Shown here: positions 1-37,931 of the stretch, piece by piece | Position numbering within the stretch: the first letter of the stretch is position 1 | Layout: each line of letters opens with the position of its first letter | Source: a virus | Virus record (IMG/VR): IMGVR_UViG_3300034378_000015 | Location: 1 to 37,931 of that record | Reading direction: 5' to 3' (one strand) | Length of the DNA: 37,931 bases | Translations under genes and position numbers: made by a program | The notes under the pieces: model-generated | Databases searched by the model: none | Told to the model about the DNA's origin: nothing | What the model saw: the letters and a program-made list of their open reading frames with translations, nothing else

Positions 1-1
1 C

Positions 2-78
2 ATGGCACCTTGCCCGAAATGTTGTTTTAATTAGCGTACGTCTGTGTGCAAATGGCACCTTGCCCGAAATGTTGTTTT
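2..78. repeat. Two 27-bp direct repeats, 50-bp period, at the window edge
   Basis: An identical 27-bp unit occupies 2-28 and 52-78, beginning ATGGCACCTTGCCCG, with 23 bp of unlike sequence between the copies. It lies just past the stop of the primase-helicase gene, in the only non-coding stretch at this end. Both copies are exact. More copies could lie to the left of the window. Position after a replication gene would suit origin iterons; a short repeat array or an assembly edge are alternatives. Nothing else was seen in 1-105 beyond a GT-rich tract at 81-100. Confidence 0.8.
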
Positions 79-105
79 CACCTGTGTGTGCTTGTGTGCG
101 GAATT

Positions 106-2559
106 TCATGCGTTGGTTTCCCCGAAATCAGCAAACGTCTTAATGATATTCCCTTCCGAATCCTTTTTCAAGATGAAAACATCTTGCGTGTAATCGGGAT
201 CGCGGTACTTGTCCATATTCCACATCAACCCACGCCGCCGGTTCTTACCCTTATGCGGGTATATTTTGATTTCTTCGGACATTTCCGGTATCATCTTAGA
301 TCGGATCATATTGCGTATGATAGACGGCGCATTTCGTCCTGTACGGCCCCCGAAGCCGTCAATACATTCAATGGCCCATACCGAAATAACTTGATTCTGC
401 AACCATGCACAATGCGCTTCCGGGTCAATAGCTAAGTCTCGCAATCGTTGCGCGAAATGATCCCGTATGACGTTGGCTTCTTCAACTTCGCCGTCGGCAT
501 CCGCTTGCCGCGCCGTGTTGCTTTTGAATGCCTCAGAATACGCGCCAAGGCTTCCAACCGTCGGCGCAAGCACTTCAAGTTCCCATGTACGGAATCGCGT
601 TGCCGGGCGAAATTCAAAGCCCGCACCGCGTTCAAGAATTCCGATTATATCCGCAATGACTTGCAAGCGATTCTCTTTGAGATATTGCACAATTTCGGTT
701 GCCCACTTCGCGCTAGGATTTTCCGGCATTTTCAAGTGAATGAAAAATGAACGGCTTACAAGATCGCGGTCAACTGTCGCGTTGTTTGAAGTGATAACAT
801 ACGTTAGATCATTCTGCCGGGTTTCTTCGCCGCGTCCGTATGGTGCCATGCCGGATATTGCCGATTGCGTCAACAGCGTTGCCAACGCCGGGCTTTTGAA
901 ATAGCCCACAACATTATCAAGCAACATAATTCGTTTCTCGCGCCCGGTACGGCTCAAAATTCGGCGTGTTACGCGGTCAAGTGTTGTTTCGTTGTTTAAC
1001 TGTTTGTAATCAACATCAAGCGTTTCGCCGCTGCTTCCCGATCCGCCATAAAGCAACGCGACCATTTGAACAAGTTTGGTTTTGCCCACGCCTTGACCGT
1101 CCTTGGAATCTATCACCCACAAAGGCCGATCAACTCGCGGTTTGAAATATAACGGGCTTGCAATGAACACGCGAAGCAAGCTTGCATCGTGATCCGTTGC
1201 GGGCGCAAAGAAGTCGCAAAACCTATTGAAATATTTTCCATCTTCCGTTGGTTCCGGCATCTTGCCATGCTTGTAATATACATCATCACGCACCGGCCAA
1301 TTAGGTACATCCGAAACCATATCATATACCGGCGCATTTGCGTGCATGCTGCAAAAAAATTGTTCGTAAGTAAGGCAACCTTCAATTTGCTTTGCCCATT
1401 CAACAACATGCCCGGATTTCTCAGCAATCCAAGCTATCAAATCGGATGAAGTTGCTAGGTAACGCACTTCATTTGTATCCCGGTCAACATCAAACATTGT
1501 GCCGCCGATACGCAACGGAAAGCCCCAAAACCGCCGCTTCACATCGGCAAGCATTGCCTTTACATGGCGGGGTTGTTTGACGTTCTTTTTCTTACCTTTT
1601 GCATCGGCCCGCAACACCATCTCAAAATTACTGAACGGCACGCGGTTTGCTTTTTTCGCTTCGGAAATCTGCTTTTGCGATATTCGCGGTTGATCCATTG
1701 TCTTTATGTCAACCGGCTTCGTTGCCTTAATTATCGCATGCAGTTTTTCCCGCGTGCCGCCAGTGTTCAGCCAATCCGAAACATCGCCTTTGTGCGGTAA
1801 ATCCGGCAAATGGATAATCTTAATTTGCCGGGCGATACCGCGCAAAGCAAACGCAACCACTTCCGCATGCTTCCGGCCCGGATCGTCGTTATCGGGGATG
1901 ATGCAAACAAACTTGCCTTGGAATCGCGTGTTGTAATGTTCGCGCCAATTGCCTTCGCCCATCGGGTTTGTTGTTGCCGGGATTTTCGCGGCAAGCAATC
2001 TATCGGCGTCCTTTTCGCCGCCCACAACGCAAACCCATGATGAAGTAAGCCAATCGGCAAGCCGGTATAAGATTGGCGTTATGCCTTTTAGATCGTAAAT
2101 CCATTTGCCGGGGTTTGCCGAATCGGGGCGGCGTTGTGAAAATTCCTTCGGTTCCCAACGCACGGTTTGATGAATGAGATTGCCCTGCAAATCGCAATAA
2201 TCGTATGAGCAAACAAACTTGCGCTTTTGCTTCGCCTGTTTCGCCGGTTCAAGTGAAAGCAATTCGCCAAGGAATTCTTGCGCTTGCCACAAGTCGCCGT
2301 CAAATTTCGCGTTTGCGATTAAGTCAAGTGCGCTGCCTGATTCCCCGGAAACATGATCTTTGAAACCTTGCCGCCGCACGGAGAATGCGCCGGAATCGCT
2401 GCCGGATCGCCAAGGATTGTTGAAACGTGCCCATTCGCCGGATTCGCCTTGTTGCTGCATGCCAAGTTGCGTCTTGCATAGGTCAACGCAATCGGCTTTA
2501 TCCTTAATTTGCTGCCAGTCGTAAATCTTCATTCGGCATGAACTTTCAATGCTTCCCAT
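106..2559 (-). CDS. Phage primase-helicase (Toprim plus D5/SF3-like ATPase)
   Basis: An 817-residue protein expected to prime and unwind DNA at the phage origin. Residues about 25-100 resemble the zinc-binding region of bacterial primases but lack its cysteines. A Toprim domain follows, with GEKDADRL (about 180) and PDNDDPGRKHAE (about 222). The C-terminal half is an AAA/SF3-type ATPase with Walker A GQGVGKTK (about 488) and Walker B-like RIMLLDNV (about 543). The start at 2559 has AGGA close upstream and overlaps the RecD2 ATPase gene by 14 bases. A second ATG at 2532 (starting MKIYDW) is equally plausible. It is the last gene of the early operon. The family assignment is firm; detailed biochemistry is inferred. 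Confidence 0.9.
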   Translation of the reverse strand: MGSIESSCRMKIYDWQQIKDKADCVDLCKTQLGMQQQGESGEWARFNNPWRSGSDSGAFSVRRQGFKDHVSGESGSALDLIANAKFDGDLWQAQEFLGELLSLEPAKQAKQKRKFVCSYDYCDLQGNLIHQTVRWEPKEFSQRRPDSANPGKWIYDLKGITPILYRLADWLTSSWVCVVGGEKDADRLLAAKIPATTNPMGEGNWREHYNTRFQGKFVCIIPDNDDPGRKHAEVVAFALRGIARQIKIIHLPDLPHKGDVSDWLNTGGTREKLHAIIKATKPVDIKTMDQPRISQKQISEAKKANRVPFSNFEMVLRADAKGKKKNVKQPRHVKAMLADVKRRFWGFPLRIGGTMFDVDRDTNEVRYLATSSDLIAWIAEKSGHVVEWAKQIEGCLTYEQFFCSMHANAPVYDMVSDVPNWPVRDDVYYKHGKMPEPTEDGKYFNRFCDFFAPATDHDASLLRVFIASPLYFKPRVDRPLWVIDSKDGQGVGKTKLVQMVALLYGGSGSSGETLDVDYKQLNNETTLDRVTRRILSRTGREKRIMLLDNVVGYFKSPALATLLTQSAISGMAPYGRGEETRQNDLTYVITSNNATVDRDLVSRSFFIHLKMPENPSAKWATEIVQYLKENRLQVIADIIGILERGAGFEFRPATRFRTWELEVLAPTVGSLGAYSEAFKSNTARQADADGEVEEANVIRDHFAQRLRDLAIDPEAHCAWLQNQVISVWAIECIDGFGGRTGRNAPSIIRNMIRSKMIPEMSEEIKIYPHKGKNRRRGLMWNMDKYRDPDYTQDVFILKKDSEGNIIKTFADFGETNA

Positions 2560-3679
2560 CTTTTCCTAGTATCTGCAACACCGTGCATTTCGTTTCCACA
2601 TTCTGAATTCCATGATAGAACGCGCTCAAATTCCCCATCACACAAACACCTTCCTTCGCCCGCGTTATCGCCGTATAGATCAAGCTGCGTGAAAGCATGT
2701 GCCAATGCCGCCGGAAGCAGACAAAGAACACGCGCCGCATTTGTGATCCTTGCGCCTTATGCACACTCAAACAATATGCAAGCGTCATTTCGGCCCGTTG
2801 CGCTTTCGTCAAGTGCCGGGTTTCCGTGCCCCGGTCAAGATCAATGAACGGCAAGCCTTGCGTGTCAATTTCAACGATTGTGCCAAGATCGCCATTCCAC
2901 AAATCATCGGTTCCGAAATTCTTGTTGATGATAACTCGATCCTTCACGGCAAACGGTTCAACACTCGGATTTAAGATTTCCTTTACCATTGCATTTGCCG
3001 CCCGGATACCCCCATCTTCGGTTTCCCCGCTGCCGTACATCGGCGCAAGGATTATATCTTGCATCGGATCGAAATACCCGGCTTTGATCCATTCGGCAAG
3101 TTGCGCGAAAGTTCGGCCCGGCCCGCCGGTTTCAACCATGCGCCAAGATTCGCCGCCGGATTTGTCGGCTTGCATCGGGATTTGTCCGGCGCGGATCGCG
3201 CTTGCGGCTTTATGCACCGCGCCTTGCGCCCGGTAGCAAGTTGTCAATGTCGCAACACGATCCGGGCGCAAGTTGATTAAATCGTGAAACGGTTGTCCTT
3301 TGCCAACCGGCGGCAATTGTGCGGCATCGCCCACAAGGATTAGCGGCTCCGGGTTGAATTCAAGAATCTTCGCCATAAGCCACGCATCAATCATGCTTGA
3401 TTCGTCTATGATTACCGGGCACTTGAAGGGGCTTTGTCTGTGAAATCGCACACTATCCCACATCAAATTTCTGTGGATCGTACAGGCATCGTGCCCCGTT
3501 GCTTGCTTCAATCTTGCCGCCGCCTTACCTGTTGGGCACATCAACTCTGCACGTTTGAGTTTATCGGCAATGTGCTTGATGATGCTCGTTTTTCCCGTAC
3601 CAGCCGACCCATTCACCACGCAATCACGGCCTTGTAAGGCAAATTCGACAGCGGCAAGTTGACTTTGATCCAATTGCAT
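2546..3679 (-). CDS. RecD2-type SF1 helicase, ATPase half
   Basis: This 377-residue protein is the motor part of a RecD2-like 5'-3' helicase. It has Walker A GSAGTGKTS (about 23-31), the DEAD-like VIIDESSM (about 90), motif III LVGDAAQLPPVG (about 115), an SH3-like insertion, and the C-terminal SVHKAQGSQ and YTAITRAKEG motifs. Canonical RecD2 is a single chain of about 700 or more residues with an OB/helix-hairpin-helix N-terminal part. Here that part is encoded separately at 3845-4702. The start ATG overlaps the stop of the small gene before it (TAATG), so translation is probably coupled. Role inferred: replication or recombination of the phage genome. Confidence 0.92.
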   Translation of the reverse strand: MQLDQSQLAAVEFALQGRDCVVNGSAGTGKTSIIKHIADKLKRAELMCPTGKAAARLKQATGHDACTIHRNLMWDSVRFHRQSPFKCPVIIDESSMIDAWLMAKILEFNPEPLILVGDAAQLPPVGKGQPFHDLINLRPDRVATLTTCYRAQGAVHKAASAIRAGQIPMQADKSGGESWRMVETGGPGRTFAQLAEWIKAGYFDPMQDIILAPMYGSGETEDGGIRAANAMVKEILNPSVEPFAVKDRVIINKNFGTDDLWNGDLGTIVEIDTQGLPFIDLDRGTETRHLTKAQRAEMTLAYCLSVHKAQGSQMRRVFFVCFRRHWHMLSRSLIYTAITRAKEGVCVMGNLSAFYHGIQNVETKCTVLQILGKDGKH

Positions 3680-3858
3680 TATTCTGATTTGCTCTGTTTC
3701 GGCTTCTTCACCTTCAACACTTCTTGCGCTTCCACTTCGCGCAAGGTGATTACCACACCTTCAAGCTTGATCGAATTGCGGCCCGCGCTGTGCATTTGCG
3801 CATCGGCACGTTTGCATTCCGATTCAAGTATGCGCAAAGCATCTTTACGGCTTATCAT
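3679..3858 (-). CDS. Small protein between the two RecD2 halves
   Basis: A 59-residue Lys/Glu-rich protein with a basic C-terminus (KVKKPKQSKSE). The start at 3858 is chosen because AAAGGTGG sits just upstream, whereas the longer frame to 3888 has no such site. It overlaps the N-terminal RecD2 gene by 14 bases and the ATPase gene by one base, so it is embedded in the same translational unit. No known domain is recognised. Its position suggests a linker or bridging partner of the split helicase, but that is only inference. Confidence 0.75.
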   Translation of the reverse strand: MISRKDALRILESECKRADAQMHSAGRNSIKLEGVVITLREVEAQEVLKVKKPKQSKSE

Positions 3859-4702
3859 TGCCCCACCTTTCCCATATCGCATCTTCATTCACATAATCTT
3901 GCGCCAAAGCAAGTCCTTCCGCGCTACCAACACGCATGATCTTTTCCGCCCGGATCAATACTTCAATGCGATCATTGAATTTACCGTCATGTGGCACAAG
4001 TGTTCGTGTTTCCGCCGATACAAAACTTTGCGCAATGCAAGTACCGTATTTTTCCGCAAGTTGATTCAGCATATATAAAATTGCCGCGTCAATCCGGCGC
4101 GAATCATTCGCCGCAATCCCGAATTTCGGCCTTACATTCTCATCAATCCATTTGAAACCGTATCGCGGCAAATCGCAAAGCTTATACGGATCGGCGTTGA
4201 CCATTCCAAGCGTATCATGTTTCCACGTTTCCCATGCCAACGTTGCAAGATTCAACGTGCAACCATGCGCCAACAAGAATGCAATCGCCTGCGTTTGTTC
4301 GGCTTGTTCTTTCAATCGCCGCAAGGTATCGGCCCAATGGAATTGCGTGCTTTCGCCAACGCCAGACAAATCAAGCGTTTCCTGCTGCTGCCAATCCGCG
4401 CCGTATTTTTCCCAAATCGCAACTTCCTTCGCCGCGCCAAGCCCTTTCGTCAAGCTTACGGCATAGGTAAGAAGCACACGCGGATCATCCGGCAAGTGAA
4501 GCATTGCGCCCCGGAAATCAAATTCATCCTTGCCGTTAAATTCCGAATGCTGCCATTTCCCTTCAAGCTTCACCCAATCGCCTTCTTTCACATCAAAGGA
4601 AATCACGCCTTTGATCGTGCCTTTGTCGGTAAGGGCGATAGTCCAAAAGGAATCTTCCTTGCGGTACGCGATATGTTCAATTTGTGCGATTAGGGTTTCC
4701 AT
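3845..4702 (-). CDS. RecD2-type helicase, N-terminal OB/HhH half
   Basis: A 285-residue protein that matches the non-catalytic N-terminal part of RecD2. Residues 1-75 form an OB-like beta region (IEHIAYRKEDSFWTIAL). Residues about 80-225 carry the helix-hairpin-helix area, including NADPYKLCDLPRYGFKWID and the RRIDAAILYMLNQ segment that is typical of RecD2. There is no Walker motif. It probably pairs with the ATPase at 2546-3679 to rebuild one helicase. The 3' end overlaps the small gene at 3679-3858, and the 5' end overlaps the ERCC4 nuclease by 26 bases. Confidence 0.88.
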   Translation of the reverse strand: METLIAQIEHIAYRKEDSFWTIALTDKGTIKGVISFDVKEGDWVKLEGKWQHSEFNGKDEFDFRGAMLHLPDDPRVLLTYAVSLTKGLGAAKEVAIWEKYGADWQQQETLDLSGVGESTQFHWADTLRRLKEQAEQTQAIAFLLAHGCTLNLATLAWETWKHDTLGMVNADPYKLCDLPRYGFKWIDENVRPKFGIAANDSRRIDAAILYMLNQLAEKYGTCIAQSFVSAETRTLVPHDGKFNDRIEVLIRAEKIMRVGSAEGLALAQDYVNEDAIWERWGNDKP

Positions 4703-5126
4703 TTTCTAACACCGCCTTCCGCTCCTTCAACAATCGCCAGCACATCCCCGCCGCAAGTACCGCATTATCACAAAACAATACGCTTACCCCTTGAAACGTC
4801 AATTGCGCAATCCGCTTGCAAATGAATGCCGGGCCAACGTCGGGATGATTATACTTGCGCCAATTGATTTCGGCAAAGTTGCCTTCCACAATCACAACCA
4901 TTGCAGGAAAGGCAATCATCCGCGCAAGTTCCGCTTGGAATCTTTCCCATCCGCTTGAAATCGTGCCAACGAAATCATCCAAGCTTTTGCGTTCGATTGC
5001 GAATTTGAATTGATCGCCCTTCAATGCGTAATCCCCTGCCGGAATCATGCCCCGCGAAACCGTCGCGGCTTCTTCGGGGAAATTCCAAGGTATTTGTTCG
5101 CGTGTGTCTATCAATATATCAAGCAT
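4677..5126 (-). CDS. ERCC4/XPF-type structure-specific nuclease
   Basis: A 149-residue single-domain protein with the ERCC4 nuclease signature: LIDTREQ (residues about 5-11), GDYAL (about 31), ERKSLDDF (about 45-52), and downstream arginines before VVIVEGNF. The GDY and ERKS residues bind metal in XPF/Mus81-family nucleases. Small phage members cut flaps or branched DNA. Its place between the SSB-like gene and the split helicase supports a recombination role. It overlaps the RecD2 N-terminal gene by 26 bases, and its own start follows the upstream stop by two bases. Confidence 0.88.
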   Translation of the reverse strand: MLDILIDTREQIPWNFPEEAATVSRGMIPAGDYALKGDQFKFAIERKSLDDFVGTISSGWERFQAELARMIAFPAMVVIVEGNFAEINWRKYNHPDVGPAFICKRIAQLTFQGVSVLFCDNAVLAAGMCWRLLKERKAVLENGNPNRTN

Positions 5127-5128
5127 GC

Positions 5129-5722
5129 TTAGAACGGCGGTGCGTCGTAATTCAAATCATCATTGGAATCAATGCCCAAATCCGCCGCCGCGCCCGGCCC
5201 GGCATCAAGTCCCGGATCGCCGCCAAGCCCGGCACCATCCTGCAATTCCTTCCAAATCGCTTCGGCATCTTGCGCCGTCAATGGCGGGCGTGAATTGGTA
5301 TTGATGAATTGCACGCGCAAATTTCGGTGCGTGTTGCCTTGCTTATCTTCGTATTCTTCCCATGCACAAACGAATTCCGGCGTTGCGCCGACAAGTTCAC
5401 CGATCTTTGAAGGCGAAAATGGTTCCGTCATTCCAAGCTCAATGCACTTTTGCGCTTGCGCTTCAAACATGGTTTTGCCCTTGTCCCGCCCGCCGCCAAT
5501 GATCGTGCGAATGAACATCATTTCGGCATCAATATACTTGCCGTCTTGTTCGCCGCCATTCACATACCCGCGCAACCGCAATATCATACGTGCTTTGTCG
5601 CCGTCTTTTTCGGGCATTTGATACCAACGCGGTTCGTCAAGAATCGCAACCGGATATGTGCCCGCAATGTCTAACCTTGCACCTTGTTCCTGCTTTTTTT
5701 CCTGCTTTTGTTCTTCTGCCAT
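5129..5722 (-). CDS. Probable phage ssDNA-binding protein
   Basis: A 197-residue protein with a charged N-terminus, a beta-rich core of about 150 residues and a Gly/Asp-rich tail ending DDLNYDAPPF. The acidic tail with a terminal Pro-Phe resembles the C-terminal tip that bacterial SSB proteins use to recruit repair enzymes. The core fits the phage families often annotated as DUF669-like SSB substitutes. It sits between a coiled-coil protein and the ERCC4 nuclease in a recombination operon. SSB function is inferred from the tail and the neighbours, not from a proven OB fold. Confidence 0.6.
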   Translation of the reverse strand: MAEEQKQEKKQEQGARLDIAGTYPVAILDEPRWYQMPEKDGDKARMILRLRGYVNGGEQDGKYIDAEMMFIRTIIGGGRDKGKTMFEAQAQKCIELGMTEPFSPSKIGELVGATPEFVCAWEEYEDKQGNTHRNLRVQFINTNSRPPLTAQDAEAIWKELQDGAGLGGDPGLDAGPGAAADLGIDSNDDLNYDAPPF

Positions 5723-5725
5723 AAT

Positions 5726-6430
5726 TCACCTTCCTTGTACGTCGGTCTTGATTTCAAACTTGATCCCCGGAATCCACTCTGTACCGCTTGCGCCTTTTTC
5801 AAGCATATCCATCATGCTTTCTTTGGTGTTGCGCATGTACTCATTCACCTTGCGCGTATCTAAGGTAAGAAATGCACGCGGGATTTCGGCTTCATCTTCC
5901 AAACGCCAAATCAGCCGCCGCGTTACACGGCTTGAAGATGAATGCGCTTCTTCGACTGTCGGCGGTGCAGTTTCCGGCACGGTGATTTCCGGTTGCCGCA
6001 TATTCAAACCCAAATCTGCCGCCGCCTGCTGTTCGGCAAACTGCCGTTCGGCTTCCTTGCGTACGGCTTCTTCGGCCTTGCGCCGTTCTTCTTCCGCCTT
6101 GATCCGTTGCTTTTCGGCATACTCCGCGCACAAGGCTTTCAATCGCCGCTTTGCTTCTTCAAGCGTTGTTCGTTCATTATCGCAAACTTGCTTGATCGTT
6201 TTGGCAACGGCGTTGAAAGGCTTGACAAATTTCTTGCGTTCCTTTTCAAGTTCGTTGCTACATTTCGTGATTCGCGCAAGCACATCACTTGCGCAATCGA
6301 ATGTGGTTTGATCGTGAACACCGCGAATCTTCTCCGCAAGCGCAAGCGTATCATCACGCTTGACAACCCACGCTTCGGGAATCCTGATTTCGCTGCCGAA
6401 ATCCGGCAACTTGATTAGTGCGGTTTGCAT
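5726..6430 (-). CDS. Coiled-coil phage protein (DUF1351-like)
   Basis: A 234-residue protein. Residues about 45-160 are a long charged helix rich in Lys, Glu and Ala with heptad-like spacing. A short proline-rich stretch and a compact C-terminal part follow. The start at 6430 is preferred because AAAGGATGG lies six to nine bases upstream; the longer frame to 6562 runs through the structured gap and has no good site. Coiled-coil proteins of this kind often sit beside RecT/Bet and SSB genes in phage recombination operons. No catalytic motif is visible. Confidence 0.7.
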   Translation of the reverse strand: MQTALIKLPDFGSEIRIPEAWVVKRDDTLALAEKIRGVHDQTTFDCASDVLARITKCSNELEKERKKFVKPFNAVAKTIKQVCDNERTTLEEAKRRLKALCAEYAEKQRIKAEEERRKAEEAVRKEAERQFAEQQAAADLGLNMRQPEITVPETAPPTVEEAHSSSSRVTRRLIWRLEDEAEIPRAFLTLDTRKVNEYMRNTKESMMDMLEKGASGTEWIPGIKFEIKTDVQGR

Positions 6431-6455
6431 TTGCCCATCCTTTCTTGTTATGCAA

Positions 6456-6509
6456 GCAAACCCGGCGCACCCATTCCGTACCCACTTCCAACCCACGCAA
6501 CCGGGTTGC
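6456..6509. other. Inverted repeat enclosing three phased ACCCA boxes
   Basis: In the 86-bp gap between two early genes, GCAAACCCGG (6456-6465) faces CCGGGTTGC (6501-6509). Between the arms ACCCA occurs at 6469, 6480 and 6491, exactly 11 bp apart. This could be a protein-binding site on one face of the helix, or an RNA stem upstream of the 6430 start. A 54-codon frame also crosses the gap but lacks a ribosome site. Confidence 0.5.
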
Positions 6510-6516
6510 CTGCATA

Positions 6517-7374
6517 TTATGACTGCACCTTGACCGTCGCTTTTTCTTTCTTCTTCAACCAATTTGCGGCATTTGCCTTGTGCTTTTTCGTCACTTGCGG
6601 ATGTTCCTTTTCATCCAACTTCAATTGCTCAATACTCAATTCCTTGAAATGCGTGCCCGCCAACCGGCCAATCGGCATGCAAGTATAATCGGTTTTGCCT
6701 TCTTCCGGTTTCGGTTCCGGCTTCGGTTCCGGTTTCGCTTCCGGCGGCTGCGTTACCGTCTTGCCGTCGGGTTTCTGCACTTCAACTTGTTCCGGCGGAA
6801 TTACGATTTCGCCACGCGGCGAATCATTCAAGTCGCGCAATTCTTCCGGCGTGTAACATCCTTGCACCGCTTGCGGGCAACAAGTGCGCACTCCATCGGA
6901 CACAACCCGCGCCCAAAGCATTTGCATGCGGGCACGCGGCGTTGCGTAATTCGTTTTCAATATTGGCTTACCTTCGCGGTTTTTCTTCTTACTCCAAACA
7001 AACGGTTCCTCTTTCGCTTCATCCCATGAAAGCGAAAACGTGCCTTTTGCCTTGCCGCAAGCAATTGCGATTTCGGCTTTATCTGCCGTGCGGCTCTTAA
7101 TCTCATATTCGCCGCCGTGTTCAATCAGACTGGCAAGCATTGCATCGGATCGCTTTGAAAGATTGCCGTCAATAAGATGATAGTTTTCTTTCAACTCAAT
7201 CGGATTCATGCCGGTTGTGTGACAAGCCAAAGCAAGCACAACGCCTTGCTCCGGTCTATCGCAACCAAACATGCCCGATTTCGCAAGCCATGATCCAAGC
7301 TTGCCAAGATCATCAATGCTGGCAACCGGTGTGGGTTGCCCCACTTTCACCAATGCTTTCGTTTCGCTGTCCAT
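6517..7374 (-). CDS. RecT/Bet-like ssDNA-annealing protein (candidate)
   Basis: A 285-residue protein. Residues about 20-190 match a phage family in which a TGMNPIELKENYHLIDG segment is followed by a SDAMLASLIEHGG box, a Trp-rich middle and an RARMQMLWARVVSDGVR helix ending in YTPEEL. Proteins of this pattern occupy the RecT position in many phages. The C-terminal third is a Pro/Glu/Lys linker with PKPEPKPE repeats, then a short basic module. The start follows GGAAGGTGAAGG. Association with SSB-like, ERCC4 and RecD2 genes supports homologous annealing. A fold-level comparison would be needed to place it in RecT, Rad52 or another family. Confidence 0.62.
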   Translation of the reverse strand: MDSETKALVKVGQPTPVASIDDLGKLGSWLAKSGMFGCDRPEQGVVLALACHTTGMNPIELKENYHLIDGNLSKRSDAMLASLIEHGGEYEIKSRTADKAEIAIACGKAKGTFSLSWDEAKEEPFVWSKKKNREGKPILKTNYATPRARMQMLWARVVSDGVRTCCPQAVQGCYTPEELRDLNDSPRGEIVIPPEQVEVQKPDGKTVTQPPEAKPEPKPEPKPEEGKTDYTCMPIGRLAGTHFKELSIEQLKLDEKEHPQVTKKHKANAANWLKKKEKATVKVQS

Positions 7375-7648
7375 CCTTCACCTTCCTTTGTAGGTGTGCG
7401 GTCAATGTCAAGAAAACCGGTGCAGCAACAAACCGGAAAAGAAACATCAACCGCACGTTTGCTTTGTCTGCCGTGTTAGCCTTTTTCTTGCGCCTTTGAA
7501 GCTTTTGCATCAACTTTGCCAAAAAACAATTCGCCCGATCCAAAAGCCGCAAGGCTTCCTGTAAAGTCAACTTGGAATTCGCACGGCCTTGCTCAAGTTC
7601 GCGTGCGCTTGGAAGATTACTCGGCGTTGTTGCTGCTTTGCTCGGCAT
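7313..7648 (-). CDS. Small basic protein of the early operon
   Basis: A 111-residue frame starting at 7648 with GGAAAAGC just upstream and overlapping the end of the RHH regulator gene. Residues about 25-60 form a helix with a strongly basic QKLQRRKKKA stretch. Residues about 66-85 are hydrophobic (RLMFLFRFVAAPVFLTL) and could cross a membrane. Its last 62 bases overlap the RecT-like gene. It fills what would otherwise be an empty 240-bp gap in a compact operon, which supports it being real. Function unknown. Confidence 0.55.
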   Translation of the reverse strand: MPSKAATTPSNLPSARELEQGRANSKLTLQEALRLLDRANCFLAKLMQKLQRRKKKANTADKANVRLMFLFRFVAAPVFLTLTAHLQRKVKDGQRNESIGESGATHTGCQH

Positions 7649-7820
7649 GCTGCTTTTCCGGCGTTGGCCGTCGCATGTCCTCAATCATCCGTTCGCCGTA
7701 TGTGCAAATCAATTCCCGCAAAAAATGAGATTGATTCGCGCATGTGGTTTCGGTTTCGGCACGCTTGAGGATCGCGGCGGCTTCGTCATTCAACCTTGCA
7801 TTGATTCTTGGCTTATCCAT
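7617..7820 (-). CDS. Ribbon-helix-helix (RHH) regulator, first early gene
   Basis: A 67-residue protein with an RHH layout: a beta strand (PRINARLNDEAAAIL) followed by two helices (LKRAETETTCANQSHFLRE and a second). Such proteins bind DNA as dimers of dimers on short tandem repeats. The ATG at 7820 lies nine bases from a -10 box, so the mRNA would be nearly leaderless. A longer frame to 7871 would start inside the promoter and is rejected. As the first gene of the early operon it is a likely autoregulator; the phased repeats at 7888-7960 are the obvious candidate operator. Confidence 0.75.
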   Translation of the reverse strand: MDKPRINARLNDEAAAILKRAETETTCANQSHFLRELICTYGERMIEDMRRPTPEKQHAEQSSNNAE

Positions 7821-7829
7821 CCTGCAAAG

Positions 7830-7859
7830 AGTGTAAGACAAATGTGCAAAATGTGTCAA
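7830..7859 (-). promoter_or_regulatory. Early promoter, predicted near-leaderless transcript
   Basis: On the minus strand a perfect -35 TTGACA (7859-7854) is followed after 18 bases by TACACT (7835-7830), four of six matches to the -10 consensus. A start point about seven bases further leaves only three or so bases before the ATG at 7820. It would drive the operon from the RHH regulator to the primase. Confidence 0.65.
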
Positions 7860-7887
7860 CAGAAAAATCAACTTTTTTTAAGCCCTC

Positions 7888-7960
7888 AGAATGCCCTAGA
7901 ATCGCCTAGAATCGCCGGGGTAGATACTTTAGTCGAATATGCCGGAATATGGGCAAATAT
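7888..7960. promoter_or_regulatory. Two triplets of 10-bp phased repeats, candidate operator
   Basis: GAAT occurs at 7889, 7899 and 7909 (in AGAATNNCCN contexts). AATAT occurs at 7936, 7946 and 7956. Each set repeats with an exact 10-bp period, so all units face one side of the helix. They lie just upstream of the early promoter and in front of a gene for an RHH protein, a fold known to bind iterated short repeats. No gene covers 7860-7978. Confidence 0.6.
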
Positions 7961-7978
7961 AGGCTATTTCGGCCCGAA

Positions 7979-8560
7979 TCAAGCCGGTTGATACGCCCCG
8001 GCACCGCCGATCCGTACAGCCCGGTATATCGCCGCCGCCGTAGTCCACCATGCGCCTTGCGCCCGGCACATCAACCGCAACAATTCGTCAAGCTGCAACC
8101 GCGACATAACCGCGAGTCCGAATTGTTCTTGCCCCGGCAACGCGACATACAACCCGCCATGATCGTAACCGGAATCATGGAACAGGAATGCCAGCAAGTA
8201 CCGATCTTTCGGAATCCACATTTGCAACGTCAACGGCACGCTTCCCATATCAGTTTCTGAAACGTGCCGATCCGGTTGAATGCGTCTGCCGTCGGGATGA
8301 TGAAACGTCAACGGCGAATCAAGATTAAGTTGAAACTCGTAAATGGCTTTGGTGAACAACCACGCATACCGTTCATTGCGAAGCCAAGTCAACGAATAGC
8401 CTTGCGGATTTTCAAACCAACCATGCGGCGCGGCGTGCGTGATATTTTGCCCCATGTTTCCTCTCAACTTCGTCAAGTCAATGAATCCGTTTCGTCGCAA
8501 ATGATTCCTTGCCTGTATCCGGTCAAGCTGCCGCCGGGCAAGTTCCTTGTCAATCTTCAT
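7979..8560 (-). CDS. DUF1353-like phage protein
   Basis: A 193-residue protein whose C-terminal two thirds match the DUF1353 pattern: SETDMGSVP (about residue 101), a WIPKDRYLLAFLFHDSGY segment and an SRLQLDELL helix. The conserved His-Asp pair suggests metal binding, but the family has no settled function. The start at 8560 overlaps the end of the one-TM gene. It is the last late gene before the early promoter, a position where lysis genes often occur. No lysozyme, amidase or peptidase motif is visible, so a lysis role is speculative. Confidence 0.7.
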   Translation of the reverse strand: MKIDKELARRQLDRIQARNHLRRNGFIDLTKLRGNMGQNITHAAPHGWFENPQGYSLTWLRNERYAWLFTKAIYEFQLNLDSPLTFHHPDGRRIQPDRHVSETDMGSVPLTLQMWIPKDRYLLAFLFHDSGYDHGGLYVALPGQEQFGLAVMSRLQLDELLRLMCRAQGAWWTTAAAIYRAVRIGGAGAYQPA

Positions 8561-9029
8561 CGGGCTTCGGCCTTCGGATTGAATTACGCACTTCAACCCC
8601 TTCAACCACAAGCTTCTTCATTTCATCGCGGGTCTTTTTCTGTTCGGCGGCATGATCCCGTTTCATATCCCACACAAACCAAATCAAGAAACCAAGCACG
8701 CACACGCCAAGAAACCTTGTTGCATCACGCAGATATGCGCCGGGGATTTCAGCTTTCCCGAATGGCGTTGCAAGTCGCAATGTGCCGCCCGGTTTTGGAT
8801 TGTTCCCGCTGCCGTTTAATATCAAGTCAATCATGGTTTCCTGATTGTCCATTACTTGTTGATTTGCGCGTTGTTGCGATTTGAGCACCGGCAAAGCATA
8901 GCACTTGCCATTCCCATGCCCGGCAACATCCACACCTTCAAGCTTCTTCATTTCTTCGCCCATATCTGACAACGCTTTTTCGTTGCCGGTCTTTACCATT
9001 TTAATCAAGTTTTCCCGCGTGCCACTCAT
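8550..9029 (-). CDS. Single-TM phage protein, possible lysis component
   Basis: A 159-residue protein with one clear membrane segment near residues 106-122 (FLGVCVLGFLIWFVW) followed by a charged cytoplasmic-type tail. The N-terminal half is polar and includes an amidated-looking linker rich in Asn and Gly. The ribosome site AAAGGGC lies just after the stop of a 20-codon frame upstream. One-TM proteins between fibre genes and the end of the late operon can be holins or spanins, but no family is recognised. Confidence 0.7.
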   Translation of the reverse strand: MSGTRENLIKMVKTGNEKALSDMGEEMKKLEGVDVAGHGNGKCYALPVLKSQQRANQQVMDNQETMIDLILNGSGNNPKPGGTLRLATPFGKAEIPGAYLRDATRFLGVCVLGFLIWFVWDMKRDHAAEQKKTRDEMKKLVVEGVEVRNSIRRPKPDED

Positions 9030-9041
9030 GCCATGCCCTTT

Positions 9042-9104
9042 CTATACAATTCCCACCCAGCGTGAGGTTTGTGCCCTTCCTTTTGTATAGCGGGTATAGT
9101 TCAT
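9042..9104 (-). CDS. 20-residue micro-ORF with strong ribosome site
   Basis: The frame MNYTRYTKGRAQTSRWVGIV starts nine bases after AAAGGAG and ends with TAG directly before the ribosome site of the next gene. The peptide is basic and aromatic with no membrane segment. The strong Shine-Dalgarno and the exact fit between two genes suggest translation, perhaps as a leader that couples the one-TM gene. It could also be chance in a 98-bp spacer. Confidence 0.45.
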   Translation of the reverse strand: MNYTRYTKGRAQTSRWVGIV

Positions 9105-9127
9105 GCTCTCTCTCTCCTTTCCATGCC

Positions 9128-9865
9128 TTACGGCACGACGTTCACGATCGTATTCGTGTAGAGTGTTCCGCCTGCCTGGGTTATGATACAGAGGTCCCCG
9201 TCATCACCGTAACCGGTGCCGTTCGATTGCCAAATAACGCAATGCCCTTCTGCTGGATCACTTGGCTGTGCCGTGCGTTCTTGCAATACCAACGGCGACA
9301 AAATCTCAGTGGCCGTTCCTGTCAGGATCACATTGGTAGCTGGCGCACCTGCCGTGCCAGCAATCAGGGCGAGGATGTTCGCTCCTATTCGCTTCATGCC
9401 TGTATCAACATCGCCTTGGAACGTGTACTGTATGTCCCAACTCCCACCATCAACATCAAGGTACGGGTCGCCGGTCGAAGCACCAGCAAAATACGTCCCG
9501 TGCCAGTACCACTGCGTAGCCCCCTCAAAGATACCGTCAATCCTATTGTCTGCGCCTTGCTCGTGGTACGTATTGTCATCGCCTCCCCAATTGAGCCGCT
9601 TGTTGTTCAAATCAAGATGATCTTGCAATGTGTAAAGCCAAACGATTGTTCTAATCGTTCCGCTAGTCGTCACCGACATTTGCGCTCCGGGCACAATGCT
9701 TTGCACCGGCACGGTATTTGTAGTAACATCATTCTCGCGGAATACGCCGCCCATCAACTTGTCAACCTTGCCCGCGCCCAAGACAAACGACAACATGAAG
9801 CCGAAAAGCATTCCAATAACAGCACACATCGCTACAATACGCCTATCAAATTCATTCTGTTTCAT
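9128..9865 (-). CDS. Membrane-anchored or secreted fibre-like protein
   Basis: A 245-residue protein with an N-terminal hydrophobic segment (residues about 10-30, MCAVIGMLFGFMLSFVLG). The rest is a beta-rich body resembling phage fibre tips, including a Gly-rich SDPAEGHCVIWQSNGTGYG stretch near the C-terminus. The start follows AGGAAAGGC. It belongs to a run of four neighbouring genes that all start with a hydrophobic or signal sequence. Likely a receptor-binding or decoration protein; membrane routing of such a protein is unusual. Confidence 0.65.
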   Translation of the reverse strand: MKQNEFDRRIVAMCAVIGMLFGFMLSFVLGAGKVDKLMGGVFRENDVTTNTVPVQSIVPGAQMSVTTSGTIRTIVWLYTLQDHLDLNNKRLNWGGDDNTYHEQGADNRIDGIFEGATQWYWHGTYFAGASTGDPYLDVDGGSWDIQYTFQGDVDTGMKRIGANILALIAGTAGAPATNVILTGTATEILSPLVLQERTAQPSDPAEGHCVIWQSNGTGYGDDGDLCIITQAGGTLYTNTIVNVVP

Positions 9866-9882
9866 TTCTTTGCCTTTCCTGT

Positions 9883-10239
9883 TTAGTCGTTTATCGGTTC
9901 ATACGTCAATGTAGTGCGATTTGTCCAAATACCGGTTGCTTTTTCCCAAGTCGTAACCGTGCCGCTTGTCGTAACCCGCACAACCCAAACACTCCCATTA
10001 CCGCTTTGCCAACGGAAGAAATTGGTGTTCGCATGCGCTGCGTCAATTTGATACGCCTGCACATACTTGCTCAGAAACCCGGCATCCGCGCCAAGATTGC
10101 CCTTGTTTGTTGCAAGTAATTTCTGCTCGTTGGTATCATACACGTTCCGCGCATATACCGCCGCGCATATTGATATGATTGCAACGCCGACAACCAACAC
10201 AACCAATGATTTCCCGCTTATTTCTTCCTTCGCCTTCAT
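9883..10239 (-). CDS. N-terminal TM phage protein
   Basis: A 118-residue protein. Residues about 13-31 (SLVVLVVGVAIISICAAV) form one membrane segment, and the remainder is predicted to be extracytoplasmic with alternating Thr/Val strands. The start at 10239 is fixed by AAAGGTGC six bases upstream and overlaps the preceding stop (ATGA). No homologous family is recognised. It sits among the fibre-like genes and shares their membrane-targeted N-terminus. Confidence 0.7.
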   Translation of the reverse strand: MKAKEEISGKSLVVLVVGVAIISICAAVYARNVYDTNEQKLLATNKGNLGADAGFLSKYVQAYQIDAAHANTNFFRWQSGNGSVWVVRVTTSGTVTTWEKATGIWTNRTTLTYEPIND

Positions 10240-10484
10240 GCCGCACCTTTCCTTTCTTCGCCCTGCATTTCCCGTTTTGCTATCCACACCCGCAAAGCCG
10301 CTATGCTTGAATTCGTTGTGCATCCGTTGCAGCTTCGCCGGTTTCCCTGTTCGATCCGTTCAACAATCTTTTGGGCTTTCTCCGCGCCGCCTTCGTATTC
10401 CGTCGCACGTTCGACAAGTTCCTGCAAATCCATTTGCCGCAATTCGTCGGATACTTTGACTTTTATTTCGTATCTTGCCGCCAT
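10236..10484 (-). CDS. Small helical phage protein
   Basis: An 82-residue protein with an N-terminal strand (RYEIKVKVSDELRQ) and two charged helices. A CNGC pair lies near residue 53. It overlaps the next gene by four bases (ATGA). No function is recognised. The sequence is hydrophilic and probably cytoplasmic or virion-internal, unlike the membrane proteins around it. Confidence 0.65.
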   Translation of the reverse strand: MAARYEIKVKVSDELRQMDLQELVERATEYEGGAEKAQKIVERIEQGNRRSCNGCTTNSSIAALRVWIAKREMQGEERKGAA

Positions 10485-10485
10485 G

Positions 10486-10722
10486 TTATTTCTTCTTTCT
10501 GGCTTGCGCCGTCTTCGGCTTCACAATCAACGCTTCGCGTTTCGCCCGGTTCAATTCATTGACAATCGGCAACGTCAAACGCATAGGCAATGCTACCTCA
10601 GATAATGCGCCAATGCAAATATCAATCTGTTGCGGCGGTAAGTGCGGCTTGCATATCGGCGGTTGCGGTTGCCGCTGTTCCGCTTTGGCTTTCTGCTTCT
10701 TGATTCGCTTGCCTTTACTCAT
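10486..10722 (-). CDS. Small basic phage protein
   Basis: A 78-residue protein with Lys/Arg-rich ends (MSKGKRIKKQKAKAEQRQ at the N-terminus and ARKKK at the C-terminus) and a proline-rich middle holding a CKPHLPPQQIDIC segment. The ATG at 10722 is preferred over one at 10731 because AAAGGATGG is correctly spaced for it. The charge suggests nucleic-acid binding; nothing more can be said. Confidence 0.6.
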   Translation of the reverse strand: MSKGKRIKKQKAKAEQRQPQPPICKPHLPPQQIDICIGALSEVALPMRLTLPIVNELNRAKREALIVKPKTAQARKKK

Positions 10723-10739
10723 GTTGCCCATCCTTTCAT

Positions 10740-11150
10740 TTACGGTTCGATTACTGTTTCAATCGTGTTCGTCAATTCCTGTTTGTACGCGGCAATAAAC
10801 TGCGCCTTCGTCTTACCCTGCGCCTTCCACTCTACTCGCGCTACCGGATTATCGTTCCACACCTTTGAGGCCATGCGGTCTTTCCATTTGCGAATCGCCG
10901 CCGTGATTTTGGCCTTGCTGATATGTTTCAAACGGTCTTTTGGCTTCACATCCTTGTCGTCCTCGTACTCTTTCTTTGTAATCAGCACGGCCACGTTCGG
11001 CAATTCGGCCTCTTTGATTTCGTCGAAACTGTTGGTTGTCCAGTAGCTTGACACTTCTGTTTTCCCATCCTGCGTCACAACCACGACGTAGTTCGTTCCC
11101 GCCGAAGCAACTCCGGCAACCAGTATTAGGCATAGTATTAGTTTTTTCAT
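10740..11150 (-). CDS. Secreted phage protein with Sec signal peptide
   Basis: A 136-residue protein that begins with a classical signal peptide (MKKLILCLILVAGVASA, probable cleavage after ASA near residue 17). The mature part is Lys/Asp-rich and helical. The start follows AAGGAG. It is directly followed and preceded by other exported or membrane-anchored products in the fibre region. No family recognised. A periplasmic role during infection or host-surface change is possible, but this is inference. Confidence 0.75.
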   Translation of the reverse strand: MKKLILCLILVAGVASAGTNYVVVVTQDGKTEVSSYWTTNSFDEIKEAELPNVAVLITKKEYEDDKDVKPKDRLKHISKAKITAAIRKWKDRMASKVWNDNPVARVEWKAQGKTKAQFIAAYKQELTNTIETVIEP

Positions 11151-11151
11151 G

Positions 11152-12078
11152 TTATCTCCTTACCCAAAATCCCACCACACTAAGGCCTAACTCATTATCG
11201 TCGTTATCGGCACCATGTACTCTCAGGTTCCTGGAGGTGCCTAGATTCACAGTGGCCGTGTAGAGGCAAAGATTCAGTGGAGCATCCCCGGCCTGCGGAT
11301 CAAAATATAATAGGCTGTCTGCATTGGCTGTTCCTGCGTCAACAGATTCCTTATTCGCTACAGACCCATAGCCATGATCGCCTGCTGTGGATTCACCAAA
11401 CCTAATGTGCACCCGCATGCGTTTTGCCAGAACTGAGCACAGCGTACTTGTCTCTGCGTCGTCAGGCGTTTGCCATGTCCCAGCCGGGTTCATCGAAGAC
11501 GCTGCGATGAGAATTGTCTGATACCGCATCATCCCGTCATTCATGCGGTCAAATTCGTATATCGTTGCGCCCGCCGCTGATGAATATACCGCACCGATAC
11601 AACGATTGTTTTGGGCATCATACCAACCATGAAGCGTGCTGCTCTCCGTCGGTTCCGTCGTGCTCCATACAATATCACTGGCCGACAGCGTGCCGCTGGC
11701 GCTGTTCGTCACATACGCATAATGCCAGTCCGCCCCAGCCGCCAATGTGCTCACCGTCGTAGTGAACGCCGTAGAAATTTCTATCGCCGTGCCGCTGTGC
11801 TCCGCGCTGCCCACGCTCCACGTCACCTGCGTTGTGTTCAGATAGTCGCAGTACATTCCCTTGATATAACCTTCAGGCGCTCCGCCCGCATCCGCCTCTG
11901 GCTGCCACTTGCCCGTCCCAGAGTCGAACTTCATTATCTGATTATCGCTCGGTGCGTTCGTATTGAACACGCTTGCCGGAAACGCTGCACCGTTGTTTGT
12001 ATTCACGCCAATCATCTTCACACCTTGACCGAATGCCGCGCTTGCGCAAAAGCATATCAATATGATTAGCTTTTTCAT
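11152..12078 (-). CDS. Fibre-like protein with Sec signal peptide
   Basis: A 308-residue protein whose first 18 residues (MKKLIILICFCASAAFGQ) form a signal peptide. Residues about 40-60 contain SDNQIMKFDSGTGKWQPE, a segment typical of phage fibre proteins, followed by a Thr/Ser/Gly-rich beta body. It overlaps the upstream fibre gene (ATGA). A virion protein normally needs no export, so the signal sequence is odd. It may be a secreted adhesin-like accessory, or may reach the virion by an unusual route. Confidence 0.75.
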   Translation of the reverse strand: MKKLIILICFCASAAFGQGVKMIGVNTNNGAAFPASVFNTNAPSDNQIMKFDSGTGKWQPEADAGGAPEGYIKGMYCDYLNTTQVTWSVGSAEHSGTAIEISTAFTTTVSTLAAGADWHYAYVTNSASGTLSASDIVWSTTEPTESSTLHGWYDAQNNRCIGAVYSSAAGATIYEFDRMNDGMMRYQTILIAASSMNPAGTWQTPDDAETSTLCSVLAKRMRVHIRFGESTAGDHGYGSVANKESVDAGTANADSLLYFDPQAGDAPLNLCLYTATVNLGTSRNLRVHGADNDDNELGLSVVGFWVRR

Positions 12079-13541
12079 CCTGCTATTACCAACCCTCCGC
12101 TAAACTTTATATCTACCTCGTTGCCGTTCGTATCAACAAGCGTAATGGTTGTTGTATGATCTATTCCCGCCGTTCCATTATCATAATATCCACCTTCCGC
12201 ATTGATAGGCCCGGCATGTGCATTAGCGGCATAAGTTCCATCACAAAAAAAGATTTCTTGTGTACCGCCGCCGCCCGGCGCGAAAACCCAACCACCCCAA
12301 CCCTCACCCGTATCCAAAAACTGCGCGCCCATCGTTGCACCGTTTTCCGTCAAATCCAAACAAACACCCGAAAGCATTTCCAAGGCAAAAGTTCCATCAT
12401 TGAAATAAGAATTGCCCTTACCGGACATACCACCTTGCAATTGCAAACATCCAGCATCAACCGCACCCCCGGCATTCGCCGTATCATCAACATGCAATTC
12501 GCATGTGTTTTCTACACTCCACGCGCCAAGGCTTGCCCCATCCTTCAATGTTTGCGCATTCAAATTGATTACTTCGTTTTGGCTTCCATCCCCGATCAAA
12601 TCGCCGTAAGCATCCGCCGTTGTGGTATTCCCAAGCTTCCACCAAGGGCCGGTTGCGCTGCCGTCCGTCAATTCAAGCTTGTAAACGCTTGCACCTTGAT
12701 GCGTCACAATCGGTATATATCCGACATTCGCCGCAAGACTAGGATCGCCAACCGTATCTTGCAAATTTTTCCACAAAAGAAATTCTGTCGGCGGCGTTGC
12801 CGACCAATATGTATCAAGCCATTCGGAAAACGCTTGAAGCCTATACCATTTCAAGTTACCGTCGGTAGCATCGTAAATCGGGAAGTAATCACTACCATCA
12901 TCAAGTGAAGGTATTGTATGCGCAGACGGATCATCCATGCCGCGTAATTGCGTTTCATAATTCGTCGGATGATATTCTAACGAATGCCCATCAAGCTTTT
13001 CCCATTGATCCCGCCAATCGCCGCCCGTCCAATATTGCTCAATCTCGGTAATCTTGCCGCCGGAAAACGTCACATATCCCAACACAAGTTTTTCACTGCC
13101 ATTATCCGGGTCGGGATAAGCCGCATTTGTATTCACCGTCAATGTCGCCGGATTCAACGCATCGTCAAATTCAACCCACACATACACGCTTGCTGAAATG
13201 GTAACGGTTTTGAACAAATCCCACGTCGGAGAATCGCCGCCGTCACCGGTCAACGGCACACGGTTCATTGCCCCGGCAACATCCCTTATCCGGCTTCCGC
13301 CAAGCACGCGGATTGTTGTTTCCGACGCGGCAACCATTTTGAAATGATAAAGCCCCTTAATCCCGTCACCTTCGCCCGGCTCCGGGTCATAAACAATGCG
13401 CCAAAAGTTCTCCGTTTTCTCAATGTATCCATTATGCACTTCCAAAAACGAAAGCACTTCATCAACCTTAGTGTAAAAGTCGGCGGGCACTTTCGCTACC
13501 GGATCACCGGCATTCAATCGTTCTGGCAAGAAATCACCCAT
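12075..13541 (-). CDS. Tail fibre or baseplate-distal protein
   Basis: A 488-residue protein with an N-terminal virion-attachment type region, a long Gly/Asn/Thr-rich body and a C-terminus ending TTITLVDTNGNEVDIKFSGG. That closing strand pattern (Thr-rich strand, Asn-Gly turn, final hydrophobic strand) is common in phage fibre tips. The start at 13541 shares one base with the previous stop (TGATG) and has GGAG nine bases upstream, so it is preferred over 13556. It follows the tape-measure module, as tail-tip genes usually do. Confidence 0.78.
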   Translation of the reverse strand: MGDFLPERLNAGDPVAKVPADFYTKVDEVLSFLEVHNGYIEKTENFWRIVYDPEPGEGDGIKGLYHFKMVAASETTIRVLGGSRIRDVAGAMNRVPLTGDGGDSPTWDLFKTVTISASVYVWVEFDDALNPATLTVNTNAAYPDPDNGSEKLVLGYVTFSGGKITEIEQYWTGGDWRDQWEKLDGHSLEYHPTNYETQLRGMDDPSAHTIPSLDDGSDYFPIYDATDGNLKWYRLQAFSEWLDTYWSATPPTEFLLWKNLQDTVGDPSLAANVGYIPIVTHQGASVYKLELTDGSATGPWWKLGNTTTADAYGDLIGDGSQNEVINLNAQTLKDGASLGAWSVENTCELHVDDTANAGGAVDAGCLQLQGGMSGKGNSYFNDGTFALEMLSGVCLDLTENGATMGAQFLDTGEGWGGWVFAPGGGGTQEIFFCDGTYAANAHAGPINAEGGYYDNGTAGIDHTTTITLVDTNGNEVDIKFSGGLVIAG

Positions 13542-13828
13542 CAAGCACGACTCCAAGAACCTTTGCTGTCAACTGTGCGCGTCAACTTATACGCATCAAG
13601 AACCATATCCGTTTGATTCACGCTGAAAGTTGTATTGGTATCCGCCGCGTGCGTATCCGCGTAATTCTCTGCCGCCGCTTGTGTAAGGCAAATCCATTCA
13701 TCAACAATAACATTACGCGTACGCTCAAGCGGGCCCAATGGAAAGAAATACACCTTTTCGCCAACAACTTTCTTGCTAATTCTGATTGCGTGCGTGTCGG
13801 TAATCCATGATGTATCGCGTAATGCCAT
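13541..13828 (-). CDS. Small tail-associated protein
   Basis: A 95-residue protein, mostly beta strands, containing VVGEKVYFFPLGPLERTRN and an AAAENYADTHAADTNT helix. It starts after GAGGCGG and lies between the tape measure and the fibre gene. Its size and position suit a distal-tail or fibre-connecting protein. No family is recognised with confidence. Confidence 0.7.
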   Translation of the reverse strand: MALRDTSWITDTHAIRISKKVVGEKVYFFPLGPLERTRNVIVDEWICLTQAAAENYADTHAADTNTTFSVNQTDMVLDAYKLTRTVDSKGSWSRA

Positions 13829-13837
13829 GATTCCGCC

Positions 13838-15862
13838 TCACTTCATTTGTAGTAACTTATCAAGCTTTTCGCGTATCTTCTTCAATTCGTCATTGCTAGT
13901 CTTTTGTAAATCGGCCAATTTGTCTTGTGCCGCCAAAAGTCCGCGTTGTCGTTGCGCCTGCATCCATTTTTGAAAATCCAATTCAACTATTGCGCGTTTG
14001 CGCGCCCGCGCTGCCGCTAAAAATTCGCGCTGTTCTCTACCAAGCTTAACGCCTCGGAGTTCTTTTGCTTCAAGTAAAGCAATTTTCTTTTGCTCGGCTT
14101 CGCGTTCTTTGATTTGCTGTTTACGGGCTTTTGTATCTGCGATAATATCAACAACTCTTGCTTCCGCAACTTCACGAAGCTTGGCAATTTCATTTTCATG
14201 TGCAGCAATTCGGTTTTTGATAAACTGGACACGTTCACGCAATGCGCCAACAGCTTTTGCCTTTGCTTCCCGCGCCTGAATCTTGGCAATAAGTTTTGAT
14301 TCTTTTTCTCTAAGCTTGTTGATTTCCTTTAATCGTTTCGCCTTTTCACGCCGTCGCCGCGCAGCTTCCCGCGCCAGAATTATAGCAGTCTTTTCTTGCA
14401 ATTTCCGAAGTTCAAGAAGGGCTTTTTCGCGGGCAAGTTCTTTTTCCGTTTTTCCTTTTTCTTCTTTTTCTTCGCGGGCTCTTTTGTCTCTGGCAAGCGC
14501 ACGTTCACCCTCAAGCCGTATTTCTTCTTCAACGGCATCTGTGATAGCTTTACGGCCTCCTTTGAATTTTTCAACCAACCCCCGACCCAAACCAAAAATA
14601 CCACCTGCCAATCTCTGCGCAAACGTTCCGCCTCTACCCGTAATACCACCGGCAAAACCTTCTCTGAACTTCTCCATTAAACCGGCTTCTTTCGCCTCAA
14701 ATCCCCCGGCAAAAGTCGCCATTGCTTTTATCGCCGTGCCAATATCTTTGAAGAATCCCGCAAGCCGTTTCGCGGTAGGAACCAATTCTTCCATTCGTTT
14801 TTTAACATCCGTTGCCCATTCGTCAATACGGCCTTCTTTGATGATCTCTTGTACTTTTTCAACAAGTTCCTCAATTTCGGGTCTTAACTTTTCGCCAATT
14901 GCGGTTGCAAATTTCGTTACAATGGCAAGTGCGGTTTGCCATGCCTGCGCCCAAACTTTTGTATCTTCAACACGCTTGAACGCTGCTTCGGATTCGCCGG
15001 TTACATCTTGGAAATTCTTGATTTCCTGTTGCAGCGTTTCAAAATTATTCGCAAGAATCGCAATACCAACTGCCGCACGTTTGCCGATCCCCGCACCGAC
15101 AATATCTTCAAGCGTTTTACCTCGGAATCGTTCGACAAGTTGAAACAGTGTTTCGCCACCTTTAGCTGCATGTATCAATGCCGCCCTTAATGCGGTCATT
15201 GCTCTTTCTGGCTTTTCAACCTTCACCAATGCAGCAACCGCCGCGCCCATTTCTTCAAGCGTTAATCCGGCGGCGCGTGCAATCGGGGCAAGTTTGCCGA
15301 TATTTTCCGCAAGTTCTCCGTAAGTGATCTTTCCATCCTTGACAACTCGGAAAAGCACATCACTTACCCGCGTTGCATCTCGCGCCTGCAAACCGTAAGC
15401 ATTGATAATCGTTGTAAGAGCATCAACGGAAGTTGCCGCATCGGTTGCGCCGCCAATCGCCGCTTTCATTGCAACTTCCAAAACATCCATTGCATCGGCA
15501 GCATCAATCCCGGCAGAAAGAATATCATAAAGCCCTTTTGCTAATACGTCCTTGGCTTCCCCGAATTCCGCCGACATTCGGATAATGCCTTCATTCATGC
15601 CCTTGAGGAATTTCTGATTTTCCCCAAGCATCACGCTTACTTGCGCCATTGCCGCCCGGAATTTTTCGGCATGCCTAACGGAAGCAATCAAAGCAATGCC
15701 AACAGCAACAATTGCTTGCTTCACTACGCGAAAAGCTTTTGACGCTGCTTTACCAATACGCTTTGCCGCATCGCGGAATTTCTGCAAACCCACACGCGCT
15801 TTCGCCAAGCTTTTTGATATGAAGCTTTTTGCCCGGAGTACAATTGTTAATTCACTGGGCAT
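13838..15862 (-). CDS. Tail tape-measure protein
   Basis: A 674-residue protein, the longest helical chain of the tail block. Residues about 70-300 match the TP901-type tape-measure core (FGEAKDVLAKGLYDILSAG and AINAYGL-like helices with an AAKGGETLFQLVERFRG segment). Residues about 430-674 are a Lys/Glu/Arg-rich coiled coil. Tape-measure length scales with tail length, so a tail of roughly 100 nm is expected. The start overlaps the upstream gene by 11 bases. It would be threaded in the tail tube and released on injection. Confidence 0.9.
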   Translation of the reverse strand: MPSELTIVLRAKSFISKSLAKARVGLQKFRDAAKRIGKAASKAFRVVKQAIVAVGIALIASVRHAEKFRAAMAQVSVMLGENQKFLKGMNEGIIRMSAEFGEAKDVLAKGLYDILSAGIDAADAMDVLEVAMKAAIGGATDAATSVDALTTIINAYGLQARDATRVSDVLFRVVKDGKITYGELAENIGKLAPIARAAGLTLEEMGAAVAALVKVEKPERAMTALRAALIHAAKGGETLFQLVERFRGKTLEDIVGAGIGKRAAVGIAILANNFETLQQEIKNFQDVTGESEAAFKRVEDTKVWAQAWQTALAIVTKFATAIGEKLRPEIEELVEKVQEIIKEGRIDEWATDVKKRMEELVPTAKRLAGFFKDIGTAIKAMATFAGGFEAKEAGLMEKFREGFAGGITGRGGTFAQRLAGGIFGLGRGLVEKFKGGRKAITDAVEEEIRLEGERALARDKRAREEKEEKGKTEKELAREKALLELRKLQEKTAIILAREAARRRREKAKRLKEINKLREKESKLIAKIQAREAKAKAVGALRERVQFIKNRIAAHENEIAKLREVAEARVVDIIADTKARKQQIKEREAEQKKIALLEAKELRGVKLGREQREFLAAARARKRAIVELDFQKWMQAQRQRGLLAAQDKLADLQKTSNDELKKIREKLDKLLQMK

Positions 15863-16631
15863 CTTCGTTTTCCCGTTTCTTATGCCGCCGCTTAATTTCT
15901 TTGATTGCGATACCTAAACGTCTTGTTGCAATTATATATGGATCGCCTTCATCAAGCTTTTTACTATCACCGCCAGCCATTGCCATATATTGCCGCCGTA
16001 CAATATTCAAAATCCGCAAAACCATATCTTGCGAATAATCACGCCGCCATGTATCCGCCGGTAATCCGGTTGCAGCAACCAACTCGGCAATCAAATCATC
16101 CCAATTAACTGCTTCCGGTTTCTTCTCCGCAATATTACGTTTTTGCCGATCTTCGGCTTCAAACTTTTTTTCAAGTGCGGCAATCTCATCATCCGCCGGA
16201 ATAACATCAACAATCGCTGCCGACAATTCGGCCCGCGTACAATCAAGTTGTTTTTGGAATGCTTTGATTGCTTGTTTTGCGGATTGATAACCGTCTAAAC
16301 GCAAAAACGCATGTGGATCACGACCATGAACAAGGGCATAAGCAAGCCCAAAAAAATCAAGCTCAACATCCCCATCAAACCATTCAAGCGCATCCTCATA
16401 CCATAACCGCGCTTGAATGGTAAACGGCCAAAGCCAAACGCTTCCGGCTCTTGACGGTTTCCCGGCAAAGTGACGGTGTTCTCCGCCATTCGGATTCTCT
16501 ACGGCACGCGAAAGGTCATTGATCCAAACGATTTCATCAAGCGTTGGCGTTATCCCCGCCGCTTTCAGTTCCCGTATTTCCGCTTCCGCGTGTTCGCAAA
16601 GATGTTTTTGCCCTTGGCTTTCGCTTTCCAC
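15852..16631 (-). CDS. Probable tail assembly chaperone or tail protein
   Basis: A 259-residue acidic-helical protein directly upstream of the tape measure, the usual place of the tail assembly chaperone. It begins with GTG at 16631 (AAAGGCGG seven bases upstream); no in-frame ATG lies nearer. Residues 12-110 look like one folded domain with GLAYALVHGRDPHAF, and the rest is helical. A separate 52-codon frame with a stronger ribosome site starts at 16695 and overlaps it, so a frameshifted longer product is conceivable. Confidence 0.7.
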   Translation of the reverse strand: MESESQGQKHLCEHAEAEIRELKAAGITPTLDEIVWINDLSRAVENPNGGEHRHFAGKPSRAGSVWLWPFTIQARLWYEDALEWFDGDVELDFFGLAYALVHGRDPHAFLRLDGYQSAKQAIKAFQKQLDCTRAELSAAIVDVIPADDEIAALEKKFEAEDRQKRNIAEKKPEAVNWDDLIAELVAATGLPADTWRRDYSQDMVLRILNIVRRQYMAMAGGDSKKLDEGDPYIIATRRLGIAIKEIKRRHKKRENEDAQ

Positions 16632-16695
16632 TATCCACCGCCTTTGCCTTTGCGGAAGGTTGCGTAACCGCCCGCCTATTGGGTGACTTACTCAT
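16537..16695 (-). CDS. Overlapping 52-codon frame before the tail chaperone
   Basis: An ATG at 16695 with AAAGGGGAAGC upstream, the best ribosome site in this junction, opens a 52-residue Lys/Ser/Gly-rich frame. The final 95 bases overlap the GTG-started gene in the +1 frame. Tail chaperones are often made as two frameshift-related products, but no classic slippery heptamer is visible here. It could instead mark the true start of the chaperone, with an indel in the sequence. Confidence 0.35.
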   Translation of the reverse strand: MSKSPNRRAVTQPSAKAKAVDSGKRKPRAKTSLRTRGSGNTGTESGGDNANA

Positions 16696-16722
16696 TGCTT
16701 CCCCTTTCAGCCCCTATGGGCT

Positions 16723-17403
16723 TTACATCTTTGATAGATTCTTGAATACCGCAATGCTACCGGTTGCATATGCCGTATTCTCTTGCGCTTCACTTGATCC
16801 CGCGCTTTTTGTCCATCCGGTATCTTCGCTTGCGCCCGGTGCGCCCGCGCAACCAACGAAATCATCGGTTGCTTCCACACGCCCGCCGTGAACGTCCTTG
16901 CAAGCTTCGTTGCCGTCGGAATCAAGCACCTTCACAACCGTTACCGAAGCTGTCGCACTCGATCCAACAAGCTTTGAATTGGTATCAACAGTTGCGCCGA
17001 TCTTCGTTGCTTTACGCTCTCCGCTAATTTCCAAATCGGAAGGATCGTATTTTTGTACGGATGTATCCGCCGCGCTTGTGCTTTCGCCGGTAATCGTGAT
17101 TGTTGGCCTTTCTTTGTTGCTAGTAGCAACTTCAATTGACGTAATCACCTTGCCGCCAATCACCTTGCCAAGCCGGAAATCAACGCCCGCCGTTGTGTCA
17201 TAAAACACTAACGCCGTATCATGGCAACTTTGATATGTGGCAACAATCGCGTTCGTCGTATCGTGCATTGTGGATTCATTCACATCACCGTTTGAATCTT
17301 CGCATTGCGCTTCCGTTGCGCTTGAATCATGCGGCGTTGCACTCTGAATCTTGATGTGAGTATCGGCAAACCCCCAAGGATCGGTGTCAACTCCAAAACT
17401 CAT
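16723..17403 (-). CDS. Probable major tail tube protein
   Basis: A 226-residue Ser/Thr/Asp-rich beta protein located upstream of the chaperone and tape-measure genes, the expected slot for the tail tube subunit. It has no signal sequence, and a good ribosome site (AAAGGAAG) precedes the ATG. Features such as GKVITSIEVATSNKERPTIT resemble tail-tube beta sandwiches. The assignment rests on gene order and composition, since tube proteins diverge quickly. Confidence 0.6.
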   Translation of the reverse strand: MSFGVDTDPWGFADTHIKIQSATPHDSSATEAQCEDSNGDVNESTMHDTTNAIVATYQSCHDTALVFYDTTAGVDFRLGKVIGGKVITSIEVATSNKERPTITITGESTSAADTSVQKYDPSDLEISGERKATKIGATVDTNSKLVGSSATASVTVVKVLDSDGNEACKDVHGGRVEATDDFVGCAGAPGASEDTGWTKSAGSSEAQENTAYATGSIAVFKNLSKM

Positions 17404-17420
17404 TTCACACTTCCTTTCGT

Positions 17421-18053
17421 TTACGGGGCACTTTCAGTAAGCCCCTTAATTTCCTTCATTAGTCTTTTTCCAACCATTTCCCGCAAACCTTCAAGCCCAC
17501 GATCATTTTCCGGCACGGCCATGAAGCTTGCCATTGTGCCGCCAACATCAATACCCCGGTTCGTTATATCTTTTAACCAATACGCCCACGAAACGCGCTG
17601 TTGTGCATGCCGCCCATCCTTCGTATCAATGCCATAACTTTGCACATATTCAACTTCCCGCCCGTTGTCATGTTCATACAACAACAACATCAACATCAAG
17701 CTTGGCGTGCCCAAAAAAAAGTTGTCTTTGTTTAAGTGCCTGCATATCTTTACCACATCGTAAATCACTTGCCGTTCAATCACCGGCAATTCGATTGTCG
17801 TATATACCGGGCAACCAAGTAAATTCAACTCCGTGAAATGATCCGCAACACCCGGCCCGGCATCCCACGTTTTGAGATATTTCCAAGAATGCAATTCAAA
17901 GAACCGTGCCCAATGCCCGCGCACGGATGGATAAAAGACATAATCATTATTCAAACCCCAAATTTCCGTCCCTTCGCAATATCGTAATATATCATGCCGT
18001 CTTTCCAATCCGCTTTGACCCATCCCAAGAATCGTAATCCGTCGCTTGTCCAT
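17421..18053 (-). CDS. Rossmann-like phage protein of the FELH type
   Basis: A 210-residue protein beginning with a nucleotide-binding-like strand and loop (ITILGMGQSGL), then EIWGLNNDYVF (about residue 31) and WARFFELHSW (about 50). These three elements recur in a family of phage proteins of unknown function, usually near structural genes. The second half has LGTPSLMLMLLLYEH and YGIDTKDGRHAQQ. The start at 18053 is preferred over 18062 for ribosome-site spacing. A sugar- or nucleotide-handling activity is possible; nothing shows a substrate. Confidence 0.6.
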   Translation of the reverse strand: MDKRRITILGMGQSGLERRHDILRYCEGTEIWGLNNDYVFYPSVRGHWARFFELHSWKYLKTWDAGPGVADHFTELNLLGCPVYTTIELPVIERQVIYDVVKICRHLNKDNFFLGTPSLMLMLLLYEHDNGREVEYVQSYGIDTKDGRHAQQRVSWAYWLKDITNRGIDVGGTMASFMAVPENDRGLEGLREMVGKRLMKEIKGLTESAP

Positions 18054-18072
18054 CCTTTCCATCCTTTCCCGT

Positions 18073-18543
18073 TTATGGCTGTACTGTGAAAATTGCCTGT
18101 ACCGGCAATTCGTAAAGCCAAATTACCTTTTCGCCCCCTTCTGTTTGATCTTCTTTGAGCTTGTAAATATTCGATTGCAATAACGCTTCCTGTGTCCACA
18201 CAAACCGCGTTATGCCGGAAAGCGTACCGCTTGGCAACGGAAGCCCGGCCCGCAATTCGCCGTCAAAAGTTTGCGCAAGTGCCCGCGTCTTGAATACACC
18301 GCGAATGCTGCCGTTGCGCATCCATTCGCCGCATCCGCCCGGTTCGTCAATATTGAAATCATCAAGCCGATCATTGCCGCCGGAAAGCATGAAGGCAAAA
18401 ATACGGCTTTGCGATAGATCAAGATTCTTTGGAAGCTTACCAAGAAAAGCATCCGTATCTTCCGTTGCCGAATACAGCGCAACAAGCCAATCGAAAATTT
18501 CGCGTTCGGCATCCGACCATGCTGTTTGAATCGTTCCGGCCAT
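18073..18543 (-). CDS. Head-tail connector or tail terminator candidate
   Basis: A 156-residue protein with an N-terminal helix (SDAEREIFDWLVALYSAT) and several beta strands. Its size and position, after a minor tail gene and before the tail tube, suit a tail terminator. The start shares one base with the previous stop (TAATG). No family motif is decisive. Confidence 0.6.
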   Translation of the reverse strand: MAGTIQTAWSDAEREIFDWLVALYSATEDTDAFLGKLPKNLDLSQSRIFAFMLSGGNDRLDDFNIDEPGGCGEWMRNGSIRGVFKTRALAQTFDGELRAGLPLPSGTLSGITRFVWTQEALLQSNIYKLKEDQTEGGEKVIWLYELPVQAIFTVQP

Positions 18544-19370
18544 TACAATTGCATCCCTGTATTAAATTGATCTATAAGACGTTGCAAACGCACATTGATT
18601 CCATCAAAAATATCTTTTTGCCGCTTGTAAATGAAATCATTCATTATACCGGTATCTTCATATTTCGCCACCGCATATGGCACGGAATTCGTTGCGGCAA
18701 TATATCCATTTCCATCATATCCACTTCCATCCTTTCGCATTGCAACAGTAAGACGCCCCAGGTTCAATTGGACATCTTTTTCTGCCCGTTTCATTACCCA
18801 AGACGGAATACGAATACCGCGCCCAACCATATCCGCCAACTTTTGCCCAGCAATAACCCATCCGGCTTTTAATTTCGCAACGTCGGCATGTAATCGCCGC
18901 CGAAAGCGATTGAAAGAAATGCGCGGAACATACATCTTGTTAAAGAATTTCCATTCACCAACAGTTGCAACAATCCGGCCCCTATATCGCACGCGCCCTC
19001 CGTAGCGCCCGGCTTTGATTCTGTGCCGCCTCCAAAAACCTTCCATTCGCCTTTCATTGCCTTCAAGATTGAAAATTACCGACGACGGCAATTCGCCGGT
19101 GCTGAAATCATCTTCAAAAAATTGCAATACCGGGCGTTGATCTATCTTCACAAAAAGCTTGTTCAAATCCCGATCAATTGCCTTCCGACCTTGCGGCGCG
19201 CTTTTGGGCAATGGCACTTTCGCGCTCATAAGATCTTGCATCAACAACCGCATTTGATCGGCATAAACATCACGCACAGTAATACCGGTTTGCTTTGCAA
19301 TTTTTTCCAACCGCATTGCAAGCGTTACCGCTTCCTTATTATCAAGATCAATTGCAAAATCAATCGGCAT
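18543..19370 (-). CDS. Minor tail or connector protein
   Basis: A 275-residue basic protein, with helices at both ends and an Arg/Lys-rich centre (RRHRIKAGRYGGRVRYRGR near residue 115). The C-terminal part holds VPYAVAKYEDTG, which resembles the conserved core of gp10-like neck proteins. It lies between the small joining protein and the terminator candidate. The role is inferred from order only. Confidence 0.6.
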   Translation of the reverse strand: MPIDFAIDLDNKEAVTLAMRLEKIAKQTGITVRDVYADQMRLLMQDLMSAKVPLPKSAPQGRKAIDRDLNKLFVKIDQRPVLQFFEDDFSTGELPSSVIFNLEGNERRMEGFWRRHRIKAGRYGGRVRYRGRIVATVGEWKFFNKMYVPRISFNRFRRRLHADVAKLKAGWVIAGQKLADMVGRGIRIPSWVMKRAEKDVQLNLGRLTVAMRKDGSGYDGNGYIAATNSVPYAVAKYEDTGIMNDFIYKRQKDIFDGINVRLQRLIDQFNTGMQL

Positions 19371-19371
19371 C

Positions 19372-19689
19372 TTATGTATCCCGCCTTAATGTCAAAACAA
19401 CATGCACGCCGTTTTCGTTTACGTCTTGCACAAAAACCTTTTCGCCGTCAATTTCAACCGTTTCGCGTTGCCCCGGCAATGTGCCGTCGCTGAAATCGCT
19501 ATACTTGGCAACAAACTCAAATTCCTTGGTGAAGTATTCGCCTTCCAGTTCAACAACGTGTGTATCCATATCCGGCCCGTGTGTGCCGATGATCGTTTGG
19601 GAATTGAAGGAAAGCACGGCGGAAATGTTGCCGGTTGCAAAGGCAATATCGCGTTCGGCCATTGCCTTAATATCGGTGTCAACACCCAT
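19372..19689 (-). CDS. Small head-tail joining protein
   Basis: A 105-residue mainly beta protein with a helical start (IKAMAERDIAFATG) followed by strands and a closing GVHVVLTLRRD. It follows the capsid block after a hairpin and begins the connector series. Its size matches head-tail joining proteins such as the lambda FII type. The ribosome site is AAGGGCG. Confidence 0.6.
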   Translation of the reverse strand: MGVDTDIKAMAERDIAFATGNISAVLSFNSQTIIGTHGPDMDTHVVELEGEYFTKEFEFVAKYSDFSDGTLPGQRETVEIDGEKVFVQDVNENGVHVVLTLRRDT

Positions 19690-19705
19690 ATCGCGCCCTT
19701 AGAAA

Positions 19706-19737
19706 GCGGGCGCAACAGTATGAACCGCCGCGCCCGC
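19706..19737 (-). terminator. GC-rich hairpin after the decoration gene
   Basis: GCGGGCGC and GCGCCCGC form an 8-bp perfect stem with a 16-base loop, followed on the minus strand by TTTCT. It lies in the 95-bp gap downstream of the DUF2190/fibre gene. It looks like a weak terminator or attenuator that could set capsid gene expression above that of connector genes. The U-tract is short, so termination may be partial. Confidence 0.5.
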
Positions 19738-19784
19738 CGAAACCGACGGGAAGGATGGACAAACCCGCCGCCGCCAAGTTCACT

Positions 19785-20615
19785 TTAGTTGCTTGTGAAT
19801 GCAGTAATCACGCCATTGGCAATGGTAATGTCAAAGTTCGTGACGCTGCTGTAGTTCGTGCTGATACCGCTTCCAAGCCCGATGCTTGTACGCGCCGTTG
19901 CGCCGGATTCGGCAATCCACGTTGTACCATTGCCAACGATGAAATTGCTGTCATTGGTTGACAACGCCGCGATTGCCGCAAGTCTTGCGTTATATGCTTG
20001 CACATCCGATCCAATCGCAACACCAAGCGTTGTACGCATTGCGCCTACATTGGCATCATCCACAACCGTTCTTGCCGCTGCCGTGAAGTCGCAAACCGCC
20101 GCCGTGCCGCTACCGGTGAAATACGGAAGCTTGTTCGTCGCACTCGTAAGCCCGGCCAAAGCCGCAAGTTCCGCATCGTAAGCTTGCACATCCACACCGA
20201 CAATCACTTGCCGGAAAGGTGGATTAAGCCACACTTGAAGCTTCGTTGTCGCGCTTGTGGTTGTCTTGGCTTCCATTGCCGTGCCAATGTATTTATCCGC
20301 CGTTGCCGTTTCCGTAACAACTTCATTGGAAGAATCCCAATAAAGCTTATCGCCAACGGTAATCGTTTCATTGGTTTGAAGCGTCAAGTCCCAAATACCG
20401 TCAAGCTTCACAACCCCGGCATCCCCTGTGCTTATATCCGTTACCGCAATGCCGTATTGATCCCCAATATCAACAACATCACCCGCCGTAAGATCGCTTG
20501 CCGCCGTATATATGACATATCCGGGTTTCCGCACAAAGTTCATTGCGCCGAAAGCAAGCCCACCAACCATTGCAACAACGATCAAGCCCACGATCCATTT
20601 ACCAATCTTCTTCAT
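19785..20615 (-). CDS. DUF2190 decoration protein fused to fibre repeats
   Basis: A 276-residue protein. Residues 1-26 (KIGKWIVGLIVVAMVGGLAFG) are a signal or membrane segment. Residues about 30-125 fit DUF2190 (AASDLTAGDVVDIGD, KLYWDSSNEVVT), a family found next to capsid genes and linked to decoration. Residues about 130-265 hold fibre-type repeats, with VQAY(D/N)A(E/R)LAA at about 130 and 193, and an ending NFDITIANGVITAF. The start at 20615 has AGGAG upstream. Decoration plus fibre plus a signal sequence in one chain is unusual. Confidence 0.78.
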   Translation of the reverse strand: MKKIGKWIVGLIVVAMVGGLAFGAMNFVRKPGYVIYTAASDLTAGDVVDIGDQYGIAVTDISTGDAGVVKLDGIWDLTLQTNETITVGDKLYWDSSNEVVTETATADKYIGTAMEAKTTTSATTKLQVWLNPPFRQVIVGVDVQAYDAELAALAGLTSATNKLPYFTGSGTAAVCDFTAAARTVVDDANVGAMRTTLGVAIGSDVQAYNARLAAIAALSTNDSNFIVGNGTTWIAESGATARTSIGLGSGISTNYSSVTNFDITIANGVITAFTSN

Positions 20616-20649
20616 TTCTTCGTTTCTCCTATTATTTGATTCTTGTGAA

Positions 20650-20675
20650 GGGGTTGCGTTGACCGGCGCAACCCC
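20650..20675 (-). terminator. 9-bp perfect hairpin after the capsid gene
   Basis: GGGGTTGCG and CGCAACCCC pair perfectly around an 8-base loop, between the capsid stop and the ribosome site of the decoration gene. The following bases are TTCAC, so it is not a strong intrinsic terminator. It may be a processing or partial-termination element that separates capsid and decoration levels. Confidence 0.5.
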
Positions 20676-20685
20676 ATTATTTCCG

Positions 20686-22917
20686 TTAGCTTGTTGCCTC
20701 TTCGCGCTGACCGCCTTTCCAATCAACGGCCTTTGCAACGGCATCCATGCGCACCTTGTATGTGCGCCCATCCGCCGCGCTTCCGGTATTGACGGTTTCT
20801 TCCATGAACGGCGTTGTGTTTCCGTCCAAGAACGCAACTTCCATTACCGGCGCAATATTCGGATTCGCAAACCCGTAATAATACACCGTGCTATATCCGG
20901 TGAAGTTTGAATCTTCCAAGCTTGGCTCAATAACCATCTTGGCAATATTCTTTAGCGGGTTGACCCCTTCAACCCCATCACCAAACGAGCTTGTGCCCAG
21001 TACCGCTGCCGGATATTCCCATCCCGTAGACGGCACAAGCAATATTGCAAGCCGCACACGCAATTTCAGTTGTTCCTCTGCCGCAACATCGGCATGCTGA
21101 AACGCGGATTGCTGCATCATCTTCGTTGCCATGTTGCCGATACCGGCCCGCGCATGTGCAATCGAATCAAACTTGTGGTCGGCATCATCCGTGTTATTGG
21201 CATGCGCTGTTGAGAACAACGCATTCCCATCCGCCATGTTGCCGTTTGCCAGCAAGTGGATAACTGCAAGGTCGTTCGGAAGAATTGCCGCAACCATGCC
21301 CATACTTCGCGGTATGCCCGTAAAGGCATCAAGATCATCATTGATGATTGCTTGCCGCGAAAGATTGAACAGCTTGCCATACGTCAACAGCGTGAACACT
21401 TCGCGCTGCTCTGCAAACTTCGTCATGTTGTAGCCTTCACCTTCACGCACAAGTTCGAGTTTGCCAGCATGTGACAATTTCAGCCGCGAAGCCTGTTTGA
21501 AGTCTGCAACGCTTCCAATCTTGCACCATTCCCTATAGGTTGTTTCCGCAAGTTCTGCGCCCGCAAGCATTTCCTTGTTGATTACATTCGCCAAAATATA
21601 CGGGAAATCTGACGTTGTAACCGTTATATCCTCATTTGCCCGAAGTTGAAATGTTGAGAATTTCGGCCCTTGTTCAAAGCCGATCCTAACCATTTCATGC
21701 TTGTTTGCCGGTATGGGGATGTTCGCCCGCTGCAAACAATCTTCCAACAGTCGCATCAGACTCCAACCGGACATATCTTCCCCGCCCGCCTTGCTCACAT
21801 CTTCGGGAATATTCGGGCATCCACTCCGAATCATCAGTGAATGAACCGCCGCCTGCGCAAACGAATCCCGCCCATCTTGCGTTACTTTCACTTTATGTTC
21901 GGGCGGATTTTTCTGCCGATCTTCCGCCGCTGCAAGTGCAAGGTCTTTGGCTTGCTCAACCGTTCCGCCGCGTTCGACAAGCTCCGAAACATCAACGCCA
22001 AACTTCTTCCCAATCTCGTTGATTTCCTTTGCCCGTTCCCGTTCGGCTTGAATCATGCGTTGCACATCATCTTCCGTAACCCCATCCGCCTTTTTCGGTT
22101 CGGGTTCCTGCGCCGCACGCTTCACCGCACCTTGTGGCGGCGTTTCCGGCTCATCGGCTACTTCCGTTCCGATTGCCCCTTCACCTTCAACCAACACCCG
22201 GAATTTATCATCCGGTAATTCAACCGTGATGATTTCCCCGGCCTTCCCGCGCTCACAATCCTTTGTGAGCTTGATTTTCCGCATCTTCATCGTGACCTTT
22301 CCTCCCGTTGTTTTTTGGCCCGGATCGGACACATTACCCGCGCCGCTTCTTCCTACACCAACCGACGGATCAGCCGGAATCGGTGTAAGGCTTGCTTCCA
22401 ACGCTTCCCAATTCGTTGCAAGCCATGTGCCCGCCGGATAATCACGTCCTTTGTAATCCCCATCTTCCGCAAAATACATCCATTGCTTCACAATGAAACC
22501 AACCGAAACGCCGCGCAAAACCCCATCATCAACTTCCTGTTTCGTTTCTTGCGCCGCATCCGTCGTTGCAAATCGTATCGTTGCCCGGCCTTTGCGCTCT
22601 TTGGTATCAAGCCAAACCATTTCGGCAACGCCCACAATCCGGTTCGGATCGTGATTCTTCAACACGCTTCCCACTTCGGCAAAACGTGTAAAAACTACAT
22701 CCCCTTCTTCATGCGAAAGCACTTCATCTTCGCCCCATACCCGCACCGGCAATTCACTTGAAAAGCTCAAATCGTAAGTATCATCCGAATTCGCAGCAAT
22801 CCGGCCTTGCACCGGTTCCGTCCAACGCTTTTCCGGGTTTGGATCGGAATAAAGCTTTACACCGGCAACATCACTTTCCACTTCCCGCGCCTTATCGCTC
22901 AAACGTCTATGTTTCAT
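20686..22917 (-). CDS. Prohead protease-scaffold-major capsid polyprotein
   Basis: A 743-residue chain. Residues about 45-200 are an S78-like prohead protease, with His in LKNHDPNRIVG (about 88) and Ser in LRGVSVGF (about 137). Residues about 210-340 hold a basic start, a beta segment and a charged coiled coil (scaffold-like). Residues about 370-735 match gpT-like major capsid proteins (FPYILANVINKEMLAGAELA, LFSTAHANN). A strong GGAGGAAAGG before an in-frame ATG at 22290 suggests that a 534-residue scaffold-capsid product is also made. It overlaps the upstream gene by four bases. Confidence 0.92.
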   Translation of the reverse strand: MKHRRLSDKAREVESDVAGVKLYSDPNPEKRWTEPVQGRIAANSDDTYDLSFSSELPVRVWGEDEVLSHEEGDVVFTRFAEVGSVLKNHDPNRIVGVAEMVWLDTKERKGRATIRFATTDAAQETKQEVDDGVLRGVSVGFIVKQWMYFAEDGDYKGRDYPAGTWLATNWEALEASLTPIPADPSVGVGRSGAGNVSDPGQKTTGGKVTMKMRKIKLTKDCERGKAGEIITVELPDDKFRVLVEGEGAIGTEVADEPETPPQGAVKRAAQEPEPKKADGVTEDDVQRMIQAERERAKEINEIGKKFGVDVSELVERGGTVEQAKDLALAAAEDRQKNPPEHKVKVTQDGRDSFAQAAVHSLMIRSGCPNIPEDVSKAGGEDMSGWSLMRLLEDCLQRANIPIPANKHEMVRIGFEQGPKFSTFQLRANEDITVTTSDFPYILANVINKEMLAGAELAETTYREWCKIGSVADFKQASRLKLSHAGKLELVREGEGYNMTKFAEQREVFTLLTYGKLFNLSRQAIINDDLDAFTGIPRSMGMVAAILPNDLAVIHLLANGNMADGNALFSTAHANNTDDADHKFDSIAHARAGIGNMATKMMQQSAFQHADVAAEEQLKLRVRLAILLVPSTGWEYPAAVLGTSSFGDGVEGVNPLKNIAKMVIEPSLEDSNFTGYSTVYYYGFANPNIAPVMEVAFLDGNTTPFMEETVNTGSAADGRTYKVRMDAVAKAVDWKGGQREEATS
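22290..22306 (-). promoter_or_regulatory. Internal ribosome site inside the protease-capsid gene
   Basis: On the minus strand GGGAGGAAAGG is followed by TCACG and then ATG (22290-22288), in frame with the capsid part. This is among the best Shine-Dalgarno sites in the window. It lies exactly between the protease and scaffold-like regions, so it could give capsid subunits in excess over the protease fusion. Confidence 0.65.
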
Positions 22918-23195
22918 TTTGGCCTTCCCCGAATAAACATGATGGAATACACCTTGCCTTCTTTTTTAATTACAAGCGAAACGTAACTGAATTTGTTGTT
23001 GTTCGGGTCAAATTGCCGCCAACGCAATTGCGTTTCATTCTCATCAAGCCCATCCGTGTAATACGGTTTGCCGGTTGTTGAATCCTTGTGCGTTTTCAGC
23101 CAATTTTTGCTTTCGGCTTTTGTCCAAAATTTCTTGTTGAACACAACGCTTTGCGTGTGGTCTTTATCCGGCGGCTTCCTTCCGACAACGGGCAT
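22914..23195 (-). CDS. Small head-region protein
   Basis: A 93-residue protein with SVVFNKKFWTKAESKNWLK, then a strand with LRWRQFDPNN and a closing YSIMFIRGR. This pattern (a Trp-rich helix followed by an RWRQ strand) is known next to prohead proteases in many phages, but its role is not established. The start at 23195 overlaps the portal stop (TAATG), and GGAAGGGG lies upstream. Confidence 0.75.
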   Translation of the reverse strand: MPVVGRKPPDKDHTQSVVFNKKFWTKAESKNWLKTHKDSTTGKPYYTDGLDENETQLRWRQFDPNNNKFSYVSLVIKKEGKVYSIMFIRGRPK

Positions 23196-24859
23196 TAGTT
23201 CAATTCCCCTTCCAAGCACGCGCCAACTTCATTTTCAAAAGCACGGCTTGCATCATCATCTTGCGCGGAAAAGCCTTTTGCGTCATTGCCAGCTTCTTCT
23301 TTGCCAGCTTCAATTTCTGTATTTAGTCCAAGCCGTTCCTTCTCGCGCATGATTTTGCCTGCAAGCCGCAAATTCTGTTGCCATTCCTTGCCGCCGAATG
23401 AAGCTTCATCGGCAAGCGTTGTAACAAACGATTTCATTGATTGATCTTGTGCCCGGATTTCCTGCAACGGATTGATCCCGCGTGCCCATCCCGAAGGCAA
23501 CCACGAATGCCGCTGCCAACGCTTCGGCTCAATAAAATATCCCGGCGCGATAACCGCCGCCGAAGCAACCGCAACATCCATCCATTTGCGGAATGTGGGC
23601 GAAAGGGCTTTCCCGGCAAACTTCTTCGATAATCGCCGGTATCCTTGAATGTCCATGTTTTCCGCTTGCCGCCCGCCCGCGAAAGTCGTGCGCCGTGTGT
23701 CGCGGGTCAAGCTTGTATAACTCAAACCGTATTCAATGCCCGTACCAATCGCATTCAATTGATCGTTCACAAACATTTCATACGCCGTTTCCGGTGCGCT
23801 TGGCGAAACCGTATCAACCTTTGTTCCTTCCGGCACTTGCCCGATTATGCCCGGCGCAAGATTCGCCAAAATGTTGCCGTCGGCATCAACCGGGAAACCA
23901 TTTGAATTTTGATCGCCGGAACTATCATCATCCTTGAAGAAGCCGCCGCCTTCCGTTCCTGAAATAAGCACACCAAACAACGCGGCAATCTTGCTTCGGA
24001 TCAATTGCGCATTGCTGTATTCGCCAAGCTGAAATAGCTTATCGGTAACACCGGCGAAGAATGGAATGCCGCGCATTTGAAGCGGGAAGCGTTTTGAAAA
24101 TACATGGATCATATCTTCCGCCGGTACGCGCACGCTATGTGTCTTTGTCTGCATTTTCGGATCAGTATGCACGGTTGAATAAACCCAATACGCAACCGGC
24201 TTCCATGTAAGCTTGTCATATTCCACGCCAAGGAAAACGCCGTTGCCGGTATCCGGGTTTTTCGTCGTATTGGTATCAAGTTGATCCGCGCTTATGATCT
24301 GCAACCGGAATGGCACAACATCAAAGCTTTTATCAACGATCATCCTTATGAACACTTCACCGTCAATGATCCATCGGCGCAACAGCAAATCTTGCGTATC
24401 AAACCACGATTCCGGCGCGGTATCGCTTGCATTCAAAATCACATCATCACCCCAAAGCCCGAAAACATCTTCAACATAATCGTTGAAGGAATCCATTTCT
24501 TCTTTTTCGGCCTTGCCGGTTTCGGGGTTCTGCACCATGTGAACAACCGCCATTTGCAAATCAAAGCCGGTTCCGATCACATAGTTGAGAAATGAATTGA
24601 TTGCGCCGCCAACGTGCGGGTTGTTCGATTCAAGCCAACGGCTCCGATTGCGCATCCGAGCAAGTTCGGAAGTAAGGATTGTGTTTATGCCTTGGCTTGT
24701 GACAACCCAATTGGCGTTTGTCCGGTCTTGCTCGGCGGCTTTGAACGCGGCCCGCGCCTGCATTTCAAGAAAGCGGAAAGCCCGTTCCTGCTCGGAAGCC
24801 GTGCGCACCGTTGTGCGGATTTGATGGTTGTGTTGATCGTAAAGGATTACATCTTTCAT
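23195..24859 (-). CDS. Portal protein (lambda gpB-like)
   Basis: A 554-residue protein of the lambda-type portal family. Recognisable segments are RWLESNNPHVGGAINSF (about 70), the WIIDGEVFIRM strand, HVFSKRFPLQMRGIPFF (about 250) and SLTRDTRRTTFAGGRQAEN (about 380). It forms the dodecameric gate of the head for DNA entry and tail attachment. The Gly/Asp-rich C-terminal tail is acidic. The start at 24859 overlaps the gpW-like stop (ATGA), which is preferred over 24886. Confidence 0.92.
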   Translation of the reverse strand: MKDVILYDQHNHQIRTTVRTASEQERAFRFLEMQARAAFKAAEQDRTNANWVVTSQGINTILTSELARMRNRSRWLESNNPHVGGAINSFLNYVIGTGFDLQMAVVHMVQNPETGKAEKEEMDSFNDYVEDVFGLWGDDVILNASDTAPESWFDTQDLLLRRWIIDGEVFIRMIVDKSFDVVPFRLQIISADQLDTNTTKNPDTGNGVFLGVEYDKLTWKPVAYWVYSTVHTDPKMQTKTHSVRVPAEDMIHVFSKRFPLQMRGIPFFAGVTDKLFQLGEYSNAQLIRSKIAALFGVLISGTEGGGFFKDDDSSGDQNSNGFPVDADGNILANLAPGIIGQVPEGTKVDTVSPSAPETAYEMFVNDQLNAIGTGIEYGLSYTSLTRDTRRTTFAGGRQAENMDIQGYRRLSKKFAGKALSPTFRKWMDVAVASAAVIAPGYFIEPKRWQRHSWLPSGWARGINPLQEIRAQDQSMKSFVTTLADEASFGGKEWQQNLRLAGKIMREKERLGLNTEIEAGKEEAGNDAKGFSAQDDDASRAFENEVGACLEGELN

Positions 24860-25080
24860 ATCGCCGCCGCACGGTACAATTGCCACTTGCCGGATTCGCT
24901 GCCGGGAGTAAGTGCGTTGATCTTACCTTGCACAAAAGAGAGAAGCCGCCGCTGTTGGTCAAGATTGGAGTAAGAGAAGGTTTGCCCCGCCATTGTGTAT
25001 GACGCGACATGAACGCCATTGGCCCAATCAGCAACAATCTTAGCTTCCAAAGCTTCCCATGTGGAAACAGCAATCGCCAT
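24856..25080 (-). CDS. gpW-like head-tail joining protein
   Basis: A 74-residue protein with STWEALEAKIVADW, the strand pair ASYTMAGQTFSYS and a final helix. This helix-hairpin-helix pattern and the position just before the portal match the lambda W family, which stabilises packaged heads. A candidate promoter lies 31-60 bases upstream of its start codon. Confidence 0.75.
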   Translation of the reverse strand: MAIAVSTWEALEAKIVADWANGVHVASYTMAGQTFSYSNLDQQRRLLSFVQGKINALTPGSESGKWQLYRAAAI

Positions 25081-25110
25081 TCATACCCACTTTCCCCATC
25101 CTTTGCGGGA

Positions 25111-25140
25111 AGTTTACGGCATGAACGGCGATTTCGTCAA
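25111..25140 (-). promoter_or_regulatory. Candidate promoter before the head genes
   Basis: On the minus strand TTGACG (25140-25135) and TAAACT (25116-25111) are separated by 18 bases: five and four matches to the sigma70 consensus. They lie in the 100-bp gap before the gpW-like gene, one of the few gaps in this block. The AT-rich sequence at 25141-25180 could serve as an upstream element. Confidence 0.4.
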
Positions 25141-25180
25141 AAGCTTTAGGGTTATTTTGTAGCAAAAATCAATTGCAAAA

Positions 25181-25471
25181 TTATCCCCTATCTATGGGCT
25201 TTATCTCTTGAATCGTGGGAATGCGCAAACCGCAATTGCAACATTCGCGCATGCGTTTTACGGTTGTGCGTGAAATTTGTTCTTTCTTGTAAACCTTTGT
25301 TCGTTGGCTTCCGCAATCCGGGCATTGCACCGGGTATTCGTCAAGCATGTTCGGCCAAACGCGGTGCGTGCGCGGCCTTCCCCGTTTCCGGTGTTGCGGT
25401 TGTTCCATCCTGTTTTGATATTTTGTTTCCATGTTTCGGATTTGCGCGGGCATCATATGACACCCGCGCAT
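25181..25471 (-). CDS. NrdR-type zinc ribbon with AT-hook motif
   Basis: A 96-residue protein. The C-terminal half reads CPDCGS, then TVKRMRECCNCGLR: a four-Cys ribbon spaced like the N-terminal ribbon of NrdR repressors, but the ATP-cone domain of NrdR is absent. The middle has HRKRGRPRTHR, whose GRP core is an AT-hook-like DNA-binding element. The start could also be at 25432. A DNA-binding regulator or packaging accessory is likely. Confidence 0.7.
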   Translation of the reverse strand: MRGCHMMPAQIRNMETKYQNRMEQPQHRKRGRPRTHRVWPNMLDEYPVQCPDCGSQRTKVYKKEQISRTTVKRMRECCNCGLRIPTIQEIKPIDRG

Positions 25472-25480
25472 ATTCCTTTG

Positions 25481-25759
25481 TCATTTTTTCACAATCCACA
25501 CTTCAACCGTATCGCCTTCTTGCGCTTCGCCAACCACCTTCAACATTCCGGCTTCGGGCTTTTGTGGGCAACGCAACGAAAGCACCGTGTAACCGTCTTT
25601 CTCGCCGCCAACGTTAGCAACGCCAATAACCTTAGCAATAAACGCATCAGCCTTTGCGCCAACAACATCAACTTTCGGTTCCGCTTTCTTCGTCGCCGGT
25701 TCCGACTTTGCCTTTACCTTTGCCGCACTCGCTGCTTCCGTTTTCTTCTTCCTTGCCAT
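25481..25759 (-). CDS. Lys/Ala-rich basic phage protein
   Basis: A 92-residue protein with a disordered basic N-terminus (MARKKKTEAASAAKVKAK) and a compact beta C-terminal part (EAQEGDTVEVWIVKK). The start at 25759 follows AAAGGTAAG. It overlaps the end of TerL by 13 bounds-shared bases at the longer start only; from 25759 it is separate. A nucleic-acid-binding or head-interior protein is possible. Confidence 0.65.
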   Translation of the reverse strand: MARKKKTEAASAAKVKAKSEPATKKAEPKVDVVGAKADAFIAKVIGVANVGGEKDGYTVLSLRCPQKPEAGMLKVVGEAQEGDTVEVWIVKK

Positions 25760-25770
25760 TGTCTTACCTT

Positions 25771-27642
25771 TCACAGCCGGATACTATTAGGATCAATCCA
25801 AACCTTCCGGCTTTTCTTCGGCTTGGAATCCTGTTCTGATTTTTGCGCTTCACCTTGCGCTTCCGAAAGTTCAACGTCCATCTTTTCCACCGGTTGCATA
25901 CGATAAAGCCCGGTAATACACGCGGCAAGATATTGCAGCACTTCAACGTCAAACATATGGTTTGCCGCCCGGATTTTCTCAAATGCCCCATCAACGCTTT
26001 TCTCTGCCGTCACTTGCTGCACATATTCGCCTTCAATTCCATCATACACAAACCAATGCCGTTCCGATTGCCCGCGCATCATCGTTGTTAATCCCGCCTT
26101 CAATTGATTCGGATTGAACGTATAACTTGGAATTGATTTGCGGCCTTGTCGCCGCGTGCCTTCGTATGGATCAATCATGTTTTTCGCATACGGCATTTGT
26201 AATGTATCACGCCCAAAGCAAGGAATCAATTTCAATCGCAAACACCAATCGAACACTTCAATGCGCCGTCCGGCGTAGCTGTTATCAATCAAGCGCAAAC
26301 GCGAATTGAATTTGCCCATGATTTCCTCGACTTCGCGCCAAGACACAATCGGCCCCCAATCGCGCAAGCCGGAATCGCCGCCTTCCAACCAACGCCGCAC
26401 CAACCACCATAAATGCGTTTTCTGAACGTCAATCGTTAGGAAGTCAACGAATCGCCGCTTGATGAAAATGTTGCGAAGCCCCGGCGTTTCGGTAAACGAT
26501 TCACCGCGCTTATATTCCGTTTGCCGGTCATAGATCACGCTTGCTTTCGTTTCGTCAACATTCATCTTCCATTCTTCGGCAAGATACTCATACACAAAAA
26601 CGCGCCATTGTTCAAACCCGGCTTTCTTCGCCTGCAAAAACGCAACGGCAACTTCCCCAAAATCGCCATTGCGGAAAGGCGATATGAAGCAATTGGCAAT
26701 GTAACCGCGCTTCCAAGGCAACGCTTCGCGGTGTGTTAAATACCATTTGCCGGTATGCGCAATCTTCAACCGATCACGGTTCAAAATCGTTGTGCCTTGC
26801 GGCGTGATGTAATGCGCCGAATCATAAACGCGCTGCAAATCCCATTCGCCATTTTTCCGCTTCGCTTTCGCCGTCCACTTCAAGCCAAACGGCGTTTTGC
26901 TGTCGCCAAGCAAGTATTCAAATGTTTGCCGCCGCCGGTAACGCGGCTCCGGCATCCTCCATTTCCTTTGATCGGTATTATCCATTTCGTAAAAGATCGG
27001 ATCGAGACTTGATCGCCGCCGCTGTTGCGGATCGGGCGAAGAATTGAAAACCGCTTTGCAATCTTGATATGTGTCCATGCGCTTGCGAATCATCCCTGGC
27101 GCGGTGTTCGGAAGCAACGAGCATTCTTCAACGAATATCCGGCCCCAACCGAATTGCTTGAACGCGCCTTTGTTGCGCGGCGGAATCGCCCGCAAAATCA
27201 TGTTGTCAAAGTAAAGCGTGTTTTCCTTTTCTCGCGCATCCTGCATCTTCGGCCCGGCGGATTCGCTGCATTCCAAGCCCGGCTTGATCCGTTCTTCCCA
27301 AAACGCATTTGTGCTTTTCTCATCACAAGAAAGAAACAGCGTGTTCACCGGGGAAACCGCAACAAGGTATCGAATCGGATTCAACACAAGGCTTTCACTC
27401 GCGCCGAATCGGGAAGGCTTACGAAACCATATTTCCCTAATTTCCGGGTCTTGCAAATCCTGCACCGGTTCTTTCATGTACGGGGCGAAATCAGGATCAT
27501 ACGGCCCGGAAAGCTCTTGCGGTATGTCGTATGAAGGTACAAGATCAAAGTCAACATCATGCGCGGCCCATTGCCAAATGTGTTCGCGCTTTGTCGGCGT
27601 ATAAGTTCGTTTAACAGTTTGTTTGGTTGCTTTGAGCATCAT
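25771..27642 (-). CDS. terL: Terminase large subunit (gpA-type)
   Basis: A 623-residue packaging motor and nuclease of the lambda gpA type. The ATPase part has IWFRKPSRFGASES (about residue 70), equivalent to the lambda KSARVGYSK P-loop variant, and FLSCDEKSTNAFWEERIKPG. The nuclease half has FLTIDVQKTHLWWLVRRW (about 400) and RLIDNSYAGRRIEVF. The start at 27642 lies 11 bases after the methyltransferase-fragment stop; a longer frame to 27717 begins with TTG. It works with TerS at 27807-28253. Confidence 0.9.
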   Translation of the reverse strand: MMLKATKQTVKRTYTPTKREHIWQWAAHDVDFDLVPSYDIPQELSGPYDPDFAPYMKEPVQDLQDPEIREIWFRKPSRFGASESLVLNPIRYLVAVSPVNTLFLSCDEKSTNAFWEERIKPGLECSESAGPKMQDAREKENTLYFDNMILRAIPPRNKGAFKQFGWGRIFVEECSLLPNTAPGMIRKRMDTYQDCKAVFNSSPDPQQRRRSSLDPIFYEMDNTDQRKWRMPEPRYRRRQTFEYLLGDSKTPFGLKWTAKAKRKNGEWDLQRVYDSAHYITPQGTTILNRDRLKIAHTGKWYLTHREALPWKRGYIANCFISPFRNGDFGEVAVAFLQAKKAGFEQWRVFVYEYLAEEWKMNVDETKASVIYDRQTEYKRGESFTETPGLRNIFIKRRFVDFLTIDVQKTHLWWLVRRWLEGGDSGLRDWGPIVSWREVEEIMGKFNSRLRLIDNSYAGRRIEVFDWCLRLKLIPCFGRDTLQMPYAKNMIDPYEGTRRQGRKSIPSYTFNPNQLKAGLTTMMRGQSERHWFVYDGIEGEYVQQVTAEKSVDGAFEKIRAANHMFDVEVLQYLAACITGLYRMQPVEKMDVELSEAQGEAQKSEQDSKPKKSRKVWIDPNSIRL

Positions 27643-27652
27643 GCGCCCAAGT

Positions 27653-27814
27653 TCAATACTTCTTGCTGCATACGCTTGCCGCAATCTCGCAATACTTTTC
27701 TTCAATCTCAATGCCAATTGCCTTGCGGTTCAAATCCTTCGCGGCCCGAAGCGTTGTGCCGCTTCCCATGAAGGGGTCAAGCACGATTTCGTTTTGATAA
27801 TATGTTTCAAGCAT
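27653..27814 (-). CDS. C-terminal fragment of a DNA methyltransferase
   Basis: A 53-residue frame carrying [15 protein letters not shown] (residues 11-25) and [15 protein letters not shown] (32-46). These are the SAM-binding motif I and following strand that end beta-type N4/N6 DNA methyltransferases. The catalytic (D/S)PP(Y/W) half that should precede it is missing; TerS occupies that place. Its ATG overlaps the TerS stop by eight bases, so it is still translatable. It may be a relic of a replaced methyltransferase or a small SAM-binding protein. Confidence 0.65.
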
Positions 27815-28253
27815 TATCAATCGCCCGCTGCAACCGCCGCAAAATCCGCCGCGAAATCCGTTCCGCTTCCTTCCCAAGCTTCTTATCCTTCGCCCGCGAT
27901 ATGTCCACAAACTGCCGCATCCCATCCGCCACAATTTGCGCATGCGTTTGAATTTCAAGCAAATGATCTTCAATCGGCATGCGCTGCCCTTGTTCCCGCG
28001 CAAGCTTTTCCCGCAACAGCATATTGCGCAATTGTAACTGTTCTTCCGCCGCTTCGCTTTTGCCGTTGCTTCGCCGTTTCTCGTCAAGCTTCCGATCAAT
28101 GAACGCTTTGCATTTCGCTATGTTGAAACCGCGCTTCGTTTTCGCCGGGAAGCCGGGCTTGTTCAACCAATTCGCATGCAAGGCTTGCGGTGATCTTCCG
28201 ACTTCATCCGCCAATGCCTTGACTGTCGGCGCATATTCCGTTTCGGTTGCCAT
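27807..28253 (-). CDS. Terminase small subunit (Nu1-like)
   Basis: A 148-residue protein with an N-terminal winged-helix-like segment ([19 protein letters not shown]), a central helix ([19 protein letters not shown]) and a basic C-terminus ([16 protein letters not shown]). This layout and its place upstream of gpA-type TerL fit Nu1-type small terminases, which recognise the packaging site. It is joined to the SAM methyltransferase gene (TGA then ATG) and to the fragment downstream. Confidence 0.78.
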
Positions 28254-28847
28254 TCACCAATTCAACTCCGTAATCTCACCGTCAAATTCAAACCGTTTCG
28301 CATCCGCCCAATTCAAACCTTCGGGCAAATCTTCATCCGTCACTTGCCCTTTCGCAAATGGCATATGCGGCGCAACAATCACGCTTATGTTGTAATCGTA
28401 TTTCCGCACCGCCGCATTCCTGCAATTGATCCCGGCGGCGGCAAGCCGATACAACAGTAAACCCGCATTCCATAACGACAAATGCCCGGATACAATTTGC
28501 GGTTTTATCGGCGGCACGGTGATTGCCAGCACGCCGCCCACCTTCAACGCGCCGGAAATCCTTTCGAGAAAATGCCCCACGTTTTCTTGATGCTCCAAAA
28601 CGTGACAACACCAAACGCAATCGAACGCGCCCCGATAGAAATCATGCCAGCTGAAATCGCCATGTATGATTTCAATTCCTTTGTTGCCTTCATGTTCCGG
28701 CATTTCTCGTAAATCAATCGCCGTAACTTTCTTCCCCGCCCGCGCAAATGCCCTTGCCGCATTGCCTCGGCCCGCGCCAATATCAAGCACGGTTTCAAAC
28801 TCGTAATCACGCAACAGTTTCTTCAACGCTTGATCGCCGTACATCAT
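28254..28847 (-). CDS. Class I SAM-dependent methyltransferase
   Basis: A 197-residue Rossmann methyltransferase with motif I VLDIGAGRGNAARAF (about 20-34), acidic residue in TAIDLRE, HGDFSW (motif II/III), CCHVLEHQENV and LKVGGVLAITVPP. The C-terminal third is specific and could bind the acceptor. The family (type 11) acts on small molecules, sugars or lipids rather than DNA. It overlaps the GT29 gene by four bases, so a joint role in glycan modification is likely. Confidence 0.85.
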   Translation of the reverse strand: MMYGDQALKKLLRDYEFETVLDIGAGRGNAARAFARAGKKVTAIDLREMPEHEGNKGIEIIHGDFSWHDFYRGAFDCVWCCHVLEHQENVGHFLERISGALKVGGVLAITVPPIKPQIVSGHLSLWNAGLLLYRLAAAGINCRNAAVRKYDYNISVIVAPHMPFAKGQVTDEDLPEGLNWADAKRFEFDGEITELNW

Positions 28848-29461
28848 AATTCAAATCCATGATACCGCACGCAATCCGGCTTGTTCGCCTTGATCCATGC
28901 GCGTTCTTTGTCCAAATCATGCAAGCCCATCATCTTGCCGGGCCTTTTGCCGTAATAAACTGTGCGGGGTTTTGTCGGTATATACGCATAACTCCAATCC
29001 GGCGTTGTGAAAAAATCCATGCCGTACATATCCACAATCGCGCATTGCGTTTGACTCCAAAGCCATACCATTACCGCCGCGCCGTTCGTCGGCACGCAAT
29101 CCATTTCTTGCCCAAGCTGCATGATGAATTCCGGCGGGAATCGCACAACCCAATTCGCCAACCCCGGCCACATATCCACAACATCAATCCAAGGCCAAAG
29201 CACATATTTCAATTCATCCCACAAGACTTCAAAGCCGCGCCGGTGCAAGTCTTGACTTCGCGTTGCGCAACACCAACAATCCGTTCGCTTGCCGACATCC
29301 GGCCAAAACACTTCACGCGGCCATGCCCAATTGAAGCGCACAACAATATCATGCGCATCAATCTCCGCACCTTGCCCACGCCCAAAGACATTTTCGCCGC
29401 CAGCAACGCACGCAATATGCTTGCCGTTGCAATAGGAATTGAATTCGTCAATTGTCGGCAT
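28844..29461 (-). CDS. GT29 sialyltransferase-like glycosyltransferase
   Basis: A 205-residue protein with the three sialyltransferase motifs in order. L-motif: ACVAGGENVFGRGQG then EIDAHDIVVRFN (residues 17-44). S-motif: PTNGAAVMVWLW then VDMYGMDFF (124-151). VS-motif: H181-x4-E186 in GLHDLDKERAW. There is no membrane anchor, so it would act in the cytoplasm. GT29 enzymes transfer CMP-activated sugars; the donor here is unknown. ATG 29461 with AGGGG upstream is preferred over a TTG at 29467. It sits beside a methyltransferase in the packaging block, an unusual place. Confidence 0.8.
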   Translation of the reverse strand: MPTIDEFNSYCNGKHIACVAGGENVFGRGQGAEIDAHDIVVRFNWAWPREVFWPDVGKRTDCWCCATRSQDLHRRGFEVLWDELKYVLWPWIDVVDMWPGLANWVVRFPPEFIMQLGQEMDCVPTNGAAVMVWLWSQTQCAIVDMYGMDFFTTPDWSYAYIPTKPRTVYYGKRPGKMMGLHDLDKERAWIKANKPDCVRYHGFEL

Positions 29462-29732
29462 CAACAACCCCTAACCGCTTCAACCGATTCCGCCGCTTCC
29501 GTGCCGTTTTCTTCGTCGGCTTCCCCGCACCCATCGCTTTTGGCATTTCGGGAAATGGACATTTCTTCACAAATTCAACGCGCCCGCAACGCGGGCATAT
29601 CCCATGCACCTTTTCAACCTTGCGTCGCTGCCAATTATCGAATTGATCCGGCACAACTTCATACGCAACGGAAACTTCCAATTGCGCCGGGCGAAAAGTC
29701 TCGCTTCCATAATGGCAAATGTTACACCACAT
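29448..29732 (-). CDS. Zinc-binding phage protein
   Basis: A 94-residue protein with MWCNICHYG at the start and GICPRCGRVEFVKKC after residue 45, giving two Cys pairs that could bind one zinc. The C-terminus is very basic (KKTARKRRNRLKRL). AAAGG lies correctly before the ATG at 29732. It overlaps the GT29 start by 14 bases. Probably nucleic-acid binding; function unknown. Confidence 0.7.
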   Translation of the reverse strand: MWCNICHYGSETFRPAQLEVSVAYEVVPDQFDNWQRRKVEKVHGICPRCGRVEFVKKCPFPEMPKAMGAGKPTKKTARKRRNRLKRLGVVDADN

Positions 29733-29735
29733 CAA

Positions 29736-30053
29736 TCAACCTTTCGCCCGCTTGATTATCCGGGCATCACGGCAAATCTCGCGCACGTTGGCAACATAGT
29801 TCTTGAAATTCCCGGCATGCCCAACCTCACAATGCAACTTCGCATGAAGCGTGATGAAGTTACTTTCATCCGCCGCCCTGCCCGGCGCATACGCAATCGG
29901 TTCAATATGATGAATATGGCAAGGCCCGGTTCTGCCGGAATATTCGCAAGCCGGACGCTTCCGCCGGTACGCTTCCATTGCCTTGCGCGTTGCCCACGCT
30001 TTGCGCGGGCTTTTGATGCAATATACCGGATGTCGGAAAAAGAAGTTCGCCAT
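29736..30053 (-). CDS. HNH endonuclease
   Basis: A 105-residue protein with CEYSGRTGPCHIHHIEP (about 35-51) and NFITLHAKLHCEVGHAGN (about 63-80). The His-His pair, the Asn and the final His form an HNH active site. HNH proteins next to terminase genes help cleave cohesive ends in several phages, and that role fits here. The start at 30053 has AAAGGTTGGGC upstream and follows the stop of the 47-residue frame by one base. Confidence 0.85.
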   Translation of the reverse strand: MANFFFRHPVYCIKSPRKAWATRKAMEAYRRKRPACEYSGRTGPCHIHHIEPIAYAPGRAADESNFITLHAKLHCEVGHAGNFKNYVANVREICRDARIIKRAKG

Positions 30054-30054
30054 T

Positions 30055-30198
30055 TCAGCCCAACCTTTCATTGCAATGCTCAAACCGCAACACATACGGC
30101 ACTTCATCCGCGCCGCCCATAGCCTCAATGTATGCCTCACGATATATCCGGCAGATTTGCCAACTACCTAAATGTTGGCCGTATTGCGATTGCTCCAT
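30055..30198 (-). CDS. 47-residue protein overlapping two neighbours
   Basis: An ATG at 30198 opens a 47-residue frame (starting MEQSQYGQHLGSW and containing CRIYREAYIEAMGG and a closing RFEHCNERLG). Residue usage looks protein-like and the stop lies one base before the HNH start. Its first 31 bases overlap the upstream gene in another frame. The ribosome site is weak (TTTTGG). It explains an otherwise empty 114-bp gap. Confidence 0.6.
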   Translation of the reverse strand: MEQSQYGQHLGSWQICRIYREAYIEAMGGADEVPYVLRFEHCNERLG

Positions 30199-30398
30199 TC
30201 CAAAATGTCTATCACGCGGCGGCGAAAGCCCATATCCAACTCACACCGAATCTTAACGTATGCTCGCCATGCCCACTCCGGTAACAATCCGCGCCCCTTC
30301 GCCGTCAATAGCCGTCGGTCGCCCATGAATCCGCAGCGGTTCATCAGCAACAACATTCGTGCTTCCGGCGTGAGTCCACGCCCAACAATCGCTTTCAC
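30168..30398 (-). CDS. Small basic phage protein, GTG start
   Basis: A 76-residue protein with GLTPEARMLLLMNRCG and a GLLPEWAWRAYVKIRCELD stretch; helical and Arg-rich. It starts with GTG six bases after the perfect site AAGGAGG. Its 5' end overlaps the gene upstream by four bases, in a degenerate attC-like junction (GTTGGCA at 30449-30455 on the plus strand). It is the last member of the cassette-like series. Confidence 0.7.
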   Translation of the reverse strand: MKAIVGRGLTPEARMLLLMNRCGFMGDRRLLTAKGRGLLPEWAWRAYVKIRCELDMGFRRRVIDILEWSNRNTANI

Positions 30399-30736
30399 GT
30401 TACCTCCTTACCGCGCTTCGCGCTCCCAGTCGGAACGTGAAGCGGGACGTTGGCAAGACCATCTCGCATGATCTCGCAATCACATTCTCGCCCTACACAA
30501 TCGGCGGCGGCAAATCCTGTCCGCTCGCATCCCGCCCACGGTTCCCGAAGCAACACATCCGGCTCCCACGGCCAACCTTCTGGCGGTTCCCACCTTGCCC
30601 AATCACCACTTGATCCCTCAAAGTCGGCTGGGTCGGGATTGTGCAACCCGAGCTTGCATCCTACACCCACCAATGAGTTGTAGACCACCGTGGCGTCCCG
30701 ACCGTCTGGAAGAATCAACTGTGTTCCGAGTTTCAT
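30395..30736 (-). CDS. Cassette-type small protein
   Basis: A 113-residue protein that begins with a beta segment (GTQLILPDGRDATVVYNS) followed by a Trp/Pro/Glu-rich domain and paired Cys (CVGRECDCE). No family is known. AAGGAGG precedes the ATG and abuts the attC-like site 30746-30804. The last 20 residues (from LANVPLH) are read from a second, degenerate site, giving the Asn-Val tail seen in several neighbours. Confidence 0.7.
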   Translation of the reverse strand: MKLGTQLILPDGRDATVVYNSLVGVGCKLGLHNPDPADFEGSSGDWARWEPPEGWPWEPDVLLREPWAGCERTGFAAADCVGRECDCEIMRDGLANVPLHVPTGSAKRGKEVT

Positions 30737-30745
30737 GTGTCCTCC

Positions 30746-30804
30746 TTGCCAACAACCGGGTCGAGAGTACGCGGAATACCGCGACTCTCACCCGAAGCGT
30801 TGGA
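30746..30804 (+). other. attC-like site, canonical form
   Basis: Plus strand: TGCCAAC ... GTTGGAC outer boxes. Stem: CGGGT/ACCCG, unpaired C, GAGAGT/ACTCTC, unpaired A, CGCGG/CCGCG, loop AATA. The unpaired bases become G and T on the minus strand, the pair typical of integron attC bottom strands. It fills the gap between two genes. Confidence 0.78.
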
Positions 30805-30808
30805 CACA

Positions 30809-31324
30809 TCAGTCCTCGTAGCGATACACCATGCCGCAGTTCGGGCAGGACTCGGGTTCATCGTCATCCGGCGCGCCGAAATCGAGCGCGCAGTTCGGGC
30901 AGGTGAATACTGGTTCATCGTCCGAGTCTGCGAGCGTTGTGTGGTCCTGTTTCCATCGCTTTTCAGGCATCATTGGCTTATCCTCCATGCCCCCGCAGTG
31001 TCCAACATTTGCCTCCAGCGTACCGGCGGGGGCCGCCGTCCGCTGAGGCAAGGCGTTAGCTTCCGCCTTGGCTATTTCCTCTTGCAACCGCACACCAAAA
31101 CCATCGGTTACACCTGCGCGTTTTGCTTCTGCAATTCCAACTGGCCCTAAGTGGTTTGCAGCAAGCACCCGCATGAAGGCAGCACAGGCTTCTCTAGCTT
31201 CCTTGGCGGAAGCTAACAAGCCGCTGGACTGTACCGATGATTCCGCGAATCTTTGTTTATGACAGTCAGAACATAGACAACACAAAACTTCCTTTTCAAT
31301 GCCACATTCATCACATTTCATCAT
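30809..31324 (-). CDS. Double zinc-ribbon protein read through an attC-like site
   Basis: A continuous 171-residue frame. Residues 1-28 form a CDEC ... CCLCSDC ribbon, followed by SSVQSSGLLASAKEA and a helical part. Residues about 88-110 are read from the attC-like site 31000-31061 (EANALPQ to ANVGHC). The end is a second ribbon, CPNCALDFG ... CPNCGMVY. GGAGG before ATG at 30973 could also start the last 54 residues alone (MMPEKRW). It looks like two cassette genes joined because the site between them contains no stop. The first ribbon lies in the loop of the long site at 31213-31348. Confidence 0.7.
   Translation of the reverse strand: MMKCDECGIEKEVLCCLCSDCHKQRFAESSVQSSGLLASAKEAREACAAFMRVLAANHLGPVGIAEAKRAGVTDGFGVRLQEEIAKAEANALPQRTAAPAGTLEANVGHCGGMEDKPMMPEKRWKQDHTTLADSDDEPVFTCPNCALDFGAPDDDEPESCPNCGMVYRYED
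31000..31061 (+). other. attC-like site inside a coding frame
   Basis: Plus strand: GTCCAAC ... GTTAGCT. Stem: TTGCCTC/GAGGCAA, unpaired C, AGCG/CGCT, then CGGCGG/CCGCCG with a small internal loop. The minus-strand frame of 30809-31324 passes through it without a stop. Confidence 0.7.
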
Positions 31325-31348
31325 CGTCCAGTCACCTCCACGTTGGGC
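31213..31348 (+). other. Long attC-like site, copy 1 (136 bp)
   Basis: Outer boxes AGCTAAC (31213) and GTTGGGC (31342). The arms pair as GACTG/CAGTC and CGATGAT/ATCATCG, leaving a loop of about 80 bases that encodes, on the minus strand, the start codon and zinc ribbon of 30809-31324. It is related in sequence and layout to 34290-34427. VCR-type integron sites have similar length. Confidence 0.6.
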
Positions 31349-31375
31349 ATATATGCGTACCCGGTCACTACCCGG

Positions 31376-31582
31376 TCATCTGCCCTGCCATACCCGCAAG
31401 CACACGGCGTAATCGTGCATCCGCAGTATCTCGGGCAGTGTGTCTCCGTTGTGATCGTTGTTGAGTGCGTCATGGATTCGGTCGCCAGCGGCACTCACGC
31501 CGTCGTTGCCGTGTCGCCTACCCCACTCTTGCGCCCAGGTTGCAAGCGATCTCACTCGGTTTTTCTGCTGGCACGTTGTCAT
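31376..31582 (-). CDS. Small cassette-type protein
   Basis: A 68-residue helical protein (MTTCQQKNRVRSLATW, then EWGRRHGNDG and HDALNNDHNGDTLPEIL). The ATG at 31582 has GGGGAGG eight bases upstream; earlier ATGs lie in the attC-like junction. It resembles small regulators in composition, but no motif is recognised. Downstream, GTGACCGGGTA is tandemly repeated before the next junction. Confidence 0.6.
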   Translation of the reverse strand: MTTCQQKNRVRSLATWAQEWGRRHGNDGVSAAGDRIHDALNNDHNGDTLPEILRMHDYAVCLRVWQGR

Positions 31583-31600
31583 GCAGTCCTCCCCGCCCAT

Positions 31601-31671
31601 GCCCAACAAGAGCATGGACAACTACGTCACTTCGCTACGCTTCGTGCCGAGTGTCATGCTCGGCGTTCTGC
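31601..31671 (+). other. attC-like site
   Basis: Plus strand: GCCCAACAAG ... GGCGTTCTGC. Stem: GAGCATG/CATGCTC, unpaired G, AC/GT, unpaired A, ACT/AGT, unpaired A, CG/CG, then a loop. The arms share sequence with 36676-36736. The stop codon and last residues (QNAEHDTRHEA) of the upstream gene lie inside it. Confidence 0.72.
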
Positions 31672-31913
31672 TGCTGGATCATGCGTGTTTGCATATCCAT
31701 CATTTCCAGCCACCAGCGAGGCTCGGTGTTGCTCCACGGTGTCGCCGCATCAATCGCCTTCACCCTGTCGATAAACTCTTGCCTGAGCGTTTCCCACGCA
31801 GCAGAACAATCGGATCGAGATGTATCCAATGTCCCGCGCATTTTGCGACACGAAGCGTTTACACATCGTCCACACTCGCACCAGTAGTGCGACCCGCATT
31901 CACATATCTCGGC
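31635..31913 (-). CDS. Zinc-binding cassette protein
   Basis: A 92-residue protein with MAEICECGSHYWCECGRC at the start, a dense Cys cluster fit for one zinc, then helices with SRSDCSAAWETLRQEF and WWLEMMDMQTRMIQQQ. The start at 31913 is preferred because the same leader (GGAAAGGATGAGTGTT then ATG) precedes the gene at 32983-33285. It overlaps the methyltransferase end by 14 bases. Function unknown. Confidence 0.65.
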   Translation of the reverse strand, partial: AEICECGSHYWCECGRCVNASCRKMRGTLDTSRSDCSAAWETLRQEFIDRVKAIDAATPWSNTEPRWWLEMMDMQTRMIQQQNAEHDTRHEA

Positions 31914-32673
31914 CATTGGAACACTCATCCTTTCCGTTCTCATGCCTTTGCAGTGCCAACCCGATTGCAAGTGCAACCTGCGGCACGACTGCGTTTCCAA
32001 GTGCCGTCACTCTATCAGCGTATGATCCTGCGGGAACCCCATCACCAATTCTATCAGGCGCGGGTGGGGCTTGTACCCATACATCCATGCGTTGTTCTGC
32101 AATTCCGTCGAGTATCGCGCTCTGCCCGTTTTGCTTAGGCCCCACCCCCTTTTCCCCATCGAGCCGGTTGGGGTAGGCAAGCAGAAAGACACGCTCCCGC
32201 AGATGACAGGCACCGCAGTCTGCCGCAGATAGCACTTGCCACTCCGCATCATACCCGACCTCGGCCAGGGAGCCGAGTACGGCTCCCATGTCTCGAACAA
32301 GGAGCCCTGGTACGTTCTCCACGAGCGCGTATCGTGGTCGTAGAATGCGAATGATTCTGAGCATTTCAAACCAGAGCGAGCTTCGGGCTCCTTGTTCAAG
32401 ACCCTCTCGCAGGCCGGCAAGTGACAAGTCTTGACAGGGGAACCCGCCGCACACAATGTCGGCGCTCCAGTCCTTTCCGTCTTCTGGCGGGAATGTTCTG
32501 ACATTGTCCCATCTCCTCACGTTTGGCCAGTGCTTCTCAAGCACGCGCCGACAATACTCATTCTGTTCCACTTGCCATGCGCAACGGAAGCCGGACTGCT
32601 CAAGGCCGAGGTCCAGTCCACCAATCCCGGCGAACAAACTCCCGAAACGAAGTGGGGCATGAGAACAAGACAT
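31900..32673 (-). CDS. C5 cytosine DNA methyltransferase
   Basis: A 257-residue 5-methylcytosine methyltransferase. Motif I FAGIGGLDLGLEQSGF (about 14-29), motif IV CGGFPCQDLSLAG with the catalytic Cys (about 74), motif VI VENVPGLLV (about 118), motif VIII HLRERVFLLAY and motifs IX/X RVTALGNAVVPQ are all present. The target-recognition region is very short, as in compact phage enzymes. It may protect the phage from host restriction. The ATG at 32673 lies inside an attC-like site, with GGAGG nine bases upstream. Confidence 0.92.
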   Translation of the reverse strand: MSCSHAPLRFGSLFAGIGGLDLGLEQSGFRCAWQVEQNEYCRRVLEKHWPNVRRWDNVRTFPPEDGKDWSADIVCGGFPCQDLSLAGLREGLEQGARSSLWFEMLRIIRILRPRYALVENVPGLLVRDMGAVLGSLAEVGYDAEWQVLSAADCGACHLRERVFLLAYPNRLDGEKGVGPKQNGQSAILDGIAEQRMDVWVQAPPAPDRIGDGVPAGSYADRVTALGNAVVPQVALAIGLALQRHENGKDECSNGRDM

Positions 32674-32729
32674 TCGAGGCTACCTCCGTTCGCTCCGCTC
32701 ACTACGGAGCCTCACTGTCAGCGTTAGAT
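32660..32729 (+). other. attC-like site at the methyltransferase start
   Basis: Plus strand: TGAGAAC ... AGCGTTAGAT, a perfect GTTRRRY box. Stem: GACA/TGTC, GAGGC/GCCTC, TCCGT/ACGGA, with unpaired bases on the 5' arm. It contains the start codon and ribosome site of the C5 methyltransferase and the last codons (QSNADSEAP) of the upstream gene. Confidence 0.65.
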
Positions 32730-32905
32730 TGCTTGGGTCTACCGCAACACTTAGCCCGATCTTCCTCGCACCCGGCGCACACGTCGTGGCCTGCGTTGAC
32801 CTCCGACCAAATGAGCGGTCCCGCCAACTCGACGGGCAATGTGCATGTTGCCGGGACGTAGCCTTGCTGAATCATCATCTGCTTTCCTGCTTCTCCTGCA
32901 AACAT
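32702..32905 (-). CDS. Small Cys-rich cassette protein
   Basis: A 67-residue protein with FAGEAGKQMMIQQGYVPATC and a C-terminal VCAGCEEDRAKCCGRP cluster that could bind zinc. GAAAGGAG lies eight bases before the ATG and directly beside the attC-like site 32929-32988. It ends SNADSEAP inside the next site. No family recognised. Confidence 0.65.
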   Translation of the reverse strand: MFAGEAGKQMMIQQGYVPATCTLPVELAGPLIWSEVNAGHDVCAGCEEDRAKCCGRPKQSNADSEAP

Positions 32906-32928
32906 CGTCGGCTCCTTTCCGGCTGGCA

Positions 32929-32988
32929 ATCTAACCAGCCATTGGAAGGTATGCACCTTACGGCGCAACCTTCAATTTGTCGTTATGC
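32929..32988 (+). other. attC-like site, near-textbook
   Basis: Plus strand: ATCTAAC ... CGTTATGC. Stem: ATTG/CAAT, unpaired G, AAGGT/ACCTT, unpaired A, then a 6-bp top stem and a 4-base loop. On the plus strand one top-stem pair is A-C; on the minus strand it is a G-T wobble, so the minus strand folds better, as expected for an attC bottom strand. Confidence 0.78.
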
Positions 32989-33285
32989 TTTGTCTAAATC
33001 AACAAAGTCTTTGCAAAACATCATAATGTAAATAAACCTTGTATCGTTATTCTCTGGGTTCAGTCCACAGAACAAACGCTTCTTTTTCTGAATCAATCTT
33101 GCGGACGGATACACTTGCCGAACCGCATCCATTACTTTTCTTGCTCTCTTTTTCGGTATGCCAGACCGGAATTTCAGCATAACAACAGGATGGAGTGTAT
33201 TGCCATTAACCGCTTTCTTGACATCATCCTCAATCTGGTTTTCAAGTCTCGCTTCCTCATAAACATCTTGTAAAAAGTCACTCAT
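32983..33285 (-). CDS. Small cassette-type protein
   Basis: A 100-residue protein with SDFLQDVYEEARLENQIEDD, then a mixed strand/helix core (FRSGIPKKRARKVMDAVRQVY) and KKKRLFCGLNPENN. It is AT-rich compared with its neighbours. The GTG at 33294 is an alternative start. The last codons run into the attC-like site. No family recognised. Confidence 0.65.
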   Translation of the reverse strand: MSDFLQDVYEEARLENQIEDDVKKAVNGNTLHPVVMLKFRSGIPKKRARKVMDAVRQVYPSARLIQKKKRLFCGLNPENNDTRFIYIMMFCKDFVDLDKA

Positions 33286-33307
33286 GGCAAACACTCATCC
33301 TTTCACG

Positions 33308-33553
33308 TTAGAAAACAACTATATCTTCCGGTGTCATGTTTTTAATTGCCTCACACAATGCCTTCCACTGTGCAGGCCACACGTATCTAGCGTCTTCTGC
33401 GAAGTCACACGATAAAGGATGCTCATTGTTTACTTTCTCGATCACGTCCAACACTGCTTGTTTTCTAACAAGCGGCTCAACCGTATTGGCCTTACGCGCT
33501 TTTTCAAGTCCGGCCTTCACCCCTGCGTCAATGTTGTTCAGTATCTCCTGCAT
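33308..33553 (-). CDS. Small cassette-type protein
   Basis: An 81-residue helical protein (QEILNNIDAGVKAGLEKARK, AVLDVIEKVNNEHP and a closing NMTPEDIVVF). AAAGGAG lies five bases before the second of two ATGs, which is chosen. Upstream, ATCAGGC and GCCTGAT form a hairpin next to GTTAGAA (plus strand 33591), a degenerate attC-like junction. No function known. Confidence 0.65.
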   Translation of the reverse strand: MQEILNNIDAGVKAGLEKARKANTVEPLVRKQAVLDVIEKVNNEHPLSCDFAEDARYVWPAQWKALCEAIKNMTPEDIVVF

Positions 33554-33591
33554 CATTCTCCTTTCATCAGGCCAAACGGTTAGCCTGATCG

Positions 33592-33768
33592 TTAGAAACA
33601 AAATATTATTAGCGCAGAAAGCCCTAGCCATATTATCATTACCGCATGCCATACCAGCCATGCATTAAACCGATTTGTCGCAATCGCAACAAGATTACCA
33701 GAACAAAGCAAAACTGTTACTCCAAGTATCAATAATGAATAAGTATCAATAATGAATGTCTGAACCAT
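33592..33768 (-). CDS. 58-residue two-TM membrane protein
   Basis: A short frame with two hydrophobic helices: SLLILGVTVLLCSGNLVAI and WHAVMIIWLGLSALIIF, joined by a short basic loop. GAGGTAAAG precedes the ATG. It is AT-rich. Its 5' end is built on a 17-base tandem duplication (33724-33757). Small membrane proteins of this kind in phages can be holins or superinfection-exclusion factors, but that is speculative here. Confidence 0.75.
   Translation of the reverse strand: MVQTFIIDTYSLLILGVTVLLCSGNLVAIATNRFNAWLVWHAVMIIWLGLSALIIFCF
33724..33757. repeat. 17-bp perfect tandem duplication
   Basis: On the minus strand ATTCATTATTGATACTT occurs twice in direct succession (33757-33741 and 33740-33724) near the start of the two-TM protein. 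Because 17 is not a multiple of three, the two copies are read in different frames (FIIDTY then SLLIL). Confidence 0.9.
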
Positions 33769-33790
33769 CTTTACCTCAATGTTTCTAAGT

Positions 33791-33853
33791 TTCTAACCAA
33801 GAAATGCAGAGTATTTCGCGTAGCCGCGAAAACTCTGATTTCAACCGTTCTGT
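33791..33853 (+). other. attC-like site, strong stem
   Basis: Plus strand: TTCTAAC ... CGTTCTGT. Stem: GAAAT/ATTTC, unpaired G, CAGAGT/ACTCTG, unpaired A, TTTCGCG/CGCGAAA, loop TAGC: 18 paired bases with two single extrahelical bases on the 5' arm. It lies between the Lar-like gene and the two-TM gene. Confidence 0.78.
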
Positions 33854-34104
33854 CCCCTTTTATTCCATGCGTTTGCGGCGGCCTTCTTGCTGGTGTAACA
33901 ACCAGTATTCATGTGGGGCAAACAATTTGATTTATCTCCCTTACAGGCGATGAAATAAGTTTTGCCGCACATATCAAACGTCGCTTCTGCTCCACAAAAT
34001 GCACAAGGGGACAGAACAATCGAATCAACCGTACTTTGATTAGCCGCTTTTTCTTCTTGTTCAAGTTCTTCGTCTGTAAAAAATGGTTCTTCAATAGTTT
34101 TCAT
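33841..34104 (-). CDS. Lar-like zinc-binding protein
   Basis: An 87-residue protein with an acidic start, then SPCAFCGAEA, FIACKGDKSNCLP and a closing AAANAWNKRGQ. The spaced Cys pairs followed by the A-x-x-x-WN-x-R ending match the restriction-alleviation protein Lar family, common in phages. A role against host restriction fits with the nearby C5 methyltransferase, though Lar-like proteins vary in function. The start at 34104 follows CCGGAGAAAG. Confidence 0.75.
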   Translation of the reverse strand: MKTIEEPFFTDEELEQEEKAANQSTVDSIVLSPCAFCGAEATFDMCGKTYFIACKGDKSNCLPHMNTGCYTSKKAAANAWNKRGQNG

Positions 34105-34124
34105 GTTTTTCTTTCTCCGGCTAA

Positions 34125-34403
34125 TCAAAGCTGGTTATCCGCGGCGTTGGCTGCTACTTGTGCAAAGTACATCACCCAGCAATCCACCTCGCATCCCCGC
34201 GTGCAGGTCTTGCCGCAGTCTTGTGGGTGCTGCCAGTTCTTGCAGTCTGCCGGACACGATCCGGTCACGTCCTCAATCAAGCGGGAGGCAGCCAACAACG
34301 CGGTGGACTGTACCGATGAAGGCGCGGTCGGCGCGTATCCACACCGCCCACACAACCCAACGTCGCTTTGCCAGATCAACCCGCATCTGTTGCACACCTT
34401 CAT
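34125..34403 (-). CDS. Zinc-ribbon cassette protein
   Basis: A 92-residue protein. Residues 1-21 form a ribbon (CNRCG ... CGRCGY), followed by SSVQSTALLAASRLIED, which is nearly the same as a segment of 30809-31324. The C-terminal part is Cys-rich (GSCPADCKN, CGKTCTRGCEVDC). The start codon and ribbon lie in the loop of the long attC-like site 34290-34427, and the tail (ANAADNQL) is read from the next junction. Confidence 0.7.
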   Translation of the reverse strand: MKVCNRCGLIWQSDVGLCGRCGYAPTAPSSVQSTALLAASRLIEDVTGSCPADCKNWQHPQDCGKTCTRGCEVDCWVMYFAQVAANAADNQL

Positions 34404-34427
34404 CGTCCAGTCACCTCCGCGTTGGGC
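34290..34427 (+). other. Long attC-like site, copy 2 (138 bp)
   Basis: Outer boxes AGCCAACAAC (34290) and GCGTTGGGC. The arms pair as CGCGG/CCGCG, GACTG/CAGTC and CGATGAAGG/CCTTCATCG (9 bp), leaving a loop of about 80 bases. The loop codes on the minus strand for the zinc ribbon of 34125-34403. CATCGTCCAGTCACCTCC at its right arm is also present at 31213-31348. Confidence 0.65.
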
Positions 34428-34428
34428 G

Positions 34429-34674
34429 TCATTCCTTGGATACAACCGTATAACATTCTGGGCATCGTTCTGTCCCTTTGGCGAATCGACCGGCGTCTTC
34501 TACCACGTAGTACAGTTTGCGTAGTTCCGTCCTCACACGGCTGATCGTATTGGCGGCACGCTGCATCTCCACCTTGTCATCCAGTCCTATGTTGGCAACG
34601 CCTGCATCGTGGCAGGTGTCGCCCAGGTTGTGCAGGTCTTTCAGCACCCGCTCCATGCGTTCTTGTGTTGTCAT
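34429..34674 (-). CDS. Small helical cassette protein
   Basis: An 81-residue protein with ERMERVLKDLHNLGDTC, EMQRAANTISRVRTELRKL and a closing TERCPECYTVV Cys pair. Mostly coiled or helical-bundle in character. GAAAGG lies ten bases before the ATG, next to the attC-like site 34698-34760. The function is not recognised. Confidence 0.65.
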   Translation of the reverse strand: MTTQERMERVLKDLHNLGDTCHDAGVANIGLDDKVEMQRAANTISRVRTELRKLYYVVEDAGRFAKGTERCPECYTVVSKE

Positions 34675-34697
34675 TGTCTTTTCCTTTCTGACCGGAC

Positions 34698-34760
34698 GCC
34701 CAACAAAGGCGTCCAGCATATTGTCGCTAGTGCGCCAAATGCTGACGCCCAGCGTTCGGT
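34698..34760 (+). other. attC-like site, canonical form
   Basis: Plus strand: GCCCAACAAAG ... AGCGTTCGGT. Stem: GGCGTC/GACGCC, unpaired C, AGCAT/ATGCT, unpaired A, TTG/CAA, then the loop. The extrahelical bases are G and T on the minus strand, as in typical attC bottom strands. Confidence 0.78.
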
Positions 34761-35026
34761 TTCATCAGTCTGTCGATTCGCTGGCGTATATCTGTGTACT
34801 CAACCGTTTCCGCGGACCAAGGTTTGTTCTTGTTCACAACGTGCCCCAGCCAGTCTGGACGGATGCCCAACTTGCTGGCGTTACAACACAACCAATCCAA
34901 TCTCTTTGTGTCAGAAACCGAACAATGAAATTGAGAGGGACAAGTGATAGGCGCGTCAACATTCCGAACGGGCTTAGACGTTCGGAACTGGACCTTGGTA
35001 TGCTTAAGTTGTTGGTTGTCCATCAC
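34727..35026 (-). CDS. Small cassette-type protein
   Basis: A 99-residue protein with a CPSQFHCSVSDTKRLDWLCC middle and WLGHVVNKNKPWSAE, DIRQRIDRLMKPNAG at the end. GAGGGG lies before the start, which may be GTG at 35026 or ATG at 35023. The 3' end enters the attC-like site and encodes the tail PNAGRQHLAH. No family recognised. Confidence 0.6.
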   Translation of the reverse strand: MMDNQQLKHTKVQFRTSKPVRNVDAPITCPSQFHCSVSDTKRLDWLCCNASKLGIRPDWLGHVVNKNKPWSAETVEYTDIRQRIDRLMKPNAGRQHLAH

Positions 35027-35038
35027 TTGCCCCTCATT

Positions 35039-35314
35039 TCAGACGTTCGGCACATGAACGGGTTTGCTCCACACAACCCCGCACCCGCCGCGACACTCGC
35101 CGATGATGGCAACCGTTCCGTCGCCATTGGCCCTGCGTCCCTTGGCCGTCCGCATCGGCTTGCCGCACCACTCGCAGAGGAACGGCCCGATCTTGTGATC
35201 GGGTGCCGAACCAACGCTTCGACACGTACCGGAGGAAGCCGCGCTTTCCTCCGGCATTCGGTCGTCCATTTTGCCGTAGGCGTCACTCTGAAATCCGGGG
35301 TCAAACTTGTTCAT
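35039..35314 (-). CDS. Zinc-binding cassette protein
   Basis: A 91-residue protein with a polar first half (GKMDDRMPEESAASSGTC) and a ribbon LCEWCGKP ... GECRGGCGVVW. GGAGGAAGCC precedes the ATG at 35314. A perfect hairpin (CCCGATC, TTGT, GATCGGG) lies in its coding sequence near 35190. It ends VPNV inside a degenerate junction. Function unknown. Confidence 0.65.
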   Translation of the reverse strand: MNKFDPGFQSDAYGKMDDRMPEESAASSGTCRSVGSAPDHKIGPFLCEWCGKPMRTAKGRRANGDGTVAIIGECRGGCGVVWSKPVHVPNV

Positions 35315-35891
35315 TGGCTTCCTCCGTCCGGTCAAGCGAAACGTTGGAGGTATCGTAGCCACACGGGCACCAATGCCGGAGGAACTTGCCATCAGATCGG
35401 CGCATCTCGACGGAGGACTCGTACCCGCCACACTGTGGGCAGCACAGTACGCCATCAGGCGCAAGGCTTCCCATCGTCTCGGCCACGCCAGGGACGCCAG
35501 GCACCTCCAACAACTGCTTCGAGCGCGACTGGCGAGAAGCCGCCTCGTCGCGCTCTGCGTGGCGTGCAAATCCAGCGTCGGAAAACGATCTATTGCTCAT
35601 TGGTGTTCCTTTCTCGCCCGGCGCGTCAGGCCGGACGTTCTGCTCAATGGCTCTGACGGCATCCATCGGGTCGAGGTTGAGCCGCAAGCCGTAGTCGATA
35701 GCTGTCAACGCGAGGTCTACGCTTTTGGTGTGCTTCAGGACGTACAGCACTTGTCCGACCGAAAACGGGGTGAGAGGTGCGACAGCGCGAGCAATCGCGG
35801 ACTGCACCCCTTCGTCGGTAATCAGAGCAGAACAATTTGCTCCACACGTATTCCGGTGGGCGCGTTTTTCATTGTCCATGCGTGTTCCCAT
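35301..35891 (-). CDS. Two-part cassette protein read through junctions
   Basis: A continuous 196-residue frame. Residues 1-95 are helical (SAIARAVAPLTPFSVGQVLY, LNLDPMDAVRAIEQ). A degenerate attC-like junction is read as QNVRPDAPGEKG. A second ribosome site (GAAAGGAACACC) then precedes ATG 35600, from which 99 residues could be made alone. That part crosses the hairpin at 35505-35582 and ends with a ribbon, CCPQCGG ... WCPCGYDTSNV. The start at 35891 has GGAGG upstream. Probably two cassette genes in one frame. Confidence 0.6.
   Translation of the reverse strand: MGTRMDNEKRAHRNTCGANCSALITDEGVQSAIARAVAPLTPFSVGQVLYVLKHTKSVDLALTAIDYGLRLNLDPMDAVRAIEQNVRPDAPGEKGTPMSNRSFSDAGFARHAERDEAASRQSRSKQLLEVPGVPGVAETMGSLAPDGVLCCPQCGGYESSVEMRRSDGKFLRHWCPCGYDTSNVSLDRTEEANEQV
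35505..35582 (+). other. attC-like site with degenerate 3' box
   Basis: Plus strand: CTCCAACAAC start, 9-bp perfect stem GAGCGCGAC/GTCGCGCTC, inner GGC/GCC stem, and a weak 3' box GCGTCGGA. It lies fully inside the coding frame 35301-35891. The R' box departs from GTTRRRY, so this may be a decayed site. Confidence 0.45.
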
Positions 35892-35919
35892 AGCCTGAGC
35901 CTCCATGAAGATGTTCACG

Positions 35920-36177
35920 TCACGCCCCTTTCTGCCCACCGGAAACGGTGAGCATGTCGTTCGGCAGAAAGGCGAAGCATGGCCCGTTGCCAAGTCCGTC
36001 CTTCGTGCGTGGAATCATCCTGTGCAGTAGGCTTGCCTTGTTGTTGCACTCGTCGTAGTTCCATGTCTCGTGTGCCTGCCAGCACGGGCAACCGTACTCA
36101 TCCGACCAATGCACGCAGCGGTCGCAATACTGCGCCTGGTAGTCCAACCCTTCTGATCCATTCGAGAAGTAACCCAT
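35920..36177 (-). CDS. Cys-rich phage protein of the YCDRCVHW type
   Basis: An 85-residue protein with MGYFSNGSEGLDYQAQYCDRC, then GCPCWQAHETWNYDECNN and a closing CFAFLPND. This order (GYFSNG, YCDRCVHW, then NYDECN) recurs in a small protein family of phages and accessory regions whose role is not known. The Cys spacing suggests zinc. GGGGAAAGG lies nine bases before the ATG. Confidence 0.75.
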   Translation of the reverse strand: MGYFSNGSEGLDYQAQYCDRCVHWSDEYGCPCWQAHETWNYDECNNKASLLHRMIPRTKDGLGNGPCFAFLPNDMLTVSGGQKGA

Positions 36178-36207
36178 GTCTGTCCTTTCCCCGCCAGTCC
36201 GACCGGA

Positions 36208-36264
36208 GCCGAACCAGCGGATTCAGGCGACGCCTAAAGGCGCGCCTGATCCTTCACGTTGGCA
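36208..36264 (+). other. attC-like site
   Basis: Plus strand: GCCGAAC ... ACGTTGGCA. Stem: GGAT/ATCC, unpaired T, CAGGCG/CGCCTG, unpaired A, CGCC/GGCG, loop TAAA. It occupies the 88-bp gap between two Cys-rich genes. Confidence 0.72.
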
Positions 36265-36265
36265 A

Positions 36266-36502
36266 TCAGCCCCATACTATGCCGCATCCCCCGCACGAGC
36301 GGCAGCATTCCGGCATTGCGACCGCTGTTGTCCATGTGTTGCTGGTGCGGTCGTAGAACCCGGCGTCAACGATTCCCGCCCCCGCACACACGGGGCAGCG
36401 GTGGGGCTGCTTGCCAACAACCACATGGAGAGGTACGGGATTGTCCGCGCCCTTCCATCCCTCTGTGTGTACCGCAGGATCGGACGTGTTCAGTTCACTC
36501 AT
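36266..36502 (-). CDS. DnaJ-type zinc-finger cassette protein
   Basis: A 78-residue protein with two CxxCxGxG-like repeats, RCPVCAGAGIVDAG and CCRSCGGCGIVWG. These are the zinc modules of the DnaJ central domain, without a J domain. GGAAGGGAG lies before the ATG at 36502. It overlaps the preceding frame by eight bases. Possibly a redox or protein-binding finger; function not known. Confidence 0.7.
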   Translation of the reverse strand: MSELNTSDPAVHTEGWKGADNPVPLHVVVGKQPHRCPVCAGAGIVDAGFYDRTSNTWTTAVAMPECCRSCGGCGIVWG

Positions 36503-36668
36503 CGTTTTCTCCCTTCCGACAATCCCGCCCCTCATGCGGGACGTTGGAGCGACAAACAGGCCACAGCGCAACAGCCCACCAAGCGCGCATTATGAATCGC
36601 CGCCACGGGAACAGGCTACGGTACATGGCGAGCAACTGCGTTCTGCTCCATTTCTCAAAGTGCGTCAT
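36495..36668 (-). CDS. Short one-TM cassette protein
   Basis: A 57-residue frame (MTHFEKWSRTQLLAMYRSLF then RRFIMRAWWAVALWPVC, a probable membrane helix). The tail SNVPHEGRDCRKGENDE is read from a junction whose TCCCGC/GCGGGA hairpin lies next to GTTGGAG. The ATG follows the attC-like site 36676-36736 with no clear ribosome site, so it is less certain than its neighbours. Confidence 0.5.
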   Translation of the reverse strand: MTHFEKWSRTQLLAMYRSLFPWRRFIMRAWWAVALWPVCRSNVPHEGRDCRKGENDE

Positions 36669-36675
36669 GGTTGCG

Positions 36676-36736
36676 CTCCAACAAAAGCATCGAGTCCTAC
36701 GTCGCTTCGCGCCGAGGCTCATGCTCGGCGTTCTCC
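36676..36736 (+). other. attC-like site
   Basis: Plus strand: CTCCAACAAAAG ... GGCGTTCTCC. Stem: AGCAT/ATGCT, unpaired C, GAG/CTC, unpaired T, CCT/AGG, unpaired A, CG/CG, loop. Three extrahelical bases, all on the 5' arm. It shares both arms with 31601-31671, and the stop of the upstream gene lies in it. Confidence 0.72.
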
Positions 36737-36936
36737 TGAAACCACGTCGCGGTAAAGTCCCGTACCGCCTCAGCGTACTCGCGAGACTGGAACGTGTCGG
36801 CAATCAAGTCGCGCCGACCGTCGATCTCTCGCCAGATCCGAGAACCGCCGTGCTCGTAGATGGTCTGCTGAATCTCAGGAGAACAATCACTTGGACACGT
36901 ACCCGAATGGGCCGCTTGCGTTGTCAGTTCAGTCAT
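36697..36936 (-). CDS. Small cassette-type protein
   Basis: A 79-residue protein with SGTCPSDCSPEIQQTIYEHG and a helical REYAEAVRDFTATWFQ end. CCAGGAGG lies nine bases before the ATG at 36936. Its last residues (ENAEHEPRREAT) are encoded by the attC-like site; the tail QNAEHDTRHEA of 31635-31913 is a close match for the same reason. No family recognised. Confidence 0.65.
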   Translation of the reverse strand: MTELTTQAAHSGTCPSDCSPEIQQTIYEHGGSRIWREIDGRRDLIADTFQSREYAEAVRDFTATWFQENAEHEPRREAT

Positions 36937-37117
36937 AGCTTCCTCCTGGCCCATTCGGGCCGGTCAAGTGTGCGTTGTGCCTACTGGCCTTGCGCCGTTT
37001 CCTCGCCGCCTGCATCCGTGCCTGCTGCTCGGGCGTGATCGTGCGCCGAGAGGCGCGGCCTCCCTTGGCGCGCCCCTCGTCTCTCCACTCGTGTCCGCAT
37101 TTGGGGCAGCGCATCAT
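36929..37117 (-). CDS. Small zinc-finger basic protein
   Basis: A 62-residue protein with RCPKCGHEW at the start and a very basic helix (PEQQARMQAARKRRKASRH). One Cys pair is visible. The start ATGATG at 37117 follows GAGGGCGGG and overlaps the previous stop. The tail HNAHLTGPNGPGG is read from a junction with a GGCCC/GGGCC hairpin next to GTTGTGC. Confidence 0.65.
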   Translation of the reverse strand: MMRCPKCGHEWRDEGRAKGGRASRRTITPEQQARMQAARKRRKASRHNAHLTGPNGPGGSYD

Positions 37118-37329
37118 CCCGCCCTCACAATCGTGTACTCAGCGCGGCCCGCCTCGTTGTGCGCCGTGTAGTAGATAGCCTCATCCAACTCGGCAATCAT
37201 GGCGCGAGCGGCGGCGCGTGTGCCTCGCCACTCCTCGCCTGTTGCATCGTCAATCAGCCGTGTCTTGGTTGTGCGCGGGCCGTAGTAGTTGCGCGTAACG
37301 CAGATTGCATATTGTGCGGTGGTCGTCAT
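37114..37329 (-). CDS. Small phage protein
   Basis: A 71-residue protein with AQYAICVTRNYYGPRTTKTR, then AARAMIAELDEAIYYTAHNE and EYTIVRAG. This strand-helix-strand pattern is common among short phage accessory proteins, but no role is established. AAGGGGG lies seven bases before the ATG at 37329. Confidence 0.7.
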   Translation of the reverse strand: MTTTAQYAICVTRNYYGPRTTKTRLIDDATGEEWRGTRAAARAMIAELDEAIYYTAHNEAGRAEYTIVRAG

Positions 37330-37340
37330 AGTGTGCCCCC

Positions 37341-37640
37341 TTACAGTCCCAGCGTCTTGATTGCTGCAACCAACTTGCCGTGGTAGCTGTAGCCGTACTT
37401 CTTGCTGAGGGCACCCATCTTCATGCCCGCCTTCGCGTCGGCGTTCCACGCTTCGCGCCGAGCCGTCACAATCGCGGGGTCACTCCACTCGGCGTCCTCG
37501 GCCTTGGAGAGTTCGGCCATCAGGTCGTTAATCTCCGTGCTGTCGGTGTAGTCGTAGGTGCCGCCCTGGAGTGCGTTCTGCTTTTTGGCCCACTCCATTT
37601 TCTCGGTCAGGTCAGCCTCGATCTCGGCTACTGTTCTCAT
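37341..37640 (-). CDS. Small helical phage protein
   Basis: A 99-residue protein with a helical N-terminus (TVAEIEADLTEKMEWAKK), NDLMAELSKAEDAEWSDP and a short C-terminal module (MGALSKKYGYSYHGKLVAAI). GGAGGCG precedes the ATG at 37640; the frame extends to 37673 without a better site. It is the first clear gene of the cassette-like region. Function unknown. Confidence 0.65.
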   Translation of the reverse strand: MRTVAEIEADLTEKMEWAKKQNALQGGTYDYTDSTEINDLMAELSKAEDAEWSDPAIVTARREAWNADAKAGMKMGALSKKYGYSYHGKLVAAIKTLGL

Positions 37641-37931
37641 TGTCTCGCCTCCGTTTTGTGTTTCGCTATTCATGCCCTATTACATAGCTAGTTACGTGCC
37701 AACATTGGGCATAATCGGAGGTGATTTTTTCTTTTGCGTTTTTTCTAGGAAACTCGGCCACTTCCGAAAATCGTTGCGGAGTTGGCACGGTAATTCTGGC
37801 CGTTTTCCTCGCATATTATCAACATTGCTACTTACGTTCTGCGAATTGCGAAAAATCAGGCACAACTTCAGCTTCCGTTGTCATTCCACACATCACCCCT
37901 TCTTTCAATCAATCAATCACCGTTTCTGAAA
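37641..37931 (-). other. Gap with two marginal short frames
   Basis: This 291-bp stretch has no confident gene. Two minus-strand frames are possible: 37828-37893 (21 codons, GGGG close to its ATG) and 37692-37814 (40 codons, Lys/Pro-rich, ending PNVGT, no ribosome site). At 37696-37711 the plus strand reads GTGCCAACATTGGGCA, a possible outer box of another junction. An AT-rich tract with TCAATCAATCAA lies near 37909. Confidence 0.4.

Follow-up and report, generated by a model that had tools for sequence, protein, structure and literature searches.

GT29 is known mainly as a family of animal sialyltransferases, and a gene resembling this family next to the terminase genes of a tailed phage raises the question of which sugar its product would transfer, and to which acceptor.

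The gene and its surroundings

The window analyzed here is a whole IMG/VR virus record of 37,931 bases from environmental sequence data, and the record may itself be a fragment. The contig is that of a genuine tailed phage, with recognizable genes for a gpA-type large terminase, a portal, a head-protease fusion, a tape measure protein and a primase/helicase. The region of interest contains the following features.

25771..27717, minus strand: large terminase (gpA type; TerL), by family match
27807..28253, minus strand: presumed small terminase, placed by its position next to TerL only; no family match
28254..28847, minus strand: class I SAM methyltransferase (Methyltransf_11), 197 aa, by family match
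28844..29461, minus strand: GT29-fold glycosyltransferase, 205 aa, by Pfam, profile, predicted structure and motif alignment
29448..29735, minus strand: Cys-rich (zinc-ribbon-like) ORF, 95 aa, by sequence; no family above cut-off
29736..30140, minus strand: HNH endonuclease (PHROG HNH, 7.6e-8)

The gene order is HNH endonuclease, Cys-rich ORF, GT29, methyltransferase, presumed small terminase and TerL. A location between the HNH nuclease and the small terminase, as given in an earlier sequence-only reading, fits this order, with the amendments that the 95-aa ORF and the methyltransferase intervene and that the small terminase is named from its position. The GT29 ORF runs from an ATG at 29461 to a TGA at 28844-28846, with AGGGG approximately 6 nt upstream of the ATG and an in-frame TTG at 29467 as an alternative start that would add two residues. 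The upstream 95-aa ORF overlaps the gene by 14 nt, and the overlap with the SAM methyltransferase reported earlier is indeed found, the stop codon sharing 4 nt (ATGA) with that downstream gene. The GC content (51.1%) and GC3 (0.56) are like those of the other genes of the phage. An antisense ORF of 298 aa (28859-29755, plus strand) was dismissed, as homology and gene direction favor the minus strand, and it is probably a by-product of codon bias. The original observation of a small, real enzyme gene is confirmed.

The 205-aa protein has no N-terminal hydrophobic segment, in agreement with the absence of a membrane anchor noted from the sequence. It thus lacks the anchor, as well as the disulfide between motifs L and S, of the animal enzymes; both are absent from bacterial GT29 proteins too (PMC5811610). 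Its description as unusually short holds in comparison with the mammalian enzymes only, as phage and bacterial GT29 domains measure approximately 168-250 aa and 205 aa is a normal prokaryotic length.

No close relatives of the phage turned up in viral scans that used either the GT29 protein alone or TerL. Host assignment through relatives of TerL, portal and capsid was unsuccessful, and these relatives include phages of Gram-positive hosts. Elsewhere in the window, a RecD2-like helicase is encoded by two ORFs with a small ORF between them (2546-4702, minus strand; N-terminal part 3845-4702, C-terminal part 2546-3679), for which a natural split, an insertion or a frameshift is possible. A C5-cytosine DNA methyltransferase (31900-32673, minus strand) is overlapped by a long ORF in another frame (32007-32504, minus strand).

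Family membership and predicted fold

The Pfam model for GT29 (PF00777) matched the protein with 40.8 bits (cut-off 23; E 2.3e-10), the matched stretch being motif L. For a family profile, 18 relatives were gathered from viral contigs, bacterial genomes and one plasmid. Built without the window protein, the profile gave this protein 106-113 bits across residues 4-191, where the best of 2000 shuffled controls reached 2.8 bits. Searched against PDB sequences, the profile of the whole set aligned along almost its entire length with every GT29 structure, the lowest E-value being 1e-23, and gave no other credible match. Neither PHROGs nor NCBIfam contained a model matching the GT29 protein.

An AlphaFold model of the protein (pLDDT 80.7, pTM 0.82; only the loop 164-178 below 50) placed GT29 structures at all of ranks 1-30 in Foldseek (E 2e-7 to 1e-4), the next match having an E-value of 1.8e-2. 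VIA gave Z-scores of 13.7-11.1 for GT29, led by 6APJ (Z 13.7; 189 residues, 3.2 A) and 2WNB (Z 13.5; 174 residues, 3.0 A), compared to approximately 10 for GT42 CstII and MptE-like HPPK. A second model from a wider alignment (pLDDT 78.0) left the ranking unchanged, with GT29 Z-scores of 14.1-11.5, and the variant GT-A fold of GT29 was found in both predicted models. The fold comparison with solved structures that had been suggested from the sequence therefore came out in favor of GT29, every solved member of which is matched first. Together, Pfam, the leave-one-out profile and the predicted structure bear out the claim of a phage-encoded GT29-fold protein, and the 205-aa protein is a member of this family.

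It is very improbable that we are dealing with an MptE-like (DUF115) or GT42 protein whose resemblance to GT29 is one of fold only. MptE-like proteins are frequent in phages, and HPPK/MptE and CstII do reach Z-scores of approximately 10, but those for GT29 are higher by 1 to 4 and the first 30 Foldseek ranks are all GT29. Moreover, Pfam and the search of the PDB with the family profile return GT29 only, no GT42 protein appeared in the sequence searches, and motif L and H-x4-E are specific. CstI and CstII of GT42 resemble the window protein in their related fold and His base, and are cytoplasmic bacterial enzymes; they differ in the lower Z-score and in the lack of sequence similarity detectable in our searches.

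Phage GT29 proteins are not unprecedented, as A0A6J5NLG3 (uncultured Caudovirales phage, 492 aa) is already in the databases. Both this protein and that of the huge phage LR756500 have a phage-encoded GT29 domain like the one described here, but they are 16-27% identical to it and the huge-phage gene lies beside Kdo genes. Bacterial GT29 proteins were described in 2018 (Petit et al., 2018; PMC5811610); like the window protein they are soluble, short members of the family, and they are mostly alphaproteobacterial, as are its Paracoccus and Rhizobium relatives. As the homologues are only 19-31% identical to the window protein, transfer of the donor by homology is weak. In the tree the window protein occupies a long branch on the viral and Paracoccus/Rhizobium side, without strong support, and no clade can be singled out with confidence as its nearest.

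Sialylmotifs and active site

Four sialylmotifs, not three, characterize the sialyltransferases of GT29 (L, S, III, and VS). Residues were mapped by profile alignment to porcine ST3Gal1, with the entry numbering taken as chain index + 45, which agrees with His302 and His319 (PMC4202792) and with Glu324 (PMC8433944) of that enzyme. Motif L is present at about residues 16-61, with N44 as the equivalent of Asn173 and Gly21 at the position of Asn150. Motif S (P-[ST]-x-G ... YG) is present at about 124-151 (P124-T-N-G127, Y146-G147), so that T125-N126-G127 corresponds to Ser271-Thr272-Gly273 and G147 to Gly291. The reading of H181 and E186 as the H-x4-E of motif VS stands, as they align with His319 and Glu324. 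For motif III (HYWE, with His302 in ST3Gal1), no His occurs between residues 150 and 180; the region is instead Tyr-rich (WSYAY and VYYG) and the loop reads FTTPDWSYAYIPTKPRTVYYGKRPGKMMGL. The statement that all three GT29 motifs are present is thus correct for L, S and VS, but it overlooks a fourth motif that has no His here, and the Asn150 position is Gly.

Set against porcine ST3Gal1 (2WNB) and human ST6GALNAC2 (6APJ/6APL), the window protein shares the fold (Z 13-14), motifs L, S and VS, the catalytic His-x4-Glu and the donor-motif Asn. It differs in its length of 205 aa, in the missing anchor and motif III His, in having Gly for Asn150 and Thr/Asn for Ser271/Thr272, and in an identity of 22-23%. 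Judged from the alignment, it has probably lost one GT29 catalytic histidine.

Conservation was counted in 31 sampled phage and bacterial GT29 domains. Residues G31, I34, D35, R42, G57, G127, and G147 are kept in all of them, N44 in 28, the VS His (H181) in 27 and the VS Glu (E186) in 25, whereas a motif III-like His with an aromatic neighbor occurs in only about a third. Neither a short phage clade (YGFDWKxTPTW...HDxxxE) nor the Paracoccus proteins have this His. As relatives likewise keep the VS pair and lose the motif III His, the loss would be a trait of the lineage and not a private lesion, and the protein looks like a short lineage variant rather than the product of a decayed gene. The bacterial GT29 set was reported with motifs L, S, III, and VS (PMC5811610), in contrast to the window protein and its short phage relatives, and the window gene is located in a phage.

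In porcine ST3Gal1, the H302A substitution yields an inactive enzyme that has turned into a sialoglycan-binding protein (PMC12274613). Since the His that is essential there is absent here, the window protein may have no activity or may serve to bind glycans. That it is a non-catalytic GT29-fold protein binding a sugar or CMP-sugar, for instance as a glycan-binding protein or decoy, would fit this precedent, the missing His and the Gly at the Asn150 position. We nevertheless consider it distinctly unlikely, as H181 and E186 are kept, also in most short viral and Paracoccus homologues without the motif III His, which suggests a working variant of the active site.

Donor, acceptor and possible role

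In the window we found no NeuB (PF03102), no CMP-ulosonate synthetase (PF02348) and no KdsA-type synthase (PF00793). With no donor-synthesis genes in the record, the phage would depend on its host for the donor, provided that the record is complete. The bacterial homologues that align best are 25-31% identical. Two of them are stand-alone 200-aa proteins in Paracoccus genomes, each of which has KdsB as its single CMP-sugar synthetase and no NeuB. The Rhizobium homologue among them carries a fused Capsule_synth (KpsC/KpsS-type) domain, in a genome with KdsB and without NeuB, whereas the genome of the Luteimicrobium homologue (approximately 30% identity; L012) has NeuB.

Among viruses, GT29 is found together with Kdo genes in the huge phage LR756500 and in its twin in IMG/VR (G001).

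LR756500.1 ~128000-142500, and L074 (G001:C1:390500-404500), one strand: huge-phage Kdo/GT29 stretch with most of the CMP-Kdo pathway

Here GT29, KdsA (334 bits, cut-off 314), KdsB (188 bits, cut-off 155), and a KdsD-like isomerase gene (158 bits, below the cut-off of 204) lie on one strand within 11 kb, and no NeuB was found in this phage. The stretch also contains several glycosyltransferases and methyltransferases; one of the glycosyltransferases is weakly KpsC-like and could be the Kdo user of the cassette. Phages G771 and G774, whose GT29 group is the viral group nearest the window by tree path, have KdsA (confirmed for G771) elsewhere on the contig than the GT29 cassette, and no NeuB. 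In four other viral GT29 lineages, the record that contains GT29 also encodes NeuB and a CMP-sugar synthetase, which in two of the lineages is PseF-like. NeuB is absent from 15 further viral GT29 records, among them those of the group closest by tree path. With Kdo genes accompanying some viral GT29 genes and NeuB others, donors differ within the family, and CMP-linked ulosonic acids are likely donors across phage GT29, with Kdo in some and nonulosonic acids in others. Genetic evidence makes the plant GT29 protein RCKT1 (RCKT1/MGP2) a Kdo transferase (PMC11288761), a precedent within the family for CMP-Kdo over CMP-sialic acid, although this is a plant Golgi enzyme with a pectin acceptor, assigned from mutant phenotype and modelling.

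KdsA genes in INPHARED records named as Acinetobacter phage were set aside: the one examined, in a record labelled MD-2021a (L080; CAKLQF020000008.1), lies in a pyrG-kdsA-eno arrangement, in a stretch that shows catabolic genes but not a single phage gene as far as it was seen, and the record looks like a bacterial contig filed as phage. Synechococcus phage S-SCSM2R encodes KdsA/KdsB, but the 18.7 kb stretch seen contains no GT29.

If the earlier designation as sialyltransferase-like is read to mean a CMP-sialic acid donor, it finds no support in the window, which has neither NeuB nor a CMP-sugar synthetase. The sugar moved is less likely to be sialic acid than one of its bacterial relatives, such as Kdo, and the label 'sialyltransferase' is not justified, while 'GT29-family, probable CMP-ulosonate (Kdo-like) transferase' is. 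For this phage we infer CMP-Kdo from the neighboring biology and the nearest relatives, which point to it or to another CMP-ulosonic acid. A Gram-positive host, as found for some relatives of the phage's structural and terminase genes, would not make CMP-Kdo, which counts against this donor. A true sialyltransferase-type enzyme using a host-made nonulosonic donor (CMP-Neu5Ac, CMP-legionaminic or CMP-pseudaminic acid) is an unlikely alternative. The four NeuB-bearing viral lineages, the Luteimicrobium genome and the fact that the best fold matches are CMP-sialic acid enzymes speak for such a donor, but the gene content of the window, of the Paracoccus and Rhizobium genomes and of the 15 further viral records speaks against it.

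With respect to the acceptor, most viral GT29 genes are located in sugar cassettes, with GT2, DegT aminotransferases, GDP-mannose dehydratase and NeuB. One such cassette (L078, 6953-13465, from G771; also L055-L058 and L063) contains three GT29 paralogues, two of them in tandem. Modification of host surface glycans is the usual role of phage sugar-cassette genes. Phage-encoded enzymes change the capsule in Acinetobacter (PMC12053666, PMC6586298), and marine viruses carry LPS genes (PMC5332604). A host surface glycan would be the most likely target, over a virion protein or a nucleotide sugar.

Glycosylation of a phage component (a virion protein or a modified DNA base) would fit the location of the gene in the packaging module, by the presumed small terminase and TerL. 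Other phage GT29 genes have comparable positions: together with a polysaccharide pyruvyltransferase, GT29 is inserted between TerL and portal in L052 (55-4543; order TerL, pyruvyltransferase, GT29, portal) and L051, and in L008 the order is GT29, sugar genes and TerL (packaging module). We regard this role as quite improbable, as most viral GT29 genes accompany surface-glycan-type enzymes and no hypermodified-base pathway was recognized among the window genes scanned. Nor is any GT29 enzyme known to use DNA, or a protein side chain directly, as its acceptor.

The methyltransferase next to the GT29 gene hints at a partnership, and the arrangement recurs in L007, L047, L048, and L050. However, methyltransferases make up 4 of 30 genes adjacent to GT29 versus approximately 8 of 121 other cassette genes, the latter an estimate from overlapping family tallies, so that adjacency is not above background (Fisher p 0.26). 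Relatives of the methyltransferase (42% identical) occur in a phage stretch without GT29, within the stretch seen.

Taken together, we favor, with about even confidence, a cytoplasmic inverting GT29-fold enzyme that draws on a host CMP-Kdo or other CMP-ulosonic acid to modify a host surface glycan. Small and soluble, it would work in the host cytoplasm, where motifs L and S would bind a host-made CMP-ulosonic acid, most likely CMP-Kdo and otherwise a CMP-nonulosonic acid. With H181, and E186 nearby, as the base activating the acceptor hydroxyl, the enzyme would carry out an inverting transfer of the sugar, probably to a host surface glycan (LPS or capsule) that is lipid-linked or still growing. 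The surface of the infected cell would be changed as a result, and this glycan may be modified further by the neighboring methyltransferase.

More tentatively, and as a possibility that we would not yet favor, the short phage and Paracoccus/Rhizobium GT29 proteins might all be inverting Kdo transferases without the motif III His, in which Tyr, Lys and Arg of the loop (158-176) would stabilize the leaving-group phosphate, and which phages would use to re-decorate host surface glycans.

Neither a motif III-less phage lineage nor the co-occurrence of GT29 with Kdo synthesis genes was found in the literature searched. The motif III-less phage GT29 set, some of it with Kdo genes, offers a testable case for Kdo transfer as an ancestral or prokaryotic activity of the family. 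It may also point to small soluble enzymes for the synthesis of Kdo or sialic-acid glycans, and to a phage strategy that alters the surface glycans of the host.
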